The notes beneath the pieces are model-generated. The model had not been told where the DNA came from. It worked only from the letters and a program-made list of their open reading frames with translations, and did not search any database. From Gelria sp. Kuro-4 (lineage in GTDB: Bacteria; Bacillota; DTU030; DUMP01), in NCBI RefSeq assembly GCF_019668485.1, contig NZ_AP024619.1, positions 2,659,757 through 2,723,756 of the forward strand: DNA of 64,000 nucleotides, given 5' to 3'. Made by a program: the position numbers and the translations under genes. Shown in pieces: positions 1 through 64,000 of the stretch (positions are counted from its first letter, which is position 1; each line of letters starts with the position of its first letter).

Positions 1-367
1 GTCCGGAGGGGCGCACCAGGGGCGGAATCCCCAGGGCGAAGCAATCGCTCTGCGCCACCTCCACTTGGGTGTGCCTGCGCGGCGGCCCCAGCACCCGCAC
101 CTTGCTGAACACTCCCTTGGGCCCAACCAGGGTTACCGTCTCCTCGGCGGCGTACTGGCCGGGCTGCAGGGGTTTTTTCGGTGTCAAGTTGTAGCCGGGA
201 CCGAAAAGTTCTGCCAGGTCCTCGGGCGCAAGGTGCACATGCCGTGCCGACACCCCTACGGGTATGCGCAGGATACGGCCCTGCCCACCGGCAGGGTCCG
301 GCTCGGCCTTGAGGCGGGCCAGAACCTGCGCCACCACCTGGGCCACCAGTTTATCGCTCTCCGCCAT
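1..367 (-). CDS. pduL: Phosphate propanoyltransferase PduL, 3' end outside window
   Basis: Converts propionyl-CoA (or 3-hydroxypropionyl-CoA) plus phosphate to acyl phosphate and CoA inside the microcompartment lumen. The frame is open from an ATG at 365-367 to the window edge, giving 122 residues; a GGAGGA site lies about 9 nt upstream of the ATG. Residues 1-20 form an amphipathic helix typical of encapsulation peptides (DKLVAQVVAQVLARLKAE). The PduL core then starts with IPVGVSARHVHL, whose histidines belong to the conserved metal-binding motif of the family, followed by LTPKKPLQPGQYAAEE. The gene is last in the visible pdu operon, 70 bp after the pduJ-like gene. The C-terminal half is not visible. 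Confidence 0.93.
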   Translation of the reverse strand, partial: MAESDKLVAQVVAQVLARLKAEPDPAGGQGRILRIPVGVSARHVHLAPEDLAELFGPGYNLTPKKPLQPGQYAAEETVTLVGPKGVFSKVRVLGPPRRHTQVEVAQSDCFALGIPPLVRPSG

Positions 368-437
368 CAGGCTGTTTCCTCCTCGCCGCAGCGAAAACTA
401 TGCCCCCGCCCCCGCCGGGGCGGCTCTGCCCCTCACC

Positions 438-710
438 CTAAGCGCGGGGCAGGATTTTCTCCGTATCGGTGTGCGGCCGCGGGATGACGTGCACGGAAAC
501 CACCTTACCCACCCGGCCGGCGGCAGCAGCGCCGGCATCGGTGGCCGCTTTAACCGCGCCCACATCGCCGCGCACCATCACCGTCACCAGGCCGTGCCCG
601 ATCTTCTCGTAGCCGATTAAGGTAACATTGGCCGCCTTCACCATGGCATCGGCCGCCTCAATGGCAGCCACCAGGCCCTGGGTTTCTATGAGGCCCAGCG
701 CTTCGCCCAT
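438..710 (-). CDS. pduJ: Hexameric BMC shell protein, PduJ/PduA-like, with a histidine pore residue
   Basis: A 90-residue single BMC-domain protein that tiles as hexamers in the compartment facet. It is nearly identical to the shell protein at 7533-7808, including the [18 protein letters not shown] core and the [15 protein letters not shown] tail. The pore loop reads KIGHGL where the other copy and Salmonella PduA/PduJ read KIGSGL, so the residue equivalent to PduA Ser40 is His. The gene lies between the pduK-like gene and pduL. Salmonella has the order J-K, so the two genes are swapped here. Assignment as PduJ rather than a second PduA rests on position only. Confidence 0.93.
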
Positions 711-722
711 GTTTTACCCTCC

Positions 723-1421
723 TCACTCCGCGTAGTGAATACAACGCGACCGCGGTTCACCCTTGCGCCGCGGGCAGGCCGGATCACCGCACAGGTTGCA
801 CACTTCCGGGGGAGCGGGTTTCTCGGCGCTGGCCGCCGCCGGCAGCACCGCTTCCGGGTATTCCCCGCCCGGGGCGGCACCCGCCTCCTCCGGCGGTTCG
901 GCCACCGGCGCCGGCCCCTCCCGCCTGCTCCGGGGCTGCTCCCGGGGCTCAGGTTCAGGCTCCGGCTCGGCGGCCGGCTCTACCTCGGCCGGCTCCGGCA
1001 GGGGAACGGTTCCGGCCGGTCCTCCTGTTTCCACGCCGGGGGTTTCCGGTTGCTCAGCCGGTTCTTGCCGGTCCGCGCCGGCCTTTTCTTCGCCGGCGGG
1101 CTGCCCGGCGGGGCGTTTCTCTTGCCCCACCGTCTCCGGCGAGTGGATGAGCTTGGTCAGATCGGGATGCGGCCGCGGGATCACGAGCGTACTGACGACT
1201 TTGCCCACCCGGCCGGCCGCCTGGGCCCCGGCCGTCACCGCCGCCTGGACCGCGGCCACGTCACCGCCGAGCTTCACCGCCACCATGCCGCCGCCGCGGG
1301 TAAGCTCGTAACCCAGGAGCCGGACGTTGGCCGCCTTCACGGCCGCGTCCGCGCCCTCCACCGCCGCCGTCAAACCGACAGTTTCAATGAGTCCCAGCGC
1401 TTGTTGCTGCACCGCGCTCAC
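723..1421 (-). CDS. pduK: BMC-domain shell protein with long acidic linker and Cys-rich tail, PduK-like
   Basis: A 232-residue protein. Residues 1-95 are a BMC-H domain (QALGLIETVGLTAAVEGADA) with a glycine-rich pore segment (TRGGG). Residues 96-200 are a low-complexity Pro/Glu/Ala linker containing a run of alternating Pro-Glu. The last 27 residues carry four cysteines (CNLCGDPACP, then RSRCIHYAE), matching the PduK C-terminal motif proposed to bind an Fe-S cluster. The start overlaps the end of pduH by 38 bp, so the two are translationally coupled. The tail probably sits at the shell surface or lumen as a redox element; that role is inference. Confidence 0.88.
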   Translation of the reverse strand: MSAVQQQALGLIETVGLTAAVEGADAAVKAANVRLLGYELTRGGGMVAVKLGGDVAAVQAAVTAGAQAAGRVGKVVSTLVIPRPHPDLTKLIHSPETVGQEKRPAGQPAGEEKAGADRQEPAEQPETPGVETGGPAGTVPLPEPAEVEPAAEPEPEPEPREQPRSRREGPAPVAEPPEEAGAAPGGEYPEAVLPAAASAEKPAPPEVCNLCGDPACPRRKGEPRSRCIHYAE

Positions 1422-1914
1422 CTCCTTCGGCCCGGCTCATTTCCGCCAGCACTCTTTGCACCACCGCCGCCACCAGTTCCCTGAGGCCATCTCCGTCCGC
1501 CGGCTGCGTACGGGCAGCCGGCGCCGGCGGTGGGTCTTCCTGCTCCTTGAAGGGGATGCCCTTCACCAGCCGGGCCGCGTTGGCGCCCAAGCGCCGGGCC
1601 GCGGCCGGGCTGCACTCGCTCCGGGGCAGGAAGAACAGGGGCCTCTCGCGCGGCAGGCGGCTGTAGTGCACGGCCAGGCCATCGGCGGCCAGGCCCACAC
1701 CTGTACCGAGAGGTGAGGCCTGGGCAGCGGCGTAGGCGAGCTCGGCCGCACCGGCTTCCCCCGCCTCAACCTGGAGTTCGCCGGGGATGCCTTCCTCTTC
1801 CAAGCCCAGCTCCACCTCCCGGCAGAGCTCGTCGCTCAGGGCGCCCGCACCCCGGTACAGCTTGACGTGAGGCTTCTCTTTTCGTGCCCGCTCTTCCAGG
1901 CCCACGCTTTTCAC
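1384..1914 (-). CDS. pduH: Diol/glycerol dehydratase reactivase small subunit PduH, with encapsulation-like C-terminus
   Basis: Small (beta) subunit of the chaperone-like reactivase that removes damaged cobalamin from the dehydratase. The 176-residue protein has the PduH/DdrB fold region at about 1-125 (YAAAQASPLGTGVGLAADG, YSRLPRERPLFFL). Past the usual family end there is a linker and then an amphipathic helix LRELVAAVVQRVLAEM at about 144-159. This closely resembles the encapsulation peptides at the N-termini of PduD, PduE and PduL in this operon. The gene overlaps the end of pduG by 4 bp. Confidence 0.9.
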   Translation of the reverse strand: MKSVGLEERARKEKPHVKLYRGAGALSDELCREVELGLEEEGIPGELQVEAGEAGAAELAYAAAQASPLGTGVGLAADGLAVHYSRLPRERPLFFLPRSECSPAAARRLGANAARLVKGIPFKEQEDPPPAPAARTQPADGDGLRELVAAVVQRVLAEMSRAEGGERGAATSAGTH

Positions 1915-3731
1915 TCCCTGCTTTCTTGGTACGCCAGCACCAAACCGGTGGCTACGGCGTTGCGCGGTCCCTCGCTGCCCCGGATGTTGGCCTGGCCGGC
2001 CACCACGCCGTACTCCGCCAGCCGGTCGGTGATAAAGCCGGCCACTTCCCAGTCCAGTGACGACCCGCCCACCAGCGCCACAAAGTCGATGTCGCGAATG
2101 TTGCCGGTGGTGATCACCTGTTTCAGGGCGCGCACGCTGTTCTCCACAAACACCCGGCGCTTCGCCTCCCGGCGCACCGTGCGCACCCTCTCCAGGCTGT
2201 GCTCGCCCGGCAGCGGAACCAGCTCTCCTTCCTTGAGGAGCACCACCCGGGCAAAGGTCTGGGGCGGCAGCGGCTGCGTAAAAAACTGCACCGTCCCGTC
2301 TTCGTGCCGGATATGATACAGGCTCTCCACCTTGGCCAGGGGGTAGCGCTTGATGTCCTCGGCCAGGCCCGGGTCCTCGAGGCCCAGTTCGGCGTTGATC
2401 AGCATGGTCACCATGTTCCCCGCCCCGGCCAGGTGTACGGAGCGCACCTCGCCGCTTTTGGTAATGAGCGCCGCATCGGTCGAACCGGCACCCAAATCCA
2501 GAATGGCCAGGGGAGCGCTCGTGCCCGGGGTGGTGAGGGCACCGCGGATGGCCATGTTGGCCTCCACGCCGCCCACTTCCACCGTGATCCCGGTTTCTTC
2601 CGCCAGCGCCTGGGCAATCCGCTCCATCTGCAGACGGTCGGCCTTCACCATGGCTGCCAGGCCCACCGCGTTTTCCAGCGAAAACTCCTCGGCGATGCCG
2701 CCGCGCACCTTCTGCGGTACAAAGGTATCCACCGCCAAAAGATCCTGGATGGCGATGTTGCCCGCCGGCTGCCCGGTGAGCTCTGCCATCACCTGGCGCA
2801 CCCGCTCCAGCATCCCGCCGGCGTTGGTGCCCGGCTCGCCGCGCACGTCCTTAAGCGGCGCCACAGCCGCCACCGCCTGCATGATGGCCTCAGCGCCTTC
2901 CTCCACGTCAACCGTCTCAGAGTGGCGCTCGCCGAGGAGCGTGAGCCTGCCGGCAGCGATGCGCCGTTCCCGCACATCGCCGGCGGGGGTTTTGATCACC
3001 ACCGCAGAACGGTTGCCGATGAGGGCCCGGGCCATGGGTACCACAGCCTTCGTCTCTTCGGGGCCAAGGCCGAAAACCGTGGCGATGCCGTACGGGTTGG
3101 AGAGCGTGGTGATGGCGCCGCCGGGGGCCGCCACTTCAATGGCGGCCAGCATGCCCAGGGGTACCTTCTCGATCAGCCTTACTTCGTCCACCACCGGGAG
3201 GGGCCGTGTCAGCCGGTTGGCAATGAGCACCCCGTCATCGCGTTGGGCGATAACGCCCTCGACCGCCACGCCGCGGGCCAGGGCCCGGTTGATTTCCGCC
3301 GCCGCCAGGGCAAAATCCCACTCCGCCGGTACTACCGCGAGCACCTTCGCCCCCGGCGCCTGCTGCGCCAGGTCGGCGATGGGGACGGTGATGCCGGTGC
3401 CCAGTCCCAATCCGCCCGGAGTGGCGGGGTTGTGGCCGATCATCGTGGATTCGGTGATCACCGTCTCCGTGATGGTCTCCATGGCCACATCCCCGATGAC
3501 CGGTGCTGCTTCGTTGATGCGGATGAGGTCCAGATCCTTCAGCGCCAGCCCCGCTTTATCGAGCGCCTGGCGCAGGGCGCCGAAGATCCCGTGCAGGTTC
3601 TGCCGCGTTCCCTTGATGCCCGTAGTGGGCACCAGGCTGCCGGCTAAGAACCGGAGGCCCTCGGCGCCTAGTTCGGCCAGGGCGACCTCGGTAGTAGCAT
3701 TTCCCACATCCACTCCGGCGATGCACCGCAA
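1911..3731 (-). CDS. pduG: Diol/glycerol dehydratase reactivase large subunit PduG
   Basis: ATPase subunit of the dehydratase reactivating factor, working with PduH to exchange inactive for active adenosylcobalamin on PduCDE. The 606 residues match the usual DdrA/PduG length. The N-terminal ATPase motif GVDVGNATTEVAL and the second actin-like phosphate motif AILDLGAGSTDAAL are both present. The start is the ATG at 3729-3731, 12 bp after pduE. It lies directly downstream of the three dehydratase genes, the standard arrangement in pdu and dha operons. Confidence 0.96.
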   Translation of the reverse strand: MRCIAGVDVGNATTEVALAELGAEGLRFLAGSLVPTTGIKGTRQNLHGIFGALRQALDKAGLALKDLDLIRINEAAPVIGDVAMETITETVITESTMIGHNPATPGGLGLGTGITVPIADLAQQAPGAKVLAVVPAEWDFALAAAEINRALARGVAVEGVIAQRDDGVLIANRLTRPLPVVDEVRLIEKVPLGMLAAIEVAAPGGAITTLSNPYGIATVFGLGPEETKAVVPMARALIGNRSAVVIKTPAGDVRERRIAAGRLTLLGERHSETVDVEEGAEAIMQAVAAVAPLKDVRGEPGTNAGGMLERVRQVMAELTGQPAGNIAIQDLLAVDTFVPQKVRGGIAEEFSLENAVGLAAMVKADRLQMERIAQALAEETGITVEVGGVEANMAIRGALTTPGTSAPLAILDLGAGSTDAALITKSGEVRSVHLAGAGNMVTMLINAELGLEDPGLAEDIKRYPLAKVESLYHIRHEDGTVQFFTQPLPPQTFARVVLLKEGELVPLPGEHSLERVRTVRREAKRRVFVENSVRALKQVITTGNIRDIDFVALVGGSSLDWEVAGFITDRLAEYGVVAGQANIRGSEGPRNAVATGLVLAYQESRE

Positions 3732-3743
3732 AGTATCAACTCC

Positions 3744-4265
3744 TTACGCCGTACGTAGGCGGCCGCGCCGCTCGTACACCTCGGCCGCCTCCCGGACGAG
3801 GGCGGCGTTTATGCGTGCTCCGTATTTTTGTTCGAGTTCATCGGCGATGGCAAGAAGCTCCTCTTTGGTGGAGCGATAGGGCCGCAGCGCCTGGTAAATC
3901 TCGAGGATGCGCTCATCAGGGATCTGGGTCAGCTCCGCGGCGCGCCGGAGGTTACGGGCAAACTGCGGCCGCCCGACCTTTTCGGCGATTTCGGCCTGCA
4001 TCTCCAGCGTCTCGGGTGTAATGCGGACGTCCTGTGGCCCGATCTCGCCCTTAAGCACGCTCTCCAACTTGATGTCATCCAGGGATTTCCCGGTGGGGGT
4101 CTTGACGATTTCCGGTCGCTTGGTGGCCAGCGGGTAGTCGCGCGCCGGATCCAGGCCTACCTTACTGCCCGCCGCCGCGCCGCACGCCGGAGCCGGTGCC
4201 GGGCTCGTCTGCAGCGACTTCAAAACTTCGCGCACAATCTGTTCAACCAGGTTTTCCTGCACCAT
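3744..4265 (-). CDS. pduE: Diol/glycerol dehydratase small subunit PduE
   Basis: Gamma subunit of the adenosylcobalamin-dependent dehydratase. The 173-residue form begins at the ATG at 4263-4265, which has GGAGG 7-9 nt upstream. An in-frame GTG three codons earlier lies inside that ribosome site and is rejected. Residues 1-17 (VQENLVEQIVREVLKSL) are an encapsulation-type helix, followed by an Ala/Pro linker. The conserved small-subunit core follows (DYPLATKRPEIVKTPTGKSL). The C-terminal part (ERILEIYQALRPYRSTKEEL) is typical of PduE/DhaE. It lies 14 bp after pduD. Confidence 0.95.
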   Translation of the reverse strand: MVQENLVEQIVREVLKSLQTSPAPAPACGAAAGSKVGLDPARDYPLATKRPEIVKTPTGKSLDDIKLESVLKGEIGPQDVRITPETLEMQAEIAEKVGRPQFARNLRRAAELTQIPDERILEIYQALRPYRSTKEELLAIADELEQKYGARINAALVREAAEVYERRGRLRTA

Positions 4266-4279
4266 CCTCGTCACCTCCC

Positions 4280-4939
4280 CTATTTAAAGCTCACAGCAAG
4301 TTCAACCGGCTTCGCGCTGCGGTCCACGTGCTCCGTCTCCTTGATGTGGAGCACGGCCGCCACCGCCTGGTACTTGGGCCGGGCCATCTGGTCGTTTTCC
4401 GTCGGTACCGGGTTAGGCGAACCGCCCTTGGCGTACCGGGCGGCGTTGCGCCCGATGGCACGGTAGGTCTCAGGCTTGAGAAGCGGGCACTGCGGGAAAA
4501 GCTCCAGGTTGGAGAGCGGGTCGAGGTCTTTCTGGTGGATCACCGTGGTCCCGCGGGACTGGATGCCGATGCCAATGCCGGAGCCGGAGAGTTTGGCGGC
4601 CGTGTGCGCCACAAAGGCCACGTCCGAGCTCTGGCGCACGCGGATGACGCGCGCCCGCAGGCCTTCTTCTTCGATCCCGGCGATCATTTCTCGCAGAACG
4701 ACGGCATGCGGAATGCCGAGGATGGTCTTCGTCTGGTAAAGCCCGAAGGCCGGCGCCAGGCCGATGACTACCTCGTCCGCCTTGGTCCCCGGCTGCGCCT
4801 CGCCCAGCTCGGTGAAGGCAATCCCACTCACCGGCGCAGCAGGGACGGCCGCTTCCGGCGCTTTTGCCGGCTCGGCCTGGCCCATGCTGGCCAGCACTTC
4901 TTCCACTACCTGGCGAACAAGCTGTTCGCTGATCTGCAT
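4280..4939 (-). CDS. pduD: Diol/glycerol dehydratase medium subunit PduD
   Basis: Beta subunit of the cobalamin-dependent dehydratase; it helps hold the B12 cofactor. 219 residues. Residues 1-20 ([18 protein letters not shown]) form the encapsulation helix known in Salmonella PduD to target the enzyme to the lumen. An Ala/Pro/Glu linker follows, then the conserved core ([51 protein letters not shown]). It lies 29 bp downstream of pduC. Confidence 0.96.
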
Positions 4940-4968
4940 ACCTTTCCACCCCTTTCTGCAGGCCAGTT

Positions 4969-6636
4969 TTAGCCGATCTGGTCAGGGCGAATGGCCCACG
5001 GAATGGCCTTGATCTCTTCCCAACGCTCGGGCGAGAGGCGATAGCCCGTGCCGGGACCGGCGTAGTCGTTCGGATCATTCACCGCGCTGCGGACCACGAA
5101 GTTCTTGTCGATGATCGAAGAGGTGTGCAGGTAATCGCCCGAGACGCGCTGCTTGAGCATGCCGAGCACGTTCCGGGCCACATCCTCGAAGCCGTTCTTG
5201 GCCAGGGCTTTCACGATGTCAAGACCTGTGGCGGAACCCTTAAACAGTTCCTGCGCCGCCTTCAGGTCCTCAACCACGTTGCGCTCCGGCAGGTCGGCGC
5301 TGCCGTGGGCGTAGGTGGCGGCCTCCACCTCTTCGTCGGTGATGGGCGGCAGGCCCAGCTCCTTGAACACTGCCTGCAGGGCCCGGGCGGCCTTGTTGCG
5401 GATGGCGACAACCTCTTCCTCAGAGACGGGGCGCAGGCCGCCGTCCACCATGAGGTCCCGCTGCAGGGCCAGGTAGTCGTCGTAGTCTTCGGCATCGAAG
5501 TTGGAGCCGGCGAACATGTTGTCGTAGTTGGGCACGGCGCTGTAGCCGGAGAAGATGAAGTCGGTGCCGGGCAGGAACTGCATCATGGTGCGGGCCGTCC
5601 GGCGGATGTCGGAGTGGCTGAAAGTCTGGTCGTTGCCGGAGGCCACCTCCAGGTCCAGCATGGTGGTGATGAGGTTCTCGGCCAGCACCGCGCGGATACC
5701 GCTGGGCACCGCGCCCGGTACGCCGATGCAGCTGATGGAGCCGTTCTGCAGGCCCTGTACGCCGGCGCCCTTGGTGATGTACACGCAGCGGGCTTCCAGG
5801 TAGAGCATGGACTTGCCCTCGGCGTAGCCCATCTGCACCTCAGAGCCGGTGCCGGAAGTAAAGCGCATCTTCAGGCCCCGGGAGGCGTAGGCCGAGGCCA
5901 GGAAAGCCTTGGACCAGGGCGTGTCGTCGCCGTCCACGAACACGTTCTCGGTGCCGTACACGGAAATGGTCTCCGCGTAGGCCGTGAAGCCCTTCATGCC
6001 GAGCTGGAGCTCCGTGGCTTCCTCCAGGGCGCACTGGGTGAGCACGCCGCCGCGGCCGGTCTGCGAACCCACCAGGAGGGCCATGGCGTTGAAGGGTGCG
6101 TAGCGCACCACGCCCACCGTGGTCTCCATCTCGTCGAAGCCGCGGATGGCCGCTTCGGCCGCGTCAGCCGCGATCTGCACCGGGTTGTCGCGCAAACTGG
6201 TCACATGGCACTGCGTGTCGGGCGTCTTGCGGCAGCGCATCTTCTGGAGCGCCATCATCATCTCCACCACGTTCATGTGGCCCAGGACCTCGCAGATCTT
6301 GGCCGGGGTCATGGCCGTGGTGAGCTTGACGATCTCGGAGCGCGGCACGTTGACGTCAACGACCATCTTGGCCAGTTCCTTGGAGTCCATGGCGGCCACT
6401 TTCTCCGCCAGCTCCAGGTTCAGGGCGTGGTCGGCGATGAACTGGTCGATCATGTCGAACTCGCTGCGCGGTTTGCCGTCCATCTCCACCACGCGGCCTT
6501 TTTCGATCTTGATGCTCGGCTTGGGGTCGTTCGGGCCGCTCATGGCGATAAGACCTACCTCCGGCCACTCCTGGACGAACCCATCCTGATGCACCGGACG
6601 CTTTTCCAAGACCTCAAAGCGCTTGGATCTCTTCAA
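4969..6636 (-). CDS. pduC: Diol/glycerol dehydratase large subunit PduC
   Basis: Catalytic alpha subunit, a TIM barrel that dehydrates 1,2-propanediol or glycerol to the aldehyde by a radical mechanism with adenosylcobalamin. The length of 555 residues is the family norm. Conserved blocks visible include [20 protein letters not shown] at the N-terminus, [17 protein letters not shown], and [20 protein letters not shown]. No frameshift or missing segment is seen. The sequence does not separate diol from glycerol dehydratase. The neighbouring glp and dha genes make glycerol a likely substrate. Confidence 0.97.
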
Positions 6637-6684
6637 GGATTATCCCTCCTTTACGCTGGCTGGCCAGAAGGAACCAGCAAGGAT

Positions 6685-7497
6685 TTAAATGTACGGCTTG
6701 CCGGTGGTGGAGGCGGGGGCCGCACCCAAAGTGCCGAGGAGCTTCAGGCCGACTTCGCGCGCCGCGATGAGGGCCTGGCGCACGGCGCCGGAATCGCCGC
6801 TGATAAAGAGGATGGCCTCGTTGGTGAGGCTGGTTCCCTTGGCCGGGCTGGCATAGCCGATGACGTCCACGGTGGCCGCCTTGACCGCCGTGTCGGCGAT
6901 GACCACGCCGATGCCGGCCGGTGCACCCACCGTCAAACCGAAGGCCTTGCCGATGGGGGCGCCGAAGGCCTTGTTGCAGGCAAAGCTGGCGCGCGCCGTG
7001 TACTGGAACTCCAGGTGACCTGCGTCGTTGCCGTAAACGTCGCCGAAGGTCCGGTCGAGTTCTTTGAGCGCCACTTCCACCGCCCGACGGGCGTCGCTAA
7101 CCTCCTCGGCGCCGAAGATGATGAGGCTGCCGTGACCGGCCCCGCCCTTGGTGTCGCGCGGCAGCTCAATGCTGACGATTTCCGTGTTGGTGGCCTTAAC
7201 CGCCTCGTCGGCCGCCATGATCTGCGGGCCGGCGCCGGTGCGGCCGCTGAAGATGCCGATGGAGCGGAACTTGGGGTCGATGCCCATGCGCTCGTGCAGG
7301 GCGGGGTCCACGTTGGCGATCACCAGGCCGATGGTATCGCCGAGCCCGGTCCCCACAAACTCGGTGACACTGCAGCAGCCTGCCGGCTCGGCCGATGCAG
7401 CCGGAGCCGGAGCCGCCGGCGCTGCAGGGGCCGCCGCTCCGGCCTTCTTGAGGACTTCCTGGACGATCTTTTCGACCAGCTCGTCTTTCATCTGCAT
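6685..7497 (-). CDS. pduB: Trimeric tandem-BMC shell protein PduB
   Basis: Major trimeric shell protein with two BMC domains. The 270 residues include an N-terminal extension: an amphipathic helix KDELVEKIVQEVLKKAG at about 4-20, then an Ala/Pro linker to about 40. The Salmonella PduB N-terminus is known to tie the enzyme core to the shell. The two BMC repeats follow (GDTIGLVIANVD and GKAFGLTVGAPAGIGVVIADTA). The start is ambiguous between ATG 7495-7497 and ATG 7489-7491, since GGAGGTG ends only 3 nt before the first. The first is kept here. Confidence 0.95.
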   Translation of the reverse strand: MQMKDELVEKIVQEVLKKAGAAAPAAPAAPAPAASAEPAGCCSVTEFVGTGLGDTIGLVIANVDPALHERMGIDPKFRSIGIFSGRTGAGPQIMAADEAVKATNTEIVSIELPRDTKGGAGHGSLIIFGAEEVSDARRAVEVALKELDRTFGDVYGNDAGHLEFQYTARASFACNKAFGAPIGKAFGLTVGAPAGIGVVIADTAVKAATVDVIGYASPAKGTSLTNEAILFISGDSGAVRQALIAAREVGLKLLGTLGAAPASTTGKPYI

Positions 7498-7532
7498 TTA
7501 CACCTCCGTACGAGTTTTAACACTGCGCCGCT

Positions 7533-7808
<276 letters not shown>

Positions 7809-8140
7809 CCTCTTAACCTCCTCGCTTTGCTGTCGCCTCGATCCAGTTCACCCTGATCTGCGGCTCCCCCGCCCCTCACCCCCTTCACGGCCTTTCCGCC
7901 CGGGCGCCCGGCCTGCGGGCCGGGCGCTGGCTGCTGCGAGACCTGCAGCGCTACAGGCGCGGAAGCGCGGTTTTTCTTCCGGCACACCACCGCCCCCCGG
8001 CTGCTCATTTCTTTCCTTTCCTGGCGTGGATTTCGCCCTTCAACGCCTTCCTCCTGGAGTCCATTTTGCCGGGCTGTGATGCCATGTTGCTTTCTTGGGA
8101 AAAGTCGGCGGTTCGCCGGCGGGCGCGGCAGCCGGCCGGG
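7809..8140. other. Non-coding region upstream of the pdu operon
   Basis: About 330 bp without a convincing gene. A perfect 10-bp inverted repeat (7904-7913 with 7918-7927, loop of 4) lies in the presumed leader, about 95 nt before pduA. It has no U-tract, so it is not an intrinsic terminator. It may be an RNA stabiliser or part of an activator region. The pdu promoter and the binding site of the adjacent AraC-type response regulator should be here, but no clear -35/-10 or sigma-54 element was recognised. Confidence 0.5.
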
Positions 8141-8171
8141 TAAAAGAAAAAGAAGGCTTAGATGCCTTCTT
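8141..8171 (-). terminator. Intrinsic terminator after the response regulator gene
   Basis: On the minus strand, AAGAAGGC pairs with GCCTTCTT (8-bp stem, 6-nt loop, 8150-8171) and is followed by a U-rich run TTTCTTTT. It lies 26 bp beyond the response regulator stop and separates it from the pdu operon. Confidence 0.8.
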
Positions 8172-8196
8172 GCTCTTTCCTAAGCTTTTTTTGCTC

Positions 8197-9810
8197 TCAG
8201 CCCTCGGCGCCCGCGGCCGGCCGCTTTTCCCGGTATTCGCTGGGGCTGAGCCCGAAGTGGCGGCGAAAGATGCGGCTGAAGTAATTGGCCTCGGCATACC
8301 CTACGCGGGCGGCGACGGCGGCGATGGTCTCGTTGGTACGGACCAGCAGGCGCTTAGCCTCCTCCAGGCGCAGGCGGGTGAGGTACTCCACGAAGTTGAC
8401 GCCCTCTTTTTCCTTGAAGAGCCGGCTGAAGTAAAAGGGGCTCAGGTGTACCTGCCGGGCCACGTCCTCCAGCGAAACAGGGTCGCTGAAATGCTCGGCC
8501 AGGTACTTTTTCGCCTGGGCGATGGCCTCACTGCGCAGCGCCGCCTGGCTGGCACTCACCGCGGCCAGGCAGCGCTCCAGTACGCCGGCCGCCCACTCCT
8601 TAACCGCCGCAGCCGTGGCGGCGGCCGTAAGCTCCGCCAGCGAGGCGCGCTGCGAGACGGTGAGCACCTCCGGCCCGGCCCCGCCCTGCAGCGCCGCGCG
8701 GGTAAGCACCACCGCCAGCTCCAGGGCGCGCGCCCTCGCCAGCTCGGGATTGCCGGCCGTCGCTCCGACAAGCTCCTGCCAGAGCTGCTCAAAGAGCGCC
8801 CACGCCGCCTCCCCTTCGCCTAGCTGGACCTTTTCCGCCAGGCGCGTCTCCCGCTGGTACGGGTAGGCCACCGCCTGGAGACGCAGGTCACCGAGTTCCG
8901 CGCTCTCCACCACCTGATCGGCGCCGAGGAAACTGCCATACTGCACGGCGCGCTGCGCGGCGGCGTAAGAAGCAGCCACGTCGCCCAGGTCCAGGCAGAC
9001 CGTCCCCACGCCCACGGTCACCGTACAGGGTGTGGCGCGGGCCACCTCCCGGCGCAGGCTTTCTGCCAGCTCGCGCGGACTGGGCCGGTTGCCGGCCGGG
9101 GCGAGCACCAGGAAGGTATCGCTGCCGAAGGGGCTCACGAGCGCCGGTCCGGCCTCCCGGGCCACCCGGACCAGGGCCTGGTAGACCTCCTTTTTCAGCA
9201 CCTGGCGCTCTACTTCCCGCTGCGCGGAGGTGCTTTGGGCAAAGTGGTCGATGTCCACCAGCAGCACCTGGTACGGACCGGCGGCCAAACCCAAAAAGCG
9301 CGCCCGCTCCGTGAGCTGCGCTTTGTTTTCCGTGCGCCCGCTCACCAGATCCAAGAGGAGCCCGGTTTCAATATAGGGCATGATGGCCGCCAGTTCCTGC
9401 CGCAGCCTTTTTTCCTCTTCCTCGCGGGCCGCCGCCTCAGCCAGCTCGCGGCACATGGCGTCGGTCACGCGGAGAATCTCGGCGGGCCGCGCCGGCTTCA
9501 AAAGGTAGTCGCTGGCCCCCAGCTTGAGCGCCCGCTGGGCGAAGTCAAACTCGTCGTAGGCGGTGAGCACCACCACCTTCATCTCCGGCGCCAGCTCCTT
9601 GAGCGCTTGGGTGGCCTCCAGCCCGCTTACGCCCGGCATCTGGATGTCCATAAAAACGATGTCGGGCCGGAGCTTCCGGGTGAGCTCGAGGGCCGCACGG
9701 CCGGAGCCGGCCTCACCGACCACCTTCACCTCGGGCCGTTCATGTCCCAGGATATAGGAAATGGCCTCGCGCTCCAAAGGCTCGTCATCCACTACCAGCA
9801 CTTTTACCAT
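8197..9810 (-). CDS. AraC-family response regulator (YesN type), probable pdu activator
   Basis: Two-component output protein of 537 residues. A REC domain spans 1-120, with the acidic pair (VVDDEPLE), phospho-acceptor Asp in IVFMDIQMPG, Thr in VVLTAYDEF and Lys in YLLKPARP. A central segment of about 300 residues follows. The C-terminal AraC/XylS double helix-turn-helix spans about 430-535 (YLAEHFSDPVSLEDVARQVHLSP and FGLSPSEYREKR). It starts directly after the kinase stop codon, so the two are co-translated. The pdu operon lies next downstream on the same strand. Control of pdu is inferred from position and from the PocR domain of the partner kinase. Confidence 0.93.
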   Translation of the reverse strand: MVKVLVVDDEPLEREAISYILGHERPEVKVVGEAGSGRAALELTRKLRPDIVFMDIQMPGVSGLEATQALKELAPEMKVVVLTAYDEFDFAQRALKLGASDYLLKPARPAEILRVTDAMCRELAEAAAREEEEKRLRQELAAIMPYIETGLLLDLVSGRTENKAQLTERARFLGLAAGPYQVLLVDIDHFAQSTSAQREVERQVLKKEVYQALVRVAREAGPALVSPFGSDTFLVLAPAGNRPSPRELAESLRREVARATPCTVTVGVGTVCLDLGDVAASYAAAQRAVQYGSFLGADQVVESAELGDLRLQAVAYPYQRETRLAEKVQLGEGEAAWALFEQLWQELVGATAGNPELARARALELAVVLTRAALQGGAGPEVLTVSQRASLAELTAAATAAAVKEWAAGVLERCLAAVSASQAALRSEAIAQAKKYLAEHFSDPVSLEDVARQVHLSPFYFSRLFKEKEGVNFVEYLTRLRLEEAKRLLVRTNETIAAVAARVGYAEANYFSRIFRRHFGLSPSEYREKRPAAGAEG

Positions 9811-11061
9811 TCAGCTTCCCACCTTGGCAGGCCGGTAAGGTAAAAAGAGGGTGATGCGCGTTCCTTCCCCCAACCGGCTCTGCACCTCCCAGTGGTAGTC
9901 GGCGCCGAAGTGATACTGCAGGCGCTTGTGCACGTTGCTCATCCCGAGGCCGGTAAGGTGGCTGCGGCCCGAACGTTTCGACTCCAGCCGCAGGACTTCT
10001 TCCACCACCTCCGCCGGCATGCCCAGCCCGTCGTCGGCCACCTCGATGCACACCTCGTCCCCCACCCGCTGCACCCGCACCACCAGGTGCCCGCCTTCTT
10101 CCTTCGGCTCCAAGCCATGCACGATGGCGTTTTCCACCAGGGGCTGCAGCGTCAAGAGCGGTATCTCGCTCTCCAGGCAGGTTTCATCGATATCCAGCTC
10201 CGCCTGAATGCGATCGCGGAAGCGCGTCTCCTGGATCAAGAGGTAGTGGCGGATGTAGGCGATCTCATCGCGCAGCGTGGCCACCTGGCCGATCTTGCGC
10301 AGGCTGGCGCGCAGCAGTTCCGCCAGGGCAAACACCACCTCCTGGGTCTGCGGCGCTCCTTCCAGGAGGGCCAGGCGGCTGATGGTGTTGAGGGTGTTAA
10401 AGAGAAAATGCGGGTTAATCTGCGACTGCAGCGCCTTGAGTTCCGCATCCTTCAAAGCTTTCTCCAGTTCCGCCCGCGCCTTGATCTCTTCCATAAGGCG
10501 GACGTTCTGCTCATTGAGCTGCTGCTGGATGATGTTGGCCACGCCTTTTTCCGCAATGTAGTTGGCGATGGTATACATCAGCTGGGCGGCGGCTTTTACC
10601 TTATGGAAGGGCATGGTAGGGATGCCTTCATAGAGCTGCTTCAGCTCCGGGTGTTGGGCGATGTTGAGTCCCGGCTTGGCGATGCGGTCGAGGCCGGCCA
10701 TGGCTTCTTCTTCAATGAGGACTTGTCCCGCCATGATGGAACCTAAGTACTGGCCGTTCACCACGATGGGGGCTCCCAGGTCCACCAGCCCCATGTGGCA
10801 GCGGTAGATGTAAGGCTGCCCTTCGCGCACCGCCTCAAGCCCGGCGTGGGCGTCGGACTGCTCGCAGCCCTCGCGCCCGCCGGGGTATTGCCGCACCCGC
10901 GCGCAAAACGGCCGGAAGTTACTGTAGCGCACCACGGGCTTACCCTGGTAATCGACAATAATCGACGCCAAACCGGTGGCGTCGGAGAAACGGTCTTGAA
11001 TCTCCTGCAGCACGCTGACGTCTACCACGTCGCGCAGGTGAAAGAATCGCCGTACTGCCAT
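9811..11061 (-). CDS. PocR-domain sensor histidine kinase (LytS/YesM type)
   Basis: 416 residues. The N-terminal part (about 15-165) is a PocR sensory domain, with conserved cysteines in FCARVRQYPGGREGCEQSDA and YRCHMGLVDLGAPIVVNGQY. In enteric bacteria PocR senses 1,2-propanediol and activates pdu and cob genes. The second half is a HisKA_internal domain (SQINPHFLFNTLNTI, phospho-His) followed by a HATPase_c domain (LQPLVENAIVHGLEP; DDGLGMP). No transmembrane segment is evident, so the kinase is probably cytosolic and reads an internal metabolite. Confidence 0.93.
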   Translation of the reverse strand: MAVRRFFHLRDVVDVSVLQEIQDRFSDATGLASIIVDYQGKPVVRYSNFRPFCARVRQYPGGREGCEQSDAHAGLEAVREGQPYIYRCHMGLVDLGAPIVVNGQYLGSIMAGQVLIEEEAMAGLDRIAKPGLNIAQHPELKQLYEGIPTMPFHKVKAAAQLMYTIANYIAEKGVANIIQQQLNEQNVRLMEEIKARAELEKALKDAELKALQSQINPHFLFNTLNTISRLALLEGAPQTQEVVFALAELLRASLRKIGQVATLRDEIAYIRHYLLIQETRFRDRIQAELDIDETCLESEIPLLTLQPLVENAIVHGLEPKEEGGHLVVRVQRVGDEVCIEVADDGLGMPAEVVEEVLRLESKRSGRSHLTGLGMSNVHKRLQYHFGADYHWEVQSRLGEGTRITLFLPYRPAKVGS

Positions 11062-11263
11062 CCTCTACCCTCCTTCGCACCCTGGGGATATGGTTTCATC
11101 TCTTCGTCTCTTTTTACCTTCTCCTCGTAATTCGCCACAGAGCGAGGCGATTCCTGCTCCCGGTGACAAAGGCGTTCGGCCCTGCATAAGATGGCAGGGA
11201 AGTTAACGGGGACTAAGTTTGTTTGGCAAGGCTATTCTGCGTGTCCGATAGGAGGCGATCGAG

Positions 11264-12547
11264 GTGACTGTAAGCGACAAGGCGCTGGAGCGGACGCAGG
11301 GCTGGTCGCGCCCGCTGACGAGGGCAAAAGCGCCCGGCCGCACCGGGGTGCAAATCAAGTCCTTGTTTCAGTACTTGGGTCCGGCATTTGTTGTCAGTGT
11401 GGCCTACATCGATCCAGGCAATTTCGGCACCAATATCAGCGGTGGCTCCCTTTACAACCTGGATTTGCTCTGGGTTATCCTGGCCAGCAACCTGGTGGCC
11501 ATCTTCATGCAGATCCTTTCGGCCAAACTCGGTATCGCTACGGGGATGAACCTGCCGCAGCTCTGCGGCCGTACCTTCACCCGGCCGGTGAACTGGGTCC
11601 TCTGGTGCCTGGCCCAGGTGGCCGCCATGGCCACCGATTTGGCCGAGTTCCTGGGCGCCGCCCTCGGCTTCAACCTGCTGCTCGCCATTCCCCTGGGCTG
11701 GGCCGGGCTCCTTACCGGACTGGTCACCTTCGTTCTGGTGCACCTGGAGAAATACGGGCACCGGTTGGTGGAGGGGGTTGTCTTTGCCTTGATTGCAGTG
11801 ATCAGCGGTGCGTACTTCGTGGAACTCTTCCTCGCCCAACCTGACTGGAGCCAGGTGGTGTACCACGCGGTTGTTCCCCGCCTCACCCGGAACAGCCTTT
11901 TCGTAGCCGTCGGCATGCTGGGGGCAACGGTGATGCCGCACGTAATCTACCTGCATTCTCACCTGATACAGTCGCGCCGGCAGACCGGGGCCGCCAACTT
12001 ACGCCGGCACTTGTTTTTGGAAAAGATCGATGTTTTTCTGGCTATGAATACCGCCTTTGTCATCAACGCTGCCATGGTGGTGGTCTCCGCTGCGGTCTTT
12101 CACAACCGGGGACTGACGGTACTTTCCATCGAAGAAGCGCACCGGACCCTGCAGCCGCTGCTGGGATCGCTCTCGAGCACCGCCTTTGCCATCGCCTTAC
12201 TGGCCTCCGGGCTTTCCTCTTCAGCGGTGGGTACCATGGCCGGGCAGGTGGTTATGGACGGCTTTGTCGACCTGAAGATTCCCATTGTCTGGCGTCGCCT
12301 CCTCACCATGGCCCCGGCGCTCATTATCATTGGACTCGGCTTAGACCCGATGTACATGCTGCTCTTGAGCCAGGTGATCTTGAGCTTTACCCTGCCGGCG
12401 GCGATTATTCCTTTGCTCGTGCTCTCCAGCCGCCGGGCGGTGATGGGCGATATGGTAAACACACCGGCCGTGCGCATCGTCGGCTGGCTGATGGCCGGTG
12501 CGGTCATTTTCCTGAATCTCCTACTCCTTATGGCGACCTTCACCTGA
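11264..12547 (+). CDS. mntH: NRAMP-family Mn(II)/divalent metal transporter MntH
   Basis: Proton-coupled divalent metal importer of 427 residues with about 11 membrane segments. Both NRAMP signature sites are present: DPGN in TM1 (YIDPGNFGTN) and MPH in TM6 (ATVMPHVIYLHSH). The GTG start at 11264 has GGAGG 8 nt upstream. It is transcribed away from the kinase gene and toward mntR. The 202-bp divergent intergenic region should hold its promoter; no clear MntR box was recognised. Confidence 0.94.
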   Translation: MTVSDKALERTQGWSRPLTRAKAPGRTGVQIKSLFQYLGPAFVVSVAYIDPGNFGTNISGGSLYNLDLLWVILASNLVAIFMQILSAKLGIATGMNLPQLCGRTFTRPVNWVLWCLAQVAAMATDLAEFLGAALGFNLLLAIPLGWAGLLTGLVTFVLVHLEKYGHRLVEGVVFALIAVISGAYFVELFLAQPDWSQVVYHAVVPRLTRNSLFVAVGMLGATVMPHVIYLHSHLIQSRRQTGAANLRRHLFLEKIDVFLAMNTAFVINAAMVVVSAAVFHNRGLTVLSIEEAHRTLQPLLGSLSSTAFAIALLASGLSSSAVGTMAGQVVMDGFVDLKIPIVWRRLLTMAPALIIIGLGLDPMYMLLLSQVILSFTLPAAIIPLLVLSSRRAVMGDMVNTPAVRIVGWLMAGAVIFLNLLLLMATFT

Positions 12548-12646
12548 CATTCATCCAGTAAAAAGAAGCGTCACGGTCACCGTTCTTCGCGCCGCACGCG
12601 CCGCGTAAACATTAGCAAGAAGGGCTTTAGGAAGGAGGTGCCGGCC

Positions 12647-13123
12647 ATGAGCGGGAGAAAAGAGTTCTACACTTTCCGCGGTTACTCCCTCCACAGCGCC
12701 CGGCGCCCGGACAGCCTCACCCCCAGTATGGAAGACTACCTGGAGATGATCTACCGGCTGGCGCAGCGGGACGGCTACACCCGGGTCCTGGAGCTGGCGG
12801 CGGCGCTGCACGTGCAGCCGCCCTCCGCCTCGCGCATGATCCAGCGCTTGGCCGACAGCGACTTCCTCGTCTATGAAAAGTACAGCATCATCCGCCTCAC
12901 CCCCCGGGGGGAAGAAATCGGCAGCTTCCTCATCCACCGGCACAATACGCTCGAGGCCTTCCTGCGCCTGCTCGGCGTCGAGGACGTGCTGGAGGACGCG
13001 GAAAAGATCGAGCACAACATCAGCACGGCCGCCCTCACGGCCATCGAGCAGCTTTTAGCCTTCTTCAAGGAGCACCCCGCCTACCGGGCCACGTGGGAAA
13101 GCTACCGCCGGCCGCAGGAATAG
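12647..13123 (+). CDS. mntR: DtxR/MntR-family manganese-responsive repressor
   Basis: 158 residues. The N-terminal winged helix follows the MntR pattern (SMEDYLEMIYRLAQRDGYTRV; ALHVQPPSASRMIQRLADSDF). The dimerisation/metal domain follows (LIHRHNTLEAFLRLLGV; EKIEHNIS), with histidines and acidic residues at the places MntR uses for Mn. About 30 residues precede the usual family start. The ATG at 12647 is preferred because AAGGAGGT ends 7 nt before it; an upstream in-frame GTG overlaps that site. The target is presumably mntH, 99 bp upstream on the same strand. Confidence 0.92.
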   Translation: MSGRKEFYTFRGYSLHSARRPDSLTPSMEDYLEMIYRLAQRDGYTRVLELAAALHVQPPSASRMIQRLADSDFLVYEKYSIIRLTPRGEEIGSFLIHRHNTLEAFLRLLGVEDVLEDAEKIEHNISTAALTAIEQLLAFFKEHPAYRATWESYRRPQE

Positions 13124-13136
13124 GAGCGGCGCCGCC

Positions 13137-13174
13137 AAAAACCCCAAAAACCCCGGTCGCAGCCGACCGGGGTT
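13137..13174 (-). terminator. Intrinsic terminator of the dha-pts operon
   Basis: An 11-bp perfect stem (13149-13159 with 13164-13174, 4-nt loop) is followed on the minus strand by TTT-GGGG-TTTTT. It ends the operon after ptsI. It begins only 13 bp after mntR and could also stop plus-strand transcripts, although the plus side lacks a U-run. Confidence 0.85.
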
Positions 13175-13191
13175 CACCCACTATTTCTCCT

Positions 13192-14895
13192 TCAAGCCTG
13201 CACGGCTTCCAGGTGCGCCCGGACGGCCGCGGCATCCGGCAGGGAAAGGGCCTTCGCGGCGATGCGCTGTGCCTCAGCATAGCTGAGCGCACGCAGGCGC
13301 TCCTTCACCGCCGGCAGCGACCCGGCCGCCATGCTGAACTCATCCAGGCCCAGCCCCAGAAGAAGCGGCGTCGCCAGCCGGTCGCCGGCCAGCTCACCGC
13401 ACATGCCGGCCCAGATGCCGGCGGCGTGGGCGGCCCGGATGGTGCGCTCGATGAGCCGCAGCACCGCCGGGTGGAAAGGCTCGTACAGGTAAGCCACCCG
13501 TTCGTTGTGGCGGTCGGCCGCCAGGGTGTACTGGATGAGGTCGTTGGAGCCGATGCTGAAAAAGTCCACCTCCGGCGCGAGGAGGTCGGCGGCGAGCGCC
13601 GCCGCCGGCACCTCCACCATGATGCCGACCTCGATCTTCTCCGCCAACTTGACCCCGGCCCGGGAAAGCTCTTCCCGCACCTCTTCCAGGTGCCGCCGGG
13701 CGGAGCGCACCTCGGCCGGTGTCGCTACCATAGGGAACATGACCTTGACGTTGCCGTAGGCGCCGGCCCTCAGGATGGCCCGCAGCTGCGTGCGGAAAAC
13801 CTCGGGCCGGGCCAGGGAAAAGCGGATGGCCCTCAGGCCCAGGAAGGGATTCTCCTCCCGGGTGAGCCCCAGGTAGGGCAGCTCCTTGTCGCCGCCGATG
13901 TCCAGGGTGCGGATGATAACCGGCTGCGGCGCGAAGGCGGCCACTACGGTGCGGTAGGCTTCGAACTGCTCTTCCTCGCTGGGAAGGTCGGTGCGGTCCA
14001 TGTAGAGGAACTCGGTGCGAAAGAGGCCCACCCCCTCCGCCCCCAAGGCCTGCGCCGGCCCAACATCGCCCGGCGTGCCGATATTGGCCGCCAGTTCCAC
14101 GCGCCGGCCGTCCCGGGTCACGCCAGGGAGGTCCTTAAAGGCAGCCAGGCGCGCCTTCTCTTCCTCTGCGGCCGCCTGCCGCCGGCGCCACTCTTCCAGT
14201 TCCCGGTCTGAGGGGTTCACCGCGACCAGCCCCTGTGTTCCGTCCACGGCCACCAGGTCGCCGTCGCGGACGGCGCTGAGCCGCTCGCCCAGGCCCACCA
14301 CCGCCGGGATCCCCAGGGACCGCGCCAGGATGGCTACGTGGGCGGTGCGGCCGCCGGTGCCGCTCAGCAGAGCCAGGAGCTTATCCTTGGGCAGCTGGGC
14401 CGTCTGCGAAGGCGTAAGGTCCGCGCCCACCACGACCGCCGGCGCCGGCAGCACCACCTCGGTCCGCGCTCCGGTAAGCTCGGCCAGGAGGCGCCCGCCC
14501 ACGTCGCGCACATCGGCGGCGCGCTCCCTGAGGTACTCGTCCGGCAGTGCACCCAGCGCCGCGGCCAGGTCGTCCACCACCCGCGTGAGCGCCGCCGGCG
14601 CCGCCAGCTTCTCCTCCCGTATGAGCCGCCTGGTCTCACCTACGAGCGCCGGATCGTCCAGCATGAGCAGGTGGGCGCCGAAGATCGCCGCCTGCTCGGC
14701 ACCCACCTCCCTTTCCGTGCGCTCTTTCAGGGCGGTAAGCTCACGCCGCACCGCTTCCACCGCCGCAGTCAGGCGCGCTTCCTCTTCCTGCGGTTCAGCC
14801 GCCGGCCCCGTTTGTTCGAGACCGCCAATCGTCTTCTTAAGGACGGCCGCCGGCCCGATGGCTATTCCCGGCGCCGCCGCCAGACCCTGCCACAT
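13192..14895 (-). CDS. ptsI: PTS Enzyme I
   Basis: Phosphoenolpyruvate-protein phosphotransferase of 567 residues, which passes phosphate from PEP to HPr. The swivelling-domain phospho-His is in GGRTAHVAILARSLGIPAV (His186; E. coli His189). The PEP-binding C-terminal barrel is complete (VGLFRTEFLYMDR; FFSIGSNDLIQYTLAADR; GMCGELAGD with the catalytic Cys). It is last in the dihydroxyacetone kinase operon and no sugar PTS transporter is in the window. It therefore probably serves DhaM. Confidence 0.96.
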   Translation of the reverse strand: MWQGLAAAPGIAIGPAAVLKKTIGGLEQTGPAAEPQEEEARLTAAVEAVRRELTALKERTEREVGAEQAAIFGAHLLMLDDPALVGETRRLIREEKLAAPAALTRVVDDLAAALGALPDEYLRERAADVRDVGGRLLAELTGARTEVVLPAPAVVVGADLTPSQTAQLPKDKLLALLSGTGGRTAHVAILARSLGIPAVVGLGERLSAVRDGDLVAVDGTQGLVAVNPSDRELEEWRRRQAAAEEEKARLAAFKDLPGVTRDGRRVELAANIGTPGDVGPAQALGAEGVGLFRTEFLYMDRTDLPSEEEQFEAYRTVVAAFAPQPVIIRTLDIGGDKELPYLGLTREENPFLGLRAIRFSLARPEVFRTQLRAILRAGAYGNVKVMFPMVATPAEVRSARRHLEEVREELSRAGVKLAEKIEVGIMVEVPAAALAADLLAPEVDFFSIGSNDLIQYTLAADRHNERVAYLYEPFHPAVLRLIERTIRAAHAAGIWAGMCGELAGDRLATPLLLGLGLDEFSMAAGSLPAVKERLRALSYAEAQRIAAKALSLPDAAAVRAHLEAVQA

Positions 14896-14937
14896 ATTCC
14901 CGCCCCCTCAGCCTCCTCATCTTGCACCGGCGCACCC

Positions 14938-15204
14938 CTACGCTTCCCCGCAACCGGCCGCCAGGAAGGCCGCCAGTTCCGCCAGTGCCTGCTCCTCGTC
15001 CGGACCGTCGGCCGTCAGGGTAACGGTGGAACCCTGGCGCGCTCCCAGGGCGAGCACGCTGAGGATGCTCTTGGCGTCGGCCTCCTTTTCTCCGGCCCGG
15101 ATCCGCACCGACGCCCGATACTGGTTCGCCTTCTGCACAAACGCCGCGGCGGGGCGCGCGTGGAGGCCCAGCCGGTTGGTCAAGGTTACGCTTTGTTGCT
15201 GCAT
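14938..15204 (-). CDS. ptsH: HPr phosphocarrier protein
   Basis: 88-residue phosphocarrier. Phospho-acceptor His15 lies in RLGLHARPAAAF. The regulatory Ser46 is kept in the typical context (ADAKSILSVLALG), so HPr kinase control is possible. It lies between dhaM and ptsI and supplies phosphate from Enzyme I to DhaM, since DhaM here lacks its own HPr and EI domains. Confidence 0.96.
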   Translation of the reverse strand: MQQQSVTLTNRLGLHARPAAAFVQKANQYRASVRIRAGEKEADAKSILSVLALGARQGSTVTLTADGPDEEQALAELAAFLAAGCGEA

Positions 15205-15220
15205 GCTCTTCCCTCTTGCC

Positions 15221-15613
15221 TTAAGTTTTCTTGAGATTACGTGCTGCTTCCGCTGCCGCTTTCACTTCAGCGAGGTTTTTCCCCAAGCTGCTTTCCACCG
15301 CAGCCGCCACTGCTCCTTCCACCAGAGGGGCATCCGCCAGGGCCACCCGCTCCCGAAGTTCGGGAGAAAGAAGTTCCAGCGCCATTTCAGTGCTGAGGAC
15401 GGCGCTTCCCAGGTCGGCCAGCACCAGCACTCCATCCGGCCCGGCCACCGCCTCGATGGCCTCCTGGATAAGCGTGGCGTCTGTGCCCAGCCGGCCGTCG
15501 CGCGTGCCGCCGGCGGCGGCCAGGGGCAGCTCGGGGGGCGTCATCTGCCGTGCCAGCTTCTTCGTTCCTTCCGCCACCTCGGCGGAGTGCGAAACGATGA
15601 CTATGCCCACCAT
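15221..15613 (-). CDS. dhaM: Dihydroxyacetone kinase phosphoryl donor subunit DhaM (EIIA-man domain only)
   Basis: 130-residue EIIA-mannose-type protein that hands phosphate from HPr to the ADP bound on DhaL. Active His9 lies in GIVIVSHSAEVAEG. DGRLGTDATLIQEAIEAV and VLADLGSAVLSTEMAL are family motifs. The start is the ATG at 15611-15613, where homology begins; an upstream in-frame extension has no homology. It is a single-domain form, unlike E. coli DhaM (EIIA-HPr-EI fusion). Confidence 0.94.
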   Translation of the reverse strand: MVGIVIVSHSAEVAEGTKKLARQMTPPELPLAAAGGTRDGRLGTDATLIQEAIEAVAGPDGVLVLADLGSAVLSTEMALELLSPELRERVALADAPLVEGAVAAAVESSLGKNLAEVKAAAEAARNLKKT

Positions 15614-15624
15614 GGCCGCCGCCT

Positions 15625-16149
15625 CTACTCGGCCAGGGCCGCGATCAGGGTGCGGCAAAAGTCGGGCAGGTCGTCAGGTTTGCGCGAGGTGATCAGGTTA
15701 CCGTCCCGGACCACCGGCCGGTCCACGTAGGTGGCGCCGGCGTTTTCCACATCGTCCTTGACCGCTATGGTGGCGGTCATGGTCTTTCCCTTGAGGACGC
15801 CGGCGGAAACGAGCACCCAGGGAGCATGGCAGATGGCCGCCACCGGTTTACCGGCGGCAAAGATGTCCCGGACAAAAGCCAGGACCGCGCCGTAGCGGCG
15901 CAGCTTATCCGGCGCCCAGCCGCCCGGCACCACCAGGCCGTCGTAGTCGCCGGCCTCCACCTGGTCGATGGTTTTGTCGGGGCGGCTAGGGAGCCCATAC
16001 TTACCCCGGTACTCCGGGGCGCTGCCTGTGCCGATCACATCCACCGCGGCGCCGGCCTCGCGCAGCCGGAGGATAGGATACCAGAGTTCCAGGTCTTCAA
16101 AGCCTTCTTCGGTAAGCACGGCAACGCGCCTGCCTGTAAGTTCCGCCAT
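15625..16149 (-). CDS. DJ-1/PfpI-family protein in the dha operon
   Basis: 174 residues with the nucleophile elbow VAAICHAPWVLVSAG (Cys) and the acidic residue in VLTEEGFEDLELW, typical of the PfpI/YhbO branch. A GGAGG site lies 6 nt before the ATG at 16147-16149. It sits between dhaL and dhaM with short gaps. DJ-1-type proteins have reported glyoxalase or deglycase activity. Since dihydroxyacetone (phosphate) breaks down to methylglyoxal, a protective role is a reasonable inference. A protease role is less likely in this setting. Confidence 0.88.
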   Translation of the reverse strand: MAELTGRRVAVLTEEGFEDLELWYPILRLREAGAAVDVIGTGSAPEYRGKYGLPSRPDKTIDQVEAGDYDGLVVPGGWAPDKLRRYGAVLAFVRDIFAAGKPVAAICHAPWVLVSAGVLKGKTMTATIAVKDDVENAGATYVDRPVVRDGNLITSRKPDDLPDFCRTLIAALAE

Positions 16150-16150
16150 G

Positions 16151-16789
16151 TTACTTCCTCCCTGCTAGAAACTCAGCCATGGTCTTGAGGATAAGGTAGC
16201 TGGAGGTCGCACCCGGGTCCTGGTGGCCGATGCTCCGCTCACCCAGGTAGCTTGCCCGGCCCTTGCGGGCGATGATACCCTTGGTGTACTCCACGCCGGC
16301 CGCCGCCGCCGCCACGCCCGCCGCCAGGGCGGCCGTCGCACCTTTGCCGGCGGCGACTTCCTTTTGGATGGCCTCGTACGCCGGCTCCAGGGCGTCCACC
16401 ATGGTCTTATCCCCGCGCCCGGCCTTGCCGCGCTGCTTGACGCCCTCGACGGCCGCCCCCAGCGCCCGGACCAGGTCGGCCGCTGTCAGGCTGTCCCTGC
16501 CGGCCACGGCCGTCCCCGCCCGCATAAAAGCCGTACCGTAAAGCGGGCCGGCGGCCCCGCCCACGGTGCTCACCAGGGTCATACCCACGGTTTTCAGAAT
16601 GGTGCCGGCGTCTTTCCCGGCAACGCCCGCCACCTTCTCTTCCACGGCGCGGAAGCCCTTGGCCATGTTGATGCCGTGGTCGGCGTCACCGATGGCGCTG
16701 TCGAGTTCGGTGAGAAACGCTTTGTTCCCCTCCAGGGTCTGCCCAATGGCACGTATCATGTCGGTGAGTTCCTGAGCTGTTAAAGGCAC
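16151..16789 (-). CDS. dhaL: Dihydroxyacetone kinase ADP-binding subunit DhaL
   Basis: 212-residue all-helical subunit holding a permanently bound ADP/ATP with two Mg ions. The Asp cluster in LDSAIGDADHGINMAKGF supplies the Mg ligands. Nucleotide-contacting glycine and serine segments follow (TVGGAAGPLYGTAFM; GRASYLGERSIGHQDPGA). The GTG start at 16787-16789 has GAGGG 7 nt upstream. It accepts phosphate from DhaM and passes it to dihydroxyacetone on DhaK. It is followed by a DJ-1 gene instead of directly by dhaM. Confidence 0.95.
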   Translation of the reverse strand: MPLTAQELTDMIRAIGQTLEGNKAFLTELDSAIGDADHGINMAKGFRAVEEKVAGVAGKDAGTILKTVGMTLVSTVGGAAGPLYGTAFMRAGTAVAGRDSLTAADLVRALGAAVEGVKQRGKAGRGDKTMVDALEPAYEAIQKEVAAGKGATAALAAGVAAAAAGVEYTKGIIARKGRASYLGERSIGHQDPGATSSYLILKTMAEFLAGRK

Positions 16790-16855
16790 GCTTCGTCCCT
16801 CGCTTTTTGTAGTTAAAGATTATGAGGGGCACCCGCGGGTACCCCTCGCGAAATC

Positions 16856-17854
16856 TCACAGCTGCTTGAAACCGGGGGTGTCGGCCGGGGCCGCCAGGAG
16901 TTCTTTGAGCTCTTCGTCCAGTTTGAGCAGGGTGACCGAGCAACCGGCCATCTCGAGCGAGGTCATAAACTCGCCCACGTAGGTGCGAAAGACCTTGATC
17001 CCGCGCTCCGCCAGCATGGCGGCCACCTTCTTGTTCACGATGAAGAGCTCCATGAGCGGCGTGCCGCCCAGGCCGTTCACCATCACCGCCACCTCGTCCC
17101 CGCTCTTGAAGGGCAGGTCGGTGAGGACCTTCTCTGTCAGGTGGGCCGTGATCTCGTCGGCCGTCTTGATCTTTTCCCGGTGGGTGCCCGGTTCGCCGTG
17201 GATGCCCATGCCGATTTCCATCTCGTCCTCGGCCAGGGCGAAGTTGGGTTTGCCGGCCGCCGGCACAATACAGGGGGTGAGGGCCATACCCATGCTGCGG
17301 ACGTTGGCGATCGCCTTCTCCGCCACCGCCTTCACCTCAGCCAGGCTGCCGCCGGCCTGGGCCCTGGCACCGGCGATCTTGTGGACGAAGATGGTCCCGG
17401 CGATGCCGCGCCGTCCCTGCGTCCAGGTGCTGTTTTCCACCGCCACGTCGTCGTTCACCACCACGCTGGCCGTCTCAATGCCCTCGGCCGCCGCCATCTC
17501 GGCCGCCATGTCGAAGTTCATGACATCGCCCGTATAGTTCTTGACCACCAAGAGCACGCCGGCGCCGCCGTCCACCGCCTTAACGGCGGCCAGCACCTGG
17601 TCCGGCGTGGGAGAAGTGAAGACATTCCCGGCGCAGGCCGCATCCAGCATGCCGCGCCCTACGTAACCGCCGTGGGTGGGCTCGTGGCCGCTGCCGCCGC
17701 CTGAAACCAGCGCCACCTTCCCCTTAACGGGGGCATCCGCCCGCACCACCACGTTCAGGTCCGGCAGCAGGCGGACATACTCGGGATAGGCCGCCGCCAT
17801 CCCCGCCAGCATGTCCTCGACCACACGTTCCGGCTGGTTGATGAGCTTCTTCAT
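16856..17854 (-). CDS. dhaK: Dihydroxyacetone kinase substrate-binding subunit DhaK
   Basis: Binds dihydroxyacetone covalently as a hemiaminal on a His (EIGMGIHGEPGTH). 332 residues with SGGGSGHEPTHGGYVG and VLLVVKNYTGDVMNF typical of the family. It is the first gene of the operon. Its ATG at 17852-17854 follows an AAGGAGGAG site, about 43 nt after the predicted start site of a sigma-54 promoter. The expected upstream enzyme, glycerol dehydrogenase, is not in the window. Confidence 0.96.
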   Translation of the reverse strand: MKKLINQPERVVEDMLAGMAAAYPEYVRLLPDLNVVVRADAPVKGKVALVSGGGSGHEPTHGGYVGRGMLDAACAGNVFTSPTPDQVLAAVKAVDGGAGVLLVVKNYTGDVMNFDMAAEMAAAEGIETASVVVNDDVAVENSTWTQGRRGIAGTIFVHKIAGARAQAGGSLAEVKAVAEKAIANVRSMGMALTPCIVPAAGKPNFALAEDEMEIGMGIHGEPGTHREKIKTADEITAHLTEKVLTDLPFKSGDEVAVMVNGLGGTPLMELFIVNKKVAAMLAERGIKVFRTYVGEFMTSLEMAGCSVTLLKLDEELKELLAAPADTPGFKQL

Positions 17855-17906
17855 CCTCTACTCCTCCTTCTTGCATACTGGACCCAGGGTACCACTTTTG
17901 GGGACA

Positions 17907-17923
17907 TGCAAGCAGCGTGCCAG
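17907..17923 (-). promoter_or_regulatory. Sigma-54 (-24/-12) promoter of the dhaK operon
   Basis: The minus strand reads CTGGCACGCTGCTTGCA, a full match to the sigma-54 consensus YTGGCACG-N4-TTGCW. The predicted start is near 17897, leaving a leader of about 43 nt before dhaK. The gene for a sigma-54 activator ends 150 bp upstream. Confidence 0.9.
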
Positions 17924-17973
17924 CCGCCGGCCCGGGGCCGGACGGTCGCGGCACGGGGTTCAGCGTCCTCTCT

Positions 17974-18010
17974 GGGGAATACTTCCCCAGGATCCTGGGT
18001 AGTATTCCCC
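17974..18010. promoter_or_regulatory. Large dyad, probable activator binding site for the dhaK promoter
   Basis: A 37-bp dyad. Outer arms GGGGAATACT and AGTATTCCCC are perfect (17974-17983, 18001-18010). The centre CCCAGGATCCTGGG is a 14-bp perfect palindrome (17986-17999). Its middle lies about 71 bp upstream of the -24 element, a fitting place for an upstream activating sequence bound by the neighbouring sigma-54 activator. Confidence 0.75.
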
Positions 18011-18074
18011 CAGGTGGGGCGATCTGCTCCAGAGGCGCTTTTCCCCGCCCGGGGGCAGCCCAACCCCCTCCGGC

Positions 18075-20117
18075 CTAGCCGCTCGCAGGCAGCTTCTGTT
18101 CGGTCAAACGGTACTTGCGCGCCCGCGCGGCCACTGTCTTATGATCCAATCCCAGGGCCCGTGCCGCCGCCCGAAAGCTCCCGCACTCGGCCAGGGCCCG
18201 GGCGAGGATCGCTTTTTCGTAGGCAGCAAAGGGAAGGAGCGGGGCCTCTTGCGCCGCCGCAGCGAAAACGCCGGGTGCCCCCCCTTCGCGCACGTAAGCG
18301 GGCAGGTCGGCCGCCGTGACGGTCGCACCTTCAGCCAGGTTCACCGCCCGCTCGATGACGTTCTCCAGCTCACGCACGTTGCCGGGCCAGGCGTACTGCT
18401 CCAGGCAGGCCAGGGCTTGGGCCGTGATCCCTTGTACCTTCTTTCCCAGGCGCCCGGCCAGCTTGGCCAGAAAGTATTCCGCCAGGCGCGGGATGTCCTC
18501 GCGCCGTTCCCTGAGCGGGGGCAGGAAGATGGGGATGACGTTCAGGCGCCAGTACAGGTCCTCGCGGAAGCGGCCGGTGCGCACCATCTCCTCCAGGTTC
18601 CGATTCGTGGCGGCGATGATGCGCACATCGACCCGGATGGTGGTCTCGCCGCCCACGCGCTCGAATTCACGCTCTTGAAGCACCCTGAGGAGTTTAGCCT
18701 GCATGGCCGGTTCCATATCGCCGATCTCGTCGAGGAAGATACTGCCGCCGTCGGCCAGCTCAAAGCGGCCGTGGCGGCGCTGCCAGGCGCCGGTGAAGGC
18801 GCCCTTTTCGTGCCCGAAAAGTTCGCTCTCAAGAAGCGGCGCCGGGATGGCGGCACAGTTGACCCGGACAAACGGCCGCCCGGACCGGGGGCTTGCCGCG
18901 TGCAGGGCCCGGGCCACCAGTTCCTTGCCCGTGCCGCTCTCGCCGCGGATGAGGACGGTAGAGGTACTCGCCGCGGCTTTTTGCGCCACCGCCAGCGCCT
19001 CCCGCAGCGCGCCGCTTCGGCCGATGATACCGGCGAAGGCCGCCGGGAGCTCCTGCGTGCGGGTGAGCTCCTGCTCCAGGTACTCCGCCCGCGCCAGCAC
19101 TTTGTGCAGGTGTTCAGCTAACCTTTCCACCTCCGAGACATCCTTGACCACCGAGACAGCGCCGCAGATCTCCCCTTCCACGTAAATAGGGGAAACATTG
19201 GCCACCAGCGTCCGCCCGTTCGCCTTGCGCGTCAGCGCCCCCAGCACCTTCTCCCCGCTCCTCAGCACCCGGGCGCGCACGCCCTGGGGTGAAAGGGCGA
19301 AGACGCTCTTTCCGATGAGCTCAGCCCGGCGCCGGCCGGCAATCTCCTCGTAGGCCGGGTTGACGTAGGTGATCGTACCCTCCTTATCCACCACCGAAAT
19401 GCCGTCGTGTACCGTGTCCAGTACCAGCTGCAGGCGCTCCTTCAGCTCCTTCACCGCCCGGAGCTCACCGGCCAGCTCCTCCACATGCGAGATGTCCTCC
19501 AGCAGCGTCACTGTACCGCGGGTTTCCCCCTCCAGCAGGATGGGCGTACAGGTGGCGATGACCGCGCCGCCGGGGAGCGCCTGCCGCCGCGTTGCCGGCT
19601 CCCGGTTCGTTCGTACGGAAGCAGCGGCGGCCTCAGGCCAAAACTCCCCAATCGGGCGGCCCAGGGCGGCCGGCGCCGGCAGCCGGAAAAGGCGCTCCGC
19701 CGCCGGGTTGAAGACCACCACCCGATCCTTGGCATCCGTTACCACCAGCCCGGCCGCCATGCTGGTAAAGATTTGCCCGGCCGTTAAAGTGGTTTCATCC
19801 AAAAGATCGTCCACCTGGCTCAAGGGTCCCTGGGCGTCGGAGGAAAAGTCGCGCTCCAGAAAGCGGGCCAGCTCCGCGGTGGCTGCCTCGGCCCCCGGGC
19901 CCCGGGCCAGGACGCTGAGCCGAGCCCCCTGCCGGAGGTCAAGCCCCAGCACGGCCAGCATACTGGTGGCCGGCACCTGGCGGCCGTCGGCCGCCTTCAG
20001 TTCCAGCTCGGCGCCGTAGAGCCGGGCCAGCTCCGTCGCTTTCTGCACCACCAGGGCCGCCACCCGCGCATGCAGCCCGCGGCTGTGGCGGATAACGGCG
20101 GTCTCCGCATGCTTCAT
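18075..20117 (-). CDS. Sigma-54-dependent activator with N-terminal HPr domain (HPr-PAS-PAS-AAA-Fis)
   Basis: 680 residues from the ATG at 20115-20117, which has a GGGGAGG site; longer upstream readings have no homology. Residues 1-90 are an HPr domain keeping the phospho-His (His16 in RGLHARVA) and a Ser at the Ser46 position (Ser52, [10 protein letters not shown]). Two PAS-like domains follow at about 105-215 and 225-335. The AAA+ sigma-54 domain has Walker A GESGTGKE (392-399), GAFTGA (439-444) and Walker [10 protein letters not shown] (458-466). A Fis-type helix-turn-helix ends the protein ([19 protein letters not shown]). It is immediately upstream of the dyad, sigma-54 promoter and dhaK-ptsI operon. 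It therefore probably activates that operon, perhaps tuned by PTS phosphorylation. Confidence 0.93.
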
Positions 20118-20205
20118 TTGCCTCCCCTTCCTCTCCGGCAGGCGCACCGGGGTGTTGGAAGCCGAAGCGGCCCCCCGTGGCGGGAGGCCGCTGCTCGACC
20201 CGCCT

Positions 20206-21084
20206 CTACAAGAAGAGCAGCACCAGTGTTGTGGCCAGGGCGATGGCACAGGCCGGCGGGTCGATGTGGTTCTTGCCGTAGTTATAGCAGAGACGGGCGA
20301 AGAATTCCCCGAGGAGGGCGCCGACGATTCCAAACACACCGCCCATGATCACGCTCTGCGTAGCCGCTGCCGCCAGCGCTGCCGGCAGCGTGATGTGGTG
20401 GGTGACCGGCCAGCCGGGACCGAATTCCAGGAACACCAGGGACGCGGCGCTGATACCGAAGGCTAAGACAGGCTGCCCGGTGGCCACCGCGAGAATCCCG
20501 GCCGCCAGGCCGAAGCCCAGACCAAGCACTACCAGCTGCCCAAAGTCCTTCTGCCAAGGGAGCCAGCAGTGTCCTTCCGTAATTACAAAGCGGCCGCCGA
20601 AGCCCTTCTCCTTCATTTCCGCCGGCAGGGAACCAAAGGGCCCGTCGCCCAGGAACACCGCCCGGGCGATGATCGCCGACACGGCCACGCTCAGGGCCAC
20701 GGTGTCCGTCTTGAGGCTCATACCCACCCAGAAGGCGTTAAGAAGATAACCGATCACGCCGAAAACACCGCCGACGAGAAGAACACCCGGATCGTTGAAC
20801 TTGGTGAGCGGTACGCCGATGTCTTTCCCCGTGATGTCGAGTCCCTTGCGCGCCGCGTAGGCCGCCGCCGCCACGCCGCCACCGAAGGCTACGTGGGGGC
20901 CCAGGAAGGGACCGAACGCCACGGAACCGATGATCTGCGCGGCCTGGGGCTGCCCGAAGAAGCTCGCCGCCACGCCGGCCAGGACGGCTAAACCAGTAAG
21001 GATGAAGGCCGGCAGTCCACCCATGGCCGCGCCGACGATGCCGCCGCCGAATGAAGCCACCAGAGCATTGATGTCGATAGCCAT
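20206..21084 (-). CDS. Polytopic membrane protein with internal duplication, candidate glycerol/dihydroxyacetone transporter
   Basis: 292 residues, very hydrophobic, with about 8-9 predicted membrane segments. I do not recognise a characterised family. The two halves appear to be a direct repeat: GQPQAAQ...[11 protein letters not shown]...[14 protein letters not shown] matches GQPVLAF...[11 protein letters not shown]...[14 protein letters not shown]. Both end in a polar turn ([20 protein letters not shown]) before a last helix. It lies between glpP and the sigma-54 activator gene, so transport of glycerol, dihydroxyacetone or a relative is plausible, but nothing in the sequence proves it. A GC-rich hairpin without U-run (20166-20192) follows its stop. 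Confidence 0.85.
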
Positions 21085-21137
21085 TCCTTCCGCCCCCTTC
21101 GTTTGGCCTGTAGAAAAATGAAGAAACCGGTAACCAG

Positions 21138-21758
21138 CTAGTGTTCCTCTCCTACCACCTCCCGCACGGCTCCAGTGCCCGCTGGAAGCTCTTCACCCAG
21201 CCACCACAGCCGCGTTTTCCCGGTGGCGCAGGCGACCGCCCCGGCCGCCAGCGCCTCTTCGACATCCCGCCGGCTACGGATGAGGCCGCCGGCAATGAGC
21301 GGCAGCCGGCAGGTCGCTTTGATCTCGCGTATCACCCGGGGTAGAATGCCGGGTAGAACATGAACCGCCGCCGGCCGGCTCTTAAGTACGGCCGTGAGGC
21401 CGTTTTTTACCGCCAGCGAATCGAGCAGAAAGAGGCTTTGGATGGTGATGAGCCCCTCCTTGTGCGCCGCCTGGATGAGCTGGCTGTGGGTGGTGAGGAT
21501 GCCATCGGGTTTAAGGCGGCGGGCGATGAAGCGCACCGCCGCCTGATCGCCGCCCAGGCCGGCGATCAGATCGGTATGGAGAAAAACTATCTTCCCCCGC
21601 GTATGAAAAAGGTGAGTATCGGAGCCGACGCTGGCGATGTCCCCTGTGGCCAGAAGCACGCACCGCGCGGGGGCCGCCAGGGCCTCGCTTACGGCATCAC
21701 TGCTGCGCACAACCGCGATCACCGGACTGGTAGCGAGCCAGCGCCAGAGCTGAGCCAT
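21138..21758 (-). CDS. glpP: GlpP-family glycerol-3-phosphate-responsive antiterminator, copy 1
   Basis: 206 residues matching GlpP, a TIM-barrel RNA-binding antiterminator that in Bacillus acts on glp leader mRNA when glycerol-3-phosphate is bound. Conserved segments include FLHTDLIAGLGGDQAAVRFIA, PDGILTTHSQLIQAAHKEGL, VHVLPGILPRVI and PLIAGGLI. It is first in a likely operon with the duplicated membrane protein and the sigma-54 activator. It follows a structured leader with its own terminator. It differs clearly from the second copy at 28082-28720, so they are unlikely to be recent duplicates. Confidence 0.94.
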   Translation of the reverse strand: MAQLWRWLATSPVIAVVRSSDAVSEALAAPARCVLLATGDIASVGSDTHLFHTRGKIVFLHTDLIAGLGGDQAAVRFIARRLKPDGILTTHSQLIQAAHKEGLITIQSLFLLDSLAVKNGLTAVLKSRPAAVHVLPGILPRVIREIKATCRLPLIAGGLIRSRRDVEEALAAGAVACATGKTRLWWLGEELPAGTGAVREVVGEEH

Positions 21759-22116
21759 CCCCTCGCCCCCTCCGCCCTACGGAAAGCTTTTACTCTTCTA
21801 AGCACTGGGATAAAAACCGGCTGTACGCGCGGTTTCAGCCGCGTGGCTGTAAGCAGGTGCGTCGCAAGCAAGATTCGCCGCTGGGATGGAAGTCACCTTC
21901 CAGAAGGCCGATCTTTTTTTGCCCTGTTGTAGCCTGAATTCGCCCGCTTGGCGCCGCCGGAGTCCATTCCCTCTCTTGATTCAAATGTATGATCTCCCCC
22001 GCTGCCTTAAAACTTATCTCATACTTATCCTACTTTTCTGTCTATCATTATATGAAGAAAGAAGCAGGTGGCTGGTGAGTCGCCTGCTGGATTGTACGCA
22101 CAGGAAACGCGAGCGC
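21759..22116 (-). promoter_or_regulatory. Structured non-coding region between glpF and glpP
   Basis: About 358 bp without a gene. Near the glpF end is a GC-rich hairpin (22063-22086) that could end glpF transcripts. A TATAAT lies at about 22050 (minus) without a good -35. Further on is a stretch with several small inverted repeats, for example TGGAAG/CTTCCA at 21886-21901. The terminator-like hairpin described at 21812-21841 comes last. It could be a long regulated leader for glpP or a remnant of a mobile element. I matched it to no known riboswitch. Confidence 0.5.
21812..21841 (-). terminator. Terminator-like hairpin in the glpP leader (possible attenuator)
   Basis: On the minus strand CGGCTG pairs with CAGCCG (21836-21841 with 21818-21823, 12-nt loop) and is followed by GTTTTTA. 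It lies about 55 nt before the glpP start, inside its leader. An overlapping upstream pairing, CAGCC with GGCTG, would compete with it. Confidence 0.6.
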
Positions 22117-22926
22117 TTACTTGGCGGCGGTGGACGCCGTCTTTTCTTTGGCCGCCGCTGCCTTGGGCAGGAAGGGTGTAATGCCGAAGTCATAGACATA
22201 GGCACCTATACCCCCGCCTAAAAGCGTCGCCGCAATAGGCACCAAGAACCAGTACGGTCCCTGGAAGGCCGCCGGGTCACCGATGAGCGCGGCATAGATC
22301 CGCGGGCCCAGGTCACGTGCGGGGTTCAGAGCGTACCCGGTCGGGCCGCCCAGCCCCAGGCCGATAAGGAGGATGGCCATGCCGACCATGAACGGCCAGA
22401 GGTTGGCCCCCGGACCAACGTTGTTCACGTTATCACCGATGGCGTAGATGAAGATAACGAGAAAAGCCGTAGCCACCAGTTCAACAAAGAAGCTGTTCCC
22501 CAGGCTGTAGCTGGGGTTGGCCGCACCGGTGTAAAAGATGTTCATGTAACCGTCCTTGATGAAGCTGCCTAAGTAGGCCATGTGCGCGATGAAGGCCCCG
22601 AAGAAGGCCCCCAAGGTCTGGGCCGCCATGTACGCGATGCCCTTGCCTACCGGCATGCCGCGGCGCAGGATGGCGGCGAAGGTCACCGCCGGATTGATGT
22701 GCGCGCCCGTGATACCCCCGGCGACGTAGACAGCAAGGGCCACGGCAAAGGCCCAGCCGAAAGCTATGGTATCCCAGCCGTACCCCGCCCCCGTCTTAAA
22801 GATGCCGAAGCCGCTCAGGCGCGGTGCATAGAGCACATTGGCCACCACGCCGCACCCGAAGACAATGAGGGTCAGGGTACCGAAGAACTCCGCCCACAGC
22901 TCACCCCACAAGGTATCACGTTTCAC
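22117..22926 (-). CDS. glpF: Glycerol uptake facilitator GlpF
   Basis: Aquaglyceroporin of 269 residues. Both NPA boxes are present (GAHINPAVTFA and ALNPARDLGPR); the Asp after NPAR marks glycerol channels rather than water channels. The start chosen is the GTG at 22924-22926, with GAAGGAGG 8 nt upstream and the first membrane helix following (GELWAEFFGTLTLIVFG). A longer in-frame reading begins at 23058 but lacks a ribosome site. It is last in the glpK-to-glpF run and has its own leader switch. Confidence 0.95.
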   Translation of the reverse strand: MKRDTLWGELWAEFFGTLTLIVFGCGVVANVLYAPRLSGFGIFKTGAGYGWDTIAFGWAFAVALAVYVAGGITGAHINPAVTFAAILRRGMPVGKGIAYMAAQTLGAFFGAFIAHMAYLGSFIKDGYMNIFYTGAANPSYSLGNSFFVELVATAFLVIFIYAIGDNVNNVGPGANLWPFMVGMAILLIGLGLGGPTGYALNPARDLGPRIYAALIGDPAAFQGPYWFLVPIAATLLGGGIGAYVYDFGITPFLPKAAAAKEKTASTAAK

Positions 22927-23036
22927 TGGACTTGCCTCCTTCGCATGCTCAAGCGTTAACCGCCTTACAACCTCCTCCGGCTCAAGCGGCATCCCCCCTT
23001 CCTTGATGACAGGTCCTACCGCCGGCGGAAAGACCT

Positions 23037-23108
23037 GCCGGCCGGTGCTTGGGTACACCAGCCGTCAGGGTTTCAGCTCAGCCGGCTTTCTCTTCTGTCT
23101 CGGCCGGC
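23037..23108 (-). promoter_or_regulatory. Leader RNA switch before glpF, third and weaker copy of the glp motif
   Basis: Minus strand: stem GCCGGC (23103-23108) and GCCGGC (23081-23086) closes a 16-nt loop CGAGACAGAAGAGAAA. The 3' arm can instead pair as GCCGGCTG (23079-23086) with CGGCCGGC (23037-23044), followed by AGGTCTTT. The layout matches the glpK and glpA leaders. The loop is less conserved, and the first part overlaps the last codons of the DUF1667 gene, so chance is possible. Confidence 0.5.
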
Positions 23109-23470
23109 AGGGGACGCTCGGCTATCACGGCCACCCCTGTCCCCGCCACGTCGGGGCAGATGACTTGATGATAAGCTACGGGCGCCTTTATTTGAAGCGC
23201 CGCGAGCTCCTTAAGAGCATCCCAGATTTTCTCCTTGGGGATGGGCTGCGCTGTGCGCACCGGCACCACGGGCAGGAAACCGTCCTCTACCCGCACCGTG
23301 GTGGTGAGCACCCGCTTCGGGGCGAAGACCTCGTCCGCAGCATAGGCCGCACCGCGCTTGCACTGGTTGCCGGTAACGCTCAGAATCTCTCGCCGGTCGG
23401 CGTCGTAGGTGAGCTTAATCCCGCAGCCCACCGGGCAAACGATGCACGTGAGCTTCCGCTCCTTCGTCAT
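23078..23470 (-). CDS. DUF1667 protein, partner of the glycerol-3-phosphate oxidoreductase
   Basis: 130-residue cysteine-containing protein (CIVCPVGCGIKLTYD; GNQCKRGAAYA) of the DUF1667 family. In many anaerobes this gene follows a GlpA/GlpB-like pair. The four cysteines could bind a metal or Fe-S centre. It overlaps the preceding FAD oxidoreductase gene by 4 bp, so co-translation and a shared complex are likely. Its biochemical role is not established. Confidence 0.9.
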   Translation of the reverse strand: MTKERKLTCIVCPVGCGIKLTYDADRREILSVTGNQCKRGAAYAADEVFAPKRVLTTTVRVEDGFLPVVPVRTAQPIPKEKIWDALKELAALQIKAPVAYHQVICPDVAGTGVAVIAERPLPAETEEKAG

Positions 23471-24747
23471 GCCCGCTCACCTTCCTTCACCACGGAGAGC
23501 GTAAGTTCCGTGCCTGTGCAATCAGCCGGGAGAGAGCCCGGCGGGAGCTTCACGCTCACCATCTCCGCGGGACGGACCACCCGCTCCCGTACGCTCAGGA
23601 CGCGCTCCCCGCCCACGCTGGCCTCAATGCGCACGTGCTCGGCCGGCTCGCGCACCCGCATGTAAAGCGTGGTCTCGCGCTCGGCCAGGTTGGCCAGGTG
23701 CAGGCGGTGCGGCACCACGTAGCGGACGCCCTCGCCCGCGCGCGTCGCCAGGACCGGCCCGCCCGGTTGCCGGCCCTGCACCAGCCGGGCGGCTCCCTCT
23801 CCGGCCAGCCGGCTTTCCCGGGTGACGTTATCCACCAGGTCATGCACGTGCACCACGTTGCCGCAGGCAAAGATCCCCGGAAGCGAGGTCTCCATCTCAT
23901 CGCTCACCACGGGCCCGCCGGTCACGGGATCGAGTTCGATGCGGGCGTCGCGGCTCAGCTCGTTTTCCGGAATGAGGCCCACCGAAAGCAGCAGGGTGTC
24001 GCAGGGGATGCGCCGCTCCGTGCCGGGAATGGGCTGCAGCTTTTCATCGACCTTGGCCACGGTCACCGCCTCTACCCGCTCCCGGCCGTGGATCTCCACC
24101 ACGGTATGGTTGAGGTGGAGCGGGATGTCGTAGTCGTGTAGGCACTGCACCACGTTCCGGGTGAGACCGTTCGTGTAGGGCATGATCTCGAAAACGCCCT
24201 CCACCTTGGCCCCTTCCCAGGTGAAGCGGCGCGCCATGATAAGCCCGATGTCGCCGGAGCCCAGGATGACAATATGCCGGCCAGGCATAAACCCTTCCAT
24301 GTTGACAAAGCGCTGCGCCGTTCCCGCCGTAATGACACCGGCCGGCCGCGTCCCGGGTATGGTGACCGCCCCGCGGTTGCGTTCCCGGCAGCCCATGGCC
24401 AGAACCACCGCCCCGGCTGCGATGTCCAGCATCCCCTCCCGGCGGTTCATGGCGTAAAGGTGCCGGTCGGGGCGCACCTGAAGCACCATGGTATTAAGGA
24501 GAACCTCCACCCCCGCCTCCTGGTTCTCCGCGATGAACTTGTGGGCGTATTCGGGCCCCGTCAGCTCCTCGCCAAAGAGGTGCAGCCCGAAGCCGTTGTG
24601 GATGCACTGCTGCAGGATGCCGCCCAGCTCCCGGTCCCGGTCGATGAGCAGCACCCGCCCCGCGCCCGCCGCCTTGGCGCGCCCGGCGGCTGCGAGCCCG
24701 GCGGGCCCCGCTCCTACCACGGCCACGTCACACTGTATCTTACGCAT
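23467..24747 (-). CDS. FAD/NAD(P)-dependent oxidoreductase of the glycerol operon
   Basis: 426 residues. An N-terminal dinucleotide fold (CDVAVVGAGPAGLAAAGRAKAAG) and a second one (RHIVILGSGDIGLIMARRF) show a pyridine-nucleotide-disulfide-type flavoprotein. A conserved C-terminal FAD motif is GIFACGNVVHVHDLVD. It overlaps the end of the GlpA-like gene by 8 bp. With DUF1667 and the GlpA-like dehydrogenase it probably forms a three-part anaerobic glycerol-3-phosphate-oxidising complex that passes electrons to NAD(P) or another carrier. That electron path is inference. Confidence 0.9.
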   Translation of the reverse strand: MRKIQCDVAVVGAGPAGLAAAGRAKAAGAGRVLLIDRDRELGGILQQCIHNGFGLHLFGEELTGPEYAHKFIAENQEAGVEVLLNTMVLQVRPDRHLYAMNRREGMLDIAAGAVVLAMGCRERNRGAVTIPGTRPAGVITAGTAQRFVNMEGFMPGRHIVILGSGDIGLIMARRFTWEGAKVEGVFEIMPYTNGLTRNVVQCLHDYDIPLHLNHTVVEIHGRERVEAVTVAKVDEKLQPIPGTERRIPCDTLLLSVGLIPENELSRDARIELDPVTGGPVVSDEMETSLPGIFACGNVVHVHDLVDNVTRESRLAGEGAARLVQGRQPGGPVLATRAGEGVRYVVPHRLHLANLAERETTLYMRVREPAEHVRIEASVGGERVLSVRERVVRPAEMVSVKLPPGSLPADCTGTELTLSVVKEGERA

Positions 24748-26224
24748 GCGCCTCAGCCCCCTTCGCTAGAAGCAGTTCTTTGGTACGGGCCAGAAGGAGT
24801 TGGGAGGCGCCGCCCTTTTTCGTTACCTCGTCCAGCGAAAGTCCCAGTTCCCGGGCCATAATGGCCGCGACGCGCGGCGTGCAGAAGCCGGCCTGGCAGC
24901 GCCCCATACCGGCCCGGGTCCGGCGCTTGACGCCGTCCATGGTGGTGCAGGGCACCGGGCGGTGCAGGGCCTGTACGATCTCGGCCTCGGTTACCGTCTC
25001 GCAGCGGCAGACAATCTGCCCGTAGCGCGGGTCCTCAGCGATGAGCTCCGCCTGCTCCTCACGGCTGAGTTCCCGGAAGGGCACCAGCCGTTTCCGGTAG
25101 GGATTGAACTTCTTCTTTCCGTTCAGCTCCAACCCCGCCGCCTGCAGGTAGTCCCGGATCTCCTCAGCCACCGCCGGGGCCGAGGTAAGGCCGGGCGACT
25201 GGATGCCGGCCGCGTTGATGAAGTTCGGTACACCCGAAGCGGGCCCGAGGACAAAGTCGTTGCTGGGCCTCGCCACCGCCCTCAGGCCGGCGAAGTTGGC
25301 GATGGCGTCCTTAAGCGGCAGGTCCGGCATCATGTCCAGGGCTTCCGTCAGGACTTCCTTCAACCCGGCCGGTGTGGTGCGCAGGTCTTCCTTGTCCTCC
25401 AGGTCCTGGGCGTTGGGGCCGATGAGGAGGTTGCCCTCCACGGTGGGCGTCACCAGAATGCCCTTGGAGACGGCCGTGGGTACCGGGAAAAGCGGGCAGC
25501 CGGCCATGTGCCCGAAGCGCCGGTCAAAGACGTAGTACTCGCCCTTGCGGGGGGTGATACGGAAATCCTCCTGGCCGACAAGGCGGGCGATCTCGTCCGA
25601 GTGGCGACCGGCGGCATTGACCACAAAGCGGGTCGCAATGGCGAAGTCCGGCGTGCATACGGTACGCACCCGGTCGCCCTCGCGCTCGATCCTTATGACC
25701 GGCTGCTCCAGGAGGAGCTTCACCCCATTTTCCACGGCGTTTTCCGCCTGCGCGATGGTCAACTCCCAGGCGTTGACGATGCCGGCCGTGGGCGCCCAGA
25801 GAGCGGCCACAGCGTGGGGGTTGAGGTGCGGCTCGCGGCGCAGCAGCTCATCGCGGCCGATGATCTCAAGGTCCGGCACGCCGTTTACGTGACCGCGCTC
25901 CAGGAGCTCGTAAAGGTGGGGCACCTGGTCTTCCTCCAGGGCCACCACCAGCGAGCCGGTCCGCTTAAAGGGCACCTCCAGCTCGCGGCAAATCTGCGGG
26001 AAAACGGCGTTGCCGCGGACGTTGAGCTTGGCTTTCCAGGTACCGGGGTGGGCGTCGTAACCCGCATGCACAATGGCCGTGTTGGCCTTGGTGGAACCGC
26101 AGGCCACATCCGCCTCTTTTTCCACCAGGACCACTTCGAGTTCATAGCGGGCGAGCTCACGGGCGATGGCGGTGCCGGTGACGCCGGCGCCGATGATCAC
26201 CACGTCAGCCTGTAGTTTTTCCAT
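24740..26224 (-). CDS. glpA: Anaerobic glycerol-3-phosphate dehydrogenase, GlpA-like, with BFD-type [2Fe-2S] domain
   Basis: Oxidises sn-glycerol-3-phosphate to dihydroxyacetone phosphate with FAD. 494 residues from the ATG at 26222-26224, which has GGGAGG 7 nt upstream; a longer in-frame reading lacks a ribosome site. The FAD fold ADVVIIGAGVTGTAIARELA starts the protein, with DAO-fold motifs through about 370. The C-terminal BFD-like domain carries four cysteines (VCRCETVTEAEI; MGRCQAGFC). It follows glpK and is preceded by a leader RNA switch. Family members also include other DAO-type dehydrogenases; the operon favours glycerol-3-phosphate. Confidence 0.92.
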   Translation of the reverse strand: MEKLQADVVIIGAGVTGTAIARELARYELEVVLVEKEADVACGSTKANTAIVHAGYDAHPGTWKAKLNVRGNAVFPQICRELEVPFKRTGSLVVALEEDQVPHLYELLERGHVNGVPDLEIIGRDELLRREPHLNPHAVAALWAPTAGIVNAWELTIAQAENAVENGVKLLLEQPVIRIEREGDRVRTVCTPDFAIATRFVVNAAGRHSDEIARLVGQEDFRITPRKGEYYVFDRRFGHMAGCPLFPVPTAVSKGILVTPTVEGNLLIGPNAQDLEDKEDLRTTPAGLKEVLTEALDMMPDLPLKDAIANFAGLRAVARPSNDFVLGPASGVPNFINAAGIQSPGLTSAPAVAEEIRDYLQAAGLELNGKKKFNPYRKRLVPFRELSREEQAELIAEDPRYGQIVCRCETVTEAEIVQALHRPVPCTTMDGVKRRTRAGMGRCQAGFCTPRVAAIMARELGLSLDEVTKKGGASQLLLARTKELLLAKGAEAHA

Positions 26225-26261
26225 CAAAAGACCTCCCTTGCTGAACCGGCGAAATGGAGAG

Positions 26262-26343
26262 GCCACACCCGAGAGAAACACAGGTGGCCTAAGGCACGTG
26301 CTTGCTCCTGCCCTGGGTGTGGCTTTCTCCTCATCTCCGCCAC
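26262..26343 (-). promoter_or_regulatory. Leader RNA switch before the GlpA-like gene
   Basis: Minus strand: stem GTGGC (26339-26343) and GCCAC (26319-26323) closes the 15-nt loop GGAGATGAGGAGAAA. The 3' arm is also the start of a longer stem GCCACACCC (26315-26323) with GGGTGTGGC (26262-26270), so the two hairpins exclude each other. The glpK leader has the same loop with a different but still complementary stem. The longer stem is followed by CTCTCCATTT, a weak U-run. Confidence 0.8.
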
Positions 26344-26387
26344 GGGCTGCGTTTTCTGCTGCGATTAAGCTGGAACGTTAAACGAGT

Positions 26388-27917
<1,530 letters not shown>

Positions 27918-28003
27918 TCACACTCGCAGGCAGACAAAGCCCGGTTTTCCCCGCTCCCTCACCTCCCTGCACAACCCTCCTTCCCGCCGGCTGTCCCCCA
28001 GGC

Positions 28004-28078
28004 AAGAACAAAAGCCCTACCCAAGGCCAGCGCGCCTGCACCGGACCTAGGATAGGACTTTCTCCACATCTCCGTCCT
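28004..28078 (-). promoter_or_regulatory. Leader RNA switch and terminator before glpK
   Basis: Minus strand: stem AGGAC (28074-28078) and GTCCT (28054-28058) closes the 15-nt loop GGAGATGTGGAGAAA. The 3' arm instead can form GTCCTATCC (28050-28058) with GGGTAGGGC (28014-28022), 9 bp with two G-U pairs. This is followed by TTTTGTTCTT, an intrinsic terminator. The element begins 4 nt after the stop of glpP copy 2. The layout fits a terminator that is prevented when a protein such as GlpP holds the first hairpin. Confidence 0.85.
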
Positions 28079-28081
28079 CGG

Positions 28082-28720
28082 TTATTTCTTTTTCTCTGGA
28101 GCAACCGGCTTCTTATTTATGTCTATTCTACAAAACTGCCGGAATTCCTCCTGTGAACGATAGAAATGCCAAAATCTTTTATGGCTAACCGATACCGCCT
28201 GCACGCCGGCCTGGAGGACCTCCCGCAATTCCGCCGGGTACTTGAGCAGCCCGCCGGCAATAACGGGGACGCTCACCTCTTGCGTCAGCTCCGCAAAGAC
28301 CCGCGGCAGAATGCCGGGCAGGCACTCCACCGCGTCCGGCGCGGTAGCCTCAACGTTGGCGATGCCGGTTTTAATCGACAGCGAGTCGAGGATGAAGATG
28401 CGCTGGATGGTGTACAGGCCTTCCTTTTGGGCCGCCTGGATGAGGTTGCTGCGCGTGGTGATGATCCCATCCGGCGCCGCCTCACGTGCCAGGAAGCGCA
28501 CCGCCGCCTTGTCCCGGCCCAGGCCCTCTAAAAGGTCCAGGTGGACGAAGATCCCTTTGCCGGCGTGATGCGCCGCCCGGACGCAGTCGGCCACGTTATT
28601 GACATCGCCGGTCAAAAGGAAAACCGCCCGGACCGTGGAGGCCAGGGCCTCGCGCAGGTCGGCCACCTCACGGACCGCGGCGATGATCGGGTTCTCCCGG
28701 ATGAAAGCCGTAAGTTCCAT
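28082..28720 (-). CDS. glpP: GlpP-family glycerol-3-phosphate-responsive antiterminator, copy 2
   Basis: 212 residues with the full GlpP pattern (IFVHLDLLEGLGRDKAAVRFLA; PDGIITTRSNLIQAAQKEGL; VECLPGILPRVF; PVIAGGLL). In Bacillus GlpP with glycerol-3-phosphate allows readthrough of leader terminators. The terminator it would act on lies directly after its own stop codon, ahead of glpK. It is thus placed as the local regulator of the glpK-glpF run. The lysine-rich tail (KKPVAPEKKK) is longer than in copy 1. Confidence 0.95.
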   Translation of the reverse strand: MELTAFIRENPIIAAVREVADLREALASTVRAVFLLTGDVNNVADCVRAAHHAGKGIFVHLDLLEGLGRDKAAVRFLAREAAPDGIITTRSNLIQAAQKEGLYTIQRIFILDSLSIKTGIANVEATAPDAVECLPGILPRVFAELTQEVSVPVIAGGLLKYPAELREVLQAGVQAVSVSHKRFWHFYRSQEEFRQFCRIDINKKPVAPEKKK

Positions 28721-28732
28721 CTCCTGCTTCTC

Positions 28733-29320
28733 CTATATGCGGTCGCCAAGCTTAAGTTCCGTCCCTGCCAAGAGGCGTTTGATGTTCGCCTTGTGGCGCC
28801 AGATGATGAGCGCGGCCGCCAAGAGCGAAAACACCACCGCGTGCCAACCCTGGCGCAACAGCAGGGCGACCACGGGCGCCAGGGCCGCCGCCAGCAGCGA
28901 GCCCAGGGAAGAGTAGCGGGTGAAGGCCACCGCCAGCACCCAGACCGGGACGAGCAGCAGAGCCAAAAGCGGCGCTATTCCCAGCGCAGCGCCGAACGAG
29001 GTGGCCACGCCCTTGCCACCCTTGAAACCTAAGAAAACAGACCAATTATGGCCGCAGATGGCGGCCAGGCCGCACAGAACGGCGGCCACGCCGCCCCCGC
29101 CCAGCCAGCGCCCTACCATAACGCCGAGGAGTCCCTTGACCACGTCGCCGAGGAACACCGCCACGGCGGCGGGCAGGCCGAGGACCCGCAAGGCATTGGC
29201 CGTGCCGATGTTGCCGCTCCCGAAGCGGCGAATATCCCGCCCTTTGATTTGGCCGATGAGATAGCCGAAGGGAATGGACCCAAGAAGGTAGGCAAGGATG
29301 ATGCTGCCGAACATAGCCAT
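28733..29320 (-). CDS. plsY: Acyl phosphate:glycerol-3-phosphate acyltransferase PlsY
   Basis: Membrane acyltransferase making lysophosphatidate from acyl phosphate and glycerol-3-phosphate. 195 residues, about 5-6 membrane segments. PlsY motifs: LLGSIPFGYLIGQ, DIRRFGSGNIGTANALRVLG and the loop VFLGFKGGKGVATSFG. It is 12 bp upstream of glpP copy 2 and co-directional with the glp genes, which links phospholipid synthesis to glycerol-3-phosphate supply. Confidence 0.95.
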   Translation of the reverse strand: MAMFGSIILAYLLGSIPFGYLIGQIKGRDIRRFGSGNIGTANALRVLGLPAAVAVFLGDVVKGLLGVMVGRWLGGGGVAAVLCGLAAICGHNWSVFLGFKGGKGVATSFGAALGIAPLLALLLVPVWVLAVAFTRYSSLGSLLAAALAPVVALLLRQGWHAVVFSLLAAALIIWRHKANIKRLLAGTELKLGDRI

Positions 29321-29416
29321 CTTGTCCCCCCTTCTTATGGTTCTCCTGTTTCCCCTTTAATAGACATATTCTTCCCCCGCCGACAATTTTCCTTCCTGCG
29401 CCGCCGGGCATTTTTC

Positions 29417-30298
29417 TCAGAGCACCCACGGGCGGGACGGGAGAACTAGGCCGGCGGCCACAGCCAAGGCAAAAAGCAGCCCCAGCAGACGGGCGGTGTC
29501 CCGCAGAGGGTTGTGGCGGGCCAGGACCAAAAGGCCCAACCCGGCCGCCGCCGCCAGGCCGGCCACGGCCGCCCCAAAGCCCAGGGCCCCTTCCAGGTAG
29601 AGCTGGGCCAATACCACGGAAGCGGCGCAGTTTGGAATGAGCCCGATGAACGCCGCCATCACCGGCTGTAGGGGGCTGCCGGTAAGGAGCACGCGGGAGA
29701 CGCCGCTGAGGCCGAGGAGCTTCACGCCCAGGTTAAGGAGCGTCGCCGCGGCCACGACAAAAGCATAAATGTGCAGCGTTTGGTGCGCAGCGTGGTAAAC
29801 CAGCGTGGCGGCCCGCACCCGGTGCGCATGTTCCCCCGGGGTGGGGCGCCGCAGAACAGCCCCGCCCCCGACCGGTGCCCGGCCGAGCGATCGCCCGTCG
29901 CGCTTCAGGAGCAGGTCGGTGAAGTAACCGCCGGCGATACCGAGGACCAGCTTGGCGATGAGCAGCGGCATTATGTAGCCCATTTTGCCCGGCTGGGCCA
30001 GCATCACCGGCACGGCCTCATCCGACGTCGCCAAAAACACAGCAAGAAGTGTCCCCGGCGTCACCAGGCCGCGCACATAAAGCAGGCTCGCCAGCACCGA
30101 GAACCCGCACTGGGGTATGATCCCGAGGCCCGCCCCCACCAGCGGCCCCAGCCGTCCGGCCCGCTCCAGGTGAACGCTGAGACCCGCTCCCAGCCGGTGC
30201 TGAAACGCTTCCAGGAGAAGAAAGAGCAAGAAAAGGAGCGGCAGCATCTCCGCCGTATCGGCCCAAGCTTCCACCAGCGCTTCGCGCAGAAAAACCAA
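29417..30298 (-). CDS. Putative heavy-metal/manganese exporter of the 10-TM ArsP_2-like family
   Basis: 293 residues, mostly hydrophobic. Two related halves each carry a Pro-x-Cys motif in a membrane segment (GLGIIPQCGFSVLASLLYVRG; GLIPNCAASVVLAQLYLEG), as in the family called putative 10TM heavy-metal exporter. A His-containing central loop (EHAHRVR; HAAHQTLHIY) may bind metal. The start is TTG at 30296-30298 with GAGGAGG 7-8 nt upstream. A palindrome shared with the fur-like gene lies 23 bp before the start, so metal-dependent control is likely. The transported ion is not known. Confidence 0.82.
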   Translation of the reverse strand: MVFLREALVEAWADTAEMLPLLFLLFLLLEAFQHRLGAGLSVHLERAGRLGPLVGAGLGIIPQCGFSVLASLLYVRGLVTPGTLLAVFLATSDEAVPVMLAQPGKMGYIMPLLIAKLVLGIAGGYFTDLLLKRDGRSLGRAPVGGGAVLRRPTPGEHAHRVRAATLVYHAAHQTLHIYAFVVAAATLLNLGVKLLGLSGVSRVLLTGSPLQPVMAAFIGLIPNCAASVVLAQLYLEGALGFGAAVAGLAAAAGLGLLVLARHNPLRDTARLLGLLFALAVAAGLVLPSRPWVL

Positions 30299-30320
30299 AA
30301 TTCCGCCTCCTCAGCTCGAA

Positions 30321-30337
30321 CTGATACTTAGTCTCAC
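30321..30337. promoter_or_regulatory. Fur-family operator before the metal transporter gene
   Basis: CTGATACTTAGTCTCAC matches 15 of 17 positions of the perfect palindrome at 30932-30948 that precedes the Fur-family gene. It lies between the fur-like stop codon and the transporter ribosome site, where it would overlap an internal promoter. Confidence 0.72.
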
Positions 30338-30360
30338 CCACGGGCACAAAAGAAATACCC

Positions 30361-30807
30361 TTATTTATTGCTTTGGCCGGGTCTTTTCCCGGCGCACCGC
30401 TCGCAGAGCCCGTACACCTCCAGGCTATGGCTCTTCATCTGGAAGTGCCGCGCCGCCGCCAGTTCCGCCAGCTTGTCTGCCACCGGGCACTCCGGCAGCT
30501 CCTCCACCCACCCGCAAGAGGAGCAAATGAGGTGATGGTGGTGGTCCCCCGTGCAGGTCACCAGGTAACGTTCCACATCGTCCGTGCCCCGGATGCGCTC
30601 CAGAAGGCCCAGTTCCAAAAGCAGGTTCAGCGTCCGAAAAACCGTAGCCCGCCCCACCCCGGAACGCTCGGCCTGAAGCTTACGGCAGAGTTCGCGGGAA
30701 GAAAAGCAGCCGGACCAAGCGCTGATCGCCGTAAGTACAGTCCGGCGCGCCTCGGTAAGTTGGTAACCGCGCGCCAGTAAAGCCTCAGCCAGGGCCTCGC
30801 TGCTCAT
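30361..30807 (-). CDS. Fur-family metal-dependent repressor
   Basis: 148 residues from the ATG at 30805-30807. The N-terminal winged helix fits Fur (YQLTEARRTVLTAISAWSG; VGRATVFRTLNLLLELGLLERI). The metal sites are GDHHHHLICSSCGWVEELPEC and the C-terminal CERC pair, which with CSSC forms the structural zinc site. Which metal it senses (Fe, Zn, Mn or peroxide) cannot be fixed from this. Its palindromic operator stands 125 bp upstream and a second before the next gene, pointing to autoregulation and control of the transporter. Confidence 0.93.
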   Translation of the reverse strand: MSSEALAEALLARGYQLTEARRTVLTAISAWSGCFSSRELCRKLQAERSGVGRATVFRTLNLLLELGLLERIRGTDDVERYLVTCTGDHHHHLICSSCGWVEELPECPVADKLAELAAARHFQMKSHSLEVYGLCERCAGKRPGQSNK

Positions 30808-30931
30808 GCCGTTCTCTTCCCTTCCTTTCTCTGTGCTCCGCTCCCCATCGCCACTCAACGCACCCGCCGCGTCGGTCTGAAGCGGCCTGCCAAGACCGGC
30901 GTTACCCGGCTTTCCAGCCTTGGGACAGCGA

Positions 30932-30948
30932 GTGAGACTTAGTCTCAC
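30932..30948. promoter_or_regulatory. Perfect 7-1-7 Fur-type palindrome before the fur-like gene
   Basis: GTGAGACTTAGTCTCAC is a perfect inverted repeat of 8-1-8, containing the 7-1-7 core TGAGACT-T-AGTCTCA. That is the geometry of Fur, Zur and PerR boxes, with a different sequence. It lies 8 bp after the endonuclease IV stop and 125 bp before the fur-like start. Confidence 0.8.
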
Positions 30949-30955
30949 CTAGAGT

Positions 30956-31819
30956 TTACTCCTGCGTCTCAGTCTTCGTCAAGCCGGCCAGCTCCCGTAC
31001 CAGCGCCGCCTCGGCCGCGTACTCCTTGTAATCGCCGACGGGCGTCTCCAAAAAGAGCGGCAGGCGTCCCAGCGCAGGGTGCGTTACGATGGCCTTGATG
31101 CCGTCCCGACCCAGTTGCCCCCGCCCGATGAGTTCATGCCGGTCGCGGCGGCTGCCCAGGGCGGCCTTGGTGTCATTCAGGTGCAGGGCCCAGACCCTGT
31201 CCCAGCCCACCAGCTCGTCAATCCGCTCCACCAGCCGGTCGATGCCCGGCCACGTCCGCAGGTCCCAGCCGGCGGCGAAGAGGTGCGCTGAGTCCAGGCA
31301 TAGTCCCACCCGCACCACCGGTTCTAGGACTTTAATCGCCGCCGCCAGCTCCTCCAGGGTACCGCCGATCTCGTGTCCCTGTCCGGCCATGGTCTCCAAG
31401 CAGAAGGCCGGACCGTCTTCCACTTCCCCCAGACCTTCCTGCAGCACGCGGACCACGCGCTCCAGCCCGGCCTCCCGTCCGTCCGAACCGAAGTGCCCCG
31501 GATGTGTCACCACCAGCTCCGCTCCCAGGCGGCGGGCGCGTTCCGTGTCCTCGCGCACCACCTGGGCGGCGAATTCGACCAAGCGGGGTTCACTGCTCCC
31601 CAGATTCACCGTATACGGCAGGTGAGCGATCACCGCCCGCAGGCCGGCCTCCTCCCGTGCCCGGCGAAAAGCGGCGGCTTCCTCGTCCACCAGGTGGCGC
31701 ACCGCCCCGCCGCGCGGATTGCGGGTGAAATACTGAAAACCGTCCAAGTTCAGCTTGGCCGCTTCCCGGGCCGCCGCCGGGTACCCCCGGCTTATGGACA
31801 AATGTGCCCCGATAATCAT
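30956..31819 (-). CDS. nfo: Endonuclease IV
   Basis: Apurinic/apyrimidinic endonuclease of 287 residues with three zinc ions. Family motifs: IGAHLSISRGYPAA, CLETMAGQGHEIGGT, VGLCLDSAHLFAAGWDL and WALHLNDTKAALGSRRDRHELIG cut at H-N-D, plus FLETPVGDYKEY. The metal-binding His, Glu and Asp residues are all in place. Acts in base-excision repair. It stands alone between a plus-strand gene and the fur operator. Confidence 0.95.
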   Translation of the reverse strand: MIIGAHLSISRGYPAAAREAAKLNLDGFQYFTRNPRGGAVRHLVDEEAAAFRRAREEAGLRAVIAHLPYTVNLGSSEPRLVEFAAQVVREDTERARRLGAELVVTHPGHFGSDGREAGLERVVRVLQEGLGEVEDGPAFCLETMAGQGHEIGGTLEELAAAIKVLEPVVRVGLCLDSAHLFAAGWDLRTWPGIDRLVERIDELVGWDRVWALHLNDTKAALGSRRDRHELIGRGQLGRDGIKAIVTHPALGRLPLFLETPVGDYKEYAAEAALVRELAGLTKTETQE

Positions 31820-31999
31820 GCCTGCACCGCCTTTTTCCCTCTTTAACTGGCAATACCAATTATATCACGTCCGTACACGTCTACTCAAAGCCGGTAGCAT
31901 GCCATGGCAAGCCATAAAATTCTCTGATTTGCCGTAGAGATTGTTGCCGCCCTAACAAAGGCCATGATAAAATTAAGCAAACAGGGAAGGAGGGAGACC

Positions 32000-32452
32000 A
32001 TGCCGCACCGGCTCTCGGTCGATCTGGAACGACTGGTGAAGGCGTTTGCCTGTACTTCCCTGGCTGAAGAAGCCTTCCTGGACGTCAGCACCGGCAACGT
32101 CATCTCCCTCTGCGTGGGCGAACAAGCTCTTGAGGAGCGCGAAAGCATCTTCCTGCGCTGCAAATCCCAACCGGCTCGTTACCGTCACATCCCCCACGCC
32201 TCCCCGCGCGAACTGTATCACGACATGCTGTCCTTCGTGGCGCGCGTAGAGAATCCGGCCATCCGGGCCGAGCTGCACCGCGCCCTGAGCGGGAAAGCCG
32301 CCGTCCGCTCTTTTTGCGCCGCAGTCGGGAAGTTCCCCGACGTGGCGGCCCAGTGGGAGGCCTATCGCCGCCGCTGCCTGCTGGAACGGGTCCGTAAGTG
32401 GCTGGCCCGCGAGGGTTTCATCCTGGCTGAAAAAAGCGTGGAGACCGGGTGA
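32000..32452 (+). CDS. UPF0158 family protein
   Basis: 150 residues from the ATG at 32000, which follows AAGGAGGG. The pattern fits UPF0158: a segment with DVSTGNVISL (usually DxxTGEV), an IPHASPRELYHDMLSFV region, a basic stretch RALSGKAAVRSFCAAVG, and the tail VRKWLAREGF. No function is established for this family. The last eight codons and the stop codon are also one arm and loop of a strong terminator for the convergent gene. Confidence 0.78.
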   Translation: MPHRLSVDLERLVKAFACTSLAEEAFLDVSTGNVISLCVGEQALEERESIFLRCKSQPARYRHIPHASPRELYHDMLSFVARVENPAIRAELHRALSGKAAVRSFCAAVGKFPDVAAQWEAYRRRCLLERVRKWLAREGFILAEKSVETG

Positions 32453-32465
32453 CCGGTCTCCACGC
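32430..32465 (-). terminator. Strong intrinsic terminator overlapping the UPF0158 stop codon
   Basis: A perfect 13-bp stem (32436-32448 with 32453-32465) with a 4-nt loop is followed on the minus strand by TTTTTT. It ends the permease transcript from the right. The left arm and loop encode the last residues and TGA of the convergent UPF0158 gene. Confidence 0.92.
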
Positions 32466-32486
32466 GGTCTAAGGGCGCATCGGTGT

Positions 32487-33794
32487 CTAGGCGAAGATGA
32501 GGGCGTAGAGCAGAAGAAACACCGTTTGGCACACGGCCACTATGACGCCGTTTTTGATCATGGACTTCACGTCGCGGGATTCGGCGAAGCCCATGGAGCT
32601 GAACATGTTGGCACCAGGGTAGATGAAGTTGGTGACGCGCGTGGCCACTACCATAGCCACCGCCCAAGCCGTCATGTGCACGCCGTACTGCGTTAAGAGC
32701 GGCAGGAACATCTCGTGCAGCGTCTTGAGCTCCCCGACCACCGCACCCGAGATGCCGAAGGCTCCCGTGAGACCGCCCAGGATGACGATGGCCGGCCGGC
32801 CGCCCAACGAAACGAGCGGCTTAAAGAGCTGGGCCAAGGCGTCAAAACCGCCCGCCTGGACGATGAAGTTGATGAAGGGCTCAAGGAGCACAAAGAGGAA
32901 GAAGAGCCCCACGTTGCCCGCCATGCCCTTGACGATGAGCTTGAGGATATGGTCGAACTTCAGACCCCCCACGAAACCGGTCACCAGCGCCAGTCCAAGC
33001 ATCACCACGATCACGTACGAGGTGGCGGCCTTCACCAGCACCCCGTAGACCATGGCCGCCAAAAAGAGCAGGCCGAAGGTCAGCGTAGCCCGGCGCTGGA
33101 CCGGCGTGGGCCGGAACGCGGCCACCCCTTCCTGGTGCGGGTAGGGGTTTTTATCCTTGGTTTCGCGCTGGATGCGCTGGAGCATGAACCAGGTGGGCAC
33201 CAAGGTGACCAGGGTGACCGGGACGGCCACCTTGAGGAGCATTTCGCCGTAGGAGAGCTTCGTGAAGCCGAGGAGCGCCACCACCGGCGGGGTGAAGGGT
33301 CCCAAGATGAGCGCCGTCTCACCCACCGCCTGGAAGATAACGCCCACGGTACTGGCCGAAAGCCCTACCGCCGCTGCAATCGGCAGCACGATGGGCGCGA
33401 TGATGGCATTGCCGCCCGCCATGGTACCGAGCAGCCCCACCACCACCAGGCAGGCCAGCATGATACCCAGCATGGCCTTCTTTTCGGTATCCACCCCGAT
33501 GCCGTAAATGATTCCGTGCACCAGGGTATGAGCCACCTTGGTCTCCGTGAGCACCTCGCCCAGGCCCCGCCCCAGCATGATAATCAGGCCCACCAGGGCG
33601 AGGAACGAACCCATGGCCTTGGCCAGCACATCGCCGAAAGAGATAAGGGACTGGTGCGTGAGCACCGCGCCGATGAGGACGCACAGCGCCGTGGCCGGAA
33701 GCGGCTCCCAGTCACGAAAGACGACAACGATGTAAACCACCAGGGGCAAAAGTCCCAAGAGCCCGAGCCAGATGCTGGTGCTGCCGTTTGCCAC
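32487..33794 (-). CDS. Ion-transporter-superfamily permease (NhaC/CitMHS-like), substrate unknown
   Basis: 435 residues, 10-12 predicted membrane segments, with two similar halves. Reentrant-type segments include GTMAGGNAIIAPIVLPIAAAVG cut around GGNA, and VATRVTNFIYPGANMF. The start chosen is GTG 33792-33794, since GGAGGG lies 7 nt upstream; a GTG five codons earlier sits within that site. The fold suggests Na+ or H+ coupled uptake of a small anion or amino acid. It lies beside a D-aminoacylase gene, so an N-acyl or D-amino acid substrate is possible but unproved. Confidence 0.75.
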   Translation of the reverse strand: MANGSTSIWLGLLGLLPLVVYIVVVFRDWEPLPATALCVLIGAVLTHQSLISFGDVLAKAMGSFLALVGLIIMLGRGLGEVLTETKVAHTLVHGIIYGIGVDTEKKAMLGIMLACLVVVGLLGTMAGGNAIIAPIVLPIAAAVGLSASTVGVIFQAVGETALILGPFTPPVVALLGFTKLSYGEMLLKVAVPVTLVTLVPTWFMLQRIQRETKDKNPYPHQEGVAAFRPTPVQRRATLTFGLLFLAAMVYGVLVKAATSYVIVVMLGLALVTGFVGGLKFDHILKLIVKGMAGNVGLFFLFVLLEPFINFIVQAGGFDALAQLFKPLVSLGGRPAIVILGGLTGAFGISGAVVGELKTLHEMFLPLLTQYGVHMTAWAVAMVVATRVTNFIYPGANMFSSMGFAESRDVKSMIKNGVIVAVCQTVFLLLYALIFA

Positions 33795-33944
33795 ATCTTT
33801 TCCCTCCACCGTTTAGTCTCGCCTTTGGGGCCTTGTTATCTACGAAAGTCCATGCGGCATCAACTCCGCCGGGGTACAGCTCCCACGCCGACCAGCGGAC
33901 TGGACATCGGGCCCGGCGGGAGATAACCTCACGTGTCCACCCTC

Positions 33945-35555
33945 TTAGAGCCGGGCGTGCCGCAAATCCTTGCGCAGCACACGACCACCGGCCCGACCGG
34001 TGAGGCGGCCCGCCGCCACGATCGGGCAGCCGTTGACAAAGACGTACTCGATCCCGGTCGCGTACCGGTGCGGGTTGGCAAAGTCCGCCCGATCCGCCAC
34101 CTGTGCCGGGTCAAACACGGTTACATCCGCGGCCAGTCCCGGCCGCAGCCGGCCCCGGTCGGTGAGGCGCAGGCGCTCCGCCGGCAGGCCCGTCATCTTG
34201 TACACCGCCGTCTCCAGGGAAAGGAGCCCCTTTTCCCGGACATAGCGGCCCAGTACCCGGGCAAAGGTGCCGTAGGAACGGGGGTGGGTGGCTTCGCCGG
34301 CATCAGCTTCGGCGTTCATGCCGCGCCCGTCCGAGCCCACCGCCACGCGCTCATCGGCCAGGATGGCCTCCACGTCGTCCTCCGCCATGGAGAAGTAGAC
34401 CGCCCCCACGGCCGCCTTTTCCTCCAAGAGCAGCCGCCCCACCGCCGCCGCCGGGCTGAGCCCCCAACCCTGGGCGATCTGTGCCAGGGTCCGTCCGGAG
34501 AGGTCGGCGTTCTCCCCCGAGCCCACCCCGGCGATGAGCACCCGCTCCGGCCCGCCGCGCACCAGCATCTCCCGCTCAATTTCCGTCTCCAGCCGCTCCC
34601 TGAGCTCCGGCGCAGCCAGGCGTTTCAAGAGTTCGCCCGCGCCGCCGGAGTGCGCCCACTGGGGCACCAGCGCTGTGAGCGAGGTGCTGGAAGCCTCGTA
34701 GGGGTACTGGTCGGCGCCCACGTCGACGCCGCGCGCCCGCGCCGCGGCCAGGCGAGCCAGGCACTCCTTACCCTGCCCCCACTGGGGTCGGCCCAGGGCT
34801 TTCAGGTGGGAAACCTCCACGCGGGCCCCGCTCGCGGCGCCGATGGCGATGGCCTCGTCCAGGGCGGTGAGCAGCGTGCCGCTCTCACCGCGGATGTGGC
34901 TGGCGTAGAGGGCCCCGTAACGCGCCAGGACGCGGGCCAGGGCGATCAGCTCGTCCGTCCGGGCAAAACTCCCCGGCGGGTAGATCAGCCCCGTGGAGAG
35001 CCCCCACGCCCCCTGCTCCAGAGCCTGGGTCAAGAGCTCCTCCATGCGCGTGAGCTCCGCCGCGGCGGGCTCCCGGTCTTCAAAGCCCATGGCCGCGCTG
35101 CGCAGGGCACCGTGCGCCACCAGGGGGATGAGGTTCGGCCCCGGCCCCAATGCCTCCACGGCGCGCGCATACTCGCCCAAGTCTGTCCAGGTGATGCCGG
35201 CGGGCGCAAAGACGAACTCGTGGATCTTAAGGTAGCCGAGGAGCTCCTCCTTCTGCTCCGGCGTCACCGGAAAGGCGCCGATGCCGCAGTTCCCCACCAC
35301 CTCGCTGGTGACCCCCTGCAAGACCTTGCTTTCGGACAGGGGATGGGCGAAGACGCTCCCGTCGCTGTGGGAGTGGATGTCGATGAAGCCGGGCGCCACG
35401 ACCAGCCCGTCGGCCTCAATCACCTGCCGGGCCGGGCCGCTCAACTTCGCCCCGATTTCGGCGATCCGCCCCTCTTCCAGGGCCACGTCCGCCCGACAGC
35501 CCGGCCGGCCCGTACCGTCCACCACCAGGCCGCCGCGAATGAGTACCCGATCCAA
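33945..35555 (-). CDS. N-acyl-D-amino-acid deacylase (D-aminoacylase)
   Basis: Amidohydrolase of 536 residues that would release D-amino acids from N-acyl forms. Metal-binding motif GFIDIHSHSDGSVF, catalytic-site segments LQGVTSEVVGNCGIG and ASHIRGES, VEVSHLKALG and AVGSDGRGM follow the D-aminoacylase pattern, including the Cys in GNCG that bridges zinc. The start is TTG at 35553-35555 behind GGGGTG. A glutamate racemase and a permease flank it, suggesting peptidoglycan-derived or D-amino-acid salvage. Confidence 0.88.
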   Translation of the reverse strand: MDRVLIRGGLVVDGTGRPGCRADVALEEGRIAEIGAKLSGPARQVIEADGLVVAPGFIDIHSHSDGSVFAHPLSESKVLQGVTSEVVGNCGIGAFPVTPEQKEELLGYLKIHEFVFAPAGITWTDLGEYARAVEALGPGPNLIPLVAHGALRSAAMGFEDREPAAAELTRMEELLTQALEQGAWGLSTGLIYPPGSFARTDELIALARVLARYGALYASHIRGESGTLLTALDEAIAIGAASGARVEVSHLKALGRPQWGQGKECLARLAAARARGVDVGADQYPYEASSTSLTALVPQWAHSGGAGELLKRLAAPELRERLETEIEREMLVRGGPERVLIAGVGSGENADLSGRTLAQIAQGWGLSPAAAVGRLLLEEKAAVGAVYFSMAEDDVEAILADERVAVGSDGRGMNAEADAGEATHPRSYGTFARVLGRYVREKGLLSLETAVYKMTGLPAERLRLTDRGRLRPGLAADVTVFDPAQVADRADFANPHRYATGIEYVFVNGCPIVAAGRLTGRAGGRVLRKDLRHARL

Positions 35556-35793
35556 GTCAACACCCCGTTTCTCTTTCTGGTTCTACTTGGGCCGCAGCAC
35601 CCGGCCCGGCAGCCGTCCCGGGAGCGTCCCCTCGGCCGACGCGGGTTCACCGTCCGGAACACAGCGCATGCCCATCGGCCAGGCCTGCGGCTCCTCGAGC
35701 CCTTTCCAATCAGGCCCCACCGTATGGTGTAGCCATGAGATTCGGTCTTACACACCAATTTTCCTTCTTGACAAAAGGCAGTGAAGCTTTCCC

Positions 35794-35831
35794 AACAGAA
35801 AAGCAGGGACAAACAAGCTGCTCGTCCCTGC
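35794..35831 (-). terminator. Intrinsic terminator after murI
   Basis: Minus strand: GCAGGGAC (35824-35831) pairs with GTCCCTGC (35803-35810), 13-nt loop, followed by TTTTCTGTT. It lies 21 bp after the murI stop and closes the kor-suc-murI run. Confidence 0.82.
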
Positions 35832-35852
35832 CTTCCAGTGGAAGTCAACCGG

Positions 35853-36644
35853 TCACTCGGGAAAGGTCACCCGTGTCACATTCTCCAGCGGTCGGCCCAG
35901 GATATTGCTGCCGAGCCGCGCGAAGAGCTCGGGGTCGCCGCTGGTGTAGAAGCGGTATGTCGGTGCCGCCGCCGGCAGCGTGGCCTCGGCACCGAGCAGC
36001 AGCTTGGCCTGGGCCACGGTTTCCACCGCCGGGTCCACTGTGGTGACACCGGGGTCCAGGTGGGCGCGGATGACGTCGATGAGCACGGGATAGTGGGTAC
36101 AACCCAGGATGAGGGTATCGATGCCGCTCCCCCGGAAGGCCGCCAGGTACGCGCGCGCCGCCGCCTCGGGCTCCGGACCGGCGGTTCTGCCCTGCTCCAC
36201 CAGGGGGGTAAAGAGCGGGCAGGCCTGCCCCAGTACCTGCACCCCGGGGCTCAAACCTTGCAGCGCGCGGGTGTAGGCGCCGCTTCTTATGGTAAACTCC
36301 GTCCCGATTACGCCGATCCGGCGGCTTTTGCTCGCCGCCAAGGCCGCCCGCGCCCCCGGTTCGATCACACCCAGCACAGGAAAGGGGTACGCGTCCTGCA
36401 CTTCGGCCAGGGCCGCCGCCGTGGCCGTGTTGCAGGCGATGATCGCGAGGTCAATCCCCTTCCCAGCGAGAAAGTCCAGGATTTGGCGGGAGAACTTGAC
36501 GATCTCCGCCTGCGGGCGCGGGCCGTACGGGTTACGGCCGTTGTCGCCGTAAAACTCTACGCCCGCCCCCGGCAGCCGGCGCCGAACCTCGTGCACCACG
36601 GTAAGGCCGCCCAACCCGGAATCAAACAGCCCGATCTTAACCAT
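35853..36644 (-). CDS. murI: Glutamate racemase
   Basis: Interconverts L- and D-glutamate for peptidoglycan. 263 residues from the ATG at 36642-36644, with GAGAGGAG upstream; longer in-frame readings are not homologous. The catalytic pair of cysteines is present (IIACNTATAAALAEV and LILGCTHYPVLIDV), as are IGLFDSGLGGLTV and the conserved YGDNGRNPYG. It is the last gene of the GntR-led operon, though it may have a promoter of its own. Confidence 0.95.
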   Translation of the reverse strand: MVKIGLFDSGLGGLTVVHEVRRRLPGAGVEFYGDNGRNPYGPRPQAEIVKFSRQILDFLAGKGIDLAIIACNTATAAALAEVQDAYPFPVLGVIEPGARAALAASKSRRIGVIGTEFTIRSGAYTRALQGLSPGVQVLGQACPLFTPLVEQGRTAGPEPEAAARAYLAAFRGSGIDTLILGCTHYPVLIDVIRAHLDPGVTTVDPAVETVAQAKLLLGAEATLPAAAPTYRFYTSGDPELFARLGSNILGRPLENVTRVTFPE

Positions 36645-36720
36645 GGGAATTCTCCTCTCTCCTGCATCCTTACCCCGGCAGGCGGTCCGGCGCACCGTGA
36701 ATGCGCTCCGCTGCCTGCAG

Positions 36721-37689
36721 CTACCTCACGATGCTCCTCCGGTTGACAAACGAGGTGGGCTCGCCGCCTTTAAGGACCTTGATTACCTCCTCCACCGTCT
36801 GGGTACGGCGGCGCAGGATGGACTGCTCGCTGTACCAGGCGGCGTGCGGCGTGAGGATGACGTTTTCCATCTCAAGGAAAGGATGATCCGGGGCGATGCC
36901 GTCCGTCTCAAGCACGTCCAGGGCGGCGCCGGCGATGAGGCCGTCTCTAAGGGCCGCCACCAGGTCTTTCTCCTTCACCACGGCCCCGCGGGCGGTGTTG
37001 ATGAGGTAGGCGCTGCGCTTCATCTTTCGGAAGGCTTCATAATCAAACATGCCGCGCGTCTCTGCGGTGAGCGGGCAGTGGATGGAGATGTAGTCGGACT
37101 TGGCCAGGAGCGTGGAGAAATCCACCATGGTCACGCCGTAGACGTCCGCATCGGCTTGGGCCACATACGGGTCGTAGGCGATGACATCGAACCCCAGGGC
37201 CTTCACCTTCCGGCTCACGGAGCGGGGGATGCGGCCGAAGCCCGCCAGCCCCACCACGCTCGCTTCCGGCGCCTGTATGGGAATCGCCAGCTTAACATTC
37301 CAGATGCCGGCTTTAACCTTGCCGTTCAGAAAAACAACCTTCCGGTTGCAGGCCAGGATGAGGGCCGTGGCGTGGGTGGCCACCTCTTCCAGGCAGTAGG
37401 TGGGTATGTTGGCCACCATGATGCCCTTCTGCGAAGCGGCGGCCACATCGATGGTGTCCACCCCGATGCCGTTGCGGATGATGAGGCGGCAGCGTTCAAG
37501 CTTTTCGATTACCGACGCCGGCAGTTTAGCATAGGTGTTGATCACGGCGTCGGCGTCTTTCAGCTCTTCGGCGAGATCCCGCTCTGGATCGGCCAGCACC
37601 AGTTCCGCGCCGGCCGCCGCCAGCATGTCGCGCTCCAGGTTAAGATCGGGAAAGATGTTGTCGGTAAGTACCACCTTGAACTCGGCCAT
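36721..37689 (-). CDS. D-2-hydroxyacid dehydrogenase family protein (CtBP-like branch)
   Basis: 322 residues. NAD-binding Rossmann motif reads VGLAGFGRIPRSVSRK, so the third glycine of GxGxxG is Pro. Catalytic Arg (IIRNGIGVDTID), Glu (LETDGIAPDHPF region) and His (TPHAAWYSEQS) are present. It lies 21 bp after sucD in the kor-suc operon, so it probably supplies or removes the 2-oxoacid used by the Kor complex. The substrate cannot be read from the sequence. Confidence 0.88.
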   Translation of the reverse strand: MAEFKVVLTDNIFPDLNLERDMLAAAGAELVLADPERDLAEELKDADAVINTYAKLPASVIEKLERCRLIIRNGIGVDTIDVAAASQKGIMVANIPTYCLEEVATHATALILACNRKVVFLNGKVKAGIWNVKLAIPIQAPEASVVGLAGFGRIPRSVSRKVKALGFDVIAYDPYVAQADADVYGVTMVDFSTLLAKSDYISIHCPLTAETRGMFDYEAFRKMKRSAYLINTARGAVVKEKDLVAALRDGLIAGAALDVLETDGIAPDHPFLEMENVILTPHAAWYSEQSILRRRTQTVEEVIKVLKGGEPTSFVNRRSIVR

Positions 37690-37710
37690 GTACCGTCCTT
37701 CCTTTCCTGC

Positions 37711-38583
37711 CTAGAGGATCTTGGCCAGTATTTCCGCCACCTGTCCCGGGCTGTCGGCGATGTGGGCGCCGGCCGCCGTGAGGGCTGCGATCTTGCTCTG
37801 GGCGCTGCCCACGCCGCTTGCGCCCACGATGGCGCCGGCGTGGCCCATCTTCTTGCCGGGGGGCGCATTGCGGCCGGCGATGTAGGCCACCACCGGTTTG
37901 GTCATGTGCGCCTTGATGTAGTCCGCCGCTTCTTCTTCATCGGCGCCGCCGATCTCACCGATGAGGACCACGGCCTTGGTTTCCGGGTCCGCTGCAAAAA
38001 GGGGCAGCAGGTCCCGGAAGGCCGACCCGGGGATGACGTCGCCGCCCACGCCGATGCAGGTGGACTGGCCGATGCCGCGCTGTGTCATGGCGAGAACCGT
38101 TTCGTAGGAGTTGGTCGCACTGCGGGACATGAGGCCCACCGGCCCCGGCAGGTAGATCTCGTGCGCCATGAAGCCGGCCTTGGCCTTCCCCGGGCTGATG
38201 ACCCCGAAGGAGTTGGGCCCGATGACCCGCACGTCGGGAAGGTGCTTGGTATAGTGGTAAACCTGCAGCATGTCCTTTACCGGTACACCTTCGGCGATGG
38301 TGATTACGGTCTTTATGCCGGCCGCCAGGGACTCGAAGATGGCATCCAGCGTCACCTGGGGCGGCACAAAGAGCACCGCGGCGTTGGCCTGCCGCGCCGC
38401 CACCGCTTCGGCCACCGTGTCGAAGACCGGCACGCCCTCCACGGAGGTGCCTCCCTTGCCGGGCGTCACCCCGGCCACCACGTTGGTGCCGTACTCCAGC
38501 ATCCTCGCCGTATGGAAGTGACCTTCCCGGCCGGTGATCCCCTGTACCAGAAGGCGCGTGTTTTCATCGATGAGTATGCTCAT
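37711..38583 (-). CDS. sucD: Succinyl-CoA ligase (NDP-forming) alpha subunit homologue
   Basis: 290 residues. The phospho-His motif [11 protein letters not shown] is intact, as are [26 protein letters not shown] and [15 protein letters not shown]. Two differences from classical SucD stand out. GPNCPG is GPNSFG, losing the Cys near CoA, and SRSGTLTYE is SRSATNSYE. Gene order and overlap (4 bp with sucC) make a working pair certain. The acyl-CoA hydrolysed for substrate-level ATP may not be succinyl-CoA. Confidence 0.9.
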
Positions 38584-39746
38584 GCCCCACGTCCCCCTAA
38601 CTTTTGTGCCGTCAGCACGCGGTCGGCCGCCTCGGACAGGGTGCCGGCCACGGTTACGCCGGCCAGGCGCGCCTCTTTCAGGAGAGCCAAGCCTTTCTCT
38701 TTATTGGTACCCTCCAGGCGGGTAACGATGGGCACCGGGTAGGCGTGCTCCTTAACGGCCTTGAGGACGCCGCCCGCTATCTCGTCGCAGCGCGTGATGC
38801 CGCCGAAGATGCTGATGAGGAGTGATTTTACCCGGGGATTCTTGAGCAGGATGTCGATCCCCTGCGCCACCCGGTCCGCGGTGGCCCCGCCGCCCAGGTC
38901 GAGAGCGCAGGTCACCCGGCCGCCGTGACGGGCGATCCAGTCGATGCAGGACATGATCATGCCCGAGCCGTTGCTCACTACGCCCACACTGCCCGCCGGG
39001 TCCACATCGATGTAGAGGAAGCCCGTGGCGCGCGCCTCCCGTTCAAGCTCGCTCTCCGGTAGCTCCGCCCGGAAAGCGCCGAGCTCCGGGTGGCGGAAGA
39101 GGGCGCTGTCGTCCACCTCCAGCTTGGCATCGGCCGCCACCACCGAACCATCGGCCAGCACCATGAGCGGGTTGATTTCCGCCAGGGCGGCATCGCTTTC
39201 GTCCCACAGGCGGTACAGGGCCCGGGCCGCCCGCTGCACGCCCTTTTTCACGGCCGGATCGGCCAGGCCGCCCGCTTTGGTGAGCTGCTCCAGGTGAAAA
39301 CCCCTCAGGCCCATCTGGGGATCAACGTGCACCCGGGCGATGGCCCCGGGGTGTTCGCGCGCTACCGCTTCGATGTCCATGCCGCCCGAACGGCTGAACA
39401 TGATGAGCGGCAGGCGCCGGGCCCGGTCCAGGGTTACCGCCAGGTAGTACTCCTCGGTCGCCGGCACCTTTTCTTCCAGGAGGAGGGCCGTAACCTTCTC
39501 GTCCTTGAGCGTCGCCCTGAGAAGTGCCGTCCCGCTCTTTTCCAGCTCCTCCGGGGTGTCGGCGAACCTGACCCCGCCCGCCTTACCCCGCCCACCCACG
39601 AGGACCTGCGCTTTAACCACAACCGGATAGCTTACACGGGAGAGCACCGCCTTAAGTTCCATCGGCGATTTTACCACGTGCCCGTGAGGTGTAGGTATAC
39701 CGTAGCCGCGAAAAAGCTCTTTTGCTTGGTATTCATACAGCTTCAT
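38580..39746 (-). CDS. sucC: Succinyl-CoA ligase beta subunit homologue
   Basis: 388 residues, usual length. ATP-grasp segments are present (KLYEYQAKELFRGYGIPTP; VVVKAQVLVGGRGKAGGV; LAEINPLMVLADGSVVAADA; ALDLGGGATADRVAQGI; SIFGGITRCDEIA). Working with the alpha subunit it makes ATP or GTP from acyl-CoA. The kor genes directly upstream provide the acyl-CoA, so the operon couples oxidative decarboxylation to energy gain. Confidence 0.93.
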   Translation of the reverse strand: MKLYEYQAKELFRGYGIPTPHGHVVKSPMELKAVLSRVSYPVVVKAQVLVGGRGKAGGVRFADTPEELEKSGTALLRATLKDEKVTALLLEEKVPATEEYYLAVTLDRARRLPLIMFSRSGGMDIEAVAREHPGAIARVHVDPQMGLRGFHLEQLTKAGGLADPAVKKGVQRAARALYRLWDESDAALAEINPLMVLADGSVVAADAKLEVDDSALFRHPELGAFRAELPESELEREARATGFLYIDVDPAGSVGVVSNGSGMIMSCIDWIARHGGRVTCALDLGGGATADRVAQGIDILLKNPRVKSLLISIFGGITRCDEIAGGVLKAVKEHAYPVPIVTRLEGTNKEKGLALLKEARLAGVTVAGTLSEAADRVLTAQKLGGRGA

Positions 39747-39779
39747 CTAAGTTCAGCTCCTCGCTGCGCGCTTTGCCGC

Positions 39780-40337
39780 CTAAAGGCCCAGTTCGGCGCG
39801 CGCCTTTTCATAGCCCAGGTGGAGCGCCCGGCGGTTGGCCTCGGCAAAGGCCGGCGCCACCCGCTTGAGCACCGCCGCCTCCAAGTGTTCCGGCGCCACC
39901 TGCTCTGTTACACCGTTCATAAACCCCAGCATTATGATGTTGGCGTAGAGAGGGCTGCCGAGCTCGTCGATGGCGATCTTGCTGAGCGGTACAGCAAAGG
40001 TACGTCCGCCCGCGCGCTCCGGCAGCTTCTCCACGAAGAAGGAATCCAGAATCAGGGTTCCCTCGGGCTTAAGACTGGGAAGGTAGCGGTCGCAGGCCTG
40101 CTGCGTCATGGCCACCAGGATATCGGGGCGCTCCACCTTCAGGTAATTGGGTTTCACCTTGCCGTAAAGGACCTCACCGCGGGAGGCACCGCCCCGGGCT
40201 TCCACACCGTAGGCTTGGGTCTGGATGACGCTGTACCCCTCCGCGACCAGGGCCTCGGCAAAGATGATGCTCGCCAGCACCACACCCTGCCCACCGGAAC
40301 CGCTCAAGCGGATCTCCACTTTATCCACGTCGCGCAT
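39780..40337 (-). CDS. korC: 2-oxoacid:ferredoxin oxidoreductase gamma subunit
   Basis: 185 residues of the gamma family (IRLSGSGGQGVVLASIIFAEAL; YGVEARGGASRGEVLYG; NIIMLGFMNGVT). It completes the four-subunit KorDABC enzyme. The ATG at 40335-40337 has GGGGG 7 nt upstream and follows korB after 3 bp. Confidence 0.93.
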   Translation of the reverse strand: MRDVDKVEIRLSGSGGQGVVLASIIFAEALVAEGYSVIQTQAYGVEARGGASRGEVLYGKVKPNYLKVERPDILVAMTQQACDRYLPSLKPEGTLILDSFFVEKLPERAGGRTFAVPLSKIAIDELGSPLYANIIMLGFMNGVTEQVAPEHLEAAVLKRVAPAFAEANRRALHLGYEKARAELGL

Positions 40338-40340
40338 CGC

Positions 40341-41147
40341 CTAAACCCCCATTCCTGCAAATGCCCGGGCATAGATCTCGGTCAGTTCCGGACGCGAGGT
40401 GTTGACGAACTCGCCGATGACAAACTTACCCTCCAGCTCCTCCGGCGTCATCCGCTCAGCCTGGGCCTGCGTCACGGTCAGCGCTTTAATCCGCTCCAGC
40501 ATCTTCGCCGGATCCGCCACCTTATTGCGCCGGCCGAACTGGGTGGGACAACTGGTGAGCACCTCCACCACGCCGAAGCCCTTGTGCTGCAGGGCCGTCT
40601 TCAGGGTCCTCTGCAGGTGCTGCACGTGGTAGGCATCGGTGCGGGCCACGTAGGTTGCGCCTGCACCCGCGGCCATTTTGCAGGTATCGAAGGCCGGCTC
40701 CAGCATGCCGTAGGGAGCGGTGGTGGCACGGGCGCCGGGCGGCGTGGTGGGCGCGTACTGGCCACCGGTCATGCCGTAGATCTCGTTGCGCGAGACAATG
40801 GCCGTGATATCAATGTTGCGCCGGGCGGCGTGGATAAAGTGATTGCCGCCGATGGCCAGGGCGTCGCCGTCGCCCATGAGGGCAACCACCTTCATCTCCG
40901 GATGGGAAAGCTTGATCCCCGTGGCGAAGGCCAGGGCGCGCCCATGCGTCACCCGGAGGACGGGGAAATCGAGGAAGGTGGGAATGCGGCCGGCACAGCC
41001 GATGGCGCAGACGATGACGGTTTTGTCTTTGTCGAGCTTAAGTTCATCCGCCACGCGGGCAAAGGCGTTCGTCACCGTGCCGTGGGTGCAGCCGGCACAG
41101 GTGAAGAGCGGGAACATGTCCTCTTTAATGTAATCCTTCCAGCTCAT
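40341..41147 (-). CDS. korB: 2-oxoacid:ferredoxin oxidoreductase beta (TPP-binding) subunit
   Basis: 268 residues from the ATG at 41145-41147, which overlaps the korA stop as ATGA; a longer reading into korA is not homologous. The thiamine-diphosphate motif is VVALMGDGDALAIGGNHF through ITAIVSRNEIYGMTGGQYAP. Cysteines in LFTCAGCTHG and IVCAIGCAGR probably hold the 4Fe-4S cluster of the beta subunit. It oxidatively decarboxylates a 2-oxoacid to acyl-CoA with reduced ferredoxin. Confidence 0.95.
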   Translation of the reverse strand: MSWKDYIKEDMFPLFTCAGCTHGTVTNAFARVADELKLDKDKTVIVCAIGCAGRIPTFLDFPVLRVTHGRALAFATGIKLSHPEMKVVALMGDGDALAIGGNHFIHAARRNIDITAIVSRNEIYGMTGGQYAPTTPPGARATTAPYGMLEPAFDTCKMAAGAGATYVARTDAYHVQHLQRTLKTALQHKGFGVVEVLTSCPTQFGRRNKVADPAKMLERIKALTVTQAQAERMTPEELEGKFVIGEFVNTSRPELTEIYARAFAGMGV

Positions 41148-42274
41148 GCGCGCACCTCCTCGATCACCTTCAGAATCTCCTCCGGCATGATCAGGGTGCC
41201 GTCGTACTTGTTGAGCCCTACAGCCTTGACCGCGTCCGGCTTGACTTCTTTCACCTTGTGGATGAGCTGGCCCCAGTTCATCTCCGGGACAAGCACGGCG
41301 CGGGCGTGGGCCAGGGCCCGGGCCAACGGCTCCTCCGGGAAAGGCCAGACGGTGATGGGACGGAAAAGCCCGACCTTGAGCCCCTGGCGCCGGGCCTGCC
41401 GCACCGCCTCCAGCGCCGAGCGGGAGACACAGCCCACCGCCACCAGAAGGATGTCGGCGTCCTCTGTCTCTTTTTCTTCCCACAGCCAGATCCTTTCTTT
41501 GTGGCGGTCGATCTTGCCGTTGATCTGCCGGATGGTGGCGTCCACGTTGGCGGCGCCGGTGTTGGGCATGCCGTTCACGTCGTGATGCATCCCCTGCACC
41601 ACATAGCGGTAACCGCTGCCAAAGGGCATCAAAATGGGGATGCCCGTTTCATCCGCGGCGTAGGGACGGTATTCGGCCGGGGGCACGTCGGTACGTCGGC
41701 GGCTCACGATTTCTACATCTCCTACGCCTTCCAGGTCCACGTTCTCCCGCATGTGCCCGATGATCTCGTCCATGAGCAGGATCACCGGGGTCATGTACTG
41801 CTCGGCATAGTTAAAGGCTTGAATCGTCATCCGGTAGATCTCTTCCACGGAGTTGGGGTAGAGGACGATGCGGGGGCTGTCGCCCGAGGTGCCGTACTTG
41901 GCCTGGATGAGGTCGCCCTGGGCCGGGAGCGTAGCGCCGCCGGTGCTGGGGCCGCTGCGCTGCACGTTCACCACCACGCAGGGCAGCTGCGCCATGGCGC
42001 CGAAGGCGATGTTCTCTTGCATCAGGTCAAAACCGGGGCCGCTGGTGACCGTCATGGCTTTCTCCCCCATCACCGAAGCCCCCAGGACGGCGCCCATGCT
42101 GGCGATCTCGTCCTCCATCTGGATGAAGCGCCCGCCGGCCTTCGGCAGTTCCTGCGCCAGGAGCTCCACCACGTCCGTGGAAGGCGTGATCGGGTAACCG
42201 GCGCAAAACTTCACCCCGGCCTTCAACGCGCCCCAGGCGCAGGCTTCGTTGCCTTGGATGAGCTGGCTACTCAT
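41144..42274 (-). CDS. korA: 2-oxoacid:ferredoxin oxidoreductase alpha subunit
   Basis: 376 residues from the ATG at 42272-42274, with GGAGGAG upstream; the start lies within the last codons of korD. Motifs: LIQGNEACAWGALKAGV, CAGYPITPSTDVVELLA, QMEDEIASMGAVLGASVMG and TVTSGPGFDLMQEN. The order D-A-B-C is that of 2-oxoglutarate or branched-chain (Vor) type enzymes. Together with SucCD, 2-oxoglutarate is one likely substrate, but the changed SucD residues leave other 2-oxoacids open. Confidence 0.94.
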   Translation of the reverse strand: MSSQLIQGNEACAWGALKAGVKFCAGYPITPSTDVVELLAQELPKAGGRFIQMEDEIASMGAVLGASVMGEKAMTVTSGPGFDLMQENIAFGAMAQLPCVVVNVQRSGPSTGGATLPAQGDLIQAKYGTSGDSPRIVLYPNSVEEIYRMTIQAFNYAEQYMTPVILLMDEIIGHMRENVDLEGVGDVEIVSRRRTDVPPAEYRPYAADETGIPILMPFGSGYRYVVQGMHHDVNGMPNTGAANVDATIRQINGKIDRHKERIWLWEEKETEDADILLVAVGCVSRSALEAVRQARRQGLKVGLFRPITVWPFPEEPLARALAHARAVLVPEMNWGQLIHKVKEVKPDAVKAVGLNKYDGTLIMPEEILKVIEEVRA

Positions 42275-42482
42275 GGGACTCCTCCTCCGCTTTGCGCACT
42301 TCGATGGCCAAGTCGGGGCAGCGGTACTCACACAGCCGGCATCCGGTGCACTTTTCCGGATAGCTGATCAGGACGCGCTGTTTCTCGTCCCAGGTAAAGA
42401 CCTTCTGCGGGCAGAAGGCTAAGCAGATGCCGCAGTGTTTGCACCACCTGCTGTTGATCTCAACCTTGAATGAGCCGTCCAC
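42267..42482 (-). CDS. korD: 2-oxoacid:ferredoxin oxidoreductase delta subunit (2x[4Fe-4S] ferredoxin)
   Basis: 71 residues if started at the GTG 42480-42482, which has GGAGGGAG 7 nt upstream. An in-frame ATG at 42594-42596 would give 109 residues but overlaps gntR by 53 bp and has no good ribosome site. Both cluster motifs are complete: CKHCGICLAFCP and CTGCRLCEYRCP. It overlaps the start of korA by 8 bp. Confidence 0.92.
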   Translation of the reverse strand: MDGSFKVEINSRWCKHCGICLAFCPQKVFTWDEKQRVLISYPEKCTGCRLCEYRCPDLAIEVRKAEEESHE

Positions 42483-42543
42483 CGTTTCTCCCTCCGTTTC
42501 TTCCCTCTGCTGACGGGCCCGCTTTTGCTCCCGCCTCACCTCC

Positions 42544-43221
42544 CTAGGCTTCAAGAAGCCGTCCTTCCAGGCCCAGGAGGGTACGCTTTTCGCCATTTAC
42601 CAGGTGCCGGCAGACCATGTTCTCGGTCCGCGCCGCATCGTGCGCCCGCAGCGCAGCAACTATGGCCAGGTGCTCGCGCGTCGCCTGTTGGATCACCTCC
42701 CGGCGCAGGGTAGGGATATTCTCTTCGGAAAAGTAGCGCATCCGGAGGGAACTCAGCTTCACCCGATCCAGGATCTCCATGAGAACGCCGTTGGTCAGGT
42801 GTTTCACCAACAGCTCATGGAGCTCCAGGTCGGACTCGGTGTAAAGGTCGAACTCCTCCGGCCGGGCCAGAACGCGCTGCAGCTTATCCTCCAAAGCATC
42901 CAGTTCCTCTACCGAGCAGCGCTCGGCGGCCGTGCGCGCCGCGTAGGGCTCGAGGAGGCGCCTGACCTCCCAGATGTGGCGGACGTCCGCCGGCGTGATC
43001 GAGGTCACCTGCGCGCCCCGGTTGGGGATAAGGCGCACCAGGCCGATCCCCTCCAGGCGCACCAATGCCTCGCGCACCGGCGTGGTGCTCACGCCGAACT
43101 CGGCCGCCAGCTTGTCGATGGGGAGCTCCTCGCCCGGTCGGTACCTGTTGGTCAGGATGGCCTCCTTGAGCGCCTGGAAAAGCTGCTCGCGCAGTGAATG
43201 AAAGAAAATCCTACCCTGCAC
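42544..43221 (-). CDS. GntR-family (FadR/FCD) regulator of the kor operon
   Basis: 225 residues. N-terminal winged helix (LREQLFQALKEAILTNRYRPGEE begins it; DKLAAEFGVSTTPVREALVRLEGIGLVRL) and an all-helical FCD effector domain (about 80-215; Asp/His metal-type ligands in YTESDLELHELLVKHLTN and TREHLAIVAALRAHD). The GTG start at 43219-43221 has AGGAGGAAGG upstream. It heads the operon with korDABC-sucCD, which it probably controls in response to a carboxylate. It resembles the GntR at 58488-59210. Confidence 0.93.
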   Translation of the reverse strand: MQGRIFFHSLREQLFQALKEAILTNRYRPGEELPIDKLAAEFGVSTTPVREALVRLEGIGLVRLIPNRGAQVTSITPADVRHIWEVRRLLEPYAARTAAERCSVEELDALEDKLQRVLARPEEFDLYTESDLELHELLVKHLTNGVLMEILDRVKLSSLRMRYFSEENIPTLRREVIQQATREHLAIVAALRAHDAARTENMVCRHLVNGEKRTLLGLEGRLLEA

Positions 43222-43252
43222 GCAACCTTCCTCCTAATTTTATCTCGGCTAC

Positions 43253-43281
43253 ATTGTATAGTTGTTTTTCTTCTCCGTCAA
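43253..43281 (-). promoter_or_regulatory. Sigma-A promoter of gntR-kor operon, with shared element at -10
   Basis: Minus strand -35 TTGACG (43276-43281), 17-bp spacer, -10 TACAAT (43253-43258). The -10 region and bases after it (43244-43258) match 13 of 15 bases with the -10 region before tctC at 58420-58434. Confidence 0.85.
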
Positions 43282-43327
43282 TATATCATCGATGCAGTTC
43301 GCCGGCCGCCGGCGGCGCAAAACGCCA

Positions 43328-44287
43328 CTAGGCTTGGACCGCCGGGCGGTTGACCACGTTCAGCGGCTCTTCGCCGCGCTCCACCCGCTCGATGTTGGCA
43401 TAGGCCGTCTTAAGGACGCGCGTGTCGGCGTCGCGCGTGGCCGCGCCGACGTGGGGCGTACAGAGGAAGTTGGGCAGGGCAAGAAGCGGGCTGGTCGCCG
43501 GAAGCGGCGGCTCCGCCACCACATCCAGCGCCGCACCGGCGATCCAACCCTCGCGGAGGGCGGTGAGGAGGGCGGCCTCATCCACAATGGAGCCGCGCGC
43601 CGTGTTGATGAGGATGGCGCTGGGCTTCATGCTCCTGAGCTCCGCCGCACCGATCAGCCCCCGCGTTTCGGCCGTAAGCGGGATGTGAAGGCTCACGATG
43701 TCGCTGGTCCTGAGGAGCTCGGGAAGCGAAACCGCACGTATGCCGGGCGTCTCCTCCGGCGGGAGCGGGTGCCGCCGGTAGTAAACCACTTCCATCTCAA
43801 AGGCCAGGGCACGCTCGGCCACCGCCCGGCCGATGTCCCCCAGGCCCACCAGGCCCAAGCGCTTCCCCGCCAGTTCATAGCAGTAGGGACGGTGCCGCCA
43901 CATGTTCCACTCCCCGGCCCGCGTTTCAGCCGCCAGGGCCGGCAGGTGGCGGTAGAGGCTGAGCGCCAGGCCGAACACCAGCTCCGCCACCGACACCTTG
44001 TTCGCCCCCGGGGTGCGCGCCACGATGATCCCGCGCCGGCTGGCCGCGGCCACGTCGATGTTGTCATAGCCCGCACCCAGCTTGTGAATGAGCCTGAGGC
44101 GCGGCGCCCGGTCCATCACCGCCGCGGTGACCGGCGCCGTATTCACCGTCAGGTACCGCGTGGCCGTCAGTTCCACCTCCCACTGCGGTTCTTCCGGCGT
44201 AACCAGCCGGAAGCCCGGCGGCAAAACCGCCAGGAAGATCTCCTTGAGTTCCGGGCTGATGCGATCCATGTGTACAATCGTCGGCAA
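43328..44287 (-). CDS. D-2-hydroxyacid dehydrogenase, second copy
   Basis: 319 residues with a canonical NAD motif (LGLVGLGDIGRAVAERAL) and catalytic Arg, Glu and His segments (LIHKLGAGYDNIDVAAA lacks the Arg-Asn of the first copy; PHVGAATRDADTR). ILINTARGSIVDEAALLTAL is family-typical. The start is TTG 44285-44287 with GGGAGGG 8 nt upstream. It stands between the TAXI-TRAP permease and the gntR promoter, 73 bp after the permease gene, so it may act on the imported hydroxy acid. Confidence 0.88.
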   Translation of the reverse strand: MPTIVHMDRISPELKEIFLAVLPPGFRLVTPEEPQWEVELTATRYLTVNTAPVTAAVMDRAPRLRLIHKLGAGYDNIDVAAASRRGIIVARTPGANKVSVAELVFGLALSLYRHLPALAAETRAGEWNMWRHRPYCYELAGKRLGLVGLGDIGRAVAERALAFEMEVVYYRRHPLPPEETPGIRAVSLPELLRTSDIVSLHIPLTAETRGLIGAAELRSMKPSAILINTARGSIVDEAALLTALREGWIAGAALDVVAEPPLPATSPLLALPNFLCTPHVGAATRDADTRVLKTAYANIERVERGEEPLNVVNRPAVQA

Positions 44288-44359
44288 CAGTTATACCCTC
44301 CCTAAGAAAACCATTCGCCCTTCACCAGGCTGATTCCTGGTTCCGCAAGGCCTCGTTTG

Positions 44360-46309
44360 CTAAAGAACGTAGTTTATGCCCTGCCGGCGCGCACTGCCGC
44401 GCTGCAGGAGATAGATGACCACAAAGAGCGTCAAACCGACGATGTCAGTCAAGCTCCCCGGATCGATAAGCATGAGACCACCTAAAGCCAGGGCGGCGCG
44501 CTCCGGCAGGCCCGCCTGCTTGAGCAGCCAGCCCTGCACCGCCGCCTCCAAGGCCAACATACCGATGACCGCTCCCACCGCCACACGCAGGGCGCCGAAG
44601 ACAGTGGTATTAATGAGCAGCAGCTGCGGTGACATGACGAAGATATACGGTACCAGGAAAGCGCCGATGGCCAGCTTGGTGGCATTGACCCCCGTCGCCA
44701 TCGGCTCACCCTTGGCTATACCCGCCCCTGCATAAGCCGCCAGGGCTACCGGTGGAGTCAGGTCGGCCACGATGCCGAAGTAGAACACGAACATGTGCGC
44801 AGCAAGGAGTGGAACCCCCAGGTGGATCAAAGCCGGTGAGGCGATGGTGGAGGTGATGACGTAGTTGGCCGTGGTGGGCGAGCCCATACCGAGGATCAGC
44901 GAAGCGATCATCGCGAAGAACATGGTGAGAAGCAGGTTGCCGTGCGCCAGGGTCACCAGCCCGTTGGCCAGCTTAAGTCCCAGACCGGTCAGGGTGACCG
45001 AGCCGATGATCATGCCGGCGGCGGCCGTGGCCGCAGCCACGCCCAAAGCCCCGCGCGCCCCCTGCTCCAGGGCATCCAGGACGTCCTTCGGTTTGAGGCG
45101 CGTCTTGGGCGAGATGGAGCTGACAAGGATCGCCAGAACCATGGCCAGGAGCGCTGCCTTGGTGGGGGTGGCGCCCGACGCCATGATCACGATCAGGCCC
45201 AGGATGGGAATAAGCAGCAGACCCCGTTCCCGCAGGACCTTGCCCAGCCGCGGCACCTGCTCTTCGGGCAGCCCGGTCAGTCCTGTGCGCCGCGCCTCCA
45301 GGTGAACACCGATGCCGACGCCTGTAAAGTAAAGCAGCGCGGGAATAACGGCCGCCAGGGCCACGCGGGCGTAAGGAATCCCCGTGAATTCGGCCATCAG
45401 AAAGGCCGCCGCCCCCATGATGGGCGGCATAATCTGTCCACCGGTGGACGCCGCCGCCTCGACGGCACCGGCGAAATTGGCTTTGTAGCCGATGCTCTTC
45501 ATCAAAGGGATGGTGAAGCTCCCCGTACCAACCACGTTGGCCACCGAGCTGCCGGAAATCGTCCCCTGCATGGCACTGGCGATCACCGCCACCTTGGCCG
45601 GACCGCCCACCGCCCGCCCGGCCACGGCGTTGGCCAGGTCGATGATGAACTGCCCGATGCCCGTCTTCTCGAGGAAGGCCCCAAAGAGGATGAAGAGGAA
45701 AACAAAGGTGGAGGATACACCCAAAGGAATGCCCAATATCCCTTCGGTGGTGAAGAACATGTGGCTGATGATACGTTCCACCGAAAAGCCGCGGTGGGAA
45801 AGAAAGCCCGGCAGGTATGGACCCACGTACGCATAGAGCACAAAGAGGGCGGCGATGGCCGTGATCGGTAGCCCGACAATGCGCCGAGCTGCTTCCAGGA
45901 CCAGAAGAACAGCAATTGCACCTACGACAAGGTCCGGCTTTGTGGCGTCGCCGGCGCGCATGAGAATGTCCTGGTAATTGATGATCCAGTAGAGATTCAC
46001 TCCGGCTCCCAAGAGCGCCAGCACCACATCCAACCAATACATACTCACAAAGGCCCGCCGGCTCTTCCTGTTACTAGGATAGAGAAGAAAGATGAGCGCC
46101 AGGGCGAAGCCCAGGTGCCAGGTGCGCTGGAGCTGTGCCGGCAGCACACCGAACACCGCGGTATAGAGCTGATACACGGACATGGCGACGGCCAGGCAGC
46201 GAATGACCCGGGCCCACGTCCCTGCGAGCCGCCGGTAATTGGATTCCATATCGACTTTGGCCCGTACTTCTTCGATGTCTTTCTCCGTAAGCTCCTTAAA
46301 CTCCTCCAT
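44360..46309 (-). CDS. TRAP transporter fused permease (DctQ-DctM fusion, TAXI type)
   Basis: 649 residues. The first about 130 residues give four membrane helices (DctQ-like) and the rest the large DctM-like permease (GSSVANVVGTGSFTIPLMKSIG region; GGQIMPPIMGAAAFLMAEFTG; LGMGSPTTANYVITSTIASPAL). The ATG at 46307-46309 overlaps the DUF1850 stop by one base and has GGGGG 7 nt upstream. It works with the TAXI binding protein at 46925-47944 to import a carboxylate with Na+. Confidence 0.93.
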   Translation of the reverse strand: MEEFKELTEKDIEEVRAKVDMESNYRRLAGTWARVIRCLAVAMSVYQLYTAVFGVLPAQLQRTWHLGFALALIFLLYPSNRKSRRAFVSMYWLDVVLALLGAGVNLYWIINYQDILMRAGDATKPDLVVGAIAVLLVLEAARRIVGLPITAIAALFVLYAYVGPYLPGFLSHRGFSVERIISHMFFTTEGILGIPLGVSSTFVFLFILFGAFLEKTGIGQFIIDLANAVAGRAVGGPAKVAVIASAMQGTISGSSVANVVGTGSFTIPLMKSIGYKANFAGAVEAAASTGGQIMPPIMGAAAFLMAEFTGIPYARVALAAVIPALLYFTGVGIGVHLEARRTGLTGLPEEQVPRLGKVLRERGLLLIPILGLIVIMASGATPTKAALLAMVLAILVSSISPKTRLKPKDVLDALEQGARGALGVAAATAAAGMIIGSVTLTGLGLKLANGLVTLAHGNLLLTMFFAMIASLILGMGSPTTANYVITSTIASPALIHLGVPLLAAHMFVFYFGIVADLTPPVALAAYAGAGIAKGEPMATGVNATKLAIGAFLVPYIFVMSPQLLLINTTVFGALRVAVGAVIGMLALEAAVQGWLLKQAGLPERAALALGGLMLIDPGSLTDIVGLTLFVVIYLLQRGSARRQGINYVL

Positions 46310-46860
46310 CACTCAACCCCCTTTTGTGCGGGTGCCGGTTTTTGCGACAACAGCAGCCACCTTAGGTGGTTGTACGCTAGAACCCAGCGGGGGTGCCGGC
46401 CGACCTGCAGGCGAATCGCCGTGCCCGGGGGTGCCAGCCTGGCCAGGGGCAGACTGCGGCCCTGATAGATGAGCCTGTGCTCGGCCACCCAGCCTATCGC
46501 CATTACCACCTCAGGGAAAACGCGGTTCATATTGGTGAGAATGTACTTGCCGTCCTTTAGTTCGAATTTCATGCCGGGGTCGGGACCGTACGGCAGCCCC
46601 GTTCCGTTCATGTCCCAGATGGTTGCGTCCACAACCAGCGCACCCTGGGGCGCCAGGTGCAGCTTTTCTTCCACCGGACGGCGGGCGATGGAGTGCAGGT
46701 ACCAGATGGTAAACGGCTCATTGTAGTGTATCGGGAGCGCCAGGAAAAGCTCCTGGGAGTCTCGCTGCCGTATGTCCAGGCTGGGCGCAGGCAGCATGGT
46801 CCACACCGCCAGGACACAGGCGCATCCTATTGCCATAATATTCCAGAGGTGTTTATTCAT
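46309..46860 (-). CDS. DUF1850 protein of the TAXI-TRAP system
   Basis: 183 residues with one N-terminal membrane anchor (IMAIGCACVLAVWTML) and an extracytoplasmic domain (FTIWYLHSIARRPVEE; MKFELKDGKYIL; RLQVGRHPRWVLAYN). DUF1850 genes commonly stand between TAXI binding-protein and fused-permease genes, as here. It is probably an accessory of the transporter; its exact role is unknown. Confidence 0.88.
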   Translation of the reverse strand: MNKHLWNIMAIGCACVLAVWTMLPAPSLDIRQRDSQELFLALPIHYNEPFTIWYLHSIARRPVEEKLHLAPQGALVVDATIWDMNGTGLPYGPDPGMKFELKDGKYILTNMNRVFPEVVMAIGWVAEHRLIYQGRSLPLARLAPPGTAIRLQVGRHPRWVLAYNHLRWLLLSQKPAPAQKGVE

Positions 46861-46924
46861 AGATCAGGCCGGATAGAGCCTGCTCTACCCGGCCTCCCTC
46901 CATATTCAGTCTGAGCCGGCCGCC

Positions 46925-47944
46925 TTACTTCTGGACGCTCATTCCTTTCTCCTGGTAGTACTTGACTGCTCCCGGATGAAGCGGAATGGTGATTGCCTTG
47001 GCAGGATTATTGGGATCCATGTAGTTGGCTTTTGCGTTGGCCTGCGCCAAGGCATCCTTGTTCTCCCACAACGCCTTGGTCAGGTTGTAAACCACGTCGT
47101 CAGGCAGGTCCTGGTTGGCCACCAGCACGGCCTGGACAGCTACGGTATTGACATCGGCGGTCTGCCCCTGGTAGGTGTTGGCCTTGAGGGTAAACTGGCT
47201 GAAGAAAGGATACTTGGCCTGCAAGGCGGCCACGTCTTCAGCGCTGAAGGGAAGCACCCGGATCTTCTTTACAGCTGAAACGTCCTGAATGCCGGCGTTG
47301 GGAGCACCGGTGGTGAGCATAATCACGTCGATGTGATTGTCCTTGAACTGGTCGGCGGACTCGGCGTAAGAAAGGTAGAAGGGTTCGATGTCTTTGTAGG
47401 TAAGGCCGAAAGTCTCAAGGATCTGCCGCGCATTGGCCTCGTTGCCGGAGCCGGGCGCACCCACCGAAACCTTGTGGCCCTTAAGGTCCTTGATGCTTTG
47501 AATAGGGCTGTCCGCGGGAACGATGATCTGGATTACCTCCGGGTACAGGGTGGCGACGCCGCGCGCACTGTTGAGCGGCTTGTCTTTAAACGCCTCAATA
47601 CCTTTTGCCGCGTACTCGGCAATGTCGTTCTGAGTGAGGGCCAGTTCGACTTCTTTCTTGTCCAAAAGCTTCAGGTTCTCCACCGAAGCGCCCGTAGCCT
47701 GGGCAGTGACATTATACCCGGCAAGCTTGCTGTTCCAGATCTGCGCCATGGCACCGCCCAGCGGGTAGTAGGTACCCGCCGTTCCACCCGTGGCCAGGAT
47801 CATCTTGGTTCCTTGAGCCGCAGGGGCCGGCGCCTTCTCGCCCTCTTGCTCGGCCGGTGCCTGGCCCCCCTGCCCGCCGGCACAACCGCTCAGGGCGACC
47901 ACAAGGCAAAGCAACAGGATGCTGAGGACCGTACTTCTCTTCAT
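46925..47944 (-). CDS. TAXI-family TRAP transporter solute-binding lipoprotein
   Basis: 339 residues. A lipoprotein signal (LLLCLVVALSGC, Cys at about 21) is followed by an Ala/Pro/Glu linker. The TAXI binding domain follows (MILATGGTAGTYYPLGGAMAQ; VSVGAPGSGNEANARQILE; VIMLTTGAPNAGIQDVS). It captures a carboxylate or glutamate-like solute outside the membrane and delivers it to the fused permease downstream. The 221 bp before it hold no promoter I could define. Confidence 0.94.
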   Translation of the reverse strand: MKRSTVLSILLLCLVVALSGCAGGQGGQAPAEQEGEKAPAPAAQGTKMILATGGTAGTYYPLGGAMAQIWNSKLAGYNVTAQATGASVENLKLLDKKEVELALTQNDIAEYAAKGIEAFKDKPLNSARGVATLYPEVIQIIVPADSPIQSIKDLKGHKVSVGAPGSGNEANARQILETFGLTYKDIEPFYLSYAESADQFKDNHIDVIMLTTGAPNAGIQDVSAVKKIRVLPFSAEDVAALQAKYPFFSQFTLKANTYQGQTADVNTVAVQAVLVANQDLPDDVVYNLTKALWENKDALAQANAKANYMDPNNPAKAITIPLHPGAVKYYQEKGMSVQK

Positions 47945-48165
47945 GTGCTCCCCTCCCGACCTTTTTCGTACCGCTGAGAGGTCCTGTCCCTGTAAGTTGT
48001 CACCCCCTTCACAATGTCAGTGCAATGTCGCCTTATCTGGTGCATCATGATTCTTCGTTCCTTTCCGAAATCCCTGCCGCAACCCGAGCGGGAAGCATAA
48101 GCAAAATTTATTGTGCCCTATAACATTTTCTGCTCCAGAAGGAGACCTCTTACCGCAACCGTCCC

Positions 48166-49668
48166 CTATGCGCCTGCCCGCGTCTGCATCCGGCGCTCCA
48201 GAACAACCGGCGATACCAAAGACGCCACAATGAGCACCAGCAGAATCACACTGATCGGCCGGGATAAGTAGTAGCTGAGAACCGACCCTTTAGCCAAGAG
48301 CAACGACTGGCGGAACCCCAGTTCGGCCATGGGGCCGAGAATAAGACCTAGGACTACCGGTGCCGGATGGAACCCATACCTGCGCATCAAGTAACCAACA
48401 GCCCCGAAGAAAACCATGGTCCAAACGTCGAACATGTTGTTACCAATGGCGAAAGAACCTATAACGCACAAGGTTACAATGGCAGGAGCCAGAACCCGTG
48501 CCGGAACCTGGGTGACGTACGTCACATAGCGTGCGAGCAGCATGCCGGCTACACCCATGAGAATGTTGGCCAAGATAAAGCCAACCATGGCCGTGTAGGT
48601 GATTTCGCCGTATTTGGTAAATAGCTCGCGTCCGGGGATGAGGCCGTGAATCATCAGCCCGCCCAACAAAACCGCCGCAGTGGCGCTCCCAGGAATGCCC
48701 AGCGTGAAGAGTGGAATGAGCGCGCCTCCGGTTACAGCGTTGTTAGCGGCCTCCGGACCGGCAACACCCTCAATGGCACCTTGACCGAACTTCTCCGGAT
48801 GCCGCGAAAAGCGTTTCGCCTCGTTGTACCCCACCCAGGAGGCTATGTCGCCGCCGGCCCCGGGCAGCATGCCGATAATGACCCCAATTATTGAGGAACG
48901 CAAAATGGTGTTCTTAACGGCGTTAACTTCGCTCAACGGGGGGAGAAAACGCCAATCACGGATTTCGTTCGTCGCGCGGTGCTGTTCCTGCCGCGCCGTC
49001 TCGCTCATAATGAAAACCTGGCTTAGGGAAAACAGCCCGATCATGGCCGGTACCAAGGAAACCCCGGACTCTAGAGAAGTAACTCCGAAGGTGAACCGTG
49101 GGAAGCCTGTGTTTACGTCTACGCCGATGGTCCCTACCAAGAGGCCGAACACTGCAGAGATTAAGCCCTTCACCAGTGAGCCCGAAGCCAGGCTGCTGAT
49201 GACCGACAAGCCAAACAGCGCCAGGAGGAAATACTCGGGAGGGCCGAACTTCAGCGATATCATGGAAAGGGGCGGTGCCAAAAGGAGGAGGAAGAATGAA
49301 CTGATCAGCCCGCCGACCATGGAAGAGTACGTTGAGATCCGGATGGCGGTGCCTGCTTTCCCCTGCTGGGTAAGAGCATAACCGTCAATAGCGGTGGCCG
49401 CTGAGGCCGGAGTCCCCGGGGTGTGCAGGAGAATTGCAGAAATGGAACCCCCATAGATGGCCGATGTGTATATGGCCATCAGCATAAGAATGCCCGCCGC
49501 GGGGTCCATGCCGAAGGTAACAGGGACGAGGAGGGCGACACCCATGGTCGCCGTCAGACCGGGCAAGGCCCCGACAACCATCCCGCCGATGACGCCGATC
49601 GCTATTGCCGCCAGACTTTGGAAGGATAAAACATGCTTGATCACCTGAAGCAGCGTGACTTCCATCAT
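48166..49668 (-). CDS. tctA: Tripartite tricarboxylate transporter permease TctA, copy 1
   Basis: About 500 residues and 10-12 membrane segments. Signature segments are [63 protein letters not shown] and [20 protein letters not shown]. The start is uncertain among GTG 49674, ATG 49668 and ATG 49665, since the ribosome site is weak; 49668 is used. It lies 8-14 bp after tctB, which is the standard C-B-A order. Confidence 0.92.
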
Positions 49669-49681
49669 TCTCACCCGCTAT

Positions 49682-50122
49682 CTAGAATAGCAACCCGTGT
49701 GGTACCGGGACGCGAAGTTCCATGATAAACAGAAAATAAATGAAAAGCATGACACCGCCGATGGCGATGAAGTACGTGCTGAGGCGCCGGACCCCCAAGT
49801 AAAACATCACGCCGGCGCTGAAAAGCACCCCTGAAACGAAAAACCCTATCACCGGCACTAGCACAACAAACGCCAGGCATGCCAGAAAGGTTACCGCGGG
49901 AGGGAGAAAAGCGGCTTGCGTCTTCCCTTCGCTTACGTTTTCAGTTTGCCGTGGCCGCTTCAAGCTTTGTACAAACATCATACCCGCCAAGAGTATCAAT
50001 GCACCCAACAGTAACTTGGGAAAGGCGTCCGTTCCTTGCGGAAAGTCGTCGGCGATGCGGTACAACCACACGCTGAAGGCTATGATTACGGCGCCGATCA
50101 CCCAATCGCTTTGCACTTTCAT
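49682..50122 (-). CDS. tctB: Tripartite tricarboxylate transporter small subunit TctB, copy 1
   Basis: 146 residues, four predicted membrane helices (VIGAVIIAFSVWLYRIA; AFPKLLLGALILLAGMMFV; PAVTFLACLAFVVLVPVIGFF cut; FIAIGGVMLFIYFLFI). FPQGTDAFPKLLLGALILL is typical of TctB. The ATG at 50120-50122 follows GGGGGAG; a GTG two codons earlier lies too close to it. Confidence 0.88.
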   Translation of the reverse strand: MKVQSDWVIGAVIIAFSVWLYRIADDFPQGTDAFPKLLLGALILLAGMMFVQSLKRPRQTENVSEGKTQAAFLPPAVTFLACLAFVVLVPVIGFFVSGVLFSAGVMFYLGVRRLSTYFIAIGGVMLFIYFLFIMELRVPVPHGLLF

Positions 50123-50178
50123 AAACACTCCCCCTGGAAGAGAGGGGGCGGCCCCGGCGGCCCACCCCCGTTCAGACC

Positions 50179-51189
50179 TTACCAGCCCATCAGATCCTTA
50201 ATCCGCTGCTCCTGCGCTTTGAGGAAGCCCTGGTACTCATCGCCGTCCATGTATTTCAGCGCCAGGCCGAGTTCTTCCATTTTCTTTTGATGTTCGGGGT
50301 TCTCCAGCGCCTCCTGAATCGCCTCAGCCACCTTATCGATCACCTCTTGCGGCGTGCCGGCCGGCGCGGCGATGCCCCGGGCGGCAAAGCTTACGACGTC
50401 AATTCCCTTTTCCTTGAGTGTGGGAACGTCCGGCAGGTACTTGGACCGCTCCTCACTCAGCACCGCAAGAACGCGGATGTCTCCGTTCCTGGCCGGCCCA
50501 ACGACTTCCCCGACATTGCCCAGCAGAACGTCCACATGACCACCCAGCACCTGGGTCAGACACTCGGCAAAGCCCTTGGTTTGCACCATCTGGAACTTGG
50601 CGCCGGCTTTTCTTTCAAGCTCGAGCAAGGAGATGTGTTCGTCGCTGCCAATACCGGTAGAGGTGGCACTTAGCTCGCCGGGATGCGCTTTGGCATAGTT
50701 CATCAGTTCATCTATGTCCTTAAACTTACTGTCCTTGCGGACGGCAAACACAGTGTAGTCTAACACATGATTGGCAATGGGAGCAAAGCTTTCGAGATTG
50801 TCCTTTCTTTTCATAGCCGGATCGAGGTAGCCGATGATCATGTTCGGAATGTTAATGTAACCGATGGTATAGCCGTCGGGCTTGGCTTGAGCCAACTGGG
50901 TCCAGCCCACCCAGCCGCCGCCTCCGGTGACGTTAACCACCGTAACCGGCTGTCCCAGTTTTTTCTCCAAGTACGGCGTCAGGAGTCTTGCCCCGACATC
51001 GGTGCCGCCGCCGGCGGCGTAGGAGACGATCAACTGAATAGGTCTATTCGGATACTGCTCCCCCGTCGTTTCCCCCTTTTTCTCCTGCCCCGCCGGCTCC
51101 TGGGCCGTCGGTTGACTGCTGCACCCCGCTACCAGTGCAGCAATGAGCACACTGACCAGAACTGTTAGAAAAAGCTTGGTTCTCCGCAC
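50179..51189 (-). CDS. tctC: Tripartite tricarboxylate transporter substrate-binding lipoprotein TctC, copy 1
   Basis: 336 residues. Signal peptide with lipobox LVAGC (Cys 23), then the TctC domain (YPNRPIQLIVSYAAGGGTDVGARLL; VVNVTGGGGWVGWTQLA; RGIAAPAGTPQEVIDKVAEA). Captures a carboxylate for TctAB. It lies between larA and tctB, so the ligand is plausibly the 2-hydroxy acid that LarA epimerises. Confidence 0.93.
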   Translation of the reverse strand: MRRTKLFLTVLVSVLIAALVAGCSSQPTAQEPAGQEKKGETTGEQYPNRPIQLIVSYAAGGGTDVGARLLTPYLEKKLGQPVTVVNVTGGGGWVGWTQLAQAKPDGYTIGYINIPNMIIGYLDPAMKRKDNLESFAPIANHVLDYTVFAVRKDSKFKDIDELMNYAKAHPGELSATSTGIGSDEHISLLELERKAGAKFQMVQTKGFAECLTQVLGGHVDVLLGNVGEVVGPARNGDIRVLAVLSEERSKYLPDVPTLKEKGIDVVSFAARGIAAPAGTPQEVIDKVAEAIQEALENPEHQKKMEELGLALKYMDGDEYQGFLKAQEQRIKDLMGW

Positions 51190-51321
51190 CCCTGTCCCCT
51201 CCTTCAGTCAACATCTTCTGTTGCTCCGCCCCGCTGGCCACCTTTATCTCTTTAAAGCAAGCTCTTCACCCCCCTCCCCTCTAACAGACTTGCGGCTCCT
51301 TTCCCGGGGCGGGTTTTGCCT

Positions 51322-52623
51322 TTACCCTCCCTGGCCCACGGAAATCACCATGCGGTGGGTGCCGTTGAGGACAAGCACTTTGGCCGCCGCACCGTAGCGT
51401 TTAAGTTCGCGGTCCAGTGCCTCCTGGGCACTTGCTACAGCTTCCATGTGGATGGCCTTGATTTGCTCGGGGTCCATCTTCGACTGGGCCATGATCACTC
51501 GGTGTTGTTTGAGCACTTGTGCCACGCCGTACGCCCGGTGGTGGCCCGGCTTGCGTTCAGGCAGGCTTTCTACCCGCGCCATCACTTCATCGGGGGTGGC
51601 TGCTTCTTTTAGGGTGTTGTAGAAAACTTCGTTGTAGATTCCTTCCTCCATGGGTGAAACAGCGATAATTGCACCTCCGGGCCGAACGCAGGAACGTCCC
51701 ACCGCCGCTCCGGCCACGGCGCAGACGCCCAGCGCGCTGATGTGGTAGATGTTGCCGTCCTTGGGGTAGCCGGTGGCAACCACAACAATATCGGCCGGTT
51801 CCGGGATGTTCACCAGGAAGTCCCCTTGCAAGCCGGCGACTATTTGGCCGTGGGCCGCCTGTACCTCGCCGGCCGCCACCTGAACCAGGCTGCCGTCGTC
51901 CTCGCGTGTAACCCCGTTCACAATGAAATCGAGGCCGACCATCTGCGCCACTTCGAGGGCGGACTGGTAAAACGGATTGCCGGCCGTGTTACCATAGCGA
52001 CACTGCGGGTGGTTTATCGTCGCCGGCGAGTGGGAGGCCCCTATTGTTCTGCAGCCGGCGATCCCAACCGCCATCATCTTAGGCCCGCCGCTGAAACCGG
52101 CAAAGGGGTGGGGGAGCACCGTTCCTACGGCAATCTTGAGGTCCGCCCGTGTAAAGAGGGTATTAACCTCCGCCGGCACACCCAAGGACGTGGTTCCCAC
52201 ATAGTCCACCGGGCTCCGATAACAGTCGTGGTTTTCAATGCGATAGTTGTGCACAATCTCAGGTCCCAGCTTTGCCTCCAGCTCTGCCATCGTGGCCGGC
52301 GGGTGTGAACCAACGCCCACCAGGATGGCAACATCTTCCCGGCGCATTCCGCCCGCTTCGAGCTCCTCCAATAATACCGGCATCACCACCCGCTCTATAT
52401 TGGGTCGTGAAGCGTCGGTAATGGCGACGCAGGCGGTTTTCTTGCCCCGGCAGATTTCCACCAGCGGCCTGGCCCCCACCGGGTTCCTAAGGGCCGCTTG
52501 GACGGCGCGCCGGGGATCGGTCAGCGGCGGACGTTCCTTAGCAGAGTAAATCCCGGCCAGATTAGCATCGGGTACATTGAGCGGTACCGTGCCGCCTTTT
52601 CCATACAGCAGCTCAACTCGCAC
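51322..52623 (-). CDS. larA: LarA-family nickel-pincer-dependent racemase/epimerase
   Basis: 433 residues with every catalytic position of Lactobacillus plantarum LarA. Asp70 is in ITDASRPN and His107 in VGSHPPAT. His172 and Lys182 are in LPHPFAGFSGGPKMMAVG, and His198 is in IGASHSP. The spacing between the last three (10 and 16 residues) equals that of LarA His174, Lys184 and His200. LarA homologues racemise lactate, malate and other 2-hydroxy acids. The cofactor-maturation genes larB, larC and larE are not in the window. The GTG start at 52621-52623 has AAAGGTGG upstream. The adjoining TctCBA suggests an imported hydroxycarboxylate. Confidence 0.93.
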   Translation of the reverse strand: MRVELLYGKGGTVPLNVPDANLAGIYSAKERPPLTDPRRAVQAALRNPVGARPLVEICRGKKTACVAITDASRPNIERVVMPVLLEELEAGGMRREDVAILVGVGSHPPATMAELEAKLGPEIVHNYRIENHDCYRSPVDYVGTTSLGVPAEVNTLFTRADLKIAVGTVLPHPFAGFSGGPKMMAVGIAGCRTIGASHSPATINHPQCRYGNTAGNPFYQSALEVAQMVGLDFIVNGVTREDDGSLVQVAAGEVQAAHGQIVAGLQGDFLVNIPEPADIVVVATGYPKDGNIYHISALGVCAVAGAAVGRSCVRPGGAIIAVSPMEEGIYNEVFYNTLKEAATPDEVMARVESLPERKPGHHRAYGVAQVLKQHRVIMAQSKMDPEQIKAIHMEAVASAQEALDRELKRYGAAAKVLVLNGTHRMVISVGQGG

Positions 52624-52785
52624 TTAAGTGCCCACCTTTCGTGAAAGGTACCAGGTCCATTTCCCGTACCTCTGTGCCGACCGGGGCCGCAGGTATGGGC
52701 TCGAATGATGGAACCTTATGACTAATGTATTTCATATCCTGCTTCATGTATTACGTTCTGGTATTAATTGGTATATTCTCCTTCT

Positions 52786-52815
52786 ATATTAGAAATCCTC
52801 CTCTTTTTTGAACAA
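52786..52815 (-). promoter_or_regulatory. Possible sigma-A promoter of the larA-tctCBA operon
   Basis: Minus strand TTGTTC (52810-52815), 18-bp spacer, TAATAT (52786-52791). It gives a leader of about 150 nt before larA. The region is AT-rich compared with its surroundings and holds a repeated GGTAT (GGTATTAATTGGTAT, 52770-52784). Confidence 0.4.
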
Positions 52816-52816
52816 A

Positions 52817-52841
52817 GTGGTTGATTGCGCAACTCAACCAC
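52817..52841. repeat. 25-bp near-perfect palindrome between the two carboxylate operons
   Basis: Arms GTGGTTGA and TCAACCAC (8 bp, perfect) flank a centre TTGCGCAAC that is itself nearly palindromic. It lies just after the M29-gene terminator and directly upstream of the possible larA -35. It could be an operator for larA or a second terminator hairpin; TTTGTT follows on the minus strand. Confidence 0.65.
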
Positions 52842-52853
52842 GGGACAAATCAA

Positions 52854-52881
52854 GGGCCGGGAACCGCCTCGGTCCCGGCCC
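52854..52881 (-). terminator. Intrinsic terminator of the GntR-Tct-M29 operon
   Basis: Stem GGGCCGGGA with TCCCGGCCC (52854-52862, 52873-52881), 10-nt loop, followed on the minus strand by TTGATTTGT. It lies 16 bp after the M29-like gene. Confidence 0.82.
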
Positions 52882-52896
52882 ACCTTTTGGCCTTCG

Positions 52897-53856
52897 CTAA
52901 AGAATCAACCTGCCGCGGTCAATAACCAGCTTCCCATCCACCCACAGGCTGGGCGCGGCGAGAACCCCGTCCAGGTGGCTCGCGCTTTCGTTTTGCCCCG
53001 CCAGGGTGAGGTTGTCGCCCAGGGCGAGGTGGATGCTGCCCAGGCGTTTTTTGTCCTCAGAGACGGTGGTGCCGTGGCGGGCGCAGGGATTCGTACCAAC
53101 GGCAAACTCCCCGAGAATCCAGGAATTGGCGTCGCCGCGGACCTTCAGGATTGCCTCCAGGCGCCGGGCCTCATCGCCTCCTTTTACTTCCACCACCCGC
53201 CCGCGCTCAAAGCGCCAGGCAACCGGCTCCTTGAGCATGCCGATCTGATGCAGCGAGGAGTCCACCACCACCGTCCCGTCGGCCGTGCCCTCCACCGGGG
53301 CCATGGCGGCCTCCCCGTCGGGGAAGCAGGCGATGGTACCGGGGCGGAAGACGCCGGAGAGCTCAAAGCAGGGCCGGCCGGCGATGGAAAAGGTGATGTC
53401 CGTCCCCCGGTCGCTGGTGATGCGGACCTCTGAGCCGGCGGTCAGGAGCGCCGCCACCTCCCGCGTGATGCGCCCCACCTCGGCATAGTCGGCCGTGGCG
53501 GCGCCGCCGGTGAGCGTGGCCACGCTGATCTCCGGCATGCCGATGTACTTGCAGCCCTTTTTCAGCGCCGTGCGCACTGCAGTGGTGTGCGCAAAACCCG
53601 TCGAGGTGGCGAAGAGCATGAGCTCAGCACCGAGGATCCCCCAGCTGATCACCTGGGTCGGCTCCAGGCCGTGCACCGGCCGGCGTACCATCACCGTTAT
53701 CGTCGGCTCCAGCCCCAGCTCATAGGCCGCTGCGGCCAGGGCTTGCGCCACCTCCGGCTCCACGCCGGTGTCGGTGATGACCACCGCTTCCCTTACGCCC
53801 TCCTTGTTCAGTTCCACCGGGATGCGCGCATAGCGCTGCAGGGTGAAGTCGTGCAT
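52897..53856 (-). CDS. M29-like metalloenzyme (aminopeptidase / 2,5-dihydroxypyridine dioxygenase fold)
   Basis: 319 residues, close in length to the M29 and NicX family. Probable metal ligands are all visible in order: Glu in ILGEFAVGTNP, His in KRLGSIHLALGDN, and His-x-Asp in SASHLDGVL. A conserved Glu and basic residues lie before them (CFELSGVFRPG). The family holds both aminopeptidases and a ring-cleaving dioxygenase, so chemistry cannot be fixed. It is the last gene after TctCBA, a ferredoxin fusion and an unknown protein; hydrolysis of an imported amide or lactam is one possibility. Confidence 0.82.
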   Translation of the reverse strand: MHDFTLQRYARIPVELNKEGVREAVVITDTGVEPEVAQALAAAAYELGLEPTITVMVRRPVHGLEPTQVISWGILGAELMLFATSTGFAHTTAVRTALKKGCKYIGMPEISVATLTGGAATADYAEVGRITREVAALLTAGSEVRITSDRGTDITFSIAGRPCFELSGVFRPGTIACFPDGEAAMAPVEGTADGTVVVDSSLHQIGMLKEPVAWRFERGRVVEVKGGDEARRLEAILKVRGDANSWILGEFAVGTNPCARHGTTVSEDKKRLGSIHLALGDNLTLAGQNESASHLDGVLAAPSLWVDGKLVIDRGRLIL

Positions 53857-53877
53857 CTTTTTCCCTCCCCGTGCTCT

Positions 53878-54537
53878 TCAGCGGCCGGCGGCCCCCGCCT
53901 GTTTCTCTTGTGCCAGGTAATGGTTGATGATCTCCTCCGCCCGGTCCACGTTGACAATCCCGCAGGTGCAGGGGCGGGCCAGCTCCTCGGCCGCCTGCCG
54001 CGCCGTCTTGCGGCCCTTCTTCACCAGCTCGAGCTGTTTTTCCACCAGGGATTGCGCCATCATCCCGTGGCCGCACATGGTCACGATCTCCATTACAGTT
54101 TCCACAGGCAGCCGTTCCGTCCGCCCCCAGACCCCCAGCGACAGGTTGATGGAATGCGGCTTACAACCCAACTCCTGTGCCATCTTCAGGACCTCGTCCG
54201 TCAGGCCGCTCACCGTTACGGAGATGCCGTAGTCCCGTTCCTTGACCTTTTTCAGCACCTGCAGTACCTTTTCCCGGCTGGAGAAGCAGCAGCGCACCCG
54301 CGGCACCTTGGCCTTGTACAGGTTGTCGCGGATATCCTGGATGGTAGAGCCGTCGTAAATATTGCGTACCTCATACGAGCCGATGTTGGTGGGCCCGGCC
54401 TCCGCTATGATGTCAATGATCTCCCGCAGCTTTTCGTGGGAACCCTCGTGGTTGATGCGCGCGGCTGGAGTAAAAAGGAGTACATAATCCTTCTTTAAGG
54501 ACTCAATGCTGCCGCGGCGGTGTAAAGAGTGCGTCAC
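53878..54537 (-). CDS. Conserved-looking protein of unknown function with C-terminal Cys pair
   Basis: 219 residues, soluble, not recognised. The start is GTG 54535-54537 with GGAGG 7 nt upstream. Features: a C-terminal PCTCGIVNVDRAEEIINH segment (Cys-x-Cys), a preceding EIVTMCGHGMMAQSLVEKQ helix, a CC pair at about 83-84 (RVRCCFSSREK) and a middle alpha/beta region resembling small-molecule-binding folds (DYGISVTVSGLTDEVLKMAQELG). It fits tightly between the ferredoxin fusion (2 bp) and the M29-like gene (21 bp), so it probably works with both. No function is claimed. Confidence 0.8.
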   Translation of the reverse strand: MTHSLHRRGSIESLKKDYVLLFTPAARINHEGSHEKLREIIDIIAEAGPTNIGSYEVRNIYDGSTIQDIRDNLYKAKVPRVRCCFSSREKVLQVLKKVKERDYGISVTVSGLTDEVLKMAQELGCKPHSINLSLGVWGRTERLPVETVMEIVTMCGHGMMAQSLVEKQLELVKKGRKTARQAAEELARPCTCGIVNVDRAEEIINHYLAQEKQAGAAGR

Positions 54538-54539
54538 GT

Positions 54540-55265
54540 TTATTCCTCCCTCAGCGGGCGACCCAGGCCCAGGTTGATCTTGGAGTTCGGCCGGTAGTGG
54601 ATGCCCAGCTCCTGCAGCACCGGCAGGACGGGGATGCTCCCGTCTTCGGCGAAACGGGTGATCAGGTCCAGGGAAAAGACGGTATCCACCTCCTGCGCCA
54701 GGTCCTTGATGGTGAGGAGCAGCTCCTTCAGCCGGTCGGCGGGGGCGGCGAACTCCACGATGCAGGATATCACCCGCTCGTTGCGCACCCAGTCCTGCAG
54801 GGTACCTTGGGCCGGGTCCGCCAGGAGGTGGGAAAGGGGGTTGTTCTCCTCCAGGTGAATGCCCAGGCGCGCCAGGCGCATGGTCACCTTCTCCACATCG
54901 GTCATCCGGGCGCCCAGAACCGGCCGCCCCATCTCGATGGCGATGCCGACCTCGCCGCGCTTCACCCGGGCCGTCACGTCGTTGGTCTTGACTTCCTCAG
55001 TGCCCCGGCCGGGAAGGAGCGTCTCTTTATGGGTGGCCATGGCATCGGAGAAGAACTTGCGCACCGAACGCGGCCTCTCGTACACCTCCGCCGGTTCCTC
55101 CAGAGCCCCAGAGGGGCAGCCGGCCATCCGCAGGCAGGTGCCGCACTCGGCACACAGGTCCTGGTCGATGTACACCCGGTCCGGTTCCTCCACTCGAATC
55201 GCCCCCACCGGGCAGTAAGGGACGCACCGGCGGCAGGCTGTACAGAGGTCTTCACGAATCTGCAT
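54540..55265 (-). CDS. Ferredoxin-domain protein with ACT-like C-terminal region
   Basis: 241 residues. Residues 1-55 hold two 4Fe-4S motifs: CTACRRCVPYCP, and CAECGTCLRMAGCP, which has one extra residue before the last Cys. Residues 75-241 are not a known redox domain. They contain LPGRGTEEVKTNDVTARV, VGIAIEMGRPVLGARM and a predicted beta-alpha-beta-beta segment (RVISCIVEFAAPADRLKELL) that looks ACT-like. It probably passes electrons and senses or binds a ligand. It is the fourth gene of the GntR-tctCBA operon. Confidence 0.85.
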   Translation of the reverse strand: MQIREDLCTACRRCVPYCPVGAIRVEEPDRVYIDQDLCAECGTCLRMAGCPSGALEEPAEVYERPRSVRKFFSDAMATHKETLLPGRGTEEVKTNDVTARVKRGEVGIAIEMGRPVLGARMTDVEKVTMRLARLGIHLEENNPLSHLLADPAQGTLQDWVRNERVISCIVEFAAPADRLKELLLTIKDLAQEVDTVFSLDLITRFAEDGSIPVLPVLQELGIHYRPNSKINLGLGRPLREE

Positions 55266-55289
55266 GGACTGACCACTCCTTCTGCGTGC

Positions 55290-56795
55290 CTATTCTTGGA
55301 GAGCCGGTTTGGCCCTGAGTACGCTGCGCAGCACCGGCACCAGCACCGCCGCCGCAGAGATCAGAAGGATCAGCAGCGAGAGCGGCCGGGTGACAAAGAT
55401 GGCCATACTGCCGTGGGACAAAAGCAGCGACTGCCGCAGTGAATTCTCCATCATGTTGCCCAACACCAGGGCCAGCACCAGCGGCGCCGCCGGGTACTCC
55501 AGTCTTTTCATCGCGTACCCGATGGCACCGAAGGCCACCGTAATACCCACATCAAAGAGGCTGTTGTTCAGGCCGAACGAACCGGCCAGGATGAAAGCGA
55601 TCACCCAGGCCACCAGGGTGTGGTTGGGAATGTCCAGCACCTTGACAAAGAGCGGGATAAACAGGAGGAGCAGCAGCATCAGCATGACATTGCCGACGTA
55701 CATAGAGGAAATCAAACCCCAGACAAATTCGGGGGCACGCTCGAAGATGAGCGGGCCGGGCCGCAGGTTGTACATCATAAGTGCGCCCATGAGCACGGCC
55801 GTGGTGGCCGAACCCGGCACTCCAAGAGCCAAGAGCGGTACGAACGCACCGACCGAAGCTGAATTGTTGGCCGCTTCCGGCGCCGCCACGCCTTCGATGG
55901 CCCCCTCGCCGAACCGCTCCGGGTGCCGCGAGGTGCGTTTGGCGGTGGAGTAGGAAATGAAAGAAGCGATGGTACCACCCGCTCCCGGCAGCATGCCGAT
56001 GAAAAAGCCGATGCCGGTGCTGCGCAGGATGTGCGGCCAGGACACCCGCCAGTCCTCTTTGTTGGGAAGAAGGTTGCGGAAACTCAGTTTCACCTCGGCG
56101 CGCTTCAGCTGCTGCATTTCGCCGGCAGCCAGGTTAATGAGTTCAGCGATACCGAAAAGCCCCAGCGCCACGGTGATGAACTCGACGCCGCTGTAGAGCT
56201 CCATCCGGCCGAAGCAGAAGCGCGGCAGGCCGGTTACGAGGTCTGTCCCCACGCAGGAGAGGGCCAACCCCACCAGCATGGAAGCCATGCCCTTGAAGGG
56301 GGACCGCCCTGTAAGCCCTGAAACGGTGGACAGTCCCATCACCATCAAGGCAAAGTATTCGGGCGGCCCGAACCAGAGCGTGGCCTGCGCCAAGGCCGGT
56401 GCCAGGAAGGTGAAGACGATCACAGAAACGGTGCCGCCGATGAAGGAAGCGAAAGACGCCATCCCCAGAGCCGGGCCGGCCCGACCCTTTTGCGCCAGGG
56501 GGTAGCCGTCCATGCAGGTCATCACCGCCGCGGCGTCACCCGGCGTGTTGATGAGAATCGAGGCGATGGCGCCGCCGTACATGGCGCCGTAGTAAATCCC
56601 GGCCAGCATGACGATAGCCGTTACGGGGTTCATGCCAAAAGTGATGGGTAAGAGCACGGCCACGCCGGTGGAGGGTCCTAAGCCGGGGAGAGCGCCGATG
56701 ATGGTGCCGGCCACCACACCCACCAGACACGCCAGGAGGTTCGGGGGCTGGGTGGCGACGGCAAAGCCCTTCAGCAGCAGTGCAATTGTCTCCAT
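55290..56795 (-). CDS. tctA: Tripartite tricarboxylate transporter permease TctA, copy 2
   Basis: 501 residues from the ATG at 56793-56795, with AAGGAGG 9 nt upstream. Motifs parallel copy 1: GALPGLGPSTGVAVLLPITFGM cut after [46 protein letters not shown] and GVAAPEAANNSASVGAFVPL. The differences from copy 1 point to a different substrate. It lies 14 bp after tctB copy 2. Confidence 0.93.
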   Translation of the reverse strand: METIALLLKGFAVATQPPNLLACLVGVVAGTIIGALPGLGPSTGVAVLLPITFGMNPVTAIVMLAGIYYGAMYGGAIASILINTPGDAAAVMTCMDGYPLAQKGRAGPALGMASFASFIGGTVSVIVFTFLAPALAQATLWFGPPEYFALMVMGLSTVSGLTGRSPFKGMASMLVGLALSCVGTDLVTGLPRFCFGRMELYSGVEFITVALGLFGIAELINLAAGEMQQLKRAEVKLSFRNLLPNKEDWRVSWPHILRSTGIGFFIGMLPGAGGTIASFISYSTAKRTSRHPERFGEGAIEGVAAPEAANNSASVGAFVPLLALGVPGSATTAVLMGALMMYNLRPGPLIFERAPEFVWGLISSMYVGNVMLMLLLLLFIPLFVKVLDIPNHTLVAWVIAFILAGSFGLNNSLFDVGITVAFGAIGYAMKRLEYPAAPLVLALVLGNMMENSLRQSLLLSHGSMAIFVTRPLSLLILLISAAAVLVPVLRSVLRAKPALQE

Positions 56796-56808
56796 GCCGC
56801 CCGCCTCC

Positions 56809-57249
56809 TTAAATCCCCAGCAGCCCGGTCGGGAAAGACACCATAAGGAACCGCACAAACAAGAAGTAGAAGCACACACCCACCGCCACGGTGGTAAGCG
56901 CCGTCTGCTTCCAAGAACCGCCCAGGTAGCGGATGATGAAGCCGGCCAGGAAGGTCAAGCTGAGGAGCAGCCCGAGAACATAACTCAGCACGATGGTCAC
57001 GGCGCCCACAACCGTCAGGACAGCCAGCACCTTGAGCGCCCGTGGCGAGAATACCGCTGTGCCGGGCAGGCTCCTGCTCTCCCAGAGAATGCCCAGGCTG
57101 AAGACACCCAAAAAGACGCTGATCCAAAACGGGGTAAAGCCCGGTCCCGGCACGTTCTTCTCCATATAACCCAGACTTAATGCAGTGAGGCCGATGTAAA
57201 GAGCCAACACGAGAAGTACCAGCGCGGAGATCTGGTTTGCGCGTTTCAT
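56809..57249 (-). CDS. tctB: Tripartite tricarboxylate transporter small subunit TctB, copy 2
   Basis: 146 residues with four membrane helices (ISALVLLVLALYIGLTAL; FTPFWISVFLGVFSLGILW; VLAVLTVVGAVTIVLSYVLG; VAVGVCFYFLFVRFL). PGPGFTPFWISVFLG matches the TctB pattern. Partner of the tctC and tctA genes on each side. Confidence 0.88.
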   Translation of the reverse strand: MKRANQISALVLLVLALYIGLTALSLGYMEKNVPGPGFTPFWISVFLGVFSLGILWESRSLPGTAVFSPRALKVLAVLTVVGAVTIVLSYVLGLLLSLTFLAGFIIRYLGGSWKQTALTTVAVGVCFYFLFVRFLMVSFPTGLLGI

Positions 57250-57315
57250 CTATCTTTCCCCCTTGCCACCTGCCGGAGAGGGACCGCCGTCCCTCCCCGA
57301 CAGGTGCCCCGCTTG

Positions 57316-58314
57316 CTATTTCAGCAGGCCAAGCTCTTTGAAGATATTGGTGTAAAGCTCGTTCTGTTTTACGATGGCGTCGCCGAACTCCTTGGCCGGC
57401 AGGTAGCGGGATGTTACCATGTTGGGCTCAATGTAATCTTTCTGCCACGTCTGGCTCTCGCTCAGCTTCTTGAAGGCCTCCTCGAGCACCTTCAGCGCCT
57501 CTTCGGGAATATTCTTCGGCGCGACGATGCCCCGGAACTGGTGGAAGACAACGGTGTCGAAGCCGAGCTCCTTAAAGGTAGGAACATCGGGGAGTTTGGC
57601 CAGACGCTGGTCGCTCGTAACCGCCAGCGGGCGGGCCTTCTTGGCCTCGAGCTGGCTCAGGGCCTCACCCGGGTTGGCCCAGCACAGCTGCACGTGACCG
57701 CCGAGAAGCGATGTCATGGCGTCGCCGCCGCCTTCAAAGGGAACGTAGTTGAACTTCACCCCGGCCTGTTTCTCCAGGAGGCCGGTGCAAACCCGGTCGT
57801 CCGACAGGCCGCTGGCTCCGCTCACCGCCAAGCCCTCGGGTTTCGCTTTGGCCGCCGTGAGCATGTCATCCAGGGTTTTGTAGGGCGAGTCCTCTTTAAC
57901 CATAAGTAAGAAGGGATCCATGGCCAGGGCCGATATGGCCGTGAAGTCCTTGTAGCTCACCGGCGAATTGCCGGCCAGCGGCGTGGTCCAGAAGCTGGAG
58001 CTTACCGTGCTGATGATGTAGGGGTCGCCGATCTTGCCGGCCACATAGCTCCAACCGATGGAGCCGCTGCCGCCCGGCTTATTCTCTACCACCAGGGGCT
58101 GCGGCAGGAGCTGTTCTTTCTGCATCACGTTGGCGATCGCCCGAGCCATGATATCGCTGCCGCCGCCCGCCGACATAGGTACCAGGAAGGTGATAGGCTT
58201 TTCGGGATACTTGGGCGCCGCCGGTTTCTCCCCCGCCGGCGCAGCCGGCTTACTGCAGCCGGCAAGACCGATGCTGAGCACCACCACGAGCAGAAGCACC
58301 GAGGCTTTTTTCAT
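57316..58314 (-). CDS. tctC: Tripartite tricarboxylate transporter substrate-binding lipoprotein TctC, copy 2
   Basis: 332 residues from the ATG at 58312-58314 with GGGAGGG upstream; longer readings lack a signal peptide. Lipobox LAGC at about residue 20 (SIGLAGCSKP), then the TctC domain (YPEKPITFLVPMSAGGGSDIMARAI; VENKPGGSGSIGWSYVAG; FRGIVAPKNIPEEALKVLEEA). It is the first gene after gntR and has its own -10 element. Confidence 0.94.
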   Translation of the reverse strand: MKKASVLLLVVVLSIGLAGCSKPAAPAGEKPAAPKYPEKPITFLVPMSAGGGSDIMARAIANVMQKEQLLPQPLVVENKPGGSGSIGWSYVAGKIGDPYIISTVSSSFWTTPLAGNSPVSYKDFTAISALAMDPFLLMVKEDSPYKTLDDMLTAAKAKPEGLAVSGASGLSDDRVCTGLLEKQAGVKFNYVPFEGGGDAMTSLLGGHVQLCWANPGEALSQLEAKKARPLAVTSDQRLAKLPDVPTFKELGFDTVVFHQFRGIVAPKNIPEEALKVLEEAFKKLSESQTWQKDYIEPNMVTSRYLPAKEFGDAIVKQNELYTNIFKELGLLK

Positions 58315-58419
58315 CCGAGCTACCCTCCCTCTTCCTTGCACGTGCCGCTCTCGGTTCTTTCCCCAACCCCACGACGTCCCCTTGACGTTCTTCCCAACTT
58401 CTCCCGCCGGCACCACCTC

Positions 58420-58434
58420 CTTGGCTACATTATA
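58420..58434 (-). promoter_or_regulatory. -10 element of tctC with bases shared with the gntR-kor promoter
   Basis: Minus strand TATAATGTAGCCAAG; the -10 TATAAT is at 58429-58434 without a good -35. At the gntR-kor promoter the sequence is TACAATGTAGCCGAG (43244-43258). The 13/15 identity spanning the likely start site suggests one regulator controls both operons. Confidence 0.6.
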
Positions 58435-58487
58435 TTTTTATCCGGCAATGTTGAAGTGCGCCCACATACCCGTACTCCCGGCTCAGG

Positions 58488-59210
58488 TCAGTGTGCCATG
58501 GAAGAGGGGGACGCTCCAGCCTCAGCCATCGGCAGCGCTTCCTGCTCCCGGGCGCGCAAAACACGCAGGAGACGCTTTTCACCCGCACTCAGGTGCTGAA
58601 GTATCTTCCGACCGGCCTCTTCGGCATCACGTCTCCGCAGCGCTTCGACGATGTCCAGGTGTTCCCGGGTAACCTGGCGTATCACCTCGCAGCGCAGCGG
58701 ATCCTCGCTTCCCTCTACGTAGTGGCGGATGCGGATGGAGTGCAGGTTTACCCGCTCCAAGACCTCCCGAAGCAGCTTGTTGCTCAGGTGTTTGTAAAAG
58801 AGGGCGTGCACCTCGAAGGACACCTGCGAGTAAGCAGCAAAGTCCTGTGGGCGGCCCAGTACGTTTTGGAGTCCGGCAATGACGCCTAACAATTCCTCAA
58901 AGTTGCACTTTTCCACTGCCGCTTCCGCCAAGTGGGGCTCCAAGAGCTTACGCACCTCCCAGACATCGCGGATGTCGCTTTCCGTAATGGGAGCCACAAC
59001 GGCACCTTTGTTGGGAACAATCCGCACCAAACCCGCGCTCGCCAGCCGTGCCAGGGCCTCGCGCACGGGTGTATTGCTGACGCCGTATTCCGCCGCCAGT
59101 TTCTCGATCGGCAGTTCCTCGCCCGGGCGGTACTGATTGGCTAAGATGGCGTCCTTGATCGACTCAAACAGTTGCTCCCATAGTGTGGAGAAAATAAGTT
59201 TTTGCTTCAC
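58488..59210 (-). CDS. GntR-family (FadR/FCD) regulator of the second tct operon
   Basis: 240 residues from GTG 59208-59210 with GGAGGG 6 nt upstream. The winged helix (ESIKDAILANQYRPGEELP; EKLAAEYGVSNTPVREALARL) and FCD domain (YSQVSFEVHALFYKHLSN; TREHLDIVEALRRRDAEEAG) are closely similar to the GntR at 42544-43221, especially in the recognition helix. Both may therefore read the same kind of operator. An inverted repeat at its own promoter suggests autoregulation. Confidence 0.93.
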   Translation of the reverse strand: MKQKLIFSTLWEQLFESIKDAILANQYRPGEELPIEKLAAEYGVSNTPVREALARLASAGLVRIVPNKGAVVAPITESDIRDVWEVRKLLEPHLAEAAVEKCNFEELLGVIAGLQNVLGRPQDFAAYSQVSFEVHALFYKHLSNKLLREVLERVNLHSIRIRHYVEGSEDPLRCEVIRQVTREHLDIVEALRRRDAEEAGRKILQHLSAGEKRLLRVLRAREQEALPMAEAGASPSSMAH

Positions 59211-59225
59211 AATTCGCCCTCCGGT

Positions 59226-59245
59226 GTCATGTCTTTCTTTATGAC
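59226..59245. promoter_or_regulatory. Inverted repeat at the gntR start site, probable autoregulatory operator
   Basis: GTCAT and ATGAC arms separated by 10 bp (59226-59230, 59241-59245) sit directly downstream of the -10 element and before the GTG start, a repressing position. Confidence 0.55.
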
Positions 59246-59246
59246 T

Positions 59247-59275
59247 ATTATAATTTTGTTGCTGTTTTAAGTCAA
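59247..59275 (-). promoter_or_regulatory. Sigma-A promoter of the gntR-tctCBA operon
   Basis: Minus strand -35 TTGACT (59270-59275), 17-bp spacer, -10 TATAAT (59247-59252). Near-consensus and followed by the inverted repeat and the gntR start. Confidence 0.9.
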
Positions 59276-59345
59276 TGTATTTTACACACGGCATACTCCA
59301 ACGCTGTGACCCATTGTAACCGCAGCTGCGACCAGGAATAAACAC

Positions 59346-59372
59346 AAAAACCCGGCCCCTTGCGGGGTCGGG
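59346..59372 (-). terminator. Intrinsic terminator of groESL
   Basis: CCCGACCCC pairs with GGGGCCGGG (59364-59372 with 59351-59359, 4-nt loop, one G-U pair) and is followed by TTTTTGTG on the minus strand, 19 bp after groEL. Confidence 0.92.
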
Positions 59373-59390
59373 CTTTCGAACCTGGCTGGC

Positions 59391-61013
<1,623 letters not shown>

Positions 61014-61031
61014 GTAACTCGCCTCCCTTGC

Positions 61032-61319
61032 TTACTTTTCGACAACGGCCAGAACGTCGCTCTCGCGAAGAATCAGGTACTCCTCGCCGTCGAGCTTGAC
61101 CTCGGTCCCGCCGTACTTGGCGTAGATCACGCGGTCGCCCACCTTAACCTCGGGAGCCAGCCGCTGGCCATTATCCAGCACCCGGCCGGGGCCGACGGCA
61201 ATAACCTCGCCCTCCTGGGGCTTCTCCTTGGCCGTATCAGGTAGGACGATACCTCCCTTGGTCTTTTCCTCGGCGCTGATGGCCTTGACCACAATTCGGT
61301 CGCCGAGCGGTTTGAGCAT
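61032..61319 (-). CDS. groES: Co-chaperonin GroES
   Basis: 95 residues from the ATG at 61317-61319 with AAAGGAGG upstream. The family pattern is clear: [13 protein letters not shown], the mobile loop [19 protein letters not shown] and [22 protein letters not shown]. It caps the GroEL ring. It is the first gene of the operon. Confidence 0.98.
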
Positions 61320-61345
61320 ACTTCTTGGCCCTCCTTTCGTAACTT

Positions 61346-61372
61346 TTAGCACTCCTTAATGGAGAGTGCTAA
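61346..61372. promoter_or_regulatory. CIRCE element (HrcA operator)
   Basis: Perfect inverted repeat TTAGCACTC - 9 bp - GAGTGCTAA, identical to the CIRCE consensus. It lies between the groES -10 element and the ribosome site, where HrcA represses groESL in the absence of heat stress. Confidence 0.98.
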
Positions 61373-61384
61373 CAACCAAGACCT

Positions 61385-61413
61385 ATAATACACAATTTCC
61401 CCCAGGTAGTCAA
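61385..61413 (-). promoter_or_regulatory. Sigma-A promoter of groESL
   Basis: Minus strand -35 TTGACT (61408-61413), 17-bp spacer, -10 TATTAT (61385-61390). The predicted start is about 6 bp before the CIRCE element. Confidence 0.9.
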
Positions 61414-61441
61414 GAGTTCCAAGACGGCTGTTTCATCACCC

Positions 61442-63112
61442 CTAGAACCCGATGAATTCCCGCAGGATGGAGGTACGGGGGATCTCGGCCGCCGCGTCGA
61501 GCGGCAGGAAGTAGGCCAGGAACTTCTGAAGGATCTTGGCCTGACTGTAGGCCGGGCTTTCCTTCGGCACCGCCGCCAGCAGGGGCTCGGCGTAGCGCTT
61601 GAGCACGGCCAGCTCGTACACCAGGGCCGAGTTGAACATGGCGTCGGCCTCTTCTTGGAAGGGGAAGATGTTGCGCTCTTCGCCGCGCCGCACCGAGGGC
61701 CAGCGCAGGATGGTCCGTTCCGCCTGGGCGGAACGGTACTTGCTGTCGCGGACGATGCGGCGCAGAAGCCGCGTATCGGTGGTGGGGATGCGGTTGTGGC
61801 GGTCGACGTTGAGCTGGGTGAGGGCGCTCACGTACACCTTGAACTTCTTGTCCTTGGGGATGGAGGCGGTCAGCTTCTCGTTGAGGCCGTGGATGCCTTC
61901 AACGAGAATGGGCTGCCCGGGCTCCACCTTGAGGCGCCGGCCCACCCAGGTGCGCGTACCGCGCTTAAAGTCGAACACCGGCACCTCCACCTCTTCGCCC
62001 TGGACCAGCTGCACCAGCTGTCGGTTGAACAGCTTCAGGTCCAGCGCCTCCAGCACCTCAAAGTCGTAGTCGCCCTTTTCGTCGCGCGGGGTGTGCTCGC
62101 GGTCCACAAAGTAGTCGTCAAGAGAAATGGTCACCGGCCGCAGGCCGTTGACGCGCAGCTGGATGTAAAGGCGCTGCGCAAAGGTGGTCTTGCCGGAAGA
62201 AGACGGCCCGGCGATGAGGACCAGGCGGATGCGCTCGCGGTTTTGGGTGATCTGGTCGGCGATCTGGGCGATCTTTTTCTCGTGCAGGGCCTCTGCGATG
62301 CGCACCAGCTCCGGGCCGTAGCCGCCGGCGATGAGCCGGTTCAGCGCGGCCACGTTTCCTACTCCCAGGATCTCACCCCAGTGCTCGGCCTCGCGAAAGA
62401 CGGCGGCCAGTTTGGGCTGGTCGCGGTAGGGCGGTAGGGCGCCCGGGTTATACTTGTTAGGGTAGAGCAGGATGAGGCCGGGGAGGTAAAAGCGCAGGGC
62501 AAACAGGCGCAAAAAGCCCGTGCTCGGCACCATGTAGCCGTAAAAGTAGTCGTAGCGCCCGGCGAGCTCATAGACATTGAGGTAGTCTTTCTTGCGGTAA
62601 TCGAGAAGCTCTGCCTTGTCCTCCTGCCCTTGGCGGCGGAAGAGCTCCTTGGCCTGCGCGAGCGAGAGTTGCGTTTTCTTAAAGGGTAGATCAGCCGCCA
62701 CCAGTTCGCGCATGCGCTGCTCGAGTGCCGCCACGTCCTCTTCCGTGAGGGCCCGCTCGCCGTGGAGCTCGCAGTAGAGGCCGTTACCCAAAGAGTGCTC
62801 AATGCTGACCCGGCACCGGGGCAGCACGTCCTGCGCCGCCCGGATGAGCAAAAAAGAAAGGCTCCTCACGTAAATGCGCTGGCCGTCGTCCGAACCGAGG
62901 TCCAGAAACTCCACCGGGGCATCTTCGGTCAGTGGATATGTAAGCTCCCGCAGTTCGCCGTTCACCCGGGCCGCCACTATCGGCGAAGGGAAGCGGCCTT
63001 CGTACTCGCGGCTCAGGTTTAGGAGCGTTGTCCCCCGGGCGAAGTCCCGCACCTCGTCCCCGTTTTCCCCAATCTTAAGCTTAAGGCGCACCGTGTCTTC
63101 ACCCAGTGCCAT
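61442..63112 (-). CDS. Uridine kinase-like nucleoside kinase with threonyl-tRNA-synthetase-like N-terminus
   Basis: 556 residues from the ATG at 63110-63112. Residues 1-200 resemble the TGS and second additional domains of threonyl-tRNA synthetase (RGTTLLNLSREYEGRFPSPIV; SIEHSLGNGLYCEL). From about 285 it is a P-loop kinase: Walker A LIAGPSSSGKTTFAQRL, the phosphoribulokinase/uridine kinase segment VTISLDDYFVDRE, and ILVEGIHGLNE. This fusion is widespread in Firmicutes. Its true substrate is not settled. The stop is 29 bp from the groESL promoter. Confidence 0.9.
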   Translation of the reverse strand: MALGEDTVRLKLKIGENGDEVRDFARGTTLLNLSREYEGRFPSPIVAARVNGELRELTYPLTEDAPVEFLDLGSDDGQRIYVRSLSFLLIRAAQDVLPRCRVSIEHSLGNGLYCELHGERALTEEDVAALEQRMRELVAADLPFKKTQLSLAQAKELFRRQGQEDKAELLDYRKKDYLNVYELAGRYDYFYGYMVPSTGFLRLFALRFYLPGLILLYPNKYNPGALPPYRDQPKLAAVFREAEHWGEILGVGNVAALNRLIAGGYGPELVRIAEALHEKKIAQIADQITQNRERIRLVLIAGPSSSGKTTFAQRLYIQLRVNGLRPVTISLDDYFVDREHTPRDEKGDYDFEVLEALDLKLFNRQLVQLVQGEEVEVPVFDFKRGTRTWVGRRLKVEPGQPILVEGIHGLNEKLTASIPKDKKFKVYVSALTQLNVDRHNRIPTTDTRLLRRIVRDSKYRSAQAERTILRWPSVRRGEERNIFPFQEEADAMFNSALVYELAVLKRYAEPLLAAVPKESPAYSQAKILQKFLAYFLPLDAAAEIPRTSILREFIGF

Positions 63113-63224
63113 GCTTTCCCCTCTCCCTTCTCTGCTAACATTATACCTTACCCCGGCGCTGCTGCACATGGCTGCCGGAGACCGCATAAAATGCGGGTGA
63201 AAGCCCTGGAAAGGAGGGATTTTC

Positions 63225-64000
63225 ATGCCGGCACAGCCGCCCAAGAGCCTCCTTTTGGAAGAGCTCGGCACCATAGAGTTCTGGGCGGAGATTCAAAGCG
63301 AGCATCCGCAAATACTGCTTTCAGTATTGCCCCATCTGCAGGAAAGGTATGCGCGCGAACTCCGGCGTCTCCAGCGCGCCTTTGACGACATCGCCCGTCG
63401 GGCGGAGAACCTGCGCGTCCGCCTCGAGCGTGCCCCCGACGAAGAAACCGGTGAGGTGGCAACGGCCGCGGCCGCCCTGGCGCGCGATGCCAGCCGGGGC
63501 AACGATGAGTTCCGCGCGTTGCTGCGCGAGCTGGTGACCATCTACCCCGAGACCGACCTGGCGCTTCTCCTGCAGCACATGCTCATGGAGACGGAACACT
63601 TTGCCGAAAAGCTCAGCGCCATTGAGCCCACCCTACCACCGCAAAACCAGCCACCGCCGCAGCCCACCCTGGAAGGCGTCTTGACGGAGCTCCAGTTCTG
63701 GGCTCGCGACCAGCGCGAACACGCCGTGCTCTTGAGAGCTTTCCTGCCCAACGTCAGCGCCGAAGACCGCGCCGCCCTGGCCCGCTTCGAGCGCGACTAC
63801 CGGGCCCTCGAGCAATCGGCGCGGCGGCTTAGAGAAGCTGCTACCGTCCCCGGCCAGCCCCCCGAAGCGCTCACCACCGAGGCCCGGCGCCTGGCCATGG
63901 TGGCCCGCAATCTCACCCTGGAGTTCATTCGCTTCCAGGAAGATCTCCTCAATCGCTACACCGACCCGGCCTCCCGTTTCCTCATCCGCCACACGCTCAG
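63225..64000 (+). CDS. DUF2935-like protein with two repeats, 3' end outside window
   Basis: Starts at ATG 63225 with AAGGAGGG 6 nt upstream and stays open to the window edge, giving 258 residues. Two all-helical halves each begin with a Trp/Glu/His motif (TIEFWAEIQSEHPQILLSVLP; LQFWARDQREHAVLLRAFLP) and a following acidic helix (MLMETEHFAEKL; LTLEFIRFQEDLL). This matches DUF2935 of Firmicutes, a ferritin-like helical bundle with putative metal ligands. A Pro/Gln-rich linker (about 135-145) joins the halves. It is transcribed divergently from the nucleoside kinase gene. Function unknown. Confidence 0.82.
   Translation, partial: MPAQPPKSLLLEELGTIEFWAEIQSEHPQILLSVLPHLQERYARELRRLQRAFDDIARRAENLRVRLERAPDEETGEVATAAAALARDASRGNDEFRALLRELVTIYPETDLALLLQHMLMETEHFAEKLSAIEPTLPPQNQPPPQPTLEGVLTELQFWARDQREHAVLLRAFLPNVSAEDRAALARFERDYRALEQSARRLREAATVPGQPPEALTTEARRLAMVARNLTLEFIRFQEDLLNRYTDPASRFLIRHTL

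Follow-up and report, generated by a model that had tools for sequence, protein, structure and literature searches.

What controls the dihydroxyacetone kinase (dha) operon of Gelria sp. Kuro-4, and what does the 37-bp dyad in front of dhaK contribute to that control? In the 64,000-nucleotide stretch of DNA analyzed here (the window), the region from 17907 to 20117 very probably (a probability of roughly 0.9) controls a sigma-54-dependent dihydroxyacetone kinase operon through tandem enhancer sites for a DhaQ/DhaR-type activator encoded next door, a reading that draws on sequence comparison. The features concerned are collected in Table 1, and the predicted operon has the order dhaK-dhaL-DJ1-dhaM-HPr-EI.

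Table 1. Genes and predicted regulatory sites of the dha locus, in window coordinates.
Feature	Position	Strand	Remarks
ptsI-like enzyme I (EI) gene	13192..14895	minus	PF02896, PF05524, PF00391
HPr gene of the operon	14938..15204	minus	translation MQQQSVTLTNRLGLHARP...; active-site His, kept in the same-genus genome G002
dhaM, single-domain EIIA-man phosphoryl donor	15221..15613	minus	PF03610; TIGR02364 above cut-off; start picked by comparison with G002
DJ-1/PfpI family gene within the operon	15625..16149	minus	PF01965; TIGR01382 above cut-off
dhaL	16151..16789	minus	PF02734
dhaK, first gene of the operon	16856..17854	minus	PF02733; TIGR02363 above cut-off
sigma-54 promoter CTGGCACGCTGCTTGCA	17907..17923	minus	-12 C at 17908; inferred +1 near 17896
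Proximal predicted activator site TGGGGAAGTATTCCCCA	17973..17989	minus	palindrome with 3-bp centre; centre 17981, ~85 bp upstream of inferred start
Distal, weaker predicted activator site TGGGGGAATACTACCCA	17996..18012	minus	centre 18004, ~108 bp upstream of inferred start
Activator gene, 680 aa	18075..20117	minus	HPr, two PAS, AAA+ sigma-54 interaction domain, Fis-type HTH

The promoter is the clearest element of the locus. The full-consensus match that the first-pass annotation placed in front of dhaK is correct in both coordinates and bases: it has no mismatches to YTGGCACG-N4-TTGCW, fits the pattern TGGCAC-N5-TTGC(A/T) with GG and GC correctly spaced, and stands alone in the window as a perfect match, where shuffled sequences lead one to expect 0.02. 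The absence of rpoN, which that annotation had named as an observation that would speak against its reading, is excluded, as the gene is encoded in the genome (PF04552, E 3e-60). A scan for sigma-70 promoters found nothing. Counting from the -12 position at 17908, the predicted transcript begins at about 17896 (17897 in the earlier annotation); 42 nt of leader, including a strong ribosome-binding site, would then precede the dhaK ATG at 17854. Genome-wide, the pattern TGGCACR-N4-TTGCW has eight perfect sites, six of which have a bEBP AAA+ domain encoded no further than approximately 750 bp away, indicating that this genome uses local pairs of activator and promoter.

The gene directly upstream encodes such an enhancer-binding protein. 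Its Pfam matches above cut-off are PF00381, PF00989, PF00158 (247 bits) and PF18024, and the translation combines the AAA+ sigma-54 interaction domain with a GAFTGA loop and a Fis-type HTH. A homology search with the whole protein returned generic AAA+ relatives and was set aside; the orthologous activator is 83% identical in G002 and approximately 40-56% identical in scattered families of Bacillota. The active-site histidine of the HPr domain (His16) is kept in all 23 aligned orthologues, although a group of 552-aa orthologues has Gln in place of Arg two residues past it. This invariant histidine suggests that the phosphotransferase system acts on the activator directly, and that a ligand is not the sole input.

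The DNA between activator gene and promoter contains two similar palindromes in tandem, with centres 23 bp apart. The stretch CTGGGGAAGTATTCCCCAG (17972-17990) is a palindrome by itself, with 8-bp arms around a 3-bp centre, a parse that was missed in the earlier annotation; when the 220-bp intergenic region was shuffled with its dinucleotides preserved, arms of this kind arose in 25 of 3000 cases. Two similar palindromic 17-mers turned up in 1093 of 3000 shuffles, but this test carries little information, as the distal site falls below its threshold. The distal copy is imperfect here, one of its halves being longer by a G through a slip of one base. A search for the same dyad elsewhere, proposed as a check on the earlier reading, located the core GGGGAA-N3-TTCCCC a single time in the 2.88-Mb genome, in this region, and GGGGAANNNTTCCCC of the proximal site likewise has one genomic occurrence. 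With two mismatches allowed, the operator gave 26 matches in the genome (both local sites counted) versus 17 for the control, which is near the control level, and no second target is therefore claimed.

Comparison with relatives identifies which parts of this region are maintained. G002 retains both sites (CGGGGAAGTATTCCCCG, which aligns with the distal site, and CGGGGAGAATTTCCCCA, 23 bp apart) together with the promoter TGGCATGTTCCTTGCA in an intergenic region that has otherwise drifted: identity between the two genomes is 11/17 and 12/17 over the sites and 13/16 over the promoter, whereas the DNA adjoining them scores 21/60 and 20/49. In the distant G239, TGGGGAAAAATTCCCCA and the promoter TGGCACGTTAATTGCA precede dhaK, with dhaK and the activator gene on opposite strands. 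In most of the approximately 40 Bacillota genomes whose orthologous activator includes an HPr domain, dhaK or HPr-EI is preceded by 17-bp palindromes built in the same way, and a sigma-54 promoter lies downstream of them in most of these relatives; by a strict pattern, no sigma-54 promoter before dhaK or HPr-EI passed in G056, G419, G277 or G207. Where two sites are present, the distance from centre to centre is in most cases 22-23 or 30-33 bp, which is near two or three helical turns, and G056 and G419 have one clear site only. The circuit described in the first-pass annotation, with its activator encoded just upstream, thus holds as far as the bEBP gene and the conserved set are concerned; the nested modes of its dyad are not supported.

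The two sites also differ in composition from those of most relatives, being GC-rich (TGGGGAA-N3-TTCCCCA) where the majority have TTGATA, TTGGTA or TTGGGA, as in TTGATACTTTTTACCAA or TTGGTAAATATTACCAA. In the HTH, SFR and D/N-H (here Arg649 and Asp658) are shared by all three regulators with GGGG-type sites, while the remaining regulators have SFN (SYN once, TFN once) and T/S-H. Operator class agrees with these two residues in all 39 regulators placeable on the tree, a pairing that represents no more than one or two independent events, too few for a formal correlation test. When the HTH is left out of the tree, placement of the three GGGG-type regulators in one clade is rejected (p-AU 0.004), although G239 is a long branch. 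The G-rich operator and the recognition helix of its activator seem to have changed in concert, a lead rather than a proof, and the GGGGAA operator class, seen only with SFR and D/N-H and in two lineages separated on the tree, may be new. Tentatively, and with the odds somewhat against it, the operator could, within this one family of PTS-linked sigma-54 activators, have switched on two or more occasions between half-sites of the TTG(A/G)(T/G)AA type and of the TGGGGAA type. The same helix change would have accompanied every switch (Asn/Arg at the last position of SFN/SFR, and Asp or Asn replacing the Thr that precedes the conserved His), which would amount to a simple two-residue specificity code for Fis-type bEBPs. 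The paired change of operator and helix could help to predict the DNA sites of the many sigma-54 activators that still lack assigned targets.

There are several potential alternative explanations for the palindromes. They could be bound by another regulator, such as a repressor or another of the bEBPs of this genome, which has approximately 15 full-length bEBP AAA+ domains; however, sites of this kind accompany the activator orthologue across families, even where the neighboring operon is HPr-EI rather than dhaKLM (G339, G275, G229 and G152), and their class follows the HTH residues of the activator, which makes this explanation very unlikely. Slightly less probable still is that the dyad acts as RNA, a terminator or attenuator hairpin ending the activator transcript. 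The dyad lies 62 bp beyond the stop codon of the activator gene, and its predicted fold (-29.5 kcal/mol, z -2.9) is better than that of shuffled sequences, but it is without a T run and a terminator scan was negative. In addition, G410 and G056 have a separate T-run hairpin between palindrome and promoter, the palindrome sequence is kept across distant genomes, and one palindrome of G410 overlaps the activator stop codon, as a DNA site would. Least probable of all is the reading proposed in the first-pass annotation, a single composite 37-bp operator with two nested binding modes. In its favor, neither dyad has a mismatch here, over 10 bp in the outer arms and 14 bp in the inner dyad, and both are rare in shuffled sequences. 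In G002, however, the outer arms are down to 6 bp and the inner dyad is altered while both 17-bp palindromes and their 23-bp spacing are kept, the spacing of 22 or 30-33 bp in other genomes leaves no fixed 37-bp unit, and similar palindromes in tandem yield nested dyads unaided, with no need for a second binding mode.

Two tandem sites also account for the geometry that the composite reading had set out to explain. The perfect arms of the outer dyad (17974-17983 and 18001-18010) and the perfect inner dyad CCCAGGATCCTGGG (17986-17999) are indeed present at the positions first assigned to them, and outer arms of such length and spacing are rare, occurring in 6 of 3000 dinucleotide shuffles of the intergenic region. 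The midpoint of the two site centres, 17992.5, is the exact centre of the inner dyad, and the centre of the outer arms is displaced by half a base because the distal copy carries its extra G. The one-base asymmetry that had been taken as a sign of nested modes is thus a slip in the weaker copy; in G002 the distal copy is clean at the same spacing. What is conserved is the 17-bp palindrome, as a rule present twice with a spacing of 22-33 bp.

In Escherichia coli, DhaR is a bEBP-like AAA+ activator of dhaKLM, a GAF/PAS regulator that works with sigma-70 and acts through DhaK and DhaL. The activator described here is of a different type, scoring 239 bits against the 551 cut-off of the DhaR model NF008485 and carrying an HPr domain. 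A closer counterpart is a group of EBPs in Clostridiales with dhaKLM and ptsI as predicted targets, which appears as DhaQ in a table and as DhaR in the text of the passages concerned (Nie, Dong and Yang 2019, PMC6615313), the two names being taken here as one group. The same passages report PTS-HPr domains in some EBPs and multiple UAS before most targets (PMC6615313). The regulon of that group resembles the present one in joining dhaKLM with ptsI, here adjacent to the EBP gene, the likeness being one of target and domains (PMC6615313). A sigma-54 promoter has likewise been predicted for dhaKLM of Clostridium beijerinckii, in a source whose relevant passages do not describe an activator site (PMC6510779). 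Sigma-54 control of a dha operon is therefore a kind of circuit already known or predicted in related bacteria; the present locus provides a complete example with corrected anatomy (two tandem sites), beyond the genomes in which the regulon was described.

Under the tandem-site reading, activator dimers would bind both 17-bp palindromes from roughly the same side of the DNA, oligomerize, and loop to the RNA polymerase-sigma-54 complex approximately 85 bp away to drive open complex formation. Less certainly, the EI, HPr and DhaM proteins of the operon may phosphorylate or bind the HPr domain of the activator, such that phosphoryl flow to dihydroxyacetone could set its activity.

Several further observations concern neighboring genes. 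Both G000 and G002 have the DJ-1/PfpI gene (deglycase/glyoxalase-like) within the dha operon, and in the distant G239 this gene is next to the operon; its product perhaps handles methylglyoxal arising from dihydroxyacetone phosphate. Between glpP and the activator gene (20206-21084, minus strand) lies a gene for a predicted membrane protein of 292 aa, 90% identical in G002, that has no Pfam or NCBIfam match and was not seen at more distant dha loci; it is possibly a glycerol or dihydroxyacetone transporter. No activator site was found before glpP-glpF within the 64-kb window. At several loci of relatives (L241, L242, L245 and L280, among others), glpP-glpF is preceded by another activator site together with a sigma-54 promoter, and the regulon in those relatives thus seems to include glycerol uptake. 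At L239 (7909-7925) and L242 (8398-8414), the activator gene runs into the distal activator site, the same bases serving the stop codon, the last residues of the protein and the DNA site.
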